Positions 1-64,000 of a stretch of DNA of 64,000 nt are shown here, piece after piece (position 1 is the stretch's first letter; the number at the start of each line of letters is the position of its first letter). Location: contig JACEFZ010024497.1 of assembly GCA_014155875.1 (NCBI GenBank), forward strand, positions 1,568,501 to 1,632,500. The letters are read 5' to 3'. Made by a program: the position numbers and the translations under genes. The stretch comes from Cepaea nemoralis (taxonomy: Eukaryota > Mollusca > Gastropoda > Stylommatophora > Helicidae). Below the pieces are notes generated by a model. It worked only from the letters and a program-made list of their open reading frames with translations, had not been told where the DNA came from and searched no databases.

Positions 1-8
1 TGAAAGCC

Positions 9-2599
9 ATGAACAATGAAGGACCTAGAAACAAACAAATAACAATTAAACAAGGAAATGCCTTGCTTACAGGAAAAAAGGCTGCAAATGCACTAATGGA
101 ACACTATGCCAGTGCAAACCACATTGATATTACAGCCGAACAGAAGAAAGCAATCAAAGATAAACAGATACATCATACATATACAGAGACAGCAGCAGAA
201 TATATGATGGCAAATCTAACAATGGAAGAAATGGAACAGGCAATGAATACCCTAAAAAAGAAGACATCACCAGGAAAGGATGGAATCACAAATGAAATGC
301 TAATAGGACTAGGCACTAAGGCAAAAAAGAAACTACTAGCAGTCCTAAATTACAGCTGGAAGAGGGGAATAGTCCCACAGGCATGGAAGGAAGCTATACT
401 AATACCAGTCCCAAAGAAAGGAAAAGACCTGGAAGAACCAAATGGCTATCGACCTATCAGTCTTCTTAGCTGTGTAGGAAAATTAATGGAACGCATTATC
501 AATGGCAGGCTAACATGGCATCTGGAAGAAAACCAACTCTTAACACCTCACCAAGCAGGATTCAGAAAGTACAGATCTACTGAAGATCAAATAACCTATA
601 TAGCTCAGGAAATAGAGGATGCCTTCCAAGAGAAAAAGCACACACTAGCAGTCTGGATAGATTTAGAAAAAGCATTTGATAAAGTATGGAAGGAAGGACT
701 GAAAGTAAAACTGCAAAAGATGCATGTTTGCGGGAAAATGTACAAATGGATCAGCCACTACCTTGAGAACAGAACTGCCAGGACAAAAGGACAAACCAGC
801 AAAATGATGCTGTTGGAGCAAGGTGTCCCCCAAGGAGGAGTTCTTTCACCAACATTATTCCTAGCATATATAAACGACATCACGGAAAATTTTCCAGCCA
901 GAGTACACACATCATCCTTTGCAGATGACCTAGCCATATGGACATCTGAAGAATATATTAGTACAGCTAACAGCAGAATACAGCAAGCCCTATTAGCGCT
1001 AGAGGACTGGTCAAAATCATGGCTAGTGAAGATAAGTGAGGAGAAAACAACATGCACAGTGTTCTCCCTCTCAACTAAAACTCAGCAACCTAAGCTGGTA
1101 TTGAATGGAAAAATATTGCGCCATGAAGAAAATCCAAACTATCTAGGAGTCACCTTTGATCGTCGCCTGACATGGAAGACACAGGTTGAGAAAAATCGAA
1201 CAAGAGCAAGGCAAAGAATGGCAATCATGAAAAAGCTTGCTGATACAACATGGGGAGCAGATGAGAAAGTTCTCAAGAAGTTATATACTGGACGGGTGAG
1301 GCCAGTACTGGAATATGGCATTGCAGCTTGGGCAACAGCAGCTAAGTCAAACTTTAACAAAATAAGTAGAGTCCAAAACCAAGGAATGCGAATCATAACT
1401 GGAAGCCTGAAGACAACACCTATTAATGAATTAGAAAAGATCACTTGTTTACAACCAATGCAGGATAGAAGAGATAGCAGAGCCCAGCAACAAGCAGAAA
1501 AATTTAGAAGATTGACAGACCACCCTATGTACAACAGATTTAATGGTTTTGGAAAGGGAAGACTGAAGCGTAGCAACTTTGTAGAAACTGCAAAACGAAG
1601 GATTAGGTCAGATCCTATTCTTAACATATCAACAGTCAAGCCCATACACAATGCACACAAGTTCCCAGCTTGGAGACAGCAGCAACTGCCTGAGATGATA
1701 GAAAACATTCCTGGTATTGAGAAAAAGAACACTCAGCATGAAACCGAAAGAAGAGAAATAACCCTAAACTACATAAAAGAACATTACCCAAGCAGGAATT
1801 GGACCCATGCATATACAGATGGATCAGCCACAAATTCAATAGAGAATGGAGGAGGAGGAATTCTCCTAACTTTAAAAAATGGAGCGAAAAAAAACACATT
1901 CAATGGCAACTGGAAAATTTTCAAGTAACTTCAAAGCGGAGGTAGAGGCTCTGAAAACTGCAGCAGAAATGCTCCTGATGGAGGAAAATAAAGAGAAGCA
2001 AATAGCTATCTTCACAGATGCAAAGTCAGCTGTCTCAATACTGAAGAGCAATAACAGCACAGAACTAACTGACCTAAGAGCAGCACTCCATGGTCTATGC
2101 CAGAAATCCAAAAAAGTTGTAATACAGTGGATCCCATCACATTGCAGTATACCTGGAAACGAAGAGGCTGACAGACTGGCAAAAGAGGGCGGACGACTAC
2201 CACAGCATGACATAGACATAACCTATAATGAGGCAAAGAGGTTGATAAAAAGCACTTATAGAAACCAAATGGGAATCAGAGCATCCAGGCCATCAGAAGG
2301 ATGATGCATATTACAAACTCGACCGAAGAGAACAAGTAGCAATCTTCAGACTCCGCACAGGACATAACAGGCTGAAATACCACTTGTTCAATAAACTAAA
2401 GATAGGAGATACCGATGAATGTAATTGTAGAACTGGAAAAATGACAGCAAAACATTTGCTGCAGGATTGCCCAACGTATGCAGAACAGAGAAAGATATTT
2501 TGGCCCACACCTGCTTCATTTGAGGACAAGCTCTATGGAGATATCAACAAGCTAAAGTTGACCGCAGATTACTTTAACTATATACAGGTTGACATTTAA
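9..2599 (+). pseudogene. LINE family A ORF2: reverse transcriptase / RNase H, frameshifted
   Basis: The polyprotein copies element RNA into DNA at the insertion site. RT blocks in the first 639 codons: YRPISLLSCVGKLMERI (147-163), HQAGFRKYRSTEDQ (181-194), the first catalytic Asp in WIDLEKAFDKVW (216-227), GVPQGGVLSPTLF (272-284) and the catalytic FADD (304-307). RNase H follows, with YTDGSA near residue 605, then DAKSAVSIL and WIPSHCSIPGNEEADRLA in the next frame. The C-terminal piece (2384-2599) has a C-x-C...H...C cluster. The frame is broken in an A-run at about 1886-1894, and again near 2265, where this copy reads gaaacc and the other two copies read gaacc. It is open at the left edge, so the start lies outside. 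It is a dead copy, or carries two indel errors. Confidence 0.9.
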
Positions 2600-2609
2600 A
2601 GGTGCATGA

Positions 2610-2885
2610 AGACCCAGAGGCATGAAATGGAATATTGCTTGGATAGCAAATCCATTACGTGGAAAGTCCAAATCAAAAGCCCATTGTGTGGGCTTCATAA
2701 AAGGTGGAAAAGTGTCCTAGTGGCACGAAATGGAATATTGCTTGGATAGCAAATCCATTACGTGGAAAGTCTGAATCAAAAGCCCACTGTGTGGGCTTCA
2801 TAAAAGGTGGAAAAGTGTCCTAGTGGCACGAAATGGAATATTGCTTGGCTAGTAAATCCATTACATGGAAAGTCCGAATCGAAAG
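2610..2885 (+). repeat. Tandem ~100-bp repeats in LINE A 3' UTR (about 3 units)
   Basis: Units start at gaaatggaatattgcttgg, contain atccattacgtggaaagtc and end at aaaggtggaaaagtgtcc. The same array occurs with about 5-6 units at 18700-19190 and about 2 units at 39295-39475, always just after the LINE stop codon. Confidence 0.85.
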
Positions 2886-3354
2886 CTCACTGTGTGGATG
2901 TCATCTGCAGACTGCATACTTCTGGTTTCCGGAAGAACAGCCTATGGTGAACGGAAGGCCCAATATACGGAAGTGAGGCTAAGCAGCCATGTGCAGGATG
3001 TGACGATTCCTTGGGTGAGCCCAGTACCAGAGCGCTATGTGTCGGCTCTGCAAGTATGGAAGCCTCCTTGGATGGCGGGGAATGCCCATGGTCTGCCCCT
3101 GCCTTCCCTTGAGGGCTGACCAGGATCTTTGGCTGTTCTATATGGACCAGCTGGGATGGGGGATAACACCACAACAGTGAGAGTCAAACGTCCTAAGAAA
3201 CCCCCGGGAAGGTTAACCCGGTCAACAAATGCCCGCAGAAGTCGGATGTGTCGGCCTAACGGCGCAAAAACGCAGCTCTGCTGTAAACAGGCACAACGCA
3301 ATCACATCCGAAAAAAAACTCCGGATGAACGAAGAAGAAGAAGAAGAAGACTCG

Positions 3355-3745
3355 TTTAATGACCCATTGTTTCATCATGCTGTGTCTGGCGGCTTCCAAT
3401 ACTATGTCGTGAAGCTGTATGAAGTTTATGGTGGCTTTCTCCTCTTGTGTTATCGTCTGGATAAGTGCTGTGGTTTTTGGGTTTTTATTGATGGAGACCA
3501 CTACTCCATCAGGTATCTTGCGCAGCTGGTTGATGCTGTGTCTTCCCAGCTCGTTTTCCAACAGACTGATTATCTTGTCTGTTGGTAGCGTCGACAGTTT
3601 AGCTTCACTCACGCTTGTCTCTTTGAGCAGTATTCTGCCGGTGAAGTCCTCAGATGTTGCTATTGTTTCCTCCTGTGTAGAGGTCACTGGTAGATTGGGC
3701 TGCTTGGAGCTGGTTGGAACTTCTCGGCTGCTGCTGGCTTGAGTT
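3355..3745 (-). pseudogene. Unidentified ORF fragment, copy 1
   Basis: An open - strand frame of about 130 codons ends abruptly at the GAA tail of the upstream LINE, so its C-terminal side was cut off. The frame is hydrophilic; landmarks are TSEDFTGRILLKETSVSEAK, LLENELGRHSINQLRKIPDG and INKNPKTTALIQTITQEEKA. There is no ATG at its beginning and no family that I recognise. A gag-like ORF1 of a retrotransposon or an exon fragment are both possible. Copy 2 at 4249-4640 keeps the same frame. Confidence 0.5.
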
Positions 3746-4248
3746 GTGGTTTCTTCTTTTTTTTTTGGGGGGGGGGCATATCCACCTATTTATAGGACAT
3801 TGCAGTTAACTCCACCATTTTTCTAATCGTTATCTGTGTATAAACAACCCATCTAGCCATTCATCCATCTGCCTAACTACACATATGTCTGCTTATGCTT
3901 ATCGTGTCTGCTTACCAGAGCGCTATGTATCGGCTCTGCAAGTATGGAAGCCTCCTTGGATGGCGGGGAATGCCCATGGTCTGCCCCTGCCTTCCCTTGA
4001 GGGCTGACCAGGATCTTTGGCTGTTCTATATGGACCAGCTGGGATGGGGGATAACACCACAACAGTGAGAGTCAAACGTCCTAAGAAACCCCCGGGAAGG
4101 TTAACCCGGTCAACAAATGCCCGCAGAAGTCGGATGTGTCGGCCTAACGGCGCAAAAACGCAGCTCTGCTGTAAACAGGCACAACGCAATCACATCCGAA
4201 AAAAAACTCCGGATGAACGAAGAAGAAGAAGAAGAAGAAGACTCGTTT

Positions 4249-4640
4249 AATGACCCATCGTTTCATCATGCTGTGTCTGGCGGCTTCCAATACTATGTCG
4301 TGGTGAAGCTGTATGAAGTTTATGGTGGCTTTCTCCTCTTGTGTTATCGTCTGGATAAGTGCTGTGGTTTTGGGGTTTTTATTGATGGAGACCACTACTC
4401 CATCAGGTATCTTGCGCAGCTGGTTGATGCTGTGTCTTCCCAGCTCGTTTTCCAACAGACTGATTATCTTGTCTGTTGGTAGCGCCGACAGTTTAGCTTC
4501 ACTCACGCTTGTCTCTTTGAGCAGTATTCTGCCGGTGAAGTCCTCAGATGTTGCTATTGTTTCCTCCTGTGTAGAGGTCACTGGTAGATTGGGCTGCTTG
4601 GAGCTGGTTGGAACTTCTCGGCTGCTGCTGGCTTGAGTTG
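4249..4640 (-). pseudogene. Unidentified ORF fragment, copy 2
   Basis: This is the duplicate of the fragment at 3355-3745. It has a one-codon in-frame insertion (LHHDIV against LHDIV), a Thr/Ala change (ALPTDK against TLPTDK) and a Gln/Arg change, and it stays open throughout. No function is recognised. Confidence 0.5.
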
Positions 4641-5098
4641 TGGTTTCTTTTCTTTTTTGGGGGGGGGGGGAGGGGGGGGCATATCCACCTATTTATAGGA
4701 CATTGCAGTTAACTCCACCATTTTTCTAATCGTTATCTGTGTATAAACAACCCATCTAGCCATTCATCCATCTGCCTAACTACACATATGTCTGCTTATG
4801 CTTATCGTGTCTGCTTATGCTTATCGTGTCTGCTTATATTGTCTATTTATGTATCGTTTTACTTTTATACATGCATCTATCCATCCAGCCGATTGGTAAG
4901 GTTTTTGGTAAAGGATAACTTTCACCGGACGCTGATAGCCACTTAAGTGCCCCAGTTTCTTTTATTTTTAATTCGAACTAGTGATTTTTAACAGACACAA
5001 CATATCTTGCGAGTTTGTTTTTTCTTTTTTTTTTCTTCCTCTTCTCCGAAAAGTCAAAGCGTACCAGAGATGGGATGAGTGGATAAAAAAAATTGGGA

Positions 5099-5347
5099 TG
5101 CTCCAGGAACTTGGTCTCTCTTGTCCCATCTAATGTATTGAGGGATCACTCGGTCCTCCGATGTTACTATGACGACTGTGGAGCGGATGTTGTTTTTTCC
5201 GATGATCCTCTCGGCACTGGTGATCTTGAGTTTCTTGTTCTCCCTTGTCAGCATCGAACTCACAACCTCCGCATGACTCTCCCATGACCAGCATGGGGAA
5301 GGTACTGTCTATAAGTACGGCGCGCTAACCGATTGTGCCACTGGAGC
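5099..5347 (-). pseudogene. tRNA-Ile(UAU) pseudogene with ~140-bp insertion
   Basis: The copy has the same 5' half, intron and anticodon arm as the copies at 6211, 8794 and 13820. About 140 bp of foreign sequence separates the acceptor 3' strand (tgctccagg, 5099-5107) from the T loop (tcgaactcac near 5250). The T stem cannot form, so this copy is dead. Confidence 0.85.
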
Positions 5348-5387
5348 TCCACGACCAGCAGGTCCTCCGTGACGATTTCATTCATTT

Positions 5388-5528
5388 CTTCTTCTTCTTC
5401 GTTCATCCGGAGTTTTTTTTCGGATGTGATTGCGTTGTGCCTGTTTACAGCAGAGCTGCGTTCTTGCGCCGTTAGGCCGACACATCCGACTTCTGCGGGC
5501 ATTTGTTGACCGGGTTAACCTTCCCGGG
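5388..5528 (-). mobile_element. GAA-tailed SINE-like element (SINE-1)
   Basis: The element reads CCCGGGAAGGTTAACCCGG to (GAA)n on the - strand. It is flanked by an 8-bp duplication attcattt (5380-5387 and 5529-5536). The paralogous segment near 8930-8950 shows the uninterrupted target attcatttgaattactg. Confidence 0.85.
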
Positions 5529-5767
5529 ATTCATTTGATTACTGAAAACATGAACAGTTTGTGCTGAGACAGATAGTTGTTAATATTTTGAAACGTTTGT
5601 TCAAATATTACACTTAACCCTAGCTTCATTAGAATAATTTGATTCCGTGGTATAATTAGCGTCTTACTCGTGTTTGTAGGTAGTCAATGTTCATCCAGCA
5701 GGTCCTTGCGGCCAAAACACTAACACAGCGAACAGAACACTACTACACTACTCACTAGGTAGGTTGT

Positions 5768-5800
5768 TTGTTTGTTTTTTTTTTTTTTTTTTTTTTTTTT
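5768..5800 (+). repeat. Poly-T run
   Basis: About 27 T follow tttgtttg and abut ggcatatcc, the tail of SINE-3. It is probably the A-tail of a - strand SINE fragment inside segmental unit 2. Confidence 0.7.
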
Positions 5801-6210
5801 GGCATATCCACAGCATTGCAGTTAACTCCAGCATTTTCTAATCGTTATCTATGTATAAACAACCCATCTAGCCATTCATCCATCTATCTACCTACATATC
5901 TGACTGTCTTTCTTGTCTGCTTATCTTGTCTATTTATTTATGTATCGTTTTACTTTTATACATTCATCTATCCATCCAGCCGATTGGTAAGGTTTTTGGT
6001 AAAGGATAACCTTCACCGGACGCTGATGATGATATATTGATAACCACTTAAGTGCCCCAGTTTCTTTGCTTTCTAATTTGGACTAGTGATTTTTAACAGA
6101 CACAACATATCTTGCGAGTTTATGTTTTTTTTTTTTTTTTCTATTCCTCTTCTGTCTTTGCTCTTCTCCGAAAAGACAAGGCGTGGGATGAGTCGAAAAA
6201 AAAATTGAGA

Positions 6211-6319
6211 TGCTCCAGGTGAGGATCGAACTCACAACCTCCGCATGACTCTCCCATGACCAGCATGGGGAAGGTACTGTCTATAAGTACGGCGCGCTAA
6301 CCGATTGTGCCACTGGAGC
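6211..6319 (-). tRNA. tRNA-Ile(UAU), intron-containing
   Basis: Read on the - strand it folds as a tRNA: acceptor GCTCCAG/CTGGAGC with discriminator A, D arm GCAC-AATCGGTTA-GCGC (one A-C mismatch), anticodon stem CCGTA/TGCGG, loop CTTATAA after removal of a 35-nt intron, anticodon TAT, and T arm GTGAG-TTCGATC-CTCAC. The intron sits after position 37 and holds a CCCATG...CATGGG type hairpin, as is usual for eukaryotic tRNA-Ile(UAU). A T-run terminator lies just 3' (the A-run at 6196-6204 on the + strand). It decodes AUA codons. One mismatch in the D stem leaves some doubt about function. Confidence 0.9.
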
Positions 6320-6429
6320 TTCACGGTCAACAAGCCCCTCGTGACAATGTCATTGATTTGTATTACTGACAACATGAACAGCTTGCGCTGTGACAGACAT
6401 TTGTTATCCTACGATGGGTGACGTAGTGA

Positions 6430-6940
6430 TATGCTAGTGTGATGTTGCTTGTCCATCAAGAATGATAATGACCATTCATTTTATCCAGTGGGGTTGAAGG
6501 TATGGAGCCGTGGGTTCTAAGATGGCTGATAAGGCCTATTTTGGCTCGAAATGTTCTTCTTCTTCTTCGTTCATCCGGAGTTTTTTTTCGGACGTGATTG
6601 CGTTGTGCCTGTTTACAGCAGAGCTGCGTTCTTGCGCCGTTAGGCCGACACATCCGACTTCTGCGGGCATTTGTTGACCGGGTTAACCTTCCCGGGGGCT
6701 CGAAATGTTCTTTGACAATGTGGGCAAAGAATGCTTGACGTTTCTGGAGGAGGATTTCCTGCAGTGGTTTTTCTGTCCTGCCTTTTCTTCACAGCTCTTG
6801 CAGTCCTGGTTGCCTCACATATGACTGCACCCTTGCGTAATTATGCACGCCACGAATTTCGGTCTCTGGCTGCAGCCTCCCAGGTGTCATGATGAATTCC
6901 AAAAGCATTCAGTGAGATTTTCAGAGTGTTGGAAGCAACA
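6430..6940 (-). pseudogene. 3' end of a zinc-finger LINE, with SINE-1 inserted
   Basis: This matches the C-terminus and 3' UTR of the LINE at 22535-23115: the end of the RT ORF, a C2H2 finger and a tail at tgtccatcaagaatgat. The reading frame is cut by SINE-1 at about 6559-6696. Confidence 0.75.
6559..6696 (-). mobile_element. SINE-1 copy inside LINE 3' end
   Basis: The GAA tail is on the left and CCCGGG on the right. It is flanked by ggctcgaaatgttctt (6543-6558 and 6697-6712). The duplication is 11-16 bp, because its end merges with the ttc tail. The paralogue at 22638-22655 shows the empty site, tggctcgaaatgttctttga. Confidence 0.9.
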
Positions 6941-7300
6941 GAGATGTGCTTCCTGAGACGAATGTTGTGAATTCCTTGGACTTCCGGGAAAACTAACGAC
7001 GATTGCCTGAAAAGGGCTAATGAAACTTGAACATTATATACCACAATAAGAAAGAGACAAACAGCTTTCTTTTGTCATGTGGTGAGAAGAGGGGCATTGG
7101 AGAACATCGTGACGTCTGGAAAGATCAAAGGGAAGAGAGGCAGATGCCGACCAAGAGAAATGATGCTGGATCAACTGAGACGGTGGCATAGAGGAATATC
7201 ATCAGCAGAGTTGATCCAGAACACTAAAAAGACCGAGATATGTGGAGAGGCATTAATTCCTACGTCAGCTAGCAAGACATTGATGATGATGATGACATTA
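6940..7300 (+). pseudogene. 3' end of another LINE (RT C-terminus)
   Basis: Decayed coding sequence resembles the usual LINE C-terminus: a block like RRMLRIPWTS, then NIVTSGKIKGKRGRCRP and MMLDQLRRWH, ending in a GAT-rich tail near 7280. A - strand relative lies at 14600-14900. It abuts the oppositely oriented LINE on its left. Confidence 0.7.
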
Positions 7301-7539
7301 GCATAATTTGATTAAATGTTATAATTAGTGTTTTACTCGTTTTGTTAGTGCATAGTCAATGTTAATTGAGTAGGTCCGTTATAGAACGTCGCCCTCCGTG
7401 TCAAGACCGGCGAGGAAGATTCTCGCACAGTCAGTGTTGTTGTTCATGTCGTGCAATGAATGAATCCACAGAAAACCAGAAGTGAACGGTCAGCTTGACT
7501 AGAACAAGACCACAAGTAACAACATGGACGTTGCTGTCA

Positions 7540-8155
7540 AAACAGCGAACCCCTAAGCTAGCCTTGCAATATTTACATCTGGAACAAAACAGCGAACCCC
7601 TAAGCTTAGCCTTGCAATATTTACATCTGGAACAAAACAGCGAACCCCTAAGCTAGCCTTGCAATATTTACATCTGGAACAAAACAGCGAACCCCTAAGC
7701 TTAGCCTTGCAATATTTACATCTGGAACAAAACAGCGAACCCCTAAGCTTAGCCTTGCAATATTTACATCTGGAACAAAACAGCGAACCCCTAAGCTTAG
7801 CCTTGCAATATTTACATCTGGAACAAAACAGCGAACCCCTAAGCTTAGCCTTGCAATATTTACATCTGGAACAAAACAGCGAACCCCTAAGCTAGCCTTG
7901 CAATATTTACACCTGGAACAAAACAGCGAACCCCTAAGCTTAGCCTTGCAATATTTACATCTGGAATAAAACAGCGACCCCTAAGCTTAGCCTTGCAATA
8001 TTTACATCTGGAACAAAACAGCGACCCCCAAGCTAGCCTTGCAATATTTACATCTGGAACAAAACAGCGACCCCTAAGCTAGCCTTGCAATATTTACATC
8101 TGGAACAAAACAGCGACCCCTAAGCTAGCCTTGCAATATTTACATCTGGAACAAC
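7540..8155 (+). repeat. 47-48-bp minisatellite, about 13 copies
   Basis: The unit runs from gctagccttgcaatattt through acatctggaacaaaacagcg to aacccctaa. Two variants alternate, ctagcc and cttagcc, and the last units lose an A in cgacccc. The open frame through it is a by-product of the repeat. Confidence 0.95.
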
Positions 8156-8635
8156 AGAAACAGCAACCGGCTCAAACCACCATTTCTGCTCCCACATGGG
8201 CACCAAGTAGTTGTGTACATTTATTTTGTGTTTTTTTGTTTTTCGTTTTTTTTTAATTATTAATCTATTTGTGTTTTCCTGTCCTTGACAAAGATTCTTA
8301 GAATCGAAACGTCGGCCGTCCTTTGTGTCCTAATGTACTTATTTGTTAATGTTTTATTTTATTATTTCATTTTATATATTTATTGATTGCTTCTGATTTT
8401 GGATAAGTCACTGACTTTGTTTTCACCTTTGTACGATAGATTTCCTTGTAAGGTATGTGCATTGTGTCTGTGTTTAGTATGCCTATTCTTTTCGCAGGAG
8501 CTAAATATACCTATTTGTTTCCAATCAATATTTGCATCGCTGTCTGTGTATAAACCCTACAGCCATTCATCCACTTGCCTACCTACATCTTGTCTGCCTA
8601 TATATTTATCCTGTCCATCCGTCCAGTGTGTTTTT

Positions 8636-8668
<33 letters not shown>

Positions 8669-8793
8669 GAAACTTTCAACGGTTTCAACCAGCCTTTGTG
8701 GTGTTGGTTATAATTGTAGTGGCATAGTGCGGTATAAAGTTGTCCTATTCTTTTGCACGGGTTCAATTTGAGATTTTAAAAAAAAAAATGGGA
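8156..8793. other. Stretch without gene; part of segmental unit 3
   Basis: From 8520 it resembles the tRNA-bearing segmental units. Homopolymers lie at 8631-8666 (T then G). A hammerhead-like core at 8284-8313 is treated under findings. No coding sequence is supported. Confidence 0.6.
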
Positions 8794-8902
8794 TGCTCCA
8801 GGTGAGGATCGAACTCACAACCTCCGCATAACTCTCCCATGACCATCATGGGGAAGGTACTGTCTATAAGTACGGCGCGCTAACCGATTGTGCCACTGGA
8901 GC
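8794..8902 (-). tRNA. tRNA-Ile(UAU), intron-containing
   Basis: It is near-identical to the 6211 copy over 109 bp. Acceptor, anticodon (TAT) and T arm are intact. It has the same 35-nt intron with two substitutions, and an A-run just left (8778-8788) gives a Pol III T-terminator. It shares the A-C mismatch in the D stem. Confidence 0.9.
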
Positions 8903-9228
8903 TCCACGGTCAACAAGGGCTGTGTGACGATTTCATTCATTTGAATTACTGAGAATATTAACTGCTTGCGCTGTTAGAATAATCTAAATAAAAGCTTTCA
9001 TATTATATTCAATTTAAATCGCCATTTTATTAAATGCTCTCTTTACATAGTCCATTCAGTGTGTCGTTGGAGATCATGTATGTCCACAACTTTCTGACTC
9101 GTGTACTGACGGTAATTTCAGATATGATTTTCAATACATTACATTGGATTGGCACCTTTCCGTCTTGACAGACGATAGTTTGGTACATTGTGCTTCAAAA
9201 AGGCTTAATAACTGTCATATGGCAATAA

Positions 9229-12200
9229 CTACGATCCATGGCGGTGGCGAGTGTGGCTGGTAAGGCCAATTCTTGCTGCAAATGTTTGCCCACAGTAGGT
9301 GCATGTGAAAACATGGTCATTTCCACCATTTTGCACCATCTTACGTCTCTCACGCTCTGTGTGTGCTTTATCTGCAATCATTTTCTCCTTTGTCTTTATT
9401 CCATTTCTGATAGTTGCCCTCCATGCAACACGTTCAGCGGCGACGTGCTCCCATTGTGCATTATCAATGCCTGTATCAATCATGTCCCGCTTACACACAT
9501 CTTTGTATCGTAGTAGAGGCCGACCCTGAGATCTCCTACCCGTCTGTAATTCACCAAAAAAGATGTCCTTTGGTATTCTACCATCATCCATCCTCCTAAC
9601 GTGTCCTATCCATCTAAGTCTACGAAGACTGAGCATGGAATACACCGTCACACAACCTGATCTTTCCAATACTTCAGTATTTGTGATTTTGTCTTGCCAC
9701 TTAATACCAAGTATTCTTCGCAGACACCGCATATGAAAGCTGTTTAAACGTTTCTCTTGGCGTGAGTAAGTTGTCCAGGTTTCACTGCCATAAAGAAGAG
9801 TACTAAGGACACAGGCTTGGTAGACGAGGACTTTTGTTTTGGCAGTAAGCTTCCTGTTCTCCCAGACTCTTTTTGCTAACATGTTCATTGTTGTTGCTGC
9901 CTTGCCAATCCTGATGTTGATTTCCTGATCGAGGGATAATTTGCTATTTACCTCTGATCCAAGATATGTAAAATGGTCTACTATCTCCAGTTCGGCGTCG
10001 TCAATAAAGATTGATGGTACACCATGTGCACCTTGTGACATAATCTGTGTCTTCTTTTTGTTAATTGTTAAACCAAATTCAGAACAAGCATTGGAGAATG
10101 CAGATAGTAGATGTTGTAATTCTTCCTCAGAGTGGGTCGTAATCGCAGCATCATCCGCAAAAAGCAACTCTCTGATTAGTACCCTGCTAATTTTGGTCTT
10201 GGCCTTCAATCTCTGAGCATTATAGAGGCCACCATCTGAGCGTGAGTGAATGTATATACCGTCATCCTGATCACGAAAGGCATATTTCAGTAGAAGTGAA
10301 AAGTATATCCCAAAGAGGGTGGGGGCTAGTACACAACCTTGCTTAACTCCACTCTTGATTTCAAACTCTTCTGAAGTTGAGCCATCAAACTTGATTATAC
10401 CCTTCATGCCTGTGTGGAACGATTCCACAATGGACAGAAGAGTTGGTGGACAGCCAATCTTCTTTAGTGCTTTGAACAGACCCTCACGACTGACCAAATC
10501 GAATGCCTTTGTGAGGTCGATGAAGGCAATAAACAGTGGCTGATTTTGTTCCCGGCATTTTTCTTGCATCTGTCGCAATGAGAATATCATATCAATGGTA
10601 GACCGGTTCTGACGGAAGCCGCACTGTGATTCGGGGTAGACTTGATCTCCCAGGACTTGAAGTCTGCGCAGGACAATTCTGGCAAATACTTTCCCAACAA
10701 TACACAGAAGTGAGATACCCCTATAGTTGTTGCAGTCGCTCCGATCTCCCTTGTTCTTGTACAGCGTTATGATGTTTGAATCTTTGAAATCCTGTGGGAC
10801 TTGTCCTTCTCGCCAGCATAGCTCTATTAGCTGGTGGATCTGTAGAGCGAGGGTGTCTTGCCCACTCCTGATCACCTCTATTGGAATCCCATCCTTACCT
10901 GGAGCCTTGCCAGATGCAAGCTCATTTATAGCACACTTAACTTCTGTTATAGTGGGAAGTGTGTCCAGGTGGTCAAGAGTTGGCAGGGCCTCTATGGCGT
11001 TGAGGGCATCATCCGCCAGCTTGGTCTCACTTGAGTAAAGCTCTAAATAGTGCTCGACCCATCTATCCATCTGCTGTTTCTTATCAGTGATGATTTCTCC
11101 AGTCAAGGTTTTCAGCGGTGCACTTCTTTTGATCATTGGACCACAGGCTTTCTTTATCCCTTCATACATGCTTCTGATGTTTCCCTTATCACTTGCGATT
11201 TGAATGGACTCACATAACTTGATCCAATAGTCATTCGCACACTGCCTGGCAGCCTTTTGTACATCCTTCCTCGCTTGCTTCAGCTCACTCAGAGTGTTAC
11301 GCGTTGGTCTTTCCTTGTTTCTTAAGAGAGCTATCTTCTTTTTATCAATCAAGGGCTGCAGTATCTGGCTGTTTGCCGCAAACCAGTCCTGCCTCTTATG
11401 ATCCACAGTGCCGTAAACCCCTACCGCTGTTTTATAAATAGTTTCCTTAAGTTTACTCCATTTATCATTTACTATACAATTTTCTGATGTATCATTGAAA
11501 GCGTCCTCAAGTTGCTGTTGAAATTCAAAGCACTTTCCAGGATCGTGAGTGTTAATAATATTAATCCTGGGGCTAGACTTGTGTTTAGCTGTGTAGATTC
11601 TCTTTGGTCTCAGTCTAACCCTTGCAACAACCAAAGAATGATCTGTATCACAGTCAGCACTGTGGTAACTTCGAGTTAATGATGTATGGTTCAGATGTTG
11701 TCTCCGTGTGATAATGAAGTCCAGCTGATGCCAATGGCCGGATCGTGGATGTTTCCATGTGACCTTATGCATCTCTTTTGTTTTAAAAAAGGAGTTTGTA
11801 ATACATAGGTCATTTCTAGTGCAATGCTCCAGCAGCCTTTGCCCATTATCATTCATGCGACCGATGTTGTATTTTCCAAGGCACACTGGCCATGAACTCG
11901 AGTCCTTGCCCACACGAGCATTGAAATCACCGAGCATATAAATGTAGTCGGATTTTGGAACTGCCTTGATCGCAGAGTCTAGCTGCTCATAGAACGTATC
12001 TTTCACATCATCAGAGGAAGTGAGTGTCGGTGCATATGCAGTGAGAATGGTGGCAAATCCACAAGAGGTTGCCAAGCGCAGTGATAATAATCTTTCATTA
12101 CCTCCAGCTGGGATATCAATCATTCCCAGTAGCGAATTCTTCACTGCAAAGCCCACACCGTGTTGCCTTTTTTCTGCCTGCCCTCTTCCCTTCCAAAAAA

Positions 12201-12366
12201 AGGTGTAATTGTTTTCCCTGAGTGACCCTTCCTCAGCGAGGCGAGTCTCCTGCAGGCCAGCAATATCAATGTTAAGACGATTGAGTTCAGCATCAATCAC
12301 AGCCGTTTTTCTAACATCGTCAATATTTGTCAAGTCAGTGGAAAATCCTGGACACATGGTTCTCAC
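9229..12366 (-). CDS. LINE ORF2: apurinic-type endonuclease + reverse transcriptase + C2H2 finger
   Basis: There are 1045 uninterrupted codons from the first marked start (a GTG in TWNVRTM). The frame stays open upstream to about 12450, and the endonuclease N-terminus LATWNVRTM lies across the start, so the true beginning is upstream or supplied by another start. Endonuclease landmarks: LQETR (38-42), GDFNARVG (146-153), CDTDHSLV (239-246). RT landmarks: NYRGISLL (547-554), CGFRQNRSTIDMIF (582-595), FIDLTKAFD (615-623), GVKQGCVLAPTLFG (673-686), catalytic FADD (736-739). The C-terminal finger has C1022, C1025 and H1038/H1043. The endonuclease nicks target DNA and RT primes there. With all motifs intact and a perfect target-site duplication, recent mobility is plausible. 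Confidence 0.93.
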   Translation of the reverse strand: MRTMCPGFSTDLTNIDDVRKTAVIDAELNRLNIDIAGLQETRLAEEGSLRENNYTFFWKGRGQAEKRQHGVGFAVKNSLLGMIDIPAGGNERLLSLRLATSCGFATILTAYAPTLTSSDDVKDTFYEQLDSAIKAVPKSDYIYMLGDFNARVGKDSSSWPVCLGKYNIGRMNDNGQRLLEHCTRNDLCITNSFFKTKEMHKVTWKHPRSGHWHQLDFIITRRQHLNHTSLTRSYHSADCDTDHSLVVARVRLRPKRIYTAKHKSSPRINIINTHDPGKCFEFQQQLEDAFNDTSENCIVNDKWSKLKETIYKTAVGVYGTVDHKRQDWFAANSQILQPLIDKKKIALLRNKERPTRNTLSELKQARKDVQKAARQCANDYWIKLCESIQIASDKGNIRSMYEGIKKACGPMIKRSAPLKTLTGEIITDKKQQMDRWVEHYLELYSSETKLADDALNAIEALPTLDHLDTLPTITEVKCAINELASGKAPGKDGIPIEVIRSGQDTLALQIHQLIELCWREGQVPQDFKDSNIITLYKNKGDRSDCNNYRGISLLCIVGKVFARIVLRRLQVLGDQVYPESQCGFRQNRSTIDMIFSLRQMQEKCREQNQPLFIAFIDLTKAFDLVSREGLFKALKKIGCPPTLLSIVESFHTGMKGIIKFDGSTSEEFEIKSGVKQGCVLAPTLFGIYFSLLLKYAFRDQDDGIYIHSRSDGGLYNAQRLKAKTKISRVLIRELLFADDAAITTHSEEELQHLLSAFSNACSEFGLTINKKKTQIMSQGAHGVPSIFIDDAELEIVDHFTYLGSEVNSKLSLDQEINIRIGKAATTMNMLAKRVWENRKLTAKTKVLVYQACVLSTLLYGSETWTTYSRQEKRLNSFHMRCLRRILGIKWQDKITNTEVLERSGCVTVYSMLSLRRLRWIGHVRRMDDGRIPKDIFFGELQTGRRSQGRPLLRYKDVCKRDMIDTGIDNAQWEHVAAERVAWRATIRNGIKTKEKMIADKAHTERERRKMVQNGGNDHVFTCTYCGQTFAARIGLTSHTRHRHGS

Positions 12367-12439
12367 GTTCCAGGTTGCAAGCCGTAGCTTGAGGTTTCTA
12401 TTATTCTTTTTATTAGTACCTGGTGCATTGGTTTTACAG

Positions 12440-13107
12440 CCTGCGATTCAGATTTTGTCCTAGCCCCAAGCACCCATTGAAGCAGGCAGGCTGTGGCGGA
12501 TCAGCACCCAATTGGCCGGGGGCTGCCCAGCTTGAGGCGGGCGGTAGCTGATCAGTGACACCTGTAGGTGTCTCCCACCGTCAGAGGCAACGCGTGGCGC
12601 CCCATGTCTACGCCAACTGACAAGGACTTATAACCCGTAACAGTTGCCTCTCGCTTTGATTCCGAGACCGGTTAAGACCAGGGATGGAGTTATTGCCTCT
12701 CCATAGCACAAAGCCTGGGCTAAAATAAAGAAACCATGTGTTGCCCATGCAGCATGATCCCTCTCTCGGCCTGCCTAGTTCACTCCAGAGGAAAGTTAAC
12801 ACCTATACATCTGGAACAAGACAAGCTGCAGAAGCTGCCGGATCAGCAAAGCAATGCTCTAACTGTCCGCCTGTCGGAGCTTCGATCCTAGACCAGCTGC
12901 CAACCAAGGCTTAGGGCCTGGTCTGCCCTGCCATGACTTATTTTGTCTTTGGGTTGCATTTCCTCGCACCAGGATAAGGCTAGTACCCTCCCAATTGCGC
13001 TCTTCCGCCCGAAGCCGTTGGCACAATGTTGGGTGTCGGGTTTGGTGAGCGCCGCCCAACATTCGGCGCTGACAGAAAGCATGTAGTACCGTCTACTGTC
13101 AGACTAC
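12440..13107 (-). other. 5' UTR of the full-length LINE
   Basis: No ORF is supported. About 430 bp of it (13107 to about 12671) is closely matched at 25226-25646 in the deleted derivative, including cggtactac, the ttggcaac block and gggatggag. An internal Pol II promoter is expected in such UTRs but no motif is diagnostic. Confidence 0.75.
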
Positions 13108-13129
13108 AATTTCAGATATGATATAAATC

Positions 13130-13400
13130 AAACTACCCGGCACCTTCTCTCTTGGTATCTTCCTGCCTCTCATCCCCTCCAGTTGTCCCATTGTTACAGT
13201 TACAGTAGCTGCCTTATCATGCCATGACCGAAGAATGTCACAAGGCCTGTGTGAATGTCAAGCATGTCTTCTTGTGACGCGAGTAGTCAATTCTCTTTTA
13301 TTTAGAGTTAACTTCCTTCAAGATATCTCCATTGCTGTTCTATCTGTCCACGGTATTCTCATCATTCTTCTACTGTATATGTAACTGATCACTTATCAGT
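13130..13400 (-). pseudogene. Decayed LINE RT C-terminus
   Basis: The - strand encodes RRMMRIPWTDRTAMEI followed by stops, like the RRM.RIPWTDR block of other LINEs here. It is the target into which the 9129-13107 LINE inserted. Confidence 0.6.
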
Positions 13401-13569
13401 TATCTGCTAATTGCTCATGGTTAGCTGCCATACATCAACATTGGCTCGATATAGGACTCAAGAACTGTTCTCACCTCAATTCACAAAGATATATTTCTGA
13501 GAAGTTTGTATTGTGTGAAATGATGCATTTGCTTGGGCTATTCCACAATTAACTTCCTTAATCTTCTAT

Positions 13570-13690
13570 CTTTGGCCGGCCGCTCAGAAAGCAATGGCAA
13601 ACTACTGAGCGTAAGTAAACTTGCCAAGAGATCACAGCGGCATAAATGTTAGTGTTGACTGCGATGTCCTGTAAAAGGGATATGCAAAAA
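13570..13690 (+). mobile_element. SINE-3 tail fragment
   Basis: It shares ggccggccgctcagaaagca, caaactactgagcg, tgcgatgtcctgtaaa and gatatgcaaaa with the full copies at 23884, 55318 and 56672. Confidence 0.8.
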
Positions 13691-13819
13691 TAAAATAGTA
13701 AATTATGTACATGTTAACTACAGTTTATTAATAATATTTTCCCACACGCGAGATTTTCCTTGTGCTTATGGGAAATTATATAAAATATGAAAAAAACCTA
13801 CTTCACCAAAAAATTGGGA

Positions 13820-13928
13820 TGCTCCAGGTGAGGATCGAACTCACAACCTCCGCATGACTCTCCCATGACCAGCATGGGGAAGGTACTGTCTATAAGTACG
13901 GCGCGCTAACCGATTGTGCCACTGGAGC
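13820..13928 (-). tRNA. tRNA-Ile(UAU), intron-containing, separate locus
   Basis: The 109-bp gene has the same arms, 35-nt intron and TAT anticodon as the copies at 6211 and 8794, and a trailer TCCCAATTTTTT on the - strand. Its flanks are unlike the segmental array, apart from the trailer and about 5 leader bases. Confidence 0.9.
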
Positions 13929-13929
13929 T

Positions 13930-14440
13930 CCACGCTCGAAGGCCAAACGCAAACATCTCATAGTTCATAACCGAATTTGAATATTTGTGAGAATTAACGT
14001 GTTGGATTATACATATATCAAGATCATGATGTGTAGATATATAAAAACACACCAAGTAAGCATAGACAGCCTCATATTTTCTCTTTATTTATGACAAATA
14101 ATAGGAACTGGAAGTCCGTATGTGATGACGTTACAAGATGGTGGCTTACAGCTATCAACAAATAATAGTCACAGTCACAGTTAGTAGTTAGGTTAGGGGA
14201 TATTTGTCAACATTGGACATAATTTACACCTCAATACAGTTACTAATTGGGGATTAGGGTGCGTGCAGTTATGCTTAAACTTTGTCGCTTTCTTTAGAAC
14301 TGCTTAAAGTCACTTTAGCTGGTGTATTGTATTCGAATTTTTAGACTTTCACTTTAGAGTAGAGAGGATCATACATTTCCAGCCAAGGAGATATCTACAC
14401 TCTCAGCAGGATGTGACAGCATAGTATGTTTATGTAATTC
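13930..14440. other. AT-rich stretch, nothing recognised
   Basis: I see no ORF, RNA gene or repeat match here. Confidence 0.5.
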
Positions 14441-14444
14441 ACAG

Positions 14445-14580
14445 TGGTCGATGTGGCTGAAATGATGAAAGCGCCCCTTAAACATCCAGTACACTGGTAG
14501 CGAGGTAGGAAGTTCAATCCATACACCGCCATTAAGTTGGACTTGAGCGTTAACTTCTCGTTCAGAATCAGAAAGCAATA
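14445..14580 (+). mobile_element. Diverged SINE-2 head
   Basis: It resembles SINE-2: gtcgatgtggctgaaatgat (A-box region), ccttaaacatcc, gaagttcaatcc (B-box region), acaccg and ttggact. Confidence 0.65.
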
Positions 14581-14599
14581 CCAGATTCATCATCATCAT

Positions 14600-14900
14600 G
14601 TGCACTGCCAGCTGACGTAGGCGTAGGCGTTTATGGCTCGCTCTATCAGGCTCTATCTTGTTGTTTGGTGTTCTCCACCAACATTGCTAATGATTTTGAT
14701 ATTCCTCCATGCCAGCGTCTCAATCCGTCCAGCATCATTTCTCTTGGTCTGCCCCTGCTTCTCTTCCCCTCGATCTTTCCAGTTGTCAAGATGTTCTCCA
14801 GTGAATGTCTCTTTTCTTATCACATGACTAAAGAAAGCTGTTTGTCTCTTTCTCATTGTTGTATATAATGTTCTAGTTTCATTAGCCTCTTTCAGGCAAT
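14600..14900 (-). pseudogene. 3' end of a LINE related to 6940-7300
   Basis: The - strand shows NNDCLKEANETRTLY, then a frameshifted counterpart of the GKI.G...RGRP block, and a GAT-rich 3' end at 14587-14600. It ends where a LINE A 3' block begins at about 14915. Confidence 0.7.
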
Positions 14901-14914
14901 CATTGTTAGTTACT

Positions 14915-15112
14915 GGGATGGGGGATAACACCACAACAGTGACGGTCAAATGTCCTAAGAAACCCCCGGGAAGGTTAACCCAGTCAACAAATGCCCGCAG
15001 AAATCGAATGTGTTGTAACGGCGCAAGAACGCAGCTCTGCTGTAAACAGGCACAACACATTCACGTCCGAAAAAACTCCGGATAAATGGAGGAGAAGAAG
15101 AAGAAAAGAAAA
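14915..15112 (+). mobile_element. LINE A 3' end with SINE-1 block
   Basis: It begins 5' of the CCCGGG boundary (actgggatgggggataacac), so it is a short 5'-truncated LINE A insert rather than a free SINE-1. It ends in a GAA/GAAAA tail. A possible 6-bp duplication tactgg flanks it. Confidence 0.75.
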
Positions 15113-15119
15113 AGTACTG

Positions 15120-17455
15120 GCAATTTCCCCACACAGGAGTGCCTCAAGTACTGAATTTGCATCTGTCAATAATACCACTGGTTGTGTACCATGGCTGGTA
15201 TTTAGTAATTTCTCTGTTGCTCAATTTCAGCATCATAGTTATGGCAGTACTTTCCTGCTGGTACTCAGGCCGTGTCCCTAGTATTATTTGGGTATTCTAT
15301 GTACACTCCTGCTCCTCCATTTCGGACAGCCTTTTGTGCTGACCCATCTGTGTAGACTCGGATCCAGAAGTCCTGTGGGTTGTGGGTATTCTTCATCAAG
15401 GAAGCTGAGAGTGGCTGTTCTGCACTGCACACTGTTCTGTTCTTCCTTGTCAGATATTCCTCTCACTTTTGTCTGGATTTGTAGTGATAGTCTATGTTCA
15501 TCTTTCCATGGAGTTCGCTCTGGTATAGTTTTCAGGAGGATACCAACTGTGGGCAGATCAGTGGTTTCTCTGCAGAGTCATTTGGCCTGGTGGATAAAAC
15601 TGCTTCTTTTCAACCGCCCCATAGCTAACTTTTAAAATCTGTTCTTCATAGGGTGGCCTGGCAAGCTGAGGAACTTTTCTGCTTATATTAGCGTTTTTGT
15701 ATCACTGCGCTCTCACAGTGCTTGTGTCCTCCCCATCTTCTCCATCTCCACTATAGGGGTTGATCTCATCTCTTCTGTGGTGACTCTAAGTGCTTGATTT
15801 TGCACCTTTTCCAGCTCTTGTAGTGGGGTTTTTTGATGCTGAACACCACACAGTTGACCCCTATTCCAGGTGTCATATGCTCTGCTGATAACCCTTGCTA
15901 AGTATTTTCCTGCTGGCTCCCCATGTGGTTCCACTTAATTTTCTCAAATGGCTATTTTCCTCTTGGCTTTTGCTACTGCTTTGTTGATGTGCTTTCTCCA
16001 TGTCAGCCTGTCATCAAATATTACTCAAAGGTATGTTGGTTCTTTATCTTCTCTTAGGGGTATTCCATTTATCTTAATGATCCCTCCCTTTTGTTTTGGA
16101 GAGAGGGTAAATAGAGTGGGGCTGTACTTGTCAGTGTTTATGCTGACACACCATCTATCTGCCCATGCAACAAGTGTATCTACAGCTCTTTGCAGCAGTC
16201 TGGTGGCCACTGACACATGTTCATTTGTGCTCCATAGAACCAGGTCATCAGCGTACATTGCCGCTTTAATTCCATGTGGTAGTTTAGCAACAAGATCATT
16301 GATGAAAATTAGGAAAAGTGTGGGTGACAAGACTCCGCCCTGGGGAACACTGTGGCGAAGTAGTACTTTCTTGCTCTTGAGTCCGTCTATCTGTATCGGG
16401 CTTTTCTGTTGTGCAAGTATGCTTTCACTCATTTGTACATTCTTTCATTGACTTTATAGTTTTTCAGTTTCTTCACCAGCTTCTTCTGGCAATGGAACTA
16501 TCTTTCCCTGGTTTTAGAAGGGGTATCATGATTGCGTCTCTCCAGGCTTGTGGAACACTGCCTAAGGTCCAGCTGTTATTGAAGATCTGCAACAGCTTTG
16601 CTTTGGCCTCTGTTCCTAGGTTCCTGATCATTTCATTGTAGATACCATCAGCTCCTGGTGACTTTTTCATTTTCAGTTTTGATATGGCTAGCTCCAGTTC
16701 GCTGATTGTGATGGGTGCCTCCAGAACCTCATGTACTATTTCCTTCTGTACTGTATGTTGCCGTTTCTCTCGAATCTCTTGTTGTTTCTCTGGACTAATT
16801 TTGATATAGTTATCTTGTGTGAATGAGTCCGCAACTTGAGCAGCTGCTTGCTTTCTTGTTAAGATGTTTCCATCTTTATGTAGTGCAATTGTTGAGTTTC
16901 TCCCTGTGCCCTCATTGTTAAGTTGTTTTATTAGCTTCCACAATTTCCTTGCCTCTTTTTCAAAGTTCGGAGACTCCGTTTTCTCCTGCCAGTTTTTCCG
17001 CCTAGCCTGCAGCTTGGACCTTTGAAATTTTCCTTTTGCGTGCTGGAATTTACTGTGGTGCTCTTGGCTCGGTGTGGCTTCTGCTTGCTTTCTACACACT
17101 TCCACATCATTATGCAACTGTTCCAATTCACTACTCCAGTAGGGTTTATATTATTTACGGGCTCCTCTTGGTACTGTTTCTCGCGCTGCCTGTAGTATGC
17201 ATTTCCCAAACTCTTCAACTACTTTATTTATGTCTTTCTCAGTGTTCAGGTTTCTAACCAGTATGCTAGTGCGATTCTTGTACATTGCCCAGTCTGCTTT
17301 CTTGTAGTTCCACCTCGAGAGGGTGCTGATTTCACTTACAAGCTCATTTTTTACAGTTAGGAAGACTGGCCGATGGTCACTGCCACCAAGTTGTTTCCCA
17401 ACAATTCGTGTAATGTTCCACTCCAGGTCTGGTGAATGAAAAGCCATGTGAGGTG
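15120..17455 (-). pseudogene. LINE related to family A (RT + RNase H), internally deleted
   Basis: In - strand order: endonuclease C-terminus (GGSDHRPVFLTV near 17370), a linker, RT N-terminus (KSPGADGIYNEM near 16640), then RT continues at SVPQGGVLSPTLFLIFINDL and YADDLVLW (near 16240), and RNase H (YTDGSAQKAVRNGGAG near 15330). Between about 16470 and 16500 the frame jumps from LLKPGKDSS straight to a KLVKKLKNYKVNERMYK segment. The blocks with GYRPISL, FR..RSTEDQ and the first catalytic aspartate (FIDLEKAFD) are missing. Several stops and frameshifts occur elsewhere. The RT cannot be active. Its 5' side ends where LINE A copy 2 begins. Confidence 0.85.
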
Positions 17456-17460
17456 TAAGA

Positions 17461-18633
17461 CTGAAGCATACCAACTTTGTAGAAACCGCAAAACGAAAGA
17501 TTAGGGCAGATCCTATACAACAACAGTCAAACCCATTTACAATGCACACAAGTTCCCAGCTTGGAGACAGTAGCAACTACCTGAGATGATAGAAAACATT
17601 CCTGATATTGAGAAAAAAAAACACTCAGAATGAAACCAAAAGAAGAAAAATAACCCTAAACTATATAAAAGGACATTACCCAAGTAGCAATTGGACCTGT
17701 GCATATACAGATGGATCAGCCGCAGATTCAATAGAAAATGGAGGAGGAGGAATTTAAAAAATGGAGTGAGAAAAACACAGTCAGTGGCAACTGGAAAATT
17801 TTCAAGTAACTTCAAAGCAGAGATAGAGGCTTTGAAAACTGCAGCAGAAATGCTCTTGATGGAGGAAAATAAAGAGAAGCAAATAGCTATCTTCACAGAT
17901 GCAAAGTCAGCTGTCTCAATACTGAAGAGCAAAAACAGCAAAGAACTAGCTGATCTAAGAGCAGGACTCCATGGTCTATGCCAGAAATCCAAAAAAGTTG
18001 TAATACAGTGGATCCCATCACATTGCAGTATACCTGGAAAGGAAGAGGCTGACAGACTAGCAAAAGAGGGTGGACGACTTCCACAGCCTGACATAGACAT
18101 AACCTTCTTCTTCTTCTTCTTCGTTCATCCGGAGTTTTTTTTCGGATGTGATTGCGTTGTGCCTGTTTACAGCAGAGCTGCGTTCTTGCGCCGTTAGGCC
18201 GACACATCCGACTTCTGCGGGCATTTGTTGACCGGGTTAACCTTCCCGGGAGACATAACCTATAATGAGGCAAAGAGGTTTATTAAAAGCACTTATAGAA
18301 CCAAATGGGAATCAGAGCATCCAGGCCACCAGAAGGATGATGCATATCGTAAACTCGACCGAAGAGAACAAGCAGCAATCTTCAGACTCCGCACAGGACA
18401 TAACAGAATTAGATACTACTTGTTCAATAAACTAAAGATAGGAATGTGGAAATGAATGTAATTGTGGAACTGGTAAAATGACAGCTAAACATTTGCTGCA
18501 GGAGTGCCCAGTATATGCAGAACAGAGAAAGATATTTTGCCCACACCTGCTTCATTTGAGGACAAGCTCTATGGAGATATCAACAAGCTCACATTGACTG
18601 CAGCTTACTTTAACTACATTCAGGTTGACATCT
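17461..18633 (+). pseudogene. LINE A RNase H and C-terminus, interrupted
   Basis: RNase H landmarks are FTDAKSAVSILKSKNSKEL and WIPSHCSIPGKEEADRLAKE (17890-18080). The frame is then interrupted by SINE-1 and resumes at about 18261 with KSTYRTKWESEHPGHQKDD, LDRREQAAIFRLRTGHNRI and LFNKLKIG. It is frameshifted near 18443 (gaatgtggaaatg). The RT domain is absent through 5' truncation. Confidence 0.85.
18105..18250 (-). mobile_element. SINE-1 copy inserted in LINE A RNase H region
   Basis: The 146-bp element runs from ttcttc to cccggg, flanked by a perfect 10-bp duplication agacataacc (18095-18104 and 18251-18260). Copy 1 of the LINE shows the empty site at 2213-2226 (agacataacctata). Internal inverted repeat: catccg/cggatg around a T-run. 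Confidence 0.95.
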
Positions 18634-18699
18634 AAAGGTGCATGAAGAAGTATTTAGACTGCCACACTTCATACCACAGGTATGTTGGTTACAAAAGTG

Positions 18700-19190
18700 T
18701 CCCATAGGCATGAAATGGAATATTGCTTGGCTAGCAAATCCATTACGTGGAAAGTCCGAATCGACAGCTCACTGTGTGGGCTTCATAAAATGTGGAAAAA
18801 GTGTCATAGTGGCACGAAATGGAATATTGCTTGGATAGCAAATCTATTACGTGGAAAGTCCAAATTGAAAGCTCACTGTGTGGGCTTCATAAAAGGTGGG
18901 AAAAGTGTCCTGGTGGCACGAAATGGAATATTGCTTAGATAGCAAATCCATTACGTGGAAAGTCCAAATTGAAAGCTCACTATGTGGGTGTCATGAAAGG
19001 TGGAAAAAGTGTCCTGGTGGCATGAAATGGAATATTGCTTGGATAGCAAATCCATTACGTGGAAAGTCTGAATTGAAAGCTCACTGTCTGGGCTTCATAA
19101 AAGGTGGAAATAGTGTCCTAGTGGCACGAAATGGAATATTGCTTGGATACCAAATCCATTACATGGAAAGTCCGAATCGAAAGCTCACTG
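18700..19190 (+). repeat. Tandem ~100-bp repeats in LINE A copy 2 3' UTR (about 5-6 units)
   Basis: Same unit as at 2610-2885, with spacing of 101-106 bp; the first and last units are more diverged. Confidence 0.85.
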
Positions 19191-19639
19191 TGTGGATGTC
19201 ATCTGCAGACTACATTCTTCTGGTTTCCGGAGGAACAGCCTATGGTAAACGGAAGGCCCAATATACGGAAGTGAGGCTAAGCAGCCATGTGCAGGATGTG
19301 ACGATTCCTTGGGTGAGCCCAGTACCAGAGCGCTATGTGTCGCTTCTGTAATTATGGAAGCCTCCTTAGATGGCGGGGAATGCCCATGATCTGCCTCTGC
19401 CTTCCCTTGAGGGCTGACCAGGATGTCTTTGGCTGTTCTAAATAGACCAGCTGGGATGGGGGATAACACCACAACGTTGAGAGTCAAACGTCCTAAGAAA
19501 CCCCACGGGAAGGTTAACCCGGTCAACAAATGCCCACAGAAGTCGGATGTGTCGGCCTAATGGCGCAAGAACGCAGCTCTGCTGTAAACAGGCACAGCGC
19601 AATCACGTCCACAAAAACTCTGGAATAACGCAGAAGAAG

Positions 19640-20143
19640 AAGAATGGAATTTAATTCCATGTTTTTGCACCGCTCGTTTAACCAACTTTCTTTTGCCTTC
19701 ACACATTTATTTTTTACTTCTTTATTTATCTTAGCGTATTCTTGTTTATCACTTTTACTCTGTTTTCTTTTGTCCATCAGCATTAAGATTTCTACATTCA
19801 TCCATTTTTGTCTTAGTGTTTTGGCTTCTCTCCAGTAATATTTCTTTGCTAGTTTAATGAATTAACATTTCCCATTGTTCATTTATATTCTGTATTTTAG
19901 CTATTGCATTGTGCCTATTTTTCAGTCACTCTGTATCGTTCTTGAATTTCTTTATCTAATTTCAGAGCCTCTTTATTAAGTTCTTAACCATTTTTCCCTC
20001 TTTTTAATCTGTCTTTCATTTGTCCACATAGTGGTACATGATCACTATTACACTCAGAACCAGGCATTGTCTTCACATTAATTAACACATTTCTAAATTT
20101 TTTATTAATAAGTATGTAGTCAATTAACAAGTATGTAGTCAAT
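19640..20143 (-). pseudogene. LINE E endonuclease region, right-hand part
   Basis: The - strand encodes IDYILINKKFRNVLINVK, SDHVPLCGQ and a linker (KRKQSKSDKQEYAKIN). It continues at 22162-22270 (NDWVRKALIRKYASN) on the other side of the LINE inserted at 20144-22150. Confidence 0.8.
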
Positions 20144-22150
20144 GAGAGCTATGCCGGCGGTAGCGTAGCTACCAGCAGGGCCTCCCAAGCCGGACAGGTC
20201 AAAGGGTAGAGAACAGACAAAGAGAAACACCCTGGTCCTCCAGGTGGGGGTTGAAGCGTGGGGTTAACATCCCCACCTTTGTAAAAACCTTTCTTTGTTA
20301 CGAAACAAATACATGAGCTACAAAAATAGTCAGACAGCAGAAGCGAGAATATATGAGTAATATAATCAAAGATATGGAAAACTAATCACCAGAAAAATGA
20401 ATCCAGAAAATTTTTTAAAGAACTGAAGTCAATGAAACAAGGGCACCAACAAAACACATATGGTTTAAAAGACAAAAATGGGAATATGATAAATACCAAT
20501 GAGGAAATGTGCAACACATGGAAAGAATATTTTATTGAATTACTAAATTGTGAAGCTCCAAGTAACATTTTCCCACAGGAAGAGGTTCTAACATGTGAAC
20601 CACAAATTGAAGAACCTACATTTGAAGAAATCCTATATGTAATCACACGACTTAAAAACAATAAGGCAACTGGGACTGATGGAATTGCTGCTGAATTTAT
20701 AAAGGCAGGTGGCCATGCATTACATCTAAAGCTATACGAACTAATAATAAAAATCTGGAGGACAGAAGAATTACCCCATGACTGGAAAGAGTCATTATTG
20801 ATACCTATCTTTAAGAAAGGAGACAAGTTCCAATGTGGAAATTATAGAGGAATATCACTACTGTCCACAAGCTATAAGATACTATCCGCAGTATTACTAA
20901 ATAGACTAAAACCATATTCAGAAGACATATTAGGTGACTACCAGGCGGGGTTTTAGACAAAACAGATCAACAATAGATCAGATATTTATCTTACGACAAA
21001 TAGCCGAGAAACATTGGGAATATAAAAGAGATCTCCATAACATTTTTGTGGATTTTAAAAAGGCTTATGATAGTGTCCATAGGAATAGTCTATGGAATGC
21101 TATGCAGGAATTTGGAATACCAAGGAAGTTAATCAACATGACCAGACTATGCATGGAAGATACTTATAATATAGTAACATATAAAGGCAGGAAATCAGAC
21201 CCCTTCCAAATAACATCTGGCTTGAAACAGGGTGATGCACTATCGCCGCTACTCTTCAATCTGGCTCTAGAGAAAGTTGTAAGGAAGATAAAGGAGGAAT
21301 GTGATATTGGAGGAACATCCAAGCTGCTTGGTTATGCAGATGATATAGATATTATAGGGCAAAGTGAACAAAAGACATTGGAAATATTGACTCACCTAAA
21401 GGAAAAAGCCCAACAGATGGGGCTGGTTATCAACCAAGATAAGACAGAATATATGGTAATTTCAAGAGACGGAATGGCTAAAAACTCTGGCCACATACAA
21501 ATAGATAATATGACCATTAAAAGAACGGAAACATACAAATACCTGGGTACAATCTTCAACTGCTCCAACATCATAAGGGAAGAAATACAAACTAGAATCA
21601 ACTCTGGAAATAAGATATATTATGCACTACAACATCTACTAAAATCAAAGGCGCTATCTCGTAACACCAAAATCACAATATACAAAACACTGATCAGACC
21701 AGTTGTGCTGTATGGCTCTGAAACCTGGAGTACAACAAAAGGAGACGAAGCCTTGTTACAAACCTTTGAGAACAAAATTTTAAGACGCATCTTTGGACCC
21801 ATTAGGGATACACAAAGTGGAGAGTGGAAAAGAAGAAGTAACAAAGACATTTATGATCTGTTTAAGTCCCCGCTAATCACTGGTATCATGAAGGCTAATA
21901 GACTACAATGGCTGGGGCATATAGAAAGAATGGAAGATAATAGGGAAACAAAACTCGCTTACACTCAGGAAATAAATGACCGTAGACCCCGAGGTAGACC
22001 AAGAAGACGGTGGAGAGATAATACATGTACAGACCTACAAGCACTTGGAATCAACGACTGGCAAGAGAAGGTCCACCAGAGAGACGAATGGAGACGGATT
22101 GTATTTGCAGCAAAGAACCTCAATGGCTCGGAAAGCTGAAGAAGAAGAAG
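20144..22150 (+). mobile_element. RTE/BovB-like LINE nested in LINE E
   Basis: The 2007-bp insert is bounded by an 11-bp duplication atgtagtcaat (20133-20143 and 22151-22161). It has a GC-rich 5' leader (20144-20290), almost no endonuclease, the RT domain and a GAA tail directly after the stop. The missing endonuclease, with the leader kept, points to an internal deletion. Confidence 0.88.
20432..22139 (+). pseudogene. Reverse transcriptase of RTE-like LINE, one frameshift
   Basis: There are about 570 RT codons in two frames joined at the gggg/tttt run at 20946-20954: YQAGF ends one frame and FRQNRSTIDQIF starts the other. One G too many explains it. Landmarks: IFKKGDKFQCGNYRGISLL, FVDFKKAYDSVHR (first catalytic Asp), GLKQGDALSPLLFNLALE, YADDIDIIG (catalytic pair, near 21340), YLGTIFN, LYGSETW, and the C-terminal GRPRRRWRDN and W-rich end. 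Otherwise it is intact, so the copy is young. The RT would synthesise cDNA by target priming, but without the endonuclease it is not autonomous. Confidence 0.88.
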
Positions 22151-22161
22151 ATGTAGTCAAT

Positions 22162-22270
22162 TGCTTGCATATTTTCTTATCAAGGCTTTTCTAACCCAGT
22201 CGTTTATTATGGTGTCAGGGCATTTCTTTGCTTGTTTGATGAATGGAGTCTTTTAACATTTAGGGACTTT
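22162..22270 (-). pseudogene. LINE E endonuclease region, left-hand part
   Basis: The - strand reads through DWVRKALIRKYASN toward the target duplication. It joins IDYILINKK at 20143 when the 20144-22150 insert and one duplication copy are removed. Confidence 0.7.
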
Positions 22271-22534
22271 TAATGGGGAAAAAGGATAAAGGAAGTCAGT
22301 AAAGAGAGGATTCTAGAAAGCCTTGAATCATGGCCTGAAAAGATAGCAGCATTTGAATTGGTACATTTTTCTAGAGAATGGGAACTGTAGAAAAGCTTCA
22401 TTGCCCATGTCAGCTACCATGACATTAGATGGTGATGATGATCCTGTTCAACCCTTTTGGGTGACCCCTGTCTTCCTGATCTCTACCATGAAGTGGTGGA
22501 GAGGCCTGTGTATCCCATTGACCCTACCCCAATG
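22271..22534. other. Unassigned stretch ending in an RTE-leader-like sequence
   Basis: From 22440 it looks like the left part of a LINE leader. Its right part resumes at 23329-23400 (gtaacgtaatcactgg...ctcccaagtctgacag) and resembles 20150-20210. It is the target of the insertion at 22535-23315. Confidence 0.5.
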
Positions 22535-23315
22535 TTATGTTGTTTGTCCATCAAGAATGATGATGACCATTCATTTCATCCAGTGGGGTTGAAAGTATGG
22601 AGCCGTGAGTTCTAAGATGGCTGATAAAGCCTATTTTGGCTCGAAATGTTCTTTGACAATGTGGACAAAGAATGCTTGATGTTTCTGGAGGAGGATTTCC
22701 TGCAGTGGTTTTTCTGTTCTGCCTTTTCTTCACAGCTCTTGCTGTCCTGGTTGCCTCACACATGACTGCACCCTTGCATAATGATGCAAACCACAAATTT
22801 TGGTCTCTGGCTGCAGTCTCCCAGGTGTCATAATGAATTCCAAAAGCATTCAGTGAGATTTTCAGAATGTCTTTAAAGCGTTTCCTCTGGCCGCCTTGGG
22901 AGCTGTTTACCACAATGCAACTCGCCGTAAAAAATTCGTTTAGGGAGCCTGTGATCTGGCATGCGAGTTAAGTGACCAGCCCAGCGAATCTGATTCTTCA
23001 TTAGTAGAGTGTGGATACTGGGCATGGACGCTCTTTCTAGGACTTCAGTGTCTGGGATCGTGTCTTGCCATTTAATCTTCAGTGCTTCCTAAGGCGGACT
23101 GTGTGGAATTGGGCTCAATATCCATGGAATAATCACACTGTGCCGAATATCAAAGTGAATGGTCACAGACTAAGTGTTGTAAACAAATTCACCAATCTTG
23201 GCAGCACTGTGTCACAAGCTGCCACAATTGATGACGAAATGAATGCAAGTATCTCCAAGGCCAGCGCGGCCTTTGGCAGACTGTACAAGAATGTATGGGA
23301 CAGAAATGGAATAAG
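22535..23315 (-). mobile_element. Zinc-finger LINE 3' end with 5' inversion (twin priming)
   Basis: It is flanked by a perfect 13-bp duplication ccctaccccaatg (22522-22534 and 23316-23328). The - strand part (about 23110 to 22535) encodes the LINE C-terminus: IRWAGHLTRMPDHRLPKRIF, then a finger CPHCQRTFRAKIGFISHLRT. The adjoining part (about 23110-23315) encodes the upstream RT segment (NIKVNGHRLSVVNKF, NLGSTVSQAATIDDEMN, AAFGRLYKNVWDRNGIS) on the opposite strand. Roughly 40 codons between the two are missing. Confidence 0.9.
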
Positions 23316-23519
23316 CCCTACCCCAATGGTAACGTAATCACTGGCAGTGTCTCCCAAGTCTGACAGATCAAGTGAAAGGGACCAGGCAAAGTTACACACA
23401 AACTAGCTGCCTTGCAGGCAAACTGGGGACAGTCAAAGATTAGGGAAGGCAAAGCCAGAAGAAATAACCCATCAGAATTGGATGTATCAAGCCAGAGGGT
23501 TGGCAAAATACTGCAACAT

Positions 23520-23872
23520 AACTTGCTGTATGATGTTCACTGTTGTGTTATAATTACTTAAATGTTGTCATTTCAGATGTTATAAAATAAAGGGAAATAT
23601 TACAGCAAACATCATTAAAAGACAGGTAATTATGACAATACATAATTTAGATAATTAGTTTGTCTGATAATCTATAAAAATATGGAATTCTGGAAGTGTA
23701 TTGATTGAATGTTCATATTTAACACTTAGTTACAAGTAGGTTACAAGTACTGTAGCAGCCAGGTTACTGATATAGTGTTTCAGAAATAGACGTGTCACAA
23801 CCATACTTGTCGTTACCAAGAGTTGATCAAGTGATTATCTTCAAGCTGAGACCCAGCCATTGCATGAAATAT
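23520..23872. other. AT-rich stretch, nothing recognised
   Basis: I see no supported ORF, RNA gene or repeat family match. Confidence 0.5.
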
Positions 23873-23883
23873 ATGTTTGCACT

Positions 23884-24132
23884 TTTTTTTTTTTTTTGCA
23901 TATCCTTTACAGGACATCGCTGTCAACACCAGCATCTTTCAGCTGTATGTTGATTTCTTGGCAAGATTACGCTCAGTAGTTTGCCATTGCTTTCTGAGCG
24001 GCCGGCTCACATACCCCGTAAGTTACCTGATGCGATTCGAACCGACTGCTGATTCTCACCGTCATCACGTCACCGAACGAGAGTATACGAGATTACGGAG
24101 AAAAGTCATAACCTCTAAGCCACAAAGCCGGC
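23884..24132 (-). mobile_element. SINE-3 (tRNA-derived), full copy
   Basis: On the - strand: a tRNA-like head, a B-box-like GGTTCGAATC, a core GAAAGCAATGGCAAACTACT, and a tail TAAAGGATATGCAAAAAAA. It is flanked by an 11-bp duplication atgtttgcact (23873-23883 and 24133-24143). Confidence 0.9.
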
Positions 24133-24144
24133 ATGTTTGCACTA

Positions 24145-25215
24145 GCGTCATGTAATTCCCTTACACTTCAAATATAATTTTTTTTTAAACAACTTTTGTT
24201 ACATTGTTATTACTGTTTGCTGCAACTGAAATATGTTTTTGGTCTATGTCTGGTTGTTTCTTGAAACCTATACAACTTTTTGTTTCCGATGGAGTACAGG
24301 CCACCAACATACTACTTCACCTAGTCGTCTTGTATATATTTATTTTACTGTCCCATTAGTGGAACTTTTAAGCATTATTTATATATTTTTTATGTAATGT
24401 CTGCTATTGAGGTTTGGTGAATCTGCTTGCATATACTGTTTTTGTTTCAAATATCAAGCAATTAATAGCTTTAGCCACCTGTGTGTTACTGGGCCCACAA
24501 GGAAAGCAAAATATAGGAACACTGTAGCCTACCATGCATGTCATAAGTGGCAACTAATGGAGGGTTTGTGTGGGGCTGTCTATGTCATCCTTTAGAAAAC
24601 TTTAGCTGCAGGAATTCAACCATTCATGAACAAGTAAAAAACATAAGAGAAACAACTTAATAATCAAGATGAAAAGAAGCTCTTCAACTAGAAGAGATAT
24701 GGCATGGGTGGAGAAAGATGTAAGGAGTATGGATCGCTTACTAACCTCCTTTCATTAGGTAAATCTCCTAAATTGACACTAAAAAGGTTAAGTATTGGGG
24801 AAAATGAGCTCAAAATTTAAGGAAAATAAAATATGATAAGATTAGCATTTTGGGATTATGTGAAATAATATAGAAGGAAGGAAACTAAACCACACAAGCT
24901 GAAACTGCTATTCCTGAATCATACAGAAAAATATGCCCCTTACAGTGAAGTGGCCCCAGTCTGTACAGGTACATACTTTGTTTTTCAAAATTCCCACCCT
25001 GGAAAACTGAGATTTAACTCTTGAGTCTGATGCTTTGTATTGAGGTTGTTTGAGCCCTGGAAAGGGCTTGCATCTATGGGAGTGAGGCTGGTGTAAAGAC
25101 TTTGCTCACGACCCACTACCAAAGTACCATCTCCATGGGCACTGTGCTGTACTACAGAGGTATATGAGGGTGTAACCAGGTCGTGGTTCTAGTGTCAGGT
25201 CTTAGTTAGATTTGA
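24145..25215. other. About 1 kb without recognised gene
   Basis: AT-rich sequence. Around 25076-25200 it weakly resembles the - strand of 45650-45790, a dispersed repeat. No coding region is supported. Confidence 0.5.
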
Positions 25216-25219
25216 TTGA

Positions 25220-25745
25220 GCTACCATATGACAGTAGACGGTACTACCTGCTTTCTGCTAGTGCTGAATGTTGGGCTGCACTTACCAAACCCGACACCCC
25301 ATATTGTACCAACAGCTTCGGGCGGAGGAGCGCAATTTGGAAGGAATAAGCCTTATCCTGATGTGATGAAATACAAGATAAAGATTAAATGTTGCGGCAG
25401 GGCAGACAGGGCCCTAAGCCTTAGTTGGCAACTGGTCTAGGATCGAAGCTCCGATAGGTGGACAGTTAATGCATTGCTTGGCTGATCCGGCAGCTTCTCT
25501 TGTTCCAGATGTATTGGTGGTACCTTTCCTTCGGAGTGAACTAGGCAGGCAGATAGAGGGATCATGCTGCATGGGCAACACATGGTATCTACAATACAGC
25601 ACAGGCTTTGTGCTATGGAGAGATATGAACTCCATCCCTGGTCTTCTACAACCATGGGTTGTAGTTGTAATGCCGTTTTTGAAGCACAATGTAACAAACT
25701 ATCATCTGTCAAGATTGCCAGGTGCCAGTGCAGTACAGGTCGTGA
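25220..25745 (+). mobile_element. ORF-less derivative of the 9129-13107 LINE (5' UTR joined to 3' end)
   Basis: 25226-25646 matches the LINE 5' UTR (13107 to about 12671). From about 25655 the match jumps to the LINE 3' end (about 9240 to 9140; gaagcacaatgtaac, actatcatctgtcaag, aggtgcca). The roughly 3.4-kb ORF between is absent. A 6-bp match catatg at both sides is too short to call a target duplication. Confidence 0.85.
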
Positions 25746-25884
25746 TTCAGCACAGCACATATGGACTGGATCTGATTAGGCCCAGATTGGTAATGTTTCC
25801 TTCAAGGAGTTTAGGTATTTCATTGTCAACAGATGCCAACTACAACCCCAGAAGGAGATCTGATAGATAAAACTCCTTTGGTAG

Positions 25885-26185
25885 GTCAACATGGCTGAAT
25901 GGATAAGAAAGGGTGTTCTTAAACATCCGGTGTGCTGATGCTGAGGTAAGAGGTTCAACCCCTACACCAGACAGTTGGACTAAAATGTTGACCAATCGTC
26001 CTTGACTTGGGGACGTTAATTACAAGTATCTCTGAAGTTGCAGTGGGTTCGCCTGATGGCGAGGGACACTGTTAATAGGTAAAGCTAGTCCAAAACTAAA
26101 GCTAAATGCAAAATTCAGTCCAGCGCTCCTAGAAGTAGTGTGTACGGACTACGCTTGAATTCAAAGTGAGCGGCAAAAAAAAACA
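25885..26185 (+). mobile_element. SINE-2 (tRNA-derived), full copy
   Basis: A tRNA-like head has an A-box region tggctgaatgg and a B box ggttcaacccc with a long arm between (tRNA-Ser/Leu-like). The body contains tcgtccttgacttggggacg, gatggcgagggacactgtta and aaaattcagtccagc. The tail is A-rich. Confidence 0.88.
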
Positions 26186-26189
26186 ACCC

Positions 26190-26417
26190 AAAAAACTCCT
26201 TTGCTTTGCTTGGGATTATAAAACTTGTCTCTTGATTGAGAGACAAGAATCCTAACTGCTGAACCTATCTATTCCTCCAGGAAGTGTTAAATGATTGGTG
26301 TATTCGGTTAAATGATGGTTTATTTAATTCTACTCTGTTGTGGTTATATATTTACAGAAGTGTGTTTGTATATATTACTGACATCTGAAGACAACTGCGG
26401 TTTCTGTCGCTTGAAAC
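26190..26417 (+). promoter_or_regulatory. 5' flank / 5' UTR of TMF1
   Basis: This lies directly upstream of the TMF1 start. It is AT-rich, with tatatatttacag at 26345-26357 that could be a 3' splice site for an upstream non-coding exon. No promoter motif is diagnostic. Confidence 0.35.
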
Positions 26418-26529
26418 ATGAGTTGGTGGGACACCTCAGGAATTACCAGCCTTGCCTCACAAGCTTTGAAGAATGCGCAGAAGAAGATTGATAAAGTCCT
26501 GGACATTGATGAGAGTGCTAAGCAGAAAG
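26418..26529 (+). CDS. TMF1: TMF1 exon 1 (N-terminus)
   Basis: It encodes the first 37 residues plus one base of the next codon. An in-frame TGA at 26412-26414, with a single AAC codon before the ATG, fixes the start. The sequence starts MSWWDTSGITSLASQALKNA and continues through KKIDKVLDID. This matches the short conserved N-terminus of TMF1/ARA160 golgins, which in vertebrates also starts MSW and has an SFAKQAL..AQK.IDRVLDI pattern. The donor aag/gtgagc is at 26530. TMF1 is a peripheral Golgi coiled-coil tether that binds Rab6 through its C-terminus and, in mammals, acts in Elongin-C-linked degradation of STAT3. The exon ends in phase 1, which the acceptor at 29953 completes as Gly38. Confidence 0.92.
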
Positions 26530-27216
26530 GTGAGCTTAGAACAGTGTATCATGTATGTAGATGTGTTCCCTTCAGACTTCTGTTACCAAAGTGTGGTTGT
26601 TATTATTGTTATCATTATATTTATTGACCTTATAAGATGTTGATCTTGGTCTGATTAATGAGAACCTTGTCTGTATGTGAGGATGGTTGGTTTGGTGGAT
26701 GGGTTTGGGTGTACATGTGTGCTATATGTTAAGTGTTCAATCTACAATATTGCAAGATTTAAGTGTCCTTGATATTACAGGCCAAAGATCGGCAAAAGAA
26801 AAATGGGGAAAATGTACATTCATTGTGTATCTTTTCATCCCTATCATAACAATTATTCTCCCCAGAAAATGGCAGATTAATTATTATGCGAAATATAAAT
26901 TCTCTTATACCAAAGTTGCTGTCACCAGTCAAAGCATAAGTTATAAATGAGGAAAAAAAACGATGTAATAATAAATTAAGTCTTAAAAGCTCTGAAAACA
27001 TGCATAAAGAAAGCAGAAAACTGACCTTCATTTAATTTCAGTAACTACCTAGCATCCTTAGGCCAGGCAAAAATTAGAAAATCATGTGTGCATGTATGTG
27101 CTCATTAACAATCTCTTGGCATTTGGTAATCGTACAGAGTAAGTAAATGACCCCTTTACACACCTTATGGCACGTTGGGCATTTTATGCAAGACAGTTTT
27201 TAATAGACCAGTCGGC
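26530..27216. other. TMF1 intron 1, proximal part
   Basis: AT-rich intronic sequence; no repeat family or ORF is recognised. Intron 1 as a whole spans 26530-29952. Confidence 0.6.
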
Positions 27217-28672
27217 ACTTAGTGGTGACGTGGTCAGTATCAGGTTGACTACTTTACCTCCCAAAACTTAGTGGGTGACGTGGTCAGTATCAGGTTGGCT
27301 GCTTTACCTCCCAAAACTTAGTGGGTGACGTGACGTGATCAGTATCAGGTTGACCGCTGTACCTACCAAAAACTTAGTGGGTGACATGGTCAGTATCAGG
27401 TTGACCGCTGTACCTACCAAAACTTAGTGGGTGACATGGTCAGTTTCAGGTTGACCGCTGTACCTACCAAAACTTAGTGGGTGACATGGTCAGTATCAGG
27501 TTGACTGCTGTACCTCCCAAAACTTAGTGGGTGACGTGGTCAGTATCAGGTTGACTGCTTTACCTCCCAAAACTTAGTGGGTGACGTGATCAGTATCAGG
27601 TTGGCTGCTTTACCTCCAAAAACTTAGTGGGTGACGTGATCAGTATCAGGTTGGCTGCTTTACCTCCCAAAACTTAGTGGGTGACGTGATCAGTATCAGG
27701 TTGACTGCTTTACCTCCCAAAACTTAGTGGGTGATGTGATCAGTATCAGGTTGAATGCTTTACCTCCCAAAACTTAGTGGGTCACTTGGTCAGTATCAGG
27801 TTGACTGCTGTACCTCCCAAAACTTAGTGGGTCACTTGGTCAGTATCAGGTTGACTGCTTTACCTCCCAAAACTTAGTGGGTGACGTGATCAGTATCAGG
27901 TTGGCTGCTTTACCTCCCAAAACTTAGTGGGTCACTTGGTCAGTATCAGGTTGACTGCTGTACCTCCCAAAACTTAGTGGGTCACATGGTCAGTATCAGG
28001 TTGGCTGCTTTACCTCCCAAAACTTAGTGGGTGACGTGATCAGTATCAGGTTGGCTGCTTTACCTCCCAAAACTTAGTGGGTGACGTGATCAGTATCAGG
28101 TTGACTGCCTTACCTCCCAAAACTTAGTGGGTCACATGGTCAGTATCAGGTTGACTGCTTTACCTCCCAAAACTTAGTGGGTGATGTGATCAGTATCAGG
28201 TTGGCTGCTTTACCTCCCAAAACTTCAGTGGGTCACTTGGTCAGTATCAGGTTGACTGCTGTACCTCCCAAAACTTAGTGGGTGACGTGATCAGTATCAG
28301 GTTGACTGCTTTACCTCCCAAAACTTAGTGGGTGACGTGATCAGTATCAGGTTGACTGCTGTACCTCCCAAAACTTAGTGAGTGACGTGGTCAGTATCAG
28401 ATTGACTGCTGTACCTCCCAAAACTTAGTGGGTGACGTGGTCAGTATCAGGTTGACTGCTTTACCTCCCAAAACTTAGTGGGTGACGTGGTCAGTATCAG
28501 GTTGGCTGCTTTACCTCCCAAAACTTAGTGGGTGACGTGGTCAGTATCAGGTTGGCTGCTGTACCTCCCAAAACTTAGTGAGTGACGTGGTCAGTATCAG
28601 GTCGACTGCTGTACCTCCCAAAACTTAGTGGGTGACGTGATCAGTATCAGGTTGACTGCTTTACCTCCCAAA
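27217..28672 (+). repeat. 50-bp satellite, about 29 copies
   Basis: The unit is cttagtgggtgacgtggtca + gtatcaggttgactgctt + tacctcccaaaa. Spacing is 50 bp almost throughout. Variants g/a at gtggtc/gtgatc, gtgac/gtcac and ctgctt/ctgctg recur in a mosaic, as after unequal exchange. It abuts a SINE-4 head (28676-28806) whose tail it resembles. Confidence 0.97.
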
Positions 28673-28675
28673 ACA

Positions 28676-28808
28676 TGTCCTTGTACCCATGTTTGGCCGG
28701 GTCACCCTAGGAGCCCAGATCAGTTTTTAAAATTCACCTTGATGCGGATTCGATCCCATTACTACTTGGCCAGTAGGTAGCATCTAGCCACTACGCTACC
28801 ATGGCTAC
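28676..28808 (-). mobile_element. SINE-4 head, continuous with the satellite
   Basis: On the - strand: a tRNA-like head (AGCGTAGTGGCTAGATGCTA, then GGGATCGAATCC as B box), then GCATCAAGGTGAATTTTAAA and GGTACAAGGACATGTTTTGG, running directly into the satellite. The copy at 54570-54755 has the same order: ccccactgatgcagatttta, ggtaccaggaaatgttctgg. Confidence 0.8.
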
Positions 28809-28809
28809 C

Positions 28810-29560
28810 TATCTTAAAGAGTAGCCTTTGTAATTCACTGTATTGGCAAAATTCATTATTAGAAAGAATGAAAAAAACTTGATTACAACAGAATATCTAT
28901 AGTAGGAGTATGTGCTGAAAAGAGATAGCAGACTTGGCCCTAAAATACTCTGCTGAAATCCAGAATATTTCTAACATATTTGCCAAATGGTGCTTGTCCA
29001 GGATGTTTCAGATCTCAAGGCAGCTCTGCTAGCAGGCTGTGAGGCAAGGAATGTCTTGTTTGTAACCAAACAAGTTGCCACTCTCACAAGTTTCTGAGGT
29101 GAAAAATCTGCCCTGACTACTCTCTTCTGGCTCACATGTTATATATGTCCAAGGCAAATCCACTGTGCCGGAAAACACCAGAAACATTTGTATCACTGCA
29201 TATCCTCTCCTGGGTTGCTTCAATGCAAATATACTCCAACAATAAATTTTATAAAAGACTATGCAGAGATTGAAGAATAATTGATTTAAAATGTGAGATA
29301 CTTTATATACCTACTAACATTTCCTAAAACCAAACTAATGTTAAAACATAATTGATTATATTTTGTTAATAATATTTGAAACAAATAGTTTGCACAGTTT
29401 GCTGCCTGATATATTTCACTGCATCTCATCCTGTGCATACTGCAGAATTATATATCAGATGAAGGAATAGATTCATTATTATTTGGCTGAAATACTTAAC
29501 CACGTACAGTCACCAATGCAATTTGAATGTTATAGCAAACGCTCTACATTTGAACAGTTT
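28810..29560. other. TMF1 intron 1, nothing recognised
   Basis: AT-rich intronic sequence without a supported ORF or repeat match. Confidence 0.5.
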
Positions 29561-29564
29561 CAGT

Positions 29565-29790
29565 GGTTCAACCCCTACACCCGACAGCTGGACTAAAATA
29601 TTTACCTATCGTCCTTGACTTGGGAACGTTAATTACAAGTACCTCTGAAGTCACAGTAGGTTTATTTGATGGCGAGGGACACTGTTAATAGGTAAAGCTA
29701 ATCCACACGCAAAATTCAGTCCAGCACTACTAGAAGTAGTGCGTATGGACTATGCCGTTCAAAGCGAGCGAGCATAAATAAAATAATAAT
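29565..29790 (+). mobile_element. SINE-2 copy lacking the A-box half
   Basis: It starts within the head at ggttcaacccctacaccc and keeps the body (tcgtccttgacttgggaacg, ggcgagggacactgttaata, attcagtccagcactactag), ending in an AAT-rich tail. Confidence 0.85.
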
Positions 29791-29952
29791 AAATAACAGT
29801 TTCGGTGACTCTGTTCATTAAGCATTTCAGCCAAAATATAACAGTATAATTATGTGTGTTTTTTTGGTAATATAATATAACAATTTTGTTGTCATTTGAA
29901 ATTGTTTAAAATGAATATTTTTATAGTAATTTATACTTCTGATATTCTACAG

Positions 29953-32212
29953 GGTTGCAGTCAAGCAGTAAAACAGTTAAAAAGGAAGATGAAAAAAGTC
30001 AAGGGCAACCAGAAGATGGAGATTTCTGGTCAGGTTGGCTAGGAGCTGGGGGGAAAAAATCAGAAGCTGAAGATGATGCCATAAATTCACCAACATCACA
30101 ATCCTCTTGGAATCTTCCTTGGAGTATGGCGAGCAGCAGTTCTGAAAACATTCTTGGAGCTGGCAGCAGTAATAACACAAAAGATAACACTGAAGTCACT
30201 GAAACATCAGTGAAGAAAGTAGAAGTTTATATCCCTGACAGCAAGGTTAAAACACTTGGCTCATTTCCTCACAGAGAAACAGATTTGGTGTCTTCGCCTA
30301 TTGAAGCTCACGACAATCTTCCAAACCTCTCATCTGAGGCATCCTTTGTCTCTGCTGATGGAGGTTTAGAGGAAACACTTCCTCAACAAACTAATGTATC
30401 TGTGTCTGAGAGTTTCAATGCAGGTTGGCAAGATTTTACAATGGATGAGGATGAAATTGACACACAAGTTGATGGCAGTATACATGTAATGGAAACTAGC
30501 AAAGATAAACATGAATATGACCTCAGTGCAAACAAGGATTTCAGGAATTTCACAAACAATACAATTCAGTCTCCTAATCCTGAAACCACAGACAGAAAGT
30601 TTCAGTTTTCTGATCATCTACTTGATGTAGAGGATGGCACAGACAAAGTTGATCTTGCAGTCAGGGAAACTGAAGAAGATAGCTCTGACAATTTAAGTAG
30701 CAACGTGAATATTCTATGTGTGGATGCTAGTTCAGGCTCAGCCCTGAATGCTGTTGAAGAATGTCTTTCACTTGCGCAAGATGCAGATGTGAATGCTGTT
30801 GAAGAATGTCTTTCACTTGCGCAAGATGCAGATATGAATGATGTTGAAGAATGTCTTTCACTTGCGCAAGATGCAGATGTGAACTCTAATGATGTTGATG
30901 TGCAGAATTTGCTGCAGCAACTCCAGCCTATGCAGACTGATAGACCTCAATGTGCAGACAGTGTTTCTGTTGATAATTCCAAAGAAGCTGATGGAAATCA
31001 GGATGGAAGTTCATCAGATTATATATCTTCAGGTTATTTCACCACCACTTCTGAAGAGAGAGTCACAGAAATTATGGCTTCCTTTTCATCACCCACATCA
31101 GTGAATGGCATCCACCCACAGGGGTCAAGTACACCAATAGAAGCAACACAAGCTGAGGTCACGGAACCTGCAGATTCTTCATTATTAGTTACAAGCTGTG
31201 ATATGGATTTATCCAATAAAGGTTCAATAGAAGATGAAGCTGTGTCATCATTACCTCTGGTTGAAGCTTCTGAATTTCCAGATACACGGAACGATGCCAA
31301 AGCTGTAGTTCAATATGCAGTTGAGGATGTAGAAAATACAGAATCTGTTAAACATGCAGTTGAGGATGCAGAAAATACAGAATCTGTATTACCAGAACTC
31401 ATGGTGAACTCAGACTGTCAAAAGTCTCAGTCAGACTTCATGCAGGACTATGTGAACATCAGCAGTGTCAGTGATACTGCTCAAACTAGTTCCTTCGATG
31501 GCAGCGCCAGTCTCTCAGATGAACTCCATACAAGCACTGAGCTGGAGGTAGCAACATCCCGAACCAGCAGTGATCTTGACCTGCCTGGTGGTGGCAGAAA
31601 TAGCAGTACAGGCTCATCAGATACAAGTAAATTTGACAGCAGTGTTGATACAATAGTTGATCGATCAATACAGGACAGCCAGAGCGATCTTGATTTGATG
31701 GAAAAGGAACCTCCTTTCTTCCTCTTTGGTGATAGTCACACAGCAGGCAGTGAATTTGATAATCCTGAAGACATTCACTCAGGACAGCTTAATGACAGCT
31801 CACAGTCCTTAAGTTCTTCATATGTCAAATGTATGATTGAGGAAGCAATGGAGGACTTAAGTAAGATAGAAGATTCAGGAAGTGACAACCACTCCAGTGG
31901 TGAAAAGTCAGAAAGTTCAAAGATAGATTCAGAATTGGAAAAGAGTGTTTATAGTGGTCATGAGTCCAGTGACGAGATTGAAACTACAACATCCTCTGAC
32001 ATAGAAATAATCTCTGCGCCAACTCCCAATGGAGACAATAAGTATCATATTCCATTTGATCTTCTCACCATTGAAAATAGCCCTGCAAAGAACAGGAAGG
32101 GACCACGGCCATCACCGATCTGACAGCCAGTCTAGTTCCAGTGCACACAGCAAGGCTGGAGAGATGGACCGCATGAGCCCAGAGCGAGGAGGGGCATCAT
32201 GGAGAGATGATG
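29953..32212 (+). CDS. TMF1: TMF1 exon 2 (acidic, low-complexity region), with a frameshift
   Basis: The acceptor ctacag at 29947-29952 completes Gly38. About 720 codons follow, then the frame stops at 32121-32123. One frame over, the sequence continues as RSDSQSSSSAHSKAGEMDRM to the donor gatg/gtaagt at 32213, which fits the phase of exon 3. So the exon most likely reads through, with one extra base between about 32085 and 32115 (the aaggaagggacc stretch). The segment is Ser/Asp/Glu-rich, predicted disordered, with a DFWSGWLG motif at residues 61-68, like the aromatic motif near the N-terminus of TMF golgins. It contains a 15-residue triplication and a 13-residue duplication. Large acidic N-terminal regions are usual in TMF1. 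A sequencing or assembly indel is more likely than loss of function. Confidence 0.9.
30747..30881 (+). repeat. 45-bp coding minisatellite, three copies, in TMF1 exon 2
   Basis: Units at 30747, 30792 and 30837 encode NAVEECLSLAQDADV three times. The changes are V to M at the end of unit 2 and A to D in unit 3. The frame is preserved. Confidence 0.97.
31317..31394 (+). repeat. 39-bp coding duplication in TMF1 exon 2
   Basis: Two units (31317-31355 and 31356-31394) encode AVEDVENTESVKH and AVEDAENTESVLP. Confidence 0.93.
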
Positions 32213-33530
32213 GTAAGTTTTCAGCAGATGTCATTTACTTGTGCATTTGTCATTAGTTTCCCATTGATTGATTGATTGATTGATGTAGGAACCGACATCA
32301 CAGCATTCGTGGCATTCCATAAGCGCTCCGTCCCCATCCTCAGAAGCCAGCGACGAGTTCCAACCCCAATAGTACCAGTAGCAATCTGATTATATGTTTC
32401 CCATTGATTTAATAATGATAGTAGTGCTGCAAATTATGTTCACAGAAATTCATTTGACTCGAGACAATCCAAGTTGCAGGCACTGTTTACATTAAATGGA
32501 TATAGTGATTTACCACTTTGCCTGTTTCAGCATGAGATGTGACTGGTCTCTCTACCACTACAGCCAACCATAGAAAATACTCTATATGACACATTTAGTT
32601 AACTAGCTAGCACCACAAATTTCTACAATCTGCCATTCAAATCACAAAGAGTGGTGCTGTGTGATGGTGAATATAGAGCTTCAGACCTTTTGGAACTTGT
32701 ATGGATCTGTTGTCTAGGTTATGTAGATGTATGAAAAAAATTGAGAGTTGATATGCTTGCTTTAAGAGCACCTATCATTAAGGCACTGATGATGGACAGG
32801 GAATTTTATCATTATCAAGTAATAGGACCCTTGAAGAACGTCGCTTTCATCTCAGCCTATCAAAGAGATTCTCAATCCTTTGTCAGTTTTCTTGCCTCGT
32901 GCATTTTCATGCCCAAGTTGTCTGCTATGTTCTGTGGCCATCTTTGTGCTAGCTGACCACTTCCTGTTCTTCCAGGAACCGTCTTCCATCACTCATCTTT
33001 TCAAACCACCGCGACGTTTAAATTGGCAAAAGTATTTCAGTTTCTGAGACAGGAGGCTGTTTGTGAGCCAGTTTTCTTTGATGTTTGGTTCATGCTGAAT
33101 GTCAGTATTCTCCTTCTTATTGGTCTATTATATTCTAAGATGATTGATTGATTGTTCAGGAAGTAATTAATTTAATAAAAGGTAAAATAACATATTGGTT
33201 AAATTGGAATGCCATTAAAATAATGTGCAGTTTCTTATTCATTACCTTTTACATGAATTGCCCTCAAAAAGTCACTAACATTGAGTTTATGTCCTTGTAA
33301 CTAAATAGGCCAGAATTCTCCTTTAAACATGTTGATGTTAGTGATCTTGGTGTCAGTAATTGTTGAATAATAACAGTGATGGTGAGGTTTGTACAAGTAA
33401 TCGTGTCTTTGCTGAGAGTGGTGATGTGAATTTTGATAATAATGATGATGAAAATAGAAAGGGAAGTCAGTAAGTAAGCTACAAATGGGTGTAAATAAAT
33501 ACACAAAATCAGTTAGATATAGTCTTAAAC
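32213..33530. other. TMF1 intron 2, proximal part
   Basis: It has an (attg)n microsatellite at 32263-32284 and otherwise no recognised feature. Intron 2 spans 32213-36943. Confidence 0.6.
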
Positions 33531-33534
33531 ACCA

Positions 33535-33790
33535 TTAAATATTGCACTTATATCTCCTCTATGTCTCAACTAATCTCCACCAACATTGATACACTTATTC
33601 TTTTGCTTAATCATGCTTTGAAACTTGCAGAATAGTAGTATGTGCTCTGCTGTCTCAGTTATCTTGCACTTCATCGTCAATCTCTGCATCATCCCTGAGA
33701 CATTTACTACCAAAGTGAGATTTTAGTGATTCTTCAAACAGGTGAAAATCACTTGGCTAAGTCAGAATTGTAAGGTATTTGTTGAGGAAT
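33535..33790 (-). pseudogene. mariner-family transposase C-terminus, decayed
   Basis: The - strand shows SDLA then, after a frameshift, SDFHLFEESLKSHFGSKCL, DDAEIDDEVQDN and, further on, KCINVGGD. These match the third catalytic-Asp block (YSPDLAPSD.HLF) and the C-terminal KCI...GDYVE of mariner transposases. Several stops. Confidence 0.7.
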
Positions 33791-33913
33791 ATACTACCCC
33801 TGTTTTCAACTTCTTTCGTGGATTCATTGAGCAGTTACAGGTGACACCTTAAAAGGCCTCCTGGTTCATCTCACTGATTGCAGATACCAAAGTGGAATAT
33901 GACGAGTTGATCA

Positions 33914-35125
33914 TCTTATATATAAAAGGCGATCTCCGTCTGTCTGTCTGTATGTCCATATGTCCTTTATGCGCTCGCGAACGGCCCATCCGATTGAGAT
34001 GAAATTTTCTACACGTCTTCCTTTCATTCCAGCGCAGCCAACTGTCATATTTTTTTAGTGTGAAATCGGCTGCTTACCCAATATTATTTCATTTTTCATT
34101 TTTCATTATAAGTTCATATATCTCAGGGGACTTAACTCTGTAAAAGTTATTTCAAGGGGCATAACTTTTCTGTATAACTTATAGTCATATTGTGGCATCG
34201 TTTTCAAAGATTTATAAACTCTTTGTCCATAGTTATGTACCGGCATATGAGTTATAATAAATAATGATACAATCTGTAAGGCATTTTCAAAGTTTTCATA
34301 AAAATAATGCATAATGCATAACATTGTAACTCATCTTTTTTTGCTTAAAGAATTAATAAATAATAGTTACCTTATCTCTATCAAGTTTGAAGATTTTATA
34401 TTTCTTTACACTGTCGCCAACTCTAAGAAGACATGGAACAACTTCAGCCATTATTAAATCTACAGGCATATGCGTTATATTCCTCCTTCTCCTCCTCCTC
34501 TCCCCTCCTCCACCTCCTACCCTCTTCCTCTTCTCCTCCCCTCCTCCCTCTCCCTCCTCCATCCTCCTCTTCTCTCTTTCTCCTCCTCCTCCCTCTTCCT
34601 CCTCCCAGCTCCTACTCCTCCTTTTTCTTCTTCTTCTGCTGCTGCTGCCGCTGCTCCATTTACCCAAGTTAATTGTTGGGGAAGATGTAAAGATCTTTCA
34701 AGTGCTCTTTCTAATGCTTTTTGTAAGTTGGTCTTCGTTTATCTAAGGTTGTTCTAACTGCAACCAATAAATGATTAGACAGACAGACAGACAGTCGGGA
34801 ACGGGAACTTATATGACTACTCATATGAATTAAATGAGATGCTCCCCATCAGGGGCTGGGCGAAGCCGGGCCGGATCAGACAGATAGACAGACAGATAGA
34901 CAGACAGACAGACAGATAGATAGTCGGGAACGGGAACGTGAGCTTATATGACTACTTATATGAATTAAATGAGATGCTCCACACCAGGAGCTGGGCGATG
35001 TCGGGCCGGGTCAGACAGACAGACAGATAGTCGGTAACGGGAGCGGGAACTTATATGACTACTTATATGAATTAAATGAGATGCTCCCCACCAAGGACTG
35101 GGCGAAGCCGGGCCGGGTCAGCTGG
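33914..35125 (+). mobile_element. Helitron-like non-autonomous element
   Basis: It begins A/TCTTATATATAAAAGG (TC at 33914) and ends gccgggtcagCTGG/T (35122-35125), matching Helitron rules: insertion between A and T, a 5' TC, a 3' CTRR, and a small GC palindrome (ggcgaagcc) just before the end. The 5' region contains ctcgcgaacggcccatccga and tgagatgaaattttctacac, phrases common in invertebrate Helitrons. No Rep/helicase is encoded. A pyrimidine tract (34476-34665) lies inside. Confidence 0.75.
34795..35125 (+). repeat. Three tandem copies of the Helitron 3' end
   Basis: Units start tcgg(g/t)aacggg at 34795, 34924 and 35031. Each runs through ttatatgactact and ttaaatgagatgctcc to cgggccggrtcag. 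They are separated by cagacagatag microsatellites. Only the last unit ends in CTGG. Confidence 0.88.
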
Positions 35126-35219
35126 TACTGTATAAATCCTTATGAATGTGAACAATTTAATTCTGTAAGCTTGATATCACATGCCTAATAAATAATGCTG
35201 ACAACAATTCAGCAAGGAA

Positions 35220-35640
35220 TAGAAAACAAAATTGAAGAACTCTGAAATGAAAATAAGTTTGGATTTTAAAAGGGTAGGAGAATCGGGTATGTGGCTGCTA
35301 CGTTAAGATTTTTGGGAGAAAGAGTGATTGCATAGAGAAGAATACTTTTCACATACTTCTTTACCCATGAAGAAGTCTTGGACAAGAAATCCTGGAAGAC
35401 ACTTTTTGAGATCATAGAACAAATAAGGATAGAACAACTAATTTATCTATAGGAGATAGTATTTTCAGTTAAAGATGGAAAGACAGAGGTTTGCAATCCC
35501 CAGGATTTTTACAATGCATACACAGATAGAAATGATGATGACAGCAATTGAATGATGCATGGTGAAAGTTAAATGGAGAATGCGTTAGTACAATAATTTT
35601 CAGATGACCTGACCATAATTGGAGAAACATAACAGCCACT
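35220..35640 (+). pseudogene. Decayed LINE reverse transcriptase
   Basis: Stop-ridden + frames show pieces such as SWKTLFEIIEQIRIEQLIYL and FSVKDGKTEVCNPQDFYNAY, in the order of an RT palm region. Very old copy. Confidence 0.5.
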
Positions 35641-35655
35641 CTAAAAATAATAATG

Positions 35656-35930
35656 GGGGGAACCGTGGCTGAGAAGTAATGGTGTCCAGTTCAGGCTCAG
35701 AAGGTACTCGGTTCGATCTCAGCATAAGGCTGAGAAGTTTCTCAAGAATCACTAGTAGCTAAATGTTCCTTTGATCACCTGTGTAGTAAGATCAGATATC
35801 TATTCTTCTCGGATAAGGGTGAAAAAGCAGAGATCCTGTGTGCAAGCTGTGCATGTTAAAAATCCCATGGCAGTTGACAATCATTAAGAGTAGGTTGTAA
35901 GGTCCCTGCCCTGGTATCATTGTTATAAAA
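35656..35930 (+). mobile_element. tRNA-derived SINE, another family (SINE-5)
   Basis: A tRNA-like head (aaccgtggctgagaagtaat; B box cggttcgatctc) is followed by a body with cagagatcctgtgtgcaagc, gcatgttaaaaatcccatgg and gtaggttgtaaggtccctgc. It occurs once here. Confidence 0.7.
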
Positions 35931-35934
35931 CTTA

Positions 35935-36240
35935 CATGTACATAGAACTCGTTACCTGGGATGGAATCTGTATAGAGGAAACAAACCTGTCACAAGTGCA
36001 TTCCAAAGTCTGACCTTTGAGGTGCAAAACTAGGTTCCCCTTGAAGGAGGAATGACATAGAAGAAGAAACAAAATACAACAAAACAGACAGATTACTTGA
36101 TATGAAAATAAATGCCCAGGTGAAACGACAGTAGCCAGAACAAGTAAGTGAAATGTAAAGAACCCTTTGACTTGCCTTGAGGCATAGTGGGTATAATATG
36201 GTGTTAGCCCCATATTTGTATGAATCAAATGCCCCCCCCC
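35935..36240. other. Intronic sequence with C-run
   Basis: No feature apart from the poly-C run at 36231-36244, which abuts SINE-1. Confidence 0.5.
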
Positions 36241-36244
36241 CCCC

Positions 36245-36388
36245 TCCCCAGGTTAACCCAGTCAACAAATGCCCGCAGAAGTAGGATGTGTTGGCCTAAC
36301 GGCGCAAGAACGCAGCTCTGCTGTAAACAGGCACAGCAGCGCAATCACGTTTGAAAAAAGTCTCTGGATGAATGCAGAAGAAGAAGAA
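36245..36388 (+). mobile_element. SINE-1 copy, + orientation
   Basis: It starts at ccaggttaacccagtcaaca after a C-run and ends in GAAGAAGAAGAA. The CCCGGG start is replaced by the C-run. The internal change cacagcagcgc is a 3-bp insertion. Confidence 0.85.
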
Positions 36389-36389
36389 A

Positions 36390-36943
36390 TGGCACCCAAT
36401 AGGTGATCTGTTTAGTATTACTTGCTGGTATCCAGCTTAAGCTGAATTGATTGAGAGCTCAGGTCCAGTTAAACAGTCTGTCTCAATAGCAAGCAAGCAA
36501 CAAGGCTGGTTTGAATAAAGATCCTGTCATTACTGGGAATTGTGTGTTGGTAAGCAAGCACACTAAAACTATGCCATCAGGACTTGTAGTGGCTGTGTAA
36601 AACATAGTAAATTTAAATTTCATTTTTTAAAAATAATACAGTTTCATTTCTCCTTCTTTCATTCTTTCTGATCCTGCATGACAGTTTGCTGCATGCTTGA
36701 TCAGTTGTATGTTGCTGGCAATGGATACATTTTTCCGCATCAACCTATAGGTCAGGCCTTGCTCTGTATTGATCAGCCAGCAGTTATGCCTGGTGATGTA
36801 TTCACCTTCAAGTAATCTTTCCTGCAGACACTGTGAAACACTGGTGTTATAGTTTTTGTGCTTAGCACTTATTCTAGTTCTTCAGGATTGTCCTTTAAAG
36901 TTATTCCTGGATGACATTGCTAATGTTTATTTAACTGTTGCAG
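36390..36943. other. TMF1 intron 2, distal part
   Basis: No repeat or ORF is recognised. It ends in a pyrimidine-rich acceptor, aactgttgcag. Confidence 0.5.
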
Positions 36944-37020
36944 ATATCCACCATCATGACCTCCATGCTGTCAGGGAGGAAGCGGCAGATAATCCTTCCC
37001 ACCCAGAAAGGTTACTGAAG
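36944..37020 (+). CDS. TMF1: TMF1 exon 3
   Basis: The 77-bp exon lies between acceptor ttgcag (to 36943) and donor aag/gtaaac (37021). Its first two bases complete the Asp codon split at the end of exon 2. It then encodes 25 residues from IHHHDLHAVREEAADNPSHP to RLLK and ends in phase 0. The phase and the direct continuation into exon 4 (RLLK then KLAEMAEVLQ) support it. It marks the passage from the disordered N-terminal half into the coiled coil. It is short, so the call rests mostly on splice phase and context. Confidence 0.82.
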
Positions 37021-37480
37021 GTAAACATGTGATATATTTGTTTCTATCTAGTTTGAAAAAACTTAACCATTGTGTTCTCTACCAGTTTTGTTGTTCATTT
37101 GAGTGGCATTGTGAAATCATGTTCTTAATTAGAGGAGTCTCTTGGAAGTTGGGACAAGTATTAATTTTCTTCTGTTATTGGTGACTTGTTTAATATTGAC
37201 TTAAAATGTGTTTCCAGTAGTTAAATTCATGGTTTATTTAGACAGCTTAGAATGCATTGGTCAATGTGCCTAGTTGCTAAATGTCTGTTGAGCAAAATGT
37301 GTACTTTCTAGTTAGTCACTTTTATCTGCAGATCTGTAGTACCAGACTTTAACTTGTTTTCAGTCATAGAAGATTTCAGGACATATGCCTAAGGGGGACA
37401 TAACTACTATGAAAAATCATAAACTGATTGCTTTTAAAGAATCTAAATATGCAGTGGGTGTGGTCATTGGAGAAACCAGA
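37021..37480. other. TMF1 intron 3, start
   Basis: Intron 3 spans 37021-57291 (20.3 kb) and is mostly repeats. This first part shows none that I recognise. Confidence 0.6.
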
Positions 37481-37492
37481 TTTCTGTAGTAT

Positions 37493-37646
37493 TCTTCTTC
37501 TTCTTCTTCTGCGTTCATCAAGAGTTTTTTTTTCTTCCGGATGTGATTGCGTTGTGCCTGTTTACAGCAGAGCTGCGTTCTTGCGCCGTTAGGTCGACAC
37601 ATCCGACTTCTGCTGGCATTTGTTGACCGGGTTAACATTCCCGGGG
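37493..37646 (-). mobile_element. SINE-1 copy
   Basis: TTC tail on the left, CCCGGG on the right. Flanked by a perfect 10-bp duplication tctgtagtat (37483-37492 and 37647-37656). Confidence 0.93.
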
Positions 37647-38029
37647 TCTGTAGTATACTCTGACCAAATGTAAAAAGTAAGAGAATACATCATACAGTGG
37701 TTGGGATTCATGAGGAAGAGCTGATCACACATCATATGTTGCATTGGACAGAAATAGTTAAATTTTACATGTCATAATTGAGTAGAAATATTTTTATTGT
37801 AAACATTGCTACTGTTATTATCAGACCCAAAAAGGTATAGTTAATATTACTTTCATTTATCAACACAATAATCCTGCGTTCACATCATGCGTTCATTCCT
37901 TAGTTATATTTCTTCCGACCAGCTCAGCTCTGGGATGCACACAGCATCATAAAGTGATAATAGAGATGTTAGAAAGTAAAGGCAACTGGGATAGTTCTTC
38001 TTGTGCTGCCTTACATATCCCAAACTAGC

Positions 38030-38240
38030 ACAGGTCCTCAATCAGCTCACGTCAAGCACAGTTGTAGACTTGTTCATGATTGGATAGATCTAGTAGCTAA
38101 ATTCTATGAGATGAGATAGCCAGTCTCATGTCAAACCCCCTTACTTGTCTCTTATGACATGCATGTTAGGTTACAGTATTACAATTCTGTGGTTCCTTTA
38201 TGGGCCCCAGTAACACACAGGTGTCTGGAATAACACGGGA
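38030..38240 (+). repeat. Dispersed repeat, first copy (second at 47455-47625)
   Basis: The two copies share gtagacttgtt, gatgagatagccagtctcat, gcatgyatggtaggttacag and the following ggttcc/gcttctc...taacacayg. The family is not identified. Confidence 0.7.
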
Positions 38241-38817
38241 TACATGGCGTCTTGTGTGCTGTTCAGTTAATGAAGATATAGGCCCAGTGCCTCATCTCAG
38301 TATGTCTTAATGGGGTGCAAATGGGCTTACTCCACTTGTTGACTGTTACTGTATGTGTCGTGTAATCTTATGTGTACGGAAAGGTGAAGCCATGAGGATG
38401 CAAGCTAAATAAGTCATCATCATGATCTCTACTGTATTCATTGATTATTATACATGCATAAGGCTTATTACTCCTGATCACAGTCTCCTGTCTTTTCGTT
38501 TTCTAGCAGATTTCTTTGATGCCTAATACATTCTGTAGTGCTGCAAATTACAGCACCGTCTTTCTGAATGTTTTCCTTATAATCAGTCTTATATGGCGTG
38601 GTCATCATGATTGTTCACAGCTTCTGTTTCATTTCTTGAGAATAATTTATGATACAGATGTCTCTCCATACTCTGATGTCAAATAGTATAGCATCTCTCT
38701 ATATTTTCCTCTGTCTCTCTTCCCTTTCAAAATTCCTGCTCTCACAGTTTTCAGTTGATCCCTTTTCATGACATGTCCAAACAATGTCCATTGTCTGCTT
38801 TTGAGATGAGTAACCAG
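38241..38817. other. Intronic stretch; possible old LINE 3' end
   Basis: 38640-38817 on the - strand reads like a LINE C-terminus (MTTLVTHLKSRQWTLFGHVM-like wording with stops). The rest is unassigned. Confidence 0.35.
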
Positions 38818-39808
38818 AGTGGATGACTACCACAGCCTGACATAGACATAACCTATAATGAGGCAAAGAGGTTGATAAAAGCACTTATAGAACCAAATGG
38901 GAATCAGAGCATCCAGGTCACCAGAAGGATGATGCATATTACAAACTCAACCAAAGAGAACAAGTAGCAATCTCAGACTCCGCACAGGACATAACAGGCT
39001 GAAATACCACTTGTTCAATAAACTAAAGATAGGAGATACTGATGAATGTAATTATGGAACTGGTAAAATGACAGCTAAACATTTGCTGCAGGAGTGCCCA
39101 ATATATGCAGAACAGAGAAGGATATTTTGGCCCACACCTGCTTCATTTGAGGACAAGCTGTATGGAGATATCAACAAGCTCAAGTTGACTGCAGCTTACT
39201 TTAACTACATTCAGGTTGACATTTAAAGGTGCATGAAGAAGTATTTAGACTGCCACACTTCATACCACAGGTATGTCGGTTACAAAAGCCTCCCAGAGGC
39301 ATGAAATGGAATATTGCTTGAATAGCAAATCCATTACGTGGAAAGTCTGAATCAAAAGCTCTCTGTGTGGGCTTCATAAAAGGTGGAAAAAGTGTCCTAG
39401 TGGCACGAAATGGAATATTGCTTGGATAGCAAATCCATTACGTGGAAAGTCCGAATCGAAAGCTCACTATGTGGATGACATCTGCAGACTGCATTCTCCT
39501 GGTTTCCGGAAGAACAGCCTATGGTGAATGGAAGGCCTAATATACGGAAGTGAGGCTAAGCAGCCATGTGCAGGACGTGATGATTCCTTGGGTGAGCCCA
39601 GTACCAGAGCGCTGTGTGTTGGCTCTGCAAGTATGGAAGCCTCCTTGGATGGTGGGTCTGTCCCTGCCTTCCCTTGAGGGCTGACCAGGATGTCTTTGGC
39701 TGTTCTGTATGGACCAGCTGGGATGGGGGATAACACCACAACAATGAGAGTCAAACATCCTAAGAAACCCCCGGGAAATGTTAACCCAGTCAACAAATGC
39801 CCGCAGAA
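38818..39808 (+). mobile_element. LINE A copy 3, 5'-truncated
   Basis: It starts inside RNase H (gtggatgactaccacagcct) and keeps the C-terminal C-x-C...H...C block (stop at 39226), two 3' UTR repeat units (39295-39475), the unique UTR and the first 40 bp of the terminal block (to cagaagtca). The GAA tail is missing. Confidence 0.88.
39011..39226 (+). pseudogene. LINE A C-terminal zinc-knuckle fragment
   Basis: It encodes LFNKLKIGDTDECNYGTGKM, AKHLLQECPIYAEQRRIFWP and the terminal FNYIQVDI. It is 90% or more like the copies at 2384-2599 and 18440-18633. One Cys of the cluster is Tyr here. Confidence 0.85.
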
Positions 39809-39814
39809 GTCATA

Positions 39815-40640
39815 TAGACAGAACATACTCTAAATAATTTCCACTAATATGTTAATTATCCATGACTCACTTCTATAGATCAAACGATGTAACACCTTAA
39901 AACTCTCTTTCTCACTTTCAATTAAATAAATGTGTTGCCTAACATATTTTTCATGTGTGGGGTGCTGATTCGCTTGAGCTATTCTAGTCTTCTCTTCTTG
40001 AATACATCTTCCATCTGCTGTTTTGATTCTACTCAGATATTTTGTCTCATTAACTTGCTCCAGAATTGTTGCATTGACTATAATATTGCATCCAGTAGGA
40101 CATTTTTATATGTGTGACTACCATTACTTTTGTTTTTCTGATGAGACCTGTGTTTTGACTTTTTTCCCCCCGCAGTTATATCCAATATTTTCTTTAAATG
40201 TGTTTTATTTTTTTGCATAAAAGCTGTGTGATCAAATAGATAAGATTATTTACATAATAAATGTCCATCAACCTAGGGAAATGTATTCCCCTAATAATTC
40301 TGCACTACTGTGGGACAAATTTTAAAAAGAAGCACATTTTACTTATGTAACCAGGCCACGTTTCTCATATGTAACCCAGCTTCTCTTTCATTTTTTATTT
40401 AGGTTTTCTTGGCAATTTTACATTTTGTAATGTTTAATGTATTAACTATCTTTTATGCAAATGGCTGCACATTTAATTCTCTGCAGTAAAATGATAAAAC
40501 CTGTCACATGGGTTCATTTACCTGCAAGGACACTGTACTCTATCACCCAGCATTAGTTGTAAAGGAGCAGTTAGTTTGGCAACTCCAATAACAACGACAC
40601 ATCTTCCATGTAAAAATATGCTATTATTATGCACAGTAAA
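39815..40640. other. TMF1 intron 3, nothing recognised
   Basis: 39830-40110 on the - strand has weak LINE-like wording. The rest is AT-rich, with no supported ORF. Confidence 0.4.
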
Positions 40641-40644
40641 CAAC

Positions 40645-41185
40645 TAGGCATAGAATTCATTCAATTGTATGAACACAGAAATTATTGTCATCTCCAAGAA
40701 AAGAGATATACTACACAATGAAATATCCATGTAAATGGGGATATTCTTACACAGGTGAATCAGTACAACTATCTTGGAATAGTCATAGATTAAGATAAAT
40801 GCCTTGTAGAGATTAGAACAAGAATTGCCAGCTAAAGTAGCCTTTGGCAAGATGAAAAAATACCAATTTAAACAAAACTGCATTAAAGTACTGCAAAGAG
40901 CCTGTAAAGTTATATGCATGTGAAATATGGACAATAAGAAAAGTCGAAAAAGATCTTATGCAAAAAAAAAAACAGGTAATTTCCAAGAAAATGGAAAGAT
41001 AGATTGACATACTAATAAATAAAGCAGTCTTACAAAAAACACATGAAAACCATAGATTTATTAGAGAAGTTATATGTTAACAGTAGATATTTTTGGGCAT
41101 GTTATTAGTAGACATAAACTCAAAAACTTAGTGACAACTGGCAAACTTGATATCAATAAGAGCATGGGGAAGACAAAGAGATAAA
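40645..41185 (+). pseudogene. LINE B RT C-terminus, decayed
   Basis: It parallels 62310-62770: gtgaatcagtacaactatct (YNYLG), gattagaacaagaattgcca, and a decayed FFGH.M block and TTGK block near 41090-41150. Many stops. Confidence 0.75.
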
Positions 41186-41289
41186 TACAAGGGCTTTTCC
41201 AAAATCAACCTCCAAATGACTGGTAAAAATGTAAACAAAATGACAGTAACATCTAAATACATACAAAAGTTACATAAATCACTGCATTA

Positions 41290-41833
41290 CTATTCCACAT
41301 AGTCACCATGTAAATTCAGTGTAAATTTGTACCATGGCACAAGTTTTTGTAACCCCTCGTCAAGGAATGGCGCCACCAGGGTAATTAGCTAGTTATTGAC
41401 GCCATCCATGAGCTCTGCGGCAGTGTCGAAGCACTGGGTAGCCAGCCAGACCTTCATCTTGCCAAAGAGATGATAATCACTTGGTGCCAAGTGTGGGCTG
41501 TAAGGGGATAGGTTGAAAAATTTCCCACTTAAACTGCTCAAGTAAAGCCTTTGTGCAAGCAGCAGTGTGAGGCCATGCTCTGTCATGCAGGACAATGATG
41601 CCACTGATGAGCATTTCACGCCTTTTGTTTTGGATCAACCGAGGAAGCTTCTTCAGTGTTTCACAACAAACTTCTGATGTTATTGTGGTCCCTGGTGTCA
41701 TAAATTCCATCAACAAAATGCCCTTGCAGTCCCAAATCATTGTAACCATCGTTTTTCGTTGCAAAAATGTTTGCTTGAATTTTCTGGGCTTGTTTGAAGA
41801 ATGCCACTGTTTTGACTGTTCCTTCGTCTCTGC
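41290..41833 (-). pseudogene. mariner transposase, C-terminal half, decayed
   Basis: Cut-and-paste transposase of the mariner group (catalytic D,D34D triad). In - strand order: ETKEQSKQW near 41830, RKFKQTFLQRKTMVTMIWDC with the first Asp, GTTITSEVCCETLKKL, then LHDRAWPHTA with the second Asp, then after a frameshift near 41500 SPYSPHLAPSDYHLFGKMKV with the third Asp. After an in-frame TAG at 41389-41391 comes the terminal KLVPWYKFTLNLHGDYVE with its stop at 41290-41292. The N-terminal DNA-binding part is missing where the 47-bp minisatellite begins. A dead copy with all three catalytic positions still visible. Confidence 0.9.
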
Positions 41834-43032
41834 ATTTTCTATCTTTGGCCTTTGCTTCTAGGTAAATCTCTCACACTGACATTTGCTGTCTTTGGCCTTT
41901 GCTTCTAAATAAATCTCTCACATTGACATTTGCTGTCTTTGGCCTTTCCTTCTAGGTAAATCTCTCATATTGACATTTGCTGTCTTTGGCCTTTGCTTCT
42001 AAATAAATCTCTCACATTGACATTTGCTGTCTTTGGCCTTTGCTTCTAAATAAATCTCTCACAATGACATTTGCTGTCTTTGGCCTTTGCTTCTAGGTAA
42101 ATCTCTCACATTGACATTTGCTGTCTTTGGCCTTTGCTTCTAGGTAAATCTCTCACATTGACATTTGCTGTCTTTGGCCTTTGCTTCTAAATAAATCTCT
42201 CACATTGACATTTGCTGTCTTTGGCCTTTGCTTCTAAATAAATCTCTCACATTGACATTTGCTGTCTTTGGCCTTTGCTTCTAAATAAATCTCTCACAAT
42301 GACATTTTCTATCTTTGGCCTTTCCTTCTAGGTAAATCTCTCACATTGACATTTGCTGTCTTTGGCCTTTGCTTCTAAATAAATCTCTCACATTGACATT
42401 TGCTGTCTTTGGCCTTTGTTTCTAAATAAATCTCTCACATTGACATTTGCTGTCTTTGGCCTTTGCTTCTAAATAAATCTCTCACAATGACATTTTCTAT
42501 CTTTGGCCTTTCCTTCTAGGTAAATCTCTCACATTGACATTTGCTGTCTTTGGCCTTTGCTTCTAAATAAATCTCTCACATTGACATTTGCTGTCTTTGG
42601 CATTTGCTTGTAGATAAATCTCTCACAATGACATTTGCTGTCTTTGGCCTTTGCTTGTAGATAAATCTCTCACAATGACATTTGCTGTCTTTGGCCTTTG
42701 CTTCTAGGTAAATCTCTCACAATGACATTTGCTGTCTTTGGCCTTTGCTTGTAGATAAATCTCTCACAATGACATTTGCTGTCTTTGGCCTTTGCTTGTA
42801 GATAAATCTCTCACAATGACATTTGCTGTCTTTGGCCTTTGCTTGTAGATAAATCTCTCACACTGACATTTGCTGTCTTTGGCCTTTGCTTGTAGATAAA
42901 TCTCTCACAATGACATTTGCTGTCTTTGGCCTTTGCTTGTAGATAAATCTCTCACAATGACATTTGCTGTCTTTGGCCCATGCATCTAGATAAATTACTC
43001 ATGTTGACATTTACTGTCTCTGGCCCATGCTT
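41833..43032 (+). repeat. 47-bp minisatellite, about 25 copies
   Basis: The unit is acatttgctgtctttggcc + tttgcttctaaataaatctc + tcacattg. Subtypes with cttctaaataaa, cttctaggtaaa and cttgtagataaa cluster along the array, the last only in the right third. It starts at the edge of the mariner remnant. Confidence 0.97.
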
Positions 43033-43295
43033 TGTCCTTTAAAAATCCTATAGGGGCTTTTTGGGGCAACTGTTCACTGTATTTGTTCTGATTGTTAAGA
43101 AATGAGTCTTGCCAGGAAGTGAAAGGGATATAATGTAGTTTCACATTTGTCACTCCCTCTCCTCTCCATGAACTGAACATTATCAACAATCACACTATAA
43201 ACTAGAAAACTGCAATGAGATCTCTTGATGTATAAGATTACTATCAATGTTTAATATTGTTTCGCTTGCATAATCACAAATAATCCATCCATCCA

Positions 43296-43690
43296 TCATG
43301 TGCCATGCCGATAAGCATGGGCGGTCATGTTCTGCCATCTCACTCGATCACCAGAGTTGTGGGTCAGCTCCGTGTTCTTGTCTCGACCATGCCATGTGGC
43401 CAAGCCATCCAGGCATTTACTTCTCGGTCTTCCCCTTAGTCTCTTCCCTTCGATCTTGCCAGTTGTCACCAAGTTATCCAAGTCATTTCTTCTCATAACA
43501 TGCCCAAAAAATTGTGACTGTCTACGTCTAATATTTTTAATCAGTTTACGATCTTCATTTGTTTCTTGAAGGACTTGTTCATTGGTTTTTCTGTCTGTCC
43601 TTGGTATTCTTTGCATTTTCTTCAGAAACCACATTTCTACAGCCGTCAGATGTTTTTCACACAAATAATCTGTAAGTCCTATTCTAATTT
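43296..43690 (-). pseudogene. LINE B 3' end, truncated
   Basis: The - strand encodes EMWFLKKMQRIPRTDRKTNE, FFGHVMRRNDLDNLVTTGKI, GRPRSKCLDGLATWHG and the stop at 43296, with a (TGGA)n-like tail. It matches 62570-62910. Confidence 0.9.
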
Positions 43691-43691
43691 G

Positions 43692-44515
43692 TTATTCACA
43701 GTTCCTAAGGCCAAACCCCGTGAAGTTGCCATTTAATATCAAGCAGCACCTCCACTGCTCCAAGTGACTCTCGAGCTTTTCTCCCCTAGTGAACACTGAT
43801 CCTTCGCATGGATCCAGCTCATCCGCTATGGCCTCTCATAAATCTCGCATTTTACGTTAACTGCTTTCTACGCTTTTCTCAGGTCTAGCAAATCCTGGTC
43901 AGCCACTGACACGACCTTGCCAGGCTCGTTTCAAGGCTGAATGTGTATCTTTGAAGCATGTTTGAGAGTTCTAATGTATTTATTGCATGCTGCTTGTGAT
44001 ATTATCAACTTTCTTCCGTTAAGCCTGTACATAATCTCATAATCTGCTGCTGAACTAATGAGCATGGTAGAGTTGTTATGCATAGTAATGATCAAGTGAA
44101 TTTTGACTGTCACTGCTTGTTTTCAGCTGGCTCAAATAGTCGTACAGCGCAAGCTACTAGGTGGCCAGGTAACTCTGATGACATTTTTGCACTTTCCTTT
44201 TTGTTTTTCTCAAATAGCCATGCCTCATTATCTGGTGAAGAACACATTTTGCCCAACACACGTTGCTGCTAGGTTTTAGTGTTTTTGTAATTCTTGTTCA
44301 TACTCGGCCAAATGGGCATCCATTTTAAATACTCGTAAGAGTGATCCAATAAAAATGATTTCAACAACAAAGTAGTGATCAATTTAAAAAATATATAAAT
44401 AAAATGGCGATCCATGAAATATATTCATAAGAATGGAAAATACCTTTATGACTGAAATGGTAATACATCTAAAATGCTAATATGAATGGAATATTTATCA
44501 ATTTAAAACAGCTTT
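43692..44515. other. TMF1 intron 3, nothing recognised
   Basis: No supported ORF or repeat match; AT-rich from 44330. Confidence 0.5.
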
Positions 44516-44516
44516 A

Positions 44517-44705
44517 GGAGCTGTGGTGATGCAGTGATTAGTGTATATACCTGCCAACACAGTGGTTCTGGGTTCATTCTGCAGGAGTGACAAAGTTGTG
44601 TTTTTTCTCCCAGACCAATACAGCTATGGAGATTAATCCATCCTCATTAAAACTGGAACTATTGACTTTTTGGGAAAGAAAAAGTGGTCAGCATAATACT
44701 GGACA
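44517..44705 (+). mobile_element. SINE-4 copy, diverged
   Basis: A tRNA-like head (gtggtgatgcagtgattagtg; B box gttctgggttcattctg) is followed by the tail tttttgggaaagaaaaagtg and gtcagcataatactgga, which resembles the satellite unit read on its - strand. Confidence 0.7.
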
Positions 44706-45240
44706 CATTGTATATCAAACACTTTTTAGTTATTGAAAAAAGGGTTCTCAGGCCTATCACAGATATGTCTTCATTGCATGTAAATGGACTTAATTTATTG
44801 TAAAAATGCCTTTAGGAATATTGATCCATTTAAATACCTATATGAATGAAATAGTGATTAAATTTTTTTTTGAATACCTAAAATGGATAAAATAAGTATT
44901 TATGAATACTGATTATACACACATTTTTTATATTTGTTTTTAATATTTAAAATGATGCATTTGTAAATCTTTATAGCATCTTTAATTTTTTTTAAACTAA
45001 AGCAAAAGAAACCAGTGTGAGGCATTGCTGAGGGTGATTTCTCCATTACTTAATGTTGCTCTTTCTTAAGCCGTTTTGAGTCTTCAAATGACCAGATGTG
45101 TGAATGCTGTTCATAATAGCTTTTACTAATTTTAACCTTCAGTAGAATCAAAATGGGATGTTATAATTGAGACATTGCTGTTTCTGTGATGTTGGTTGTG
45201 TTGCAGTGTATCTACATTTTACCTTTCTTATATAATTGTT
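44706..45240. other. AT-rich intronic stretch
   Basis: Repeated phrases such as aaatgcatttatgaata appear at 44800-45000, but no clear array or gene. Confidence 0.5.
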
Positions 45241-45242
45241 TT

Positions 45243-45530
45243 GAGGTCAGCATGGCCGAATGGATAAGTTAAACTTCCGGCCTGTGATGCCAAGGTAATC
45301 GGTTCAACCCCTACACCAGTCAGTTGGAAACAAAAAATGTTGACTTCTCGTCCTTGACTTGGGACCGTAAATTACTACTACCTCAGAAGTAAGAGTGGGT
45401 TCGACTGATGGCCAGGGACACTGGCAATAGGGAAAGCTAATCCAGATGCAAAATTCAGTCCAGTGTACTAGAAGTAGTAGCATGAACTACACTTGAGTTC
45501 AAAGCGAGGCATGCAAAAAAGAAAGTGCTA
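45243..45530 (+). mobile_element. SINE-2 copy
   Basis: The head is ggtcagcatggccgaatgga with B box cggttcaacccc; the body matches 25885-26185; the tail is gcaaaaaagaaag. Confidence 0.9.
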
Positions 45531-45539
45531 ATTTTTTGT

Positions 45540-45790
45540 TCCCTCTGGGTATTGGATTGGAGTCTGTAGACGATAGAACCTGCAGAGGAAGTGTGACAAA
45601 GCCATGTCTAGTCCAAGGCAGTCCGTACGAGCTGTGCCGAATCACGACCTGGTAACATCCTGACATGCCTTCCTGCAGATGTGAAGTCACAGTAAAGTCT
45701 TGCATATCCTACTGTGGAGGTAGTTATATGGTACCAGGTCAGAAAGAGACTCCACACCAACCTCACTTCAGTAGACGCAGGCCCTCGTAA
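45540..45790 (-). repeat. Dispersed repeat related to 25735-25860
   Basis: The - strand ccaggtcgtgattcggcac, then gtacggactgcc, parallels caggtcgtgattcagcacag...tatggactgg at 25738. The family is not identified. Confidence 0.55.
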
Positions 45791-46545
45791 GTGCCCAGAC
45801 AGTCTGAACATCTGTGCATGGGGGGGCTTGAGAATTACATTGTCAGTGCCATGACAGTCTGAACATCTGTGTATGGGGGAACATCTGTGCATGGGGCTTG
45901 AGAATTACATTGTCAGTGCCCAGACAGTCTGAACATCTGTGCATGGGGCTTGAGAATTACATTGTCAGTGCCCAGACAGTCTGAACATCTGTGCATGGGG
46001 CTTGAGAATTACATTGTCAGTGCCCAGACAGTCTGAACATCTGTGCATGGGGAATTGAGAGTTACATTGTCAGTGCCCAACAGTCTGAACATCTGTGTGT
46101 GGGAGAATGAGAGTTACATTGCCCAGACAGTCCTGAACATCTGTGCATGGGGCTTGAGAGTTACATTGTCAGTGCCCAGACAGTCTGAACATCTGTGTAT
46201 GGAGGATTGAGAGTTACATTGTCAGTGCCCAGATAGTCTGAACATCTGTGCATGGAGACTTAAGAATTACATTGTCAGTGCCCAGACAGTCTGAAACATC
46301 TGTGTATGGGGGATTGAGAGTTACATTGTCAGTGCCCAGAAAGTCTGAACATCTGTGTATGGAGGATTGAGAGTTATATTGTCAGTGCCCAGATAGTCCT
46401 GAACATCTGTGCATGGGGCTTGAGAATTACATTGTCAGTGCCCAGACAGTCTGAACATCTGTGTATGCGGATTGAGAGTTACATTGTCAGTGTTCAGATA
46501 GTCTGAATATCTGTACATGGGGCTTGAGAATAACCACGGACCACT
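45790..46545 (+). repeat. ~52-bp minisatellite, about 14 degenerate copies
   Basis: The unit is cagtgcccagacagtctgaa + catctgtgcatggggcttg + agaattacattgt. Variants include gtatgggggattgagagt. Copies vary in length by 1-15 bp. Confidence 0.93.
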
Positions 46546-46549
46546 TGTG

Positions 46550-47454
46550 GGAATGTCCTGAGTGTTGTGATGTTGGTTCTTGACTCAACTCAACTCAACT
46601 CAAACCGACTTAAGAATTAAAACTAACTCTTCCAAAGAATTCATAATCAAGCAACCAACTAACCATATATATGTGGGTAATAACAGACAGGAAAAATCTA
46701 ATGATTGTATTAATTGGGTACCCTCCTAATTAACAAGAAAGCGTCTCTAGATCTGCTTGGTGAAATATATAATTCAGCTGTAGAATGTTTTCAGCAGATA
46801 ACATACATGGGTGGGGATCTCTGAGCCACCTGTCCTGCCTTCTGAAAGTCATGGGTTTTTTTCCAACTCTGTCATTCAGTTCACGAGTGCAGTTTTCTTG
46901 GAGAGTCCTGGTGGTTGTCGCCAGAACTGTAGAGTTCAGTGCTGCGTAAAAAGGCCCAGTTACTTGAGATCAAACATGGTTCAATGAAATCAGTCTTCTC
47001 ACCTTTAAACTCCCCAGGGCCCCACCCTTAAAATATACAGAGGCAGATTATATGGCATCCTTTAATACCTTTTGTGTGCTCTTTGCTGTTAATTGTTCAT
47101 GCTGCAATGGTTTTAAACTATGCAATCCTGCAGTATATTTTTAACAATGTGTCCAGTTTCATAGCAAGTTAAGTAACTTCTTCTTCGTGCCATTTAAGGA
47201 GTGTTGGGATGTAATTTTAGGCCTGTATTTTAAGTGAGGGAACAGTCCACAAGGAGAATACCTCTATTGGTCTTCAGGATCTCTGGTATTTATAACATAA
47301 GACTAGGTCAATTGTCTAGAAAATCAACCAGGGTTTGATTGCAGTGTTCTGCAAAGGACATGCAACATTCTTTTTATTGGATTCCCCTAGATCTGTCTTC
47401 TATCTTGTGTCTTCCAATGGAGCACACACAAGAGTCAGCCAAGTCAGCCAAAGA
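46550..47454. other. TMF1 intron 3, nothing recognised
   Basis: It has a short (caact)n run at 46574-46594; otherwise no feature. Confidence 0.5.
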
Positions 47455-47625
47455 ATTGTGTAGACTTGTTATACGATTGGTTGGATTTTGTGAGATGAGA
47501 TAGCCAGTCTCATGCCAACCCTCCTTAGTGGCCTCTGATGGCATGCATGGTAGGTTACAGTGTTACTGGTCTTGGCTTCTCTAATTGGCCCGGGTAACAT
47601 GTGGGTGCCACAGAGCTGTACTAGA
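47455..47625 (+). repeat. Dispersed repeat, second copy (first at 38030-38240)
   Basis: It shares gatgagatagccagtctcat and gcatgcatggtaggttacag with 38030-38240. Confidence 0.7.
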
Positions 47626-48049
47626 CTAGACAAAATTCAGCTTTGCCACTGCTCTGAATTGAAATCAGGACCAGTGTCACAGCAGGAGAATTCACAAAGT
47701 TGTACGTAGTTCTTTTGCAGTGTTACTTTTATTTATTGCTGTCACTCGCTAGACTTTTGTTTTATTTGTGTGATTTCATAGTGTGTCCCACTTTTCTTGG
47801 CTTTTCAAGGGTGTCATGTAGTGTGTCAACATTGTAGTGTTTTTGGGTACAGGCAAGATTCCTAAAGGGCAATGGAACTACGATGAAGAAAAGATAAATA
47901 CTTGAAGTGTCATAAACTGTAACCCTCACATAGGATGCCATCAGTAATGGAAATATAAAGATACTGCAAATAATTCTTCAACACAATTACAGCTACATTC
48001 TAGGACTAATTAAAAGTGTACTCATAAACAGGAAATGTCAGATATTTGT

Positions 48050-48320
48050 GTGTCTTACTTTCTTAAAAAATAACAGAAAATGGCAGAAATATAATAGGAA
48101 TGGCCAGAGTAACATTCTACAACATTAAATAGCTTCTTACATCTAAACAGCTAAATTATGAATTAACCTGATCAAGTATTAATTTACTCTTCATTGTTTT
48201 ATGATACAGAAACATGGACAATATAAACAACATGAGGAGGAAATGGAAGCTTTCGAAATGTGGTTGTATTAGATGACGGCAGGAGAAAAAAGCTACAGAT
48301 ACTTCAGCCATATAAAGAGA
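48050..48320 (+). pseudogene. Decayed LINE RT C-terminus
   Basis: Stop-ridden + frames give GMARVTFYNIK, LNYELT and a block equivalent to ETWT...RKMEAFEMW. It is the target of the SINE-3 copy next to it. Confidence 0.55.
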
Positions 48321-48321
48321 T

Positions 48322-48572
48322 TTTTTTTGGTTTTGCATATCCTTTACAGGACATTGCAGTCAACACCAGGATTTTTCAGCTGCTGTTGATGTCTTGGCAA
48401 GTTTTACATTCAGTAGTTTGCCTTTGTTTTCTGAATGACCGGCTCATATACCCTCCATAAGTAACCAATGCTACGCGATCCGCTACTGAATCTTGCGCAG
48501 CTGTGTTTCTTACGAGAGTATACGGGATTATGAACAGTGTCGTTAACCACTTTGCCAGGGAGACCGGCATGT
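48322..48572 (-). mobile_element. SINE-3 copy
   Basis: The T-run and gcatatcctttacaggacat are on the left; the head end gccagggagaccggcatg is on the right. The B-box region is diverged. No convincing duplication. Confidence 0.85.
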
Positions 48573-49576
48573 GATGAGATACAACTCTGTATTAATGGAT
48601 GTGCTAGAGGTGAAAGTGGAGGGAAAGCTTGCGCGATTAAGTCAGTGTTACCTGTGGGTAGTCAACATTTATAGGCCTGGGAGAAAACCTGTACGAATGT
48701 AATGTGCAGATGCTGGGCGGGGGATGTTAGAGATTCATTGCAGCTGACCTCATTTGCTGTGGTGGCTTTTTCTGATGATGATGCCTTTCCCAAGTGGTAC
48801 TTTAGAACTTGTTAATGTTTCCTGAGCATTGCATCACTTCACAAATTATCACATGAGTAATTTGGTCTTGGAAGTCAGCTTTGTTTTCTGAACAGCATGG
48901 AGTCTAATGTTGTACATGACATATATGAACAAAATAATAATGGTCATCTCGTGGAGCACATTAGCAATGACCTTATTAACTGATTCAGTACCAAACAAAA
49001 ATGTAGGTCTGGACCAGACATGGTGCGCAACCAGTTGAACAAGTATTTTAATGTAAATTTCCATTAACTGAGCATTAAAATTGCGGAAGATACCACAAAA
49101 CAAAACAAATAACTATGACCCTATATGCTGATATATGGTCCTTGGTCCAAATGGGAGGTCATAATTTCCTATATATTATCCTTTTGCACTGAATCAGTTA
49201 CCACTCCTGATTGAGGTATATTCAAGTTAGTAATCTAGAGATGCTGAAGATTACTGTGTGTTTCTATGTTGAATTTTTCATCATGAATCAGTTCTCCTAG
49301 ATGTATCATGCTTAACTTTTGAAGAGAAATAATTTCAGTGTGCTATTTCTGCTCTATATTTTTTGACAGTTGAGAAATGTGATTTTCATTATTTTGATGA
49401 ATATTTCACTTGTCCAGCTACTACTTCATGCAAGTACTGCATCTGTGATTTTGAAGTAAACATGCAAAAGATGTGTGTGTGTGTGGTGCGTGTGTGTGTA
49501 GTGTGAGTGTAGTGTGTCTGTCGTTCTGTGTGAGGTGTGAGTGTGTGTTCAAGCTTATGTGCATACGTGGGTGTAA
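48573..49576. other. TMF1 intron 3, low-complexity GT-rich end
   Basis: It includes a (GT)n-rich stretch at 49470-49550; otherwise nothing is recognised. Confidence 0.5.
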
Positions 49577-49770
49577 GTAATTGGGAACCGTGATAGTACA
49601 GCGGCTAGGATACTTCCCTGCTGGCCTGGTGGTCATATGTTCGAATCTCTATCGAGGAAATGTGTAAACACTTGACTTGGGCTCCCATATTGGCATAGCC
49701 TAAAATGGGTACCAGGAAACAATCTGAGAAATAAAGGAGATCGGCATAATATTGACAACATCACATCAAC
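49577..49770 (+). mobile_element. SINE-4 copy
   Basis: Head aaccgtgatagtacagcggc (A-box region) and B box tgttcgaatctc; body cacttgacttgggctcccat; tail gggtaccaggaaacaatctg and aggagatcggcataatattg. Confidence 0.8.
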
Positions 49771-49856
49771 CATCGGCTGTCCATTAGTCTTCAAAAATGT
49801 CTGGCACCAATTGTAGAACATGCTTCAAGGTGTGAAAAAAGGATCCTTTATAATAC

Positions 49857-49857
<1 letters not shown>

Positions 49858-49927
<70 letters not shown>

Positions 49928-49965
49928 TTCTTTTTTTCTTTCTTTCTTTCTTTCTTTCTTTCTTT
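49858..49965 (+). repeat. (TCTG)n and (TTTC)n microsatellite
   Basis: About 17 tctg units run into about 9 tttc units. Confidence 0.98.
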
Positions 49966-50590
49966 CCTCTCACTTCTGTCTTCTTCTCCAAGTGCTCCAG
50001 TCTCTCTCTTTGGACCAAATTAGTGGGATCTTGATTCCACAGACCAGCATCCAAAACATTGCCCAGAAATCAAGAGAGAGAAAGACATCATGTGATTTCT
50101 CTCAAACTCATTGTTTCTTTAAAATATTATATTCATTTGGATTCAAACCCAGAACTTTTTGACTAAAATTCAGGCACCATATCTCTAAACCACTTTAACC
50201 TTCTAACCAGCTACATACCTTAAGTGACTGGTTCAGTTGTTTTGATATTTATAGTTTTCTTCAAAAATTTGGTTTTCTAATATTTCAACTGATATCTACT
50301 TTGTTCCCTTTGTTGTCTTTTGAGTTTTTAAGGGGTCCTTATTGGTTGGTCCCTTTGTATTTTGTAATATTTTTGAGTAACATTCACCACCATTTGTGCA
50401 ACTAACCTTATAATGTGTGTTATCTAGTAAATATCAGATGTCCACGTCACAATATTTAGGAGAGATTAGCAAATTCTGAACTACTGTTTGGGAAATAGAT
50501 ATGAACATAAGTCTTACATTTCTCATTTATAGACACATTAAATTAGTTTCACTTCTGTTTGTAATGGAGAATTATTTTCATCAAGTAAAT
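49966..50590. other. TMF1 intron 3, nothing recognised
   Basis: AT-rich, with a few tRNA-SINE-like words near 50140-50200 (ttcaaacccagaac). No feature is called. Confidence 0.45.
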
Positions 50591-50591
50591 G

Positions 50592-50649
50592 TAGGTCATC
50601 ACGGCCAAATGGATAAGAACGTGTGTTCTTAAACATCCGGTGTGCTGAT

Positions 50650-50684
<35 letters not shown>

Positions 50685-50930
50685 TGCAACTTTATTTTAA
50701 AAGGGTTACAAATGCCGAAGTAAGGGGTTCAACCCCTACACCGGACATTTGGACTAAAATGTTGACCTTTCGTCCTTGACTTGGGGACGTAAATTACAAA
50801 TATATCTGAAGTTGGAGTGGGTTTGCCTGATGGCGATAGGGAAAGCTAATCAACAAAATTCAGTCCAGCACTACTACAAGTAATGTGTATGAGCTACGCT
50901 TGAGATCAAAGCGAGCGGGCGCAAAAACAA
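50592..50930 (+). mobile_element. SINE-2 copy split by a (TTTA)n insert
   Basis: The head ggtcatcacggccaaatgga...ggtgtgctgat is interrupted by (ttta)n and gcaacttt...ggttacaaatgc (50650-50715), then resumes at cgaagtaaggggttcaaccc. The body is standard. Confidence 0.88.
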
Positions 50931-51020
50931 AAAAAATCAAGTACATTATATCATGTCTGTGTGTTACCAGAAGCCAGGGGAAGTAAAGAATAGTAATACC
51001 ATTGACCTACAATACATGTT

Positions 51021-51070
51021 GACACATCCAACTTCTGCGGGCATTTGTTGACCGGGTTAACCTTCCCGGG
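51021..51070 (-). mobile_element. SINE-1 5' fragment
   Basis: Only the first 50 bp (CCCGGG to gatgtg) are present, without the tail. Confidence 0.8.
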
Positions 51071-51251
51071 GAGTGGGTTGGTCTGAGACTGGCTATCTCA
51101 AAATGTAGAAAACTCGCCAACATCAAACCAACCATGAACTGGTCTTTAAAGGGCTTCGCATGCATGGTTGTTGGCATATACTCCTCTAGAAGTCTCAAGG
51201 GCAAAAGAAGGAGAAGAAGAAATGATCTCATCACATGTATATAATAGCCTG

Positions 51252-52240
51252 TCTTCTGCTTATACATCTGTCTTCAAACATCTGCTTATACATCTGCTTA
51301 AATATCTGTCTTCAAACATCTGCTTATACATCTGCTTAAATATCTGTCTTCAAACATCTGCTTATACATCTGTCTTCAAACATCTGCTTATACATCTGTC
51401 TTCAAACATCTGCTTATACATCTGTCTTCAAACATCTGCTTATACATCTGCTTATACATCTGTCTTCAAACATCTGCTTATACATCTGTCTTCAAACATC
51501 TGCTTATACATCTGTCTTCAAACATCTGCTTATACATCTGTCTTCAAACATCTGCTTATACATCTGTCTTCAAACATCTGCTTATACATCTGCTTATACA
51601 TCTGTCTTCAAACATCTGCTTATACATCTGTCTTCAAACATCTGCTTATACATCTGTCTTCAAACATCTGCTTATACATCTGTCTTCAAACATCTGCTTA
51701 TACATCTGTCTTCAAACATCTGCTTATACATCTGCTTATACATCTGTCTTCAAACATCTGCTTATACATCTGTCTTCAAACATCTGCTTATACATCTGTC
51801 TTCAAACATCTGCTTATACATCTGTCTTCAAACATCTGCTTATACATCTGCTTATACATCTGTCTTCAAACATCTGCTTATACATCTGTCTTCAAACATC
51901 TGCTTATACATCTGTCTTCAAACATCTGCTTATACATCTGCTTATACATCTGTCTTCAAACATCTGCTTATACATCTGTCTTCAAACATCTGCTTATACA
52001 TCTGCTTATACATCTGTCTTCAAACATCTGCTTATACATCTGTCTTCAAACATCTGCTTATACATCTGTCTTCAAGCATCTGCTTATACATCTGTCTTCA
52101 AACATCTGCTTATACATCTGCTTATACATCTGTCTTCAAACATCTGCTTATACATCTGTCTTCAAACATCTGCTTATACATCTGTCTTCAAACATCTGCT
52201 TATACATCTGTCTTCAAACATCTGCTTATACATCTGTCAT
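51252..52240 (+). repeat. Composite 26/38-bp minisatellite, about 1 kb
   Basis: The basic unit is acatctgcttatacatctgt + cttcaa. A longer form doubles the cttatacatctg part. The long form recurs every 3-6 units. Early units have the variant cttaaatatctg. The 360-codon frame through it is a product of the repeat. Confidence 0.97.
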
Positions 52241-52329
52241 CAGCCTGTGAAAGTACGGGGCTAAGTCAGTCAGTCACAAAAGAATATGTAGAAAGCACTA
52301 TATAAGATGCAAACTTGAAAACCATTTGT

Positions 52330-52740
52330 TAGTGTACCTACATCTCTCCTTATTTCTCAGCATAATCTCTACAGTTATTGATGCATTTATTCAATCATTT
52401 TATTAGTTCTGCAATACCTGCACCAAAGAAGTACTTGGGCTGCTGTTGTAGCCATATTCACACCTTACACTTAATTTCTTTGTCATCAACAAATCGTTTA
52501 ACCACCCTGTCGTGTATCACATTTAGCATCAAATACTTTGAGCCACGGAGAGGCAACCCATGCTTATGAATATTCTTGGCAGTAAGTCCTCAGGACACAC
52601 CAAAAATCTCCCAACAACTGTTCTTTGGTGTTGCACTCTTCGAGTATGGCCAACATGGTCAACATATGCAGCAATTATCAACTGCCACACATAGACATCA
52701 AACTTGATGGATATACCACATAACGACACCTTTGTAAACT
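52330..52740 (-). pseudogene. Tc1/mariner-like transposase remnant
   Basis: The - strand shows KRFVDDKEIKCKV, LQQQPKYFFGAGIAELIK, and LNKCINNCRDYAEK with a stop near 52355. This matches the C-terminal RF..D.EV....WL..QPK.FF..GI..L...KCI...GDY.EK pattern. Upstream frames are broken. Confidence 0.7.
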
Positions 52741-52744
52741 ACCA

Positions 52745-53475
52745 GCAGTCATTTTTCAGCAGCCTTGTATCATTTTGTAACTAACTTTGAATTACCCTTG
52801 TATTTACTCCTTCTGATTGTACTCAATCTTCTCTGTTTACTTATTTAAGACAAGACTGGAGAGCAACTAAATACCAGTAGAACAGATTTTTGCTCATACA
52901 ACATATATCACAGTATACTGTTGCATGGTTATGGGTAGAATGGTAAAGCATTCTTAATGATGTTGGTTATTGTTAATGTTAAATGGCATTTCTTTTAACT
53001 TCTGCCTATGAATATTTTGTTGTTTGAAAACAGAGATGTCTGAAAAGTGTATGAAATGTATACATGTGAATGTACATATCAGTAGTGCCAGAAATATGTT
53101 TATAGCTTGATGTAAAATCAGCTTCTAAGTATCCAAGCTGGCATATTTGTTTTGAATAAAGGCACTTTACTGCAGTATAACTTTTCTCTGCCATTCTACC
53201 CTTTTGTTTTGAAATATATTTGTATGTATATTAGAAGCTGTATACATAATAAAAAGCAGTTTTGTAGTTATTGTATAACATAGACATATACAAATATAAC
53301 ATTGGTTAGAGCATATGTGTGTACATTTTACTACATAAAGCTCACTAGAATATTGTTTGTAGACATAGTACTATGGAAGTAGATGAAAACTGAGAATCAA
53401 TCTAGGACAAAATGTACTTGTGTTTGTGTCCTGATTGGTGGAATCTCATGTGTCACCTCTGAGCTCCAGAAACAA
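52745..53475. other. TMF1 intron 3, nothing recognised
   Basis: AT-rich; no supported feature. Confidence 0.5.
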
Positions 53476-53478
53476 TCC

Positions 53479-53590
53479 CTATCCATACTCGCATGTAGGA
53501 GGTCATGAAGCAAGTCTAGCTCTTTTCATTGACTACGTACCCTCATCCTGTCATTTGGAGGTCAGCATGGCTGAACGGATAAGAATGGTG
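53479..53590 (+). repeat. Dispersed repeat plus SINE-2 head fragment
   Basis: 53479-53550 (tatccatactcgcatgtagg, gctcttttcattgactacgt) recurs at 57997-58065. 53564-53590 is the first 27 bp of SINE-2 (ggtcagcatggctgaacgga). Confidence 0.75.
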
Positions 53591-54565
53591 GGGGGAAGGG
53601 GTGTAAGAGTTCTGTACAGGACAAGCCAGTGGATCACGATGAACATGTTGAAAACATCTTTATAGCAGACTTCAAACTGAAAAACCTGACACGTGGCAGT
53701 ATACTGTGGCTTGTTGGACTTATTTATGTTTATATAAATGCCCACAGACGGAAGATTTTAAATATTAATGACACAAACAATTTATTACACAATTTATGGC
53801 ATGGCATATATCTCTCTGTATATCATCACCCACATACCACAGAAGTCGTTCAAGATACCTTCAAGCAGTGTTATGAATCTGTTTTGCTGAAATACACAAC
53901 ACACTGTCATATGTTTCACTGTTGGTGTTATCACTGTACTGTAAAGAGACTATCATGTCTTTTTGTTTGCATAATAATAGAAGCATGCAATTATGTACAA
54001 CAAAAGACATAATAGGTCTCTTCAAGCGCCACCATTGTAACACAGACACTGAAATATGACAGTGTGCTAGGTGTGAGTGCCGATTGCTACTGTTGTGGTA
54101 GTGAATTGCTGTGACACTTACAGCACATTTACAGCTTGCAAAATATTTAACCCTCCGCAGGCTTCATCACTAATAGAAATCATGGTAAGTTCTCATTTCG
54201 TGGAGCTAGAACCTACATCTGTTGTCTGGATGCTCTGTGGGGAGGTGAAGAGAGGATTTGGTCAGTGATATATTTGATCATGGCGCGGCAGTGGAATACA
54301 TTAACTCATAAAGTGCACATTATCTATTAAAAGAAACATTGTCTATCTTTTTTGTGTACTCGTATATGTGTGTATTTTTACAGAGATGACAACTTTCAGA
54401 TCCACTATTATGTTCTTCACAATGCAATCTTAAAAATTCTTCACAATGCATTTTGTATGTACAGATATAACTAAATAAAACAACATCGATGATAAATAAG
54501 TGTAAACTTTAATGTAAGGTGATCAGAAAAGTTGGCACTTAATAAATGGATTAAATCAGCATCAC
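53591..54565. other. TMF1 intron 3, nothing recognised
   Basis: Short frames occur but none has support. Confidence 0.45.
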
Positions 54566-54569
54566 ATGA

Positions 54570-54755
54570 GGGGGAGCTGAGGTAGTGCAGTGGCTAGGAC
54601 ACCTGTCTGCTGGTCCAGAGGTCATGTGTTTGAATCCCCACTGATGCAGATTTTAAAAGAATGTACCTGTTTTCTCAGGTTGACCCAGCAGCAAGTTGGT
54701 ACCAGGAAATGTTCTGGCATGCAAAGGCAGCCGGCGTGATAGTGACCACACCCCC
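54570..54755 (+). mobile_element. SINE-4, most complete copy
   Basis: Head gagctgaggtagtgcagtgg and B box gtgtttgaatcccc; then tgatgcagattttaaaagaa, ggtaccaggaaatgttctgg and a tail gcaaaggcagccggcgtgat. Confidence 0.85.
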
Positions 54756-54924
54756 TCGAATGCTGATTGGTCTATACAAAATATGAGTCTTCTTCAAATA
54801 CCCAATATGCCTCGTCCGTGTCAACAGATCTTTTACTTATCTATTACCAAAGACTGCTTTTTTCTGATTGTATGGACATTTTACGCATGTCTTAATGTAA
54901 TATGTACATTCATATTTGTTTTGC

Positions 54925-55150
54925 TTCATCCATCATGTGCCATGCCGGTAAGCGTGGGCGGTCATGTTCTGCCATCTCACTCGATCACCAGAGTTGTGGA
55001 TCAGCTCAGTGTTTCTGTCTCGACCATGCCATGAGGCCAAGCCATCCAGGTACTTGCTTCTAGGTCTTTCTCTTGGTCTGTTACCTTCGATCTTACCAGT
55101 TGTCACCAAGTTCTCCAATTCATTTCTTCTCATAACATGCCCAAAACATG
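54925..55150 (-). pseudogene. LINE B 3' end, short copy
   Basis: The - strand encodes RRNELENLVTTGKIEGNRPR, KYLDGLASWHGR and the terminal AYRHGT, with stop at 54933-54935. It is close to 62700-62910 and 43296-43510. Confidence 0.9.
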
Positions 55151-55317
55151 CCCAAATTAATAGACTTAGAAGCTAGTAGAAAAAATTAAGTGCCCGTTAT
55201 TAATAATTCATAGACTATGCGACTGTCTTCATGGGTTTTGTGTAATTTCTCATGCAAGTTTTGAACATGGCATGTGTTGCAGTTTAGTAAATAAAATGTA
55301 TTTAGTAAATTAATGTA

Positions 55318-55490
55318 GCCGGTCTCTCTGGCCGAGGGATACACCACTTTCTCCGTAATCCCGTTTATCACGCAGAGTCTCGTAGCGCAGAGTCTGGGAG
55401 CGGTTCGTCCCCCGCTGGTGACTTGCGGGATAATTGAGCCGGCCGCTCAGAAAGCAATGGCAAACTACTGAGCGAATTTAAAAAAAAAAA
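55318..55490 (+). mobile_element. SINE-3 copy, + orientation, short form
   Basis: The head gccggtctctctggccgagg and B box cggttcgtcccc are followed by gccggccgctcagaaagcaa and an A-tail, lacking the gatatgcaaaa end. Flanked by an 11-bp duplication aaattaatgta (55307-55317 and 55491-55501). Confidence 0.92.
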
Positions 55491-55596
55491 AAATTAATGT
55501 AAAAAGGAATAAATTTAAAATTTAATTTTTTATGTTTAATACACAAACGAACAGAGGATGATGGTAGCAAAAGAGGCACATAATCAACCTCTATGC

Positions 55597-56254
55597 CAGT
55601 GGTTCTCAACCGGTGGGGAATTCCCCTCCCCCTCTCAGGGGGGAATTTTAGGGTTTGGGGGGGGGGGGGGGAATTAAGATTATTTCAAATTAGCGTTAAT
55701 ACAAGAACCTATTACTTGATATTATTTTTCTCTCCATACGGCTGTACTTCTCGCCCTTCTGAAATTCATTTTATAACGTAAGTATACCCGCAAATCACGT
55801 TTTATGTAGACATCTAGATTTGTACTAGTATGTGTTATTAAATTGTTTCTTTTTTTTTTTTTTCATATCCCTTACAGGACGTTGCAGTCAACATCAGCAT
55901 TTTTCAGCTGCTGTTGATATACTAGGCAAGATTACGCTCAGTAGTTTGCCATCGCTTTCTGGGCGACCGGCTCACATACCCCGTAAGTTACCAACGCGGC
56001 GAGAATCACTACCGATTCTCGCACAGGTTACATTACTCACGATAATATACAGGATTACGGAGAAAGACGTTACCCACTAGGCCAGGGAGACTGGCTATTA
56101 AATTTAGCTTCCATTTTATGTATACTTTGTAAGGGGTGGGGGGGGTGGGGGGGGGGAGAGAAAATGTTATAGGGAGGAAATACGAAAGGGGAGGAATGAC
56201 ATTCTGAACATATGGTGAAGGGGTGCATGGGCCAAAACAGGTTGAGAACCATTG
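55597..56254. mobile_element. hAT-type MITE with SINE-3 inside
   Basis: The terminal inverted repeats are CAGTGGTTCTCAACCGG (left) and, read from the right end, CAATGGTTCTCAACCTG. An 8-bp duplication ctctatgc (55589-55596 and 56255-56262) has the hAT length. No transposase. G-runs occur inside. Without the 251-bp SINE it is about 400 bp. Confidence 0.95.
55845..56095 (-). mobile_element. SINE-3 nested in the hAT MITE
   Basis: T-run and catatcccttacaggacgtt are on the left; gccagggagactggc is on the right. Flanked by a 9-bp duplication tattaaatt (55836-55844 and 56096-56104). Confidence 0.93.
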
Positions 56255-56264
56255 CTCTATGCCA

Positions 56265-56660
56265 ATAATCACTACAATTGACCACAAGTAAAATTGAAAG
56301 ATTGAATTTTCTCAGCACAAATACCTAATATGTTATAGTCTAATATAGGCTTCTGGATGTTAAGAATGAACAAGTTAGAAAAACAGGCAAGAAGCTCTAT
56401 GCATACTTTATAAGTTAAAAACCTCATGACAATTAAAAAGCACACAGAGTAGGCTTAAATGACCACTGCCCAGGCAAACTGTTATTAAAAAAGCAGTCCT
56501 ATCCAAAGATAAAATAAGGGAAACAAACCAAACAAAAACAGTTAAAAAGTAGTTAAAGGAAATGATGGTTAATTAATACAGCTTATAGAAAAAAAAGGTA
56601 GGATAGGGAAGATGGAATCAAAATGTAAATAGGTTACAAATAATAAGTAAACAACAAAAT
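56265..56660. other. A-rich intronic stretch
   Basis: 56340-56560 has LINE-like A-rich composition with no readable RT motif. Confidence 0.4.
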
Positions 56661-56671
56661 AACAATAATAT

Positions 56672-56922
56672 TTTTATTTTTTTTAGCATATCCTTTTTAC
56701 AGGACTTAGCTGTCAACACCAGCATCTTTCAGCTGTATGTTAATCTCTTGGCAAGATTACGCTCAGTAGTTTGCCATTGCTTTCTGAGCGGCCGGCTCAG
56801 TATCCCGCAAGTCACGATCGGGGGTCGAACCGCCTCAGCTCTCGCTCCGCTACGAGACTCTGCGTGATAAACGGGATTACAGAGAGAAAGTGTTGTAACC
56901 CCACAGCCAGAGAGACCGGCCC
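56672..56922 (-). mobile_element. SINE-3 copy
   Basis: It is flanked by an 11-bp duplication aacaataatat (56661-56671 and 56923-56933). The B-box region on the - strand is GGTTCGACCCC. Confidence 0.93.
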
Positions 56923-57291
56923 AACAATAATATAGGCTGTAAGAAACATCATGTAGCAGAAACCTGCTGTAGTTGTGTGAATAGCGAATGGTGAGTCCCA
57001 TATACTGAACCCTCATCAGACCTCAGTGATGCCATTGTCAGCGCAAATCACTAACCATTTCACCAACCTGCCCCCAAAAATAGGCTGTGCAGACATAAAA
57101 TAAAATCAACCTTAAAAAAATTAACTATAAAAATAGCTAATTATAGAAAGTTAAGGAAAATTAATCTTCCAGAATTAAATATAATTATGGCTGAAAGGGT
57201 TAATGTTTATTTCATTTGTTCTGATATTGTTAACTACCGGGACTCGAAGCTTCTTAAAGTGATCACTTAAATCAATGCACGGCTGTTTCAG

Positions 57292-57395
57292 AAACTGGCT
57301 GAGATGGCTGAAGTGCTGCAGGCTCGAGAAAACAAGTTGGTTCAGCTAAGTAAAGAAAACCATCAGTTGACAGAAGACAACAGCATCTTACGCAA
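57292..57395 (+). CDS. TMF1: TMF1 exon 4 (start of the coiled coil)
   Basis: The acceptor tgtttcag (to 57291) and donor aa/gtaagt (57396) bound a 104-bp exon, phase 0 in and phase 2 out. It encodes KLAEMAEVLQARENKLVQLS followed by KENHQLTEDNSILR. Hydrophobic residues recur with heptad spacing. The order LQ.RE.KLVQLSKE matches the conserved start of the TMF coiled coil, which in vertebrates reads similarly (LEKREAQLLSLSKE). This gives the best family evidence after exon 1. The next exon, starting with one base of a split codon, is not recognised before 64000. Confidence 0.9.
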
Positions 57396-58638
57396 GTAAG
57401 TAACAGTAGTGGTGCTAGGCCATTTGCTTCATGTGTGCCCATGCCAATATTATCTAGCATGAGAAGTCAGTCCACTAGTCATTAGTCACAGTTCCAACTT
57501 CACGGCAAAGGGTCGCTCCATTATGCCCCTTTACAGTGCCAGTGAATGTCACACAAAATGCTCCTCACTGCCCCATGTGAAAAGTGGAACAGACAGGAGT
57601 CTTTGACAAACCAACAGCTCGCACAGGTATACTATGCATAATGCCGCTGCCAGAATGCCAACACAAAATCTTCCACAAAAAATACAGTTCATCATCGATG
57701 GAAGCGGCAGTCACTAGAAAACCAGCAGCCACACATTACTGCATAAGGAAATCCAGTTAGTTCAGCGACCGGCTGGTCACCATTTGCCTGAACATGCAGT
57801 TCACGCTACAAACAACCACGGACAGATGTAAACACACTTGACAGAAAATTCACAGCTCGCAGTGTCGTTCCACACACTAAACTCAGTAGCAGGGCAACAA
57901 AACCATGCTCTGTCAGTCCAAAAGAACCATGCTCTATCAGTCCAAGATGAGGAAAATGCATAAGCAAACCAGAATGGAATAGCAATTAGAGGACACCTAT
58001 CCATACTCTCATGCAAGAGATCATAAAGCAAGTCTAGCTCTTTTCATTGACTACATACCCTCATCTCATTCTACATATCACAGATCCATCAGTATAGGCT
58101 GCAGTATCATCTTTCCCAGTATTTCATATGTAGTAGTGGCAAGATCTTTCAATAACCAGTACCGCTCTAAGGTTGACCTAGCCTAGTCTTACAAAATGGC
58201 TACTTCATTATGCATTGCCTAGAATATGCCAAGACTATGGAACTACTTTTAAAATTTATATTAGAAACGCTTTCCGCAGTAGAATATTTATAATTTGTAA
58301 ATTCAGATGGTTTGGTTTGGTTTGTAAAGGATTACTTTCATTGAAGGGATGTCTCCACATGTGCTCTGGTTTTCTGCAATAGATCCTTGTGTTTGTAAAG
58401 AATTACTTTCATTGAAAGGATGTCTCCATATGTGCCCAAAGCCCCTGCCATGAATCACACAAGGAAAACCTCACCACAGTGCATAAACTCCATAGCATTG
58501 GTGAGGATCCACATGTGTATAGCAGAATCACACATGCTACAAATTTTTTATGTGTAGCTTTCCTCATTCTTGCCAGAGCTGTGGCATTGGTGTTATGAAC
58601 ACACTGCATTATAAACACAGCTGTGAGCGATTTGGGAG
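57396..58638. other. TMF1 intron 4, start
   Basis: It contains a dispersed repeat at 57997-58065 (also at 53479) and a short tandem pair near 58320-58430 (gtaaaggattactttcattg, gtaaagaattactttcattg). No exon is recognised. Confidence 0.5.
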
Positions 58639-58639
58639 C

Positions 58640-58795
58640 ACACCGCCTTGTGCTAATTTTCATACAATGGTATAAGCGCTGGTTGTTTAGAAAACAACTG
58701 TAAACTACTGAATGTAAATTTGCAAAAAAAATCACAAACAGCCAAAATACTGGGGTTGACTGTGACATCCTGTAAAGGATATGCAACTAACTTTT
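58640..58795 (+). mobile_element. SINE-3 tail fragment, diverged
   Basis: It keeps caactgtaaactactgaatg, ggttgactgtgacatcctg and taaaggatatgcaa. Confidence 0.7.
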
Positions 58796-58799
58796 GAAA

Positions 58800-59145
58800 T
58801 TTTGCCCAGGCTGTGGCTTATTCGGTCTGCTCTTGTCAATATCAAATCAACTAATGGATCATGCAGGGGTTTACCATCCTTTTTGTTATTTTGTAAAAAT
58901 CAAAACAGTCAACATCATGAGATGAACCTGGACTACTTGAGCCAAAGACAACTCTAACCTCTGATCTACTTCGTCCCTCTCACCAGAAGATATAAATATT
59001 TACAGCTAAAGGCACACCAGGATTTAGAGATGGCGGGTTCAAATCTGGATAAAAGACAATGTATAGATAGCCTAGCAAGTGAGGCAGAAGGTGCAGCATC
59101 GAAAGGAAATCTGTACAGTACCATGAGGAAGATAGTAAGAGCTGA
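58800..59145. other. Intronic stretch, nothing recognised
   Basis: 58970-59120 on the - strand has a tRNA-SINE-like word (tagagatggcgggttcaaatc). Not called. Confidence 0.4.
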
Positions 59146-59149
59146 TAGC

Positions 59150-59375
59150 ATTGTTCTCCTGTCTTGCACATGAAACCAGACGCAGGATTGTTCTCCTGTC
59201 TTGCACATGAAACCAGATGCAGGATTGTTCTCCTGTCTTGCACATGAAACCAGACGCAGGATTGTTCTCCTGTCTTGCACATGAAACCAGACACAGGATT
59301 GTTCTCCTGTCTTGCACATGAAACCCAATCCTGTATTGTTCTCATGTCTTGCACATGAAACCAAACGCAGGATAA
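59150..59375 (+). repeat. 37-bp minisatellite, about 6 copies
   Basis: The unit is attgttctcctgtcttgcac + atgaaaccagacgcagg. The last two units are diverged. Confidence 0.95.
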
Positions 59376-59389
59376 ACTTATAACACCAT

Positions 59390-60088
59390 TTATGGGATCT
59401 CAAAATACTTAGCTTTAAAAATTCATAGGGGAAAGACAAAGATAATGAGATTAAATCAAGCAGATGATAATCCAGTCTCCAGTTGAAATCTCACTTCAAG
59501 AGACAGAATGACACACCCATCTAGGTAGCAATGTAGTCAAAGATAGGGGTATGTCTTCTTCTTCTTCGTTCATCTGGAGAGTTTTTTTTTTCCAGACGTG
59601 ATTGTGTTGTGCCTGTTTACAGCAGAGCTGCGTTCTTGTGCCGTTAGGCCGACACATCCGACTTCTGCGGGCATTTGTTGACCAGTAAACCTTCACGGGT
59701 AGATAGAAGGTACAAATAAAGATATCAAAATAAAAATACAAAAGACCAGAGGAGCTTTTGTAGCAAAGGAAATTTATGGAAGACAAAAGAAATTACACTT
59801 ATCACCAAATTTAGAATATTCAAGTTCTGTGTAAAATTAGTACCATATTATGGATCAGAAACATGAATTATGACTAAAAGAAATACACATAAATTACATA
59901 CAATTGTTAAATGGCGCCTGCACAAAATAGGACTAGAGTTGTATGACAGAATCATCAATGTGGTGCTCATTGAGAGAACCAGAAAAATACCAGTGACCTT
60001 TCTCTGACAAGGCAAAAGAAAAAAATAGAGGAATTAAAAAACACATGGTGAAGAGAAGTAAAGACAGAAATGAATAATATGGAGAGGA
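59390..60088 (+). pseudogene. LINE D RT C-terminus, decayed, with SINE-1 inside
   Basis: IHRGKTKIMRLNQADDNPVS is followed, beyond the SINE, by TKFRIFKFCVKLVPYYGSET and a decayed C-terminus (IEELKNTW...). LINE C begins at about 60090. Confidence 0.6.
59555..59699 (-). mobile_element. SINE-1 copy inside LINE D
   Basis: TTC tail on the left; CACGGG (CCCGGG variant) on the right. The flanks agata(g) give only a weak 6-bp duplication. Confidence 0.85.
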
Positions 60089-60089
60089 C

Positions 60090-60468
60090 ATGGATGATAC
60101 AGTATTGCTATCCACAACACAAAATGGTATAGAAAACCTAATAACCTCAACCCAATTGAATAGTGACAATGACAACTTATATCTTAACATAACAACAACA
60201 AAGATAATGCATACAGATAAACTACTACGAAGAAAGAAATATATGTTAATGAGGAACAATTGGAGGTGGTGGAAAATTTTGAATATCTTGGGTCATTGAT
60301 TACCAACAATGGTTACACAATGAAAGAAGTTAAAAGACGAATAGCTGTTGCTCTTCAAAGACTAAAACAACTGAATAAATTGTGGAGAGGGACTGATAGA
60401 ACTAAAACAATCAGATTTTTAAGAGCATGTGTCTTTCCCATTGCAATATACACCTGTGAGACCTGGAC
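60090..60468 (+). pseudogene. LINE C RT segment, left part
   Basis: It encodes DDTVLLSTTQNGIENLITST (after the catalytic block), FEYLGSLITNNGYTMKEVKR and IAIYTCETWT. The sequence resumes at 62941 (TLTKQAEQRINTLEYKCYRR) after the LINE B insert. Confidence 0.85.
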
Positions 60469-62847
60469 CAGTGAAGATAGTGTAGAAGAATTTTATAATG
60501 ACATAGAGTCTGCCTTAAAGAAATGTAAAAATTCAGAAATAAACATCATAATAGGAGACTTCAATGCAAAAGTAGGAAATCAAGGGGATAGATACACAGT
60601 AGGAAACTGTGGTTTAGGAGAGAGAAATGAAAGAGGATACAGACTCGTAGAGTGGGCAAAAGAACAGGAAATGATTGTAGGAAACACCTGGTTCAAGCAA
60701 CACCCTAGAAGATTATGGACATGGAGGAGTCCTGATAGCAGGATTAGAAAACAGATTGACTACATTCTGATTAGCAGAAGATTTAGAAACGCATTAACAC
60801 TAGCAAAAACAGTTCCCAGTGCTGATTGTTATAGTGACCACAGATTACTCACAGGAACATTGAGGATAAAGTTGAAGAAAGTCAAGTATATAACAGGAAA
60901 CACTAAATATGATTTGTGTATATAGAAGTACAGAACAGATTTGAAATTTTGTCTGATCTAGAGATCCTATTCCAGGATGTGGATGATCAATGGGAAACGT
61001 TGAAGAATTCAATCAATGTGGCTGCAGAAACAACTATTCCAAAATTAAAGAAGGTGGGTCGTAAGAAATGGATGACTGAAGAAATTTTACACCTCATGGA
61101 AACAAGAAGACTCAACAAAAATAATTCTGTCAAATATGAAGAAATTCACAGACAAGTCAGAATATTATGTAAGGAGGCAAAAGAAGCATGGTTTGAGGAA
61201 AAGTGCTTAGATATTGAAAACCAACACAACAGTCAAAATACCAAATTAGTGCACAAAAGAATTCAGGAACTTACTAATAAAAGAACAAGTACATCAACAG
61301 GGTGTCTAAAAACTGAAGATGGCAAAATCATAATAGAAAAAGACCAGATTCTACATGTATGGACAGATTATGTGAAACACCTTTATGATGATAACAGAGA
61401 CGAACAGTATGATATTAGATTTAATAATGAAGGACCGCCAATTTTGGAGATGGAGGTTCGAAATGTTCTTAAGCATATGAAAGCTGGCAAGGCCCCCGGT
61501 GCAGATAACATCACAACAGAAATGATTAAAGCTTTAGAAGAATTTGGACTAGAGCAAGTCACCAGACTGATGAACACATTATATGATACTGGAGATACAC
61601 CTCCTGAATTATGTAACTCTGTATTTATTGCAATCCCAAAGAAATCAGGAACCTTGGAATGTGATCAACATAGAACAATTAGTATAATGAGTCACATCAC
61701 AAAGATTTTGCTAAGAATTATCATGCAAAGAGTGAGGAAGAAGATACAACCTGAAATAGGGGAAGAACAATGTGGGGTTGTAGAAGGAAAGGGTACAGTA
61801 AATGCTGTGTATATGCTGCGAACAGTTATTGAACGTGCTATAGAAGTAAACAAGGATATACATCTTTGCTTTATTGACTATACAAAGGCTTTTGATAGAG
61901 TTAGACATGTCAACATGGTGGATATGCTTGCAGATCCTCAAATTGATGGGAAAGACATTAGACTTATAAAAAAACATATATTGGAAACAACAAGCTGCAA
62001 TAAGGATTGATAATGAAGTGGGACAGTATCAGCCAATTAAGAGAGGTGTTAGGCAGGGATGTGTAATGTCTCCAGATCTTTTCAGAAATGTAGAGGATAT
62101 AAATGGAATCAGCATTGGAGGACGAAACATCATAACATTAGATATGCAGATGATACAGTATTAATTGCAGACAATGTGCAGGACCTGCAACGATTAGTAG
62201 ATGCGGTTGTTGTACACAGTGAGCAACTGGGGTTAGAATTAAATTGTAAAAAGACTCAGGTTATGGTCGTCACTAGGAAGGAAGAAGTGCCACAATTTAA
62301 TATACAAGTAAATGGAAATATTCTTCAACAAGTGAATCGGTACAATTATCTTGGAACAGTCATAACATCTGATGGGAGATGCCTTGAAGAGATTAGAACA
62401 AGAATCGCCATGGCGAAAGTAGTCTTTAGCAAGATGAAAAACATTCTGACCAATAAAAAGATGTCAATTGAAACGAGAAAAAGAGTGTTGAGGGGATACA
62501 TAGAGCCTGTTCTTTTGTATGGATGTGAAACTTGGACAATGAGCAGTCAAGCTGAAAAGCATCTGATGGCTGCAGAAATGTGGTTTCTGAGGAAAATGCA
62601 AAGAATACCATGGACAGACAGAAAAACCAATGACCAAGTACTACAGGAGACAAATGAACATCGTAAACTGATTAGAGAAATTAGACGTAGACAGTCAAAA
62701 TTTTTTGGACATTTTATGAGAAGAAATGGATTGGAGAACTTAGTGACAACTGGCAAGATCGAAGGGAACAGACCAAGAGGAAGACCGAGAGGAAAATACC
62801 TGGATGGCTTGGCCACATGGCATGGTGAGACAGGAACACTGAGCTGA
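60469..62847 (+). pseudogene. LINE B ORF2: endonuclease C-terminus + reverse transcriptase, frameshifted
   Basis: Endonuclease landmarks: IIIGDFNAKVGNQGDRY (near 60550), KQIDYILISRRFRNAL, and CYSDHRLLTG (near 60830) with the catalytic SDH. After a frameshift at about 60915 the RT frame (60916-62010) has GKAPGADNITTEM, IPKKSGTLECDQHRTISIMS and FIDYTKAFDRVRH with the first catalytic Asp. A second frameshift near 62000 precedes IKRGVRQGCVMSPDLF. About 8 residues after SPDLF are missing, and a third shift leads to YADDTVLIAD (near 62150) with the catalytic pair. The C-terminus has YNYLGTVITSDGR, LLYGCETWTM and FFGHFMRRNGLENLVTTGKI. A dead copy. Confidence 0.9.
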
Positions 62848-62928
62848 TCCACGACACTGGTGATCGAGTGAAATGGCGAGTCATGACCGCCCACGCTTTC
62901 CGGCATGGCACATGATTGATTGATTGAT
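60469..62928 (+). mobile_element. LINE B inserted into LINE C
   Basis: The 2460-bp insert is flanked by a 12-bp duplication tgagacctggac (60457-60468 and 62929-62940). It is 5'-truncated within the endonuclease domain and ends in a (TGAT)n tail. Other 3' ends of the family: 43296 and 54925 (- strand), 40645 (+). Confidence 0.92.
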
Positions 62929-62940
62929 TGAGACCTGGAC

Positions 62941-63420
62941 ACTTACTAAACAAGCTGAACAGCGCATAAATACCTTAGAATATAAATGTTATAGACGAGT
63001 TCTAAGAATATTTTGGATAAAGAAAAGAACAAATGCATCCATACTTCAAGAGCTGAATATTGAGGAAGGTTGGCTATTAAAGACAATAAAAAAAGAAAAT
63101 TGAAATATTTTGGTCACTTGAAACGTCACGAAAGTTTGGAGAGAACAATTAAGTAGGGGTATATACCTGGGAAGAGAGGAAGAGGAAGGCCAAATAGAAG
63201 ATGGGTGCAGGATGTGGCGGATGATCTCCAGATGAGTGTATCGGACACGGGGAATCTTGCTTATGATTGAGAGGTTTTCCGGAAGGTTGTTATTGGGAGC
63301 GAGGTTCTGCAAAGACTTGCTACTGAATGAATGGATGAATGAAATGGATGAAGCTGCATGGGAGAGCTGAGGATAGGAGGGCTTGGAGTTCGGAGAGGGC
63401 TTATGCCCAAATGGGGGATA
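62941..63420 (+). pseudogene. LINE C RT C-terminus, right part
   Basis: It encodes LTKQAEQRINTLEYKCYRRV, RIFWIKKRTNASILQELNIE, a frameshifted KYFGHLKRHESLERTIK, GKRGRGRPNRRWVQDVADDL and a final helix. It ends near 63345 with a (tgaa)n-like tail. Confidence 0.82.
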
Positions 63421-64000
63421 AAGGGCAAAGAAGAAGACTAAGATGGGCTAGGCACTAACCCCATCCTTCTGACTTGAGGACATTAGGTACATAATCAATG
63501 CAGCAACTACTGACACACTCTTCATGGGCAGGTGCAGAACACCCTTCTTCATATCAGGATGGGGAATAGCTAAATGTGTAAATACATGCATAGACTTCGT
63601 CTGCTGCTTCATCTCTATGACCAGCCAACAAACAGGAACAGGATTGTCCTTTGTACACTGAGTTAAGAAAGGCCCACTGAATCAACACTATAACCCCAAG
63701 CTATATGGAACTAAAGAGGCTCTCCAACAACTGATTGTGTTCAGCATGAGAACAAGCCTGATGGTGTAATTATCAAAGGCAGCAACCATGAGAAGAACAG
63801 AACATTAGTTATAAAAGACCTGTCGTTTATTGGTTAACTCTTAGTTGTCTGCTCTGACAGCACTTACAAAATTCAGCAGAAGCTTCTTTCTTATACTTTT
63901 TCTTCGTTCCTCTTTTGAGGGAATTGTGTCATGCCTAGTTATGTACCTCATATGTCAGCATGTCCGATTTTGGTATGCATTTGTGTAAGATTTGTTTCCT
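63421..64000. other. Right end: unassigned, with a decayed SINE-1
   Basis: 63896-63990 looks like a heavily decayed - strand SINE-1 (ctttttcttcgttcctcttt, gcatgtccgattttggtatg, catttgtgta). The rest shows nothing. Confidence 0.35.

Follow-up and report, generated by a model that had tools for sequence, protein, structure and literature searches.

A 50-bp piece from the body of a short interspersed element (SINE) of the gastropod Cepaea nemoralis has become an array of 29 tandem units, and both ends of the SINE are still in place around it. The locus lies in a stretch of 64,000 nucleotides, here called the window (assembly GCA_014155875.1, contig JACEFZ010024497.1, positions 1,568,501 to 1,632,500, forward strand). 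The array, 1.46 kb long, occupies model positions 145-197 of a SINE of ~290. It very probably arose through insertion of the SINE, ageing of the inserted copy, in-place tandem duplication of a piece of its body, and then local growth to 29 units. The process is already known from other animals; the window array adds one case, and other copies of the same SINE add independent births.

Table 1. Features of the window and arrays in SINE copies elsewhere in the genome.
Feature	Position or locus	Strand	SINE model	Remarks
SINE 5′ part (Pol III-box head and linker)	28674..28812	-	~6-144	single copy
Presumed boxes of that head	A starts 28798; B finishes 28747	-
Tandem array	27217..28674	-	~145-197	29.0 units x 50 bp, 93% matches (TRF); unit = SINE body
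SINE 3′ part, far side of array	27133..27218	-	145-283 with last unit
SINE copy, unexpanded	54569-54859	+	6-296	one unit-equivalent; E 4.5e-64; in training set
SINE copy, unexpanded	49579-49870	+	5-293	E 1.1e-59; in training set
Degenerate SINE copy, unexpanded	44514-44799	+	7-278	E 3.8e-8
SINE copy interrupted by LINE-like insert	36137-36487	-	76-199; 204-291	E 3.6e-4; E 6.9e-13
TMF1-like first coding exon (presumed)	26418..26520, end approximate	+		translation MSWWDTSGITSLASQALKNAQKKIDKVLDID
Conserved 726-aa open exon	29943..32123	+		one homologue, 68% identity over 87%
Internal array	L035		113-181	period 62-65, 7 units
Internal array	L046		173-223	42 bp x 5
Internal array	L059		162-216	55 bp x ~38
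Internal array	L064		209-247	43 bp x 4; placed by profile matches either side
Internal array	L069		160-230	78 bp x 3.8; second insert within
Internal array	L080		~103-131	28 bp x 28; placed by reading; far SINE end not found
Array from unit query	L054/L055		165-202	34 bp x 17; both SINE ends; contig pair 99.4%, equal unit number
Arrays from unit query	L048 (C17970), L049 (C21426), L050 (C13738)		143-189	47 bp; 62+, 10.7+, 74+ units

The array lies inside the SINE, with both SINE ends kept, because the flanks on its two sides match the SINE profile. Of the 30 rows in this profile, 28 were genome copies and two were window copies, and the array-bearing copy was left out. Head and first unit fall into a single alignment (28812-28623, model 6-197, E 3.7e-52), the last unit and the 3′ part into another (27267-27133, model 145-283, E 3e-25), and each of the remaining 27 units matches singly. 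The reversed window, taken as a control, gave no profile match at E<=0.05. When the sequence strictly beyond the array was compared with the copies at 54.6 kb and 49.6 kb, none of 1000 shuffles reached the score in either case; it did not match the degenerate 44.5-kb copy, for which 970 of 1000 shuffles reached the score. These results uphold part of an earlier, sequence-only reading and correct the rest. The ~29-unit, 50-bp array that it described was recovered (TRF, 29.0 copies), as was the gapless passage on the minus strand from the SINE head into the array, which is bridged by the alignment of head and unit 1. The interval given, 27217..28808, ends ~85 bases too early, since the 3′ third of the SINE continues to 27133. 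The same 3′ third rules out growth from the SINE tail: the element runs on past the array, so the unit originated in the body.

The host element is short and interspersed, with defined ends at many loci. Its consensus is ~290 bp long, the 28 genome copies and two window copies align across that length, and each head query returned 379-402 first-look candidates, 40 of which were scored. The heads carry motifs of Pol III A and B boxes, similarly spaced in three window copies with 32-34 bases between them. The window has five such matches, two of them away from these copies, where 20 simulated sequences averaged 0.2. The Rfam tRNA model found no match at E<=10 in any of the three SINE heads, which are either too degenerate for it or have no tRNA origin. 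The label 'tRNA-derived' thus keeps its tRNA-like box spacing, but, as Rfam finds no tRNA in the heads, the derivation is likely rather than established.

The proposal that the array unit derives from a SINE segment present singly in other copies was borne out. Against the matching segments of the copies at 54566-54870, 49579-49870 and 44513-44800, the score of the unit consensus was reached by 0, 1 and 0 of 2000 shuffles, respectively. A likeness no better than that of unrelated sequence had been named beforehand as the outcome that would count against a SINE origin, and the origin survived. The array is thus a SINE-derived tandem repeat, its unit held once by other copies and its sequence continuous with the SINE at both ends. 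The copy at 36137-36487 was considered as a second expanded SINE and rejected; its sequence reads as a copy split by an unrelated insert resembling a LINE fragment, and it holds no tandem array.

The 29 units comprise 23 distinct sequences with a mean pairwise unit-versus-unit score of 0.92. There are no higher-order repeats in the array, as similarity across lags 1-15 is flat (0.91-0.93). A genome search with three units gave 13 first-look candidates, all of which were scored. Only the window contig and a second contig, C1970, carried the array at high identity, and the others were single-unit SINE copies or arrays with other periods. This search skips very common words, so the absence of the array elsewhere is unproved. 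Among viral contigs, neither the unit nor the SINE head pattern had a match. With one locus on two contigs, rather than many loci or long heterochromatic arrays, the word 'satellite' does not fit; the array is a locus-specific minisatellite rather than a dispersed satellite. Nor does it qualify as a variable-number repeat on the two contigs seen per locus, with unit counts of 29 and 29 here and 17 and 17 at L054/L055.

C1970 is most likely the other haplotype, because it is collinear with the window (99.27% over 9.5 kb) and carries the heads of three SINE copies in window order across ~27 kb. Two of these heads are 100% identical; the third, that of the D copy, is 93% identical, lower than a plain haplotype would give, and C1970 may instead be a recent duplication. 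Alignment of the whole arrays with MAFFT produced shifted registers and large paired gaps, and a unit-by-unit comparison was therefore preferred. By this measure 22 of the 29 units are identical in order, and all divergence in the others amounts to 2 substitutions and 9 gap bases over 1456; mismatches outside the array number 39 in 8045 aligned bases. The array is no artefact of one contig.

Arrays have also been born in other copies of this SINE. Two head queries yielded 38 loci each, 76 in all (217.8 kb, with the window locus and C1970 left out). Three pairs among them (L012/L019, L018/L035 and L079/L080) are each one insertion seen twice, and there are therefore 73 distinct insertions; four further pairs have only other repeats in common. 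Six of the 76 loci, equally six of the 73 insertions, bear internal arrays, with periods of ~28-78 bp and differing borders (Table 1). Four of these arrays (L035, L046, L059 and L069) passed a test of unit against profile, in which 9 of 142 TRF rows and none of 1420 shuffled units matched. Two of the nine matches are weak (E 0.017-0.023) and belong to an array upstream of the SINE in L016, which was left out of the count. Four more arrays run across SINE edges (L023, L042, L073 and L094). At L028, L030 and L044, SINE copies directly adjoin one another, in tandem or partial tandem. The arrays of L054/L055 and L048-L050 came from the unit query and stand outside the head sample; the last three match each other, array and flank, at ~84-94%, and that of L049 runs into 2500 N. 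The borders and period of the 50-bp array recur in no other array examined.

Two of the duplicate pairs show what a site looks like with one unit and with many. L018 and L035 match at 237 of the 246 bases aligned in the 5′ flank; past the SINE they have ~15 further bases in common and then diverge. L035 bears seven units and L018 one, and the 3′ part of the SINE in L018 has a short gap. The 5′ flanks of L079 and L080 agree at 189 of 194 aligned bases, and farther along the two loci share another 1184 bp at 92%; L079 has one unit at the site where L080 holds 28. Three controls with unrelated pairs gave 42-49%. In-place growth is the simple reading of both differences, although it is possible that the one-unit sister lost units. 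Intermediates such as the earlier reading looked for thus exist as sister loci elsewhere, but an unexpanded sister of the window array was not found.

At the window locus itself, the order of events and the mechanisms of first duplication and growth are what we infer from the state of the array. Divergence from the SINE consensus is 15.6% for the head, 20% for the unit consensus and 19.2% for the 3′ part, and most differences of the units from that consensus are common to them. Late expansion of an old copy fits, because the units share most changes and have diverged about as far as both SINE parts. Homogenisation could also give shared changes, so at this array late expansion is unproved. We suggest that one ~290-bp Pol III SINE inserted into the apparent first intron of a TMF1-like gene and would have aged there by mutation before any expansion. 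A 50-bp piece of its body would then have been duplicated in tandem, probably at the 2-bp GT match seen at the borders, through replication slippage or end joining. Growth to 29 units would have followed by slippage or unequal exchange, with the SINE ends staying put. A target-site duplication was sought by eye at the array-bearing copy, and no convincing pair was seen there.

Microhomology was read by eye in the six events with both borders visible, and measures 2 bp at the window array, 5 at L035, 4 at L046, 4 at L059, 5 at L064 and 1 at L054. L048-L050, whose far border was unread, were left out, as were L069 with its insert and L080, in which the far end is missing. The mean of 3.5 compares with 0.65 for random breakpoints and with 2.24 when random breakpoints are given equal placement freedom (P 0.004); the 2 bp at the window array is a size that chance often gives. 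The six events together agree with the slippage models of minisatellite birth cited in the parts of PMC6947457 and PMC3389668 available to us. Against slippage after insertion stand two statements from the available text of PMC3389668: no more than 6% of human TE-derived arrays are explained by short flanking repeats and truncated end units, and arrays are commoner in younger TEs, so that initiation, but not later growth, is linked there to retrotransposition.

That last suggestion bears on a different history, in which the SINE was already expanded or once duplicated when it moved, either because a multi-unit master retrotransposed or because duplication accompanied insertion. Some SINE families do inherit internal duplications of ~30 nt, according to portions of PMC10702118. 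This history is nonetheless very improbable here. None of the other scored candidates carries these tandem units at high identity, the periods and borders of the other arrays differ, and the two sister pairs set one unit beside 7 and 28. Moreover, TTTT is present in all 29 units and would tend to stop Pol III. We therefore retain expansion after insertion as the preferred history.

A claim stronger than that of the sequence-only reading would make the SINE body a privileged hotspot for the seeding of satellites. Seven of eight events cover model 173-181, which has P 0.003 under random placement along the full length of the SINE. However, three of the eight were picked as the window array or for their likeness to it. 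The five head-sampled events alone give P 0.17, or P 0.58 with placement limited to the body, and all eight with the same limit give P 0.075; thus, a hotspot within the SINE is significant only once array-sampled events are added. L080 (model ~103-131) lies outside the core and is absent from the test. The background points the same way. With arrays counted at a period >=20 and a score >=100 in the 76 loci (the three sister pairs left in), sequence outside the SINE holds 64 arrays in 165,306 bp, or 0.387 per kb. Five arrays that lie <=40 bases from a SINE and overlap it by <20 (L015, L016, L075, L082 and L091) were scored as background. On SINE sequence 10 arrays were seen against 9.65 expected from this rate, and internally 6 against 7.4 to 9.65. 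In the 76-locus sample, SINE sequence is not enriched for arrays, the SINE as a privileged seed is unsupported, and we consider a special hotspot very unlikely. At these loci the SINE is made into arrays no oftener than its flank, so seeding does not follow from the SINE being a mobile element. Finally, that the array is independent DNA beside a later SINE insertion, or a chance likeness, is next to inconceivable even in a genome so rich in arrays without SINE overlap, since SINE alignments span both junctions, each of the 27 units in between aligns to the profile on its own, and the reversed-window and shuffled-unit controls are blank.

Human Alu-derived minisatellites were reportedly treated by Jurka and Gentles in 2006. 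The seeding of tandem arrays by SINEs, which the sequence-only reading had called seldom documented step by step, is in fact described, in the text available to us, for Alu minisatellites (PMC3389668) and squamate satellites (PMC10702118). The accessible sections of PMC3389668 include a 17-unit, 52-bp array from AluJo 226-278 that grew in place, and 300 arrays with flanking direct repeats of 5-20 bp assigned to the Haber-Louis model. The window array resembles these Alu minisatellites in having grown in place from a SINE piece; it differs in its unrelated SINE and genome, its body unit, its 29 units and its 2-bp match. Squamate sSats, as portrayed in the part of PMC10702118 that we could consult, likewise have units shorter than the SINE (~70-290 nt from its 5′, middle or 3′ parts) and independent origins with differing borders. 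Unit number is equal at 74% of orthologous loci in two rattlesnakes, as it is at the window array on two contigs. Most sSats retain one extended SINE end, and minor variants retain both, as the window array does. The snake sSat3 is one unit type at up to thousands of loci, mostly subtelomeric, whereas the window array has one locus, in a probable intron (same source and extent). PcH-sat of the limpet Patella caerulea (PMC11121367) is also a tandem repeat from part of a SINE, Nin-SINE. Unlike the window array, it has a 179-bp unit, makes up ~10% of the genome and is pericentromeric, and no intact SINE ends flanking it are described in the available portion of that paper.

Intron 1 of a TMF1-like gene is a plausible location for the array, because a TMF1-like N-terminus and a conserved 726-aa exon bracket it. 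The N-terminus is MSWWDTSGITSLASQALKNAQKKIDKVLDID (M codon near 26418), which presumably resembles that of TMF1. Pfam finds no domain in the 726-aa exon (29943-32123). As far as sequence can tell, there is no sign of a function for the array in the gene. The 726-aa exon has in-frame repeats of its own at 30745-30883 and 31308-31387 (45 bp = 15 aa and 39 bp = 13 aa); aligned with the second contig, it shows a gap of 6 bases at 30882.

Other repeats share the window. Three nearly identical intron-bearing tRNA genes lie at 6211-6319, 8794-8902 and 13820-13928 (minus strand), each scoring 50.2 bits with the Rfam tRNA model, and there is a related piece at 5247-5387. An intact 1072-aa LINE (9229-12447, minus strand) has one of these genes just downstream and another just upstream, so it may have inserted among clustered tRNA genes or may carry tRNA pieces along with it. 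Tandem repeats of 103-104 bp at 2619-2897, 18693-19195 and 39284-39474 (2.7, 4.8 and 1.8 units) each lie within a different copy of the same LINE-like repeat, and their flanks match at 88-94% on both sides. A 47-bp array of 25.5 units (41833-43032) adjoins a minus-strand reading frame at 41477-41857 that we presume to resemble a mariner transposase. The long hairpin at 53944-54022 matches the mir-511 model on both strands, far below the gathering score, and is probably a short inverted-repeat element.

Most minisatellites are untraceable to a source sequence. Here, a SINE copy with both ends and many unexpanded relatives supplies both the borders and the sequence from which the array started, and before-and-after views of array birth come from sister loci at other places. 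In effect, the mobile-element origin makes the birth of an array readable rather than causing it. We offer one broader reading tentatively, at slightly less than even chances: that minisatellites arise in this genome with such frequency (the sampled flanks hold 0.387 array loci per kb) that one SINE family displays the whole path. The path would lead from single-copy bodies through arrays of ~4-7, 17, 28, 29 and ~38 units, with sisters of one unit beside 7 or 28, to SINE-derived 47-bp arrays whose unit counts run from 62 to at least 74, which have related flanks in three places and may be becoming a true satellite. If so, the SINE copies would constitute hundreds of replicate experiments with a known starting point for the birth, growth and spread of arrays.
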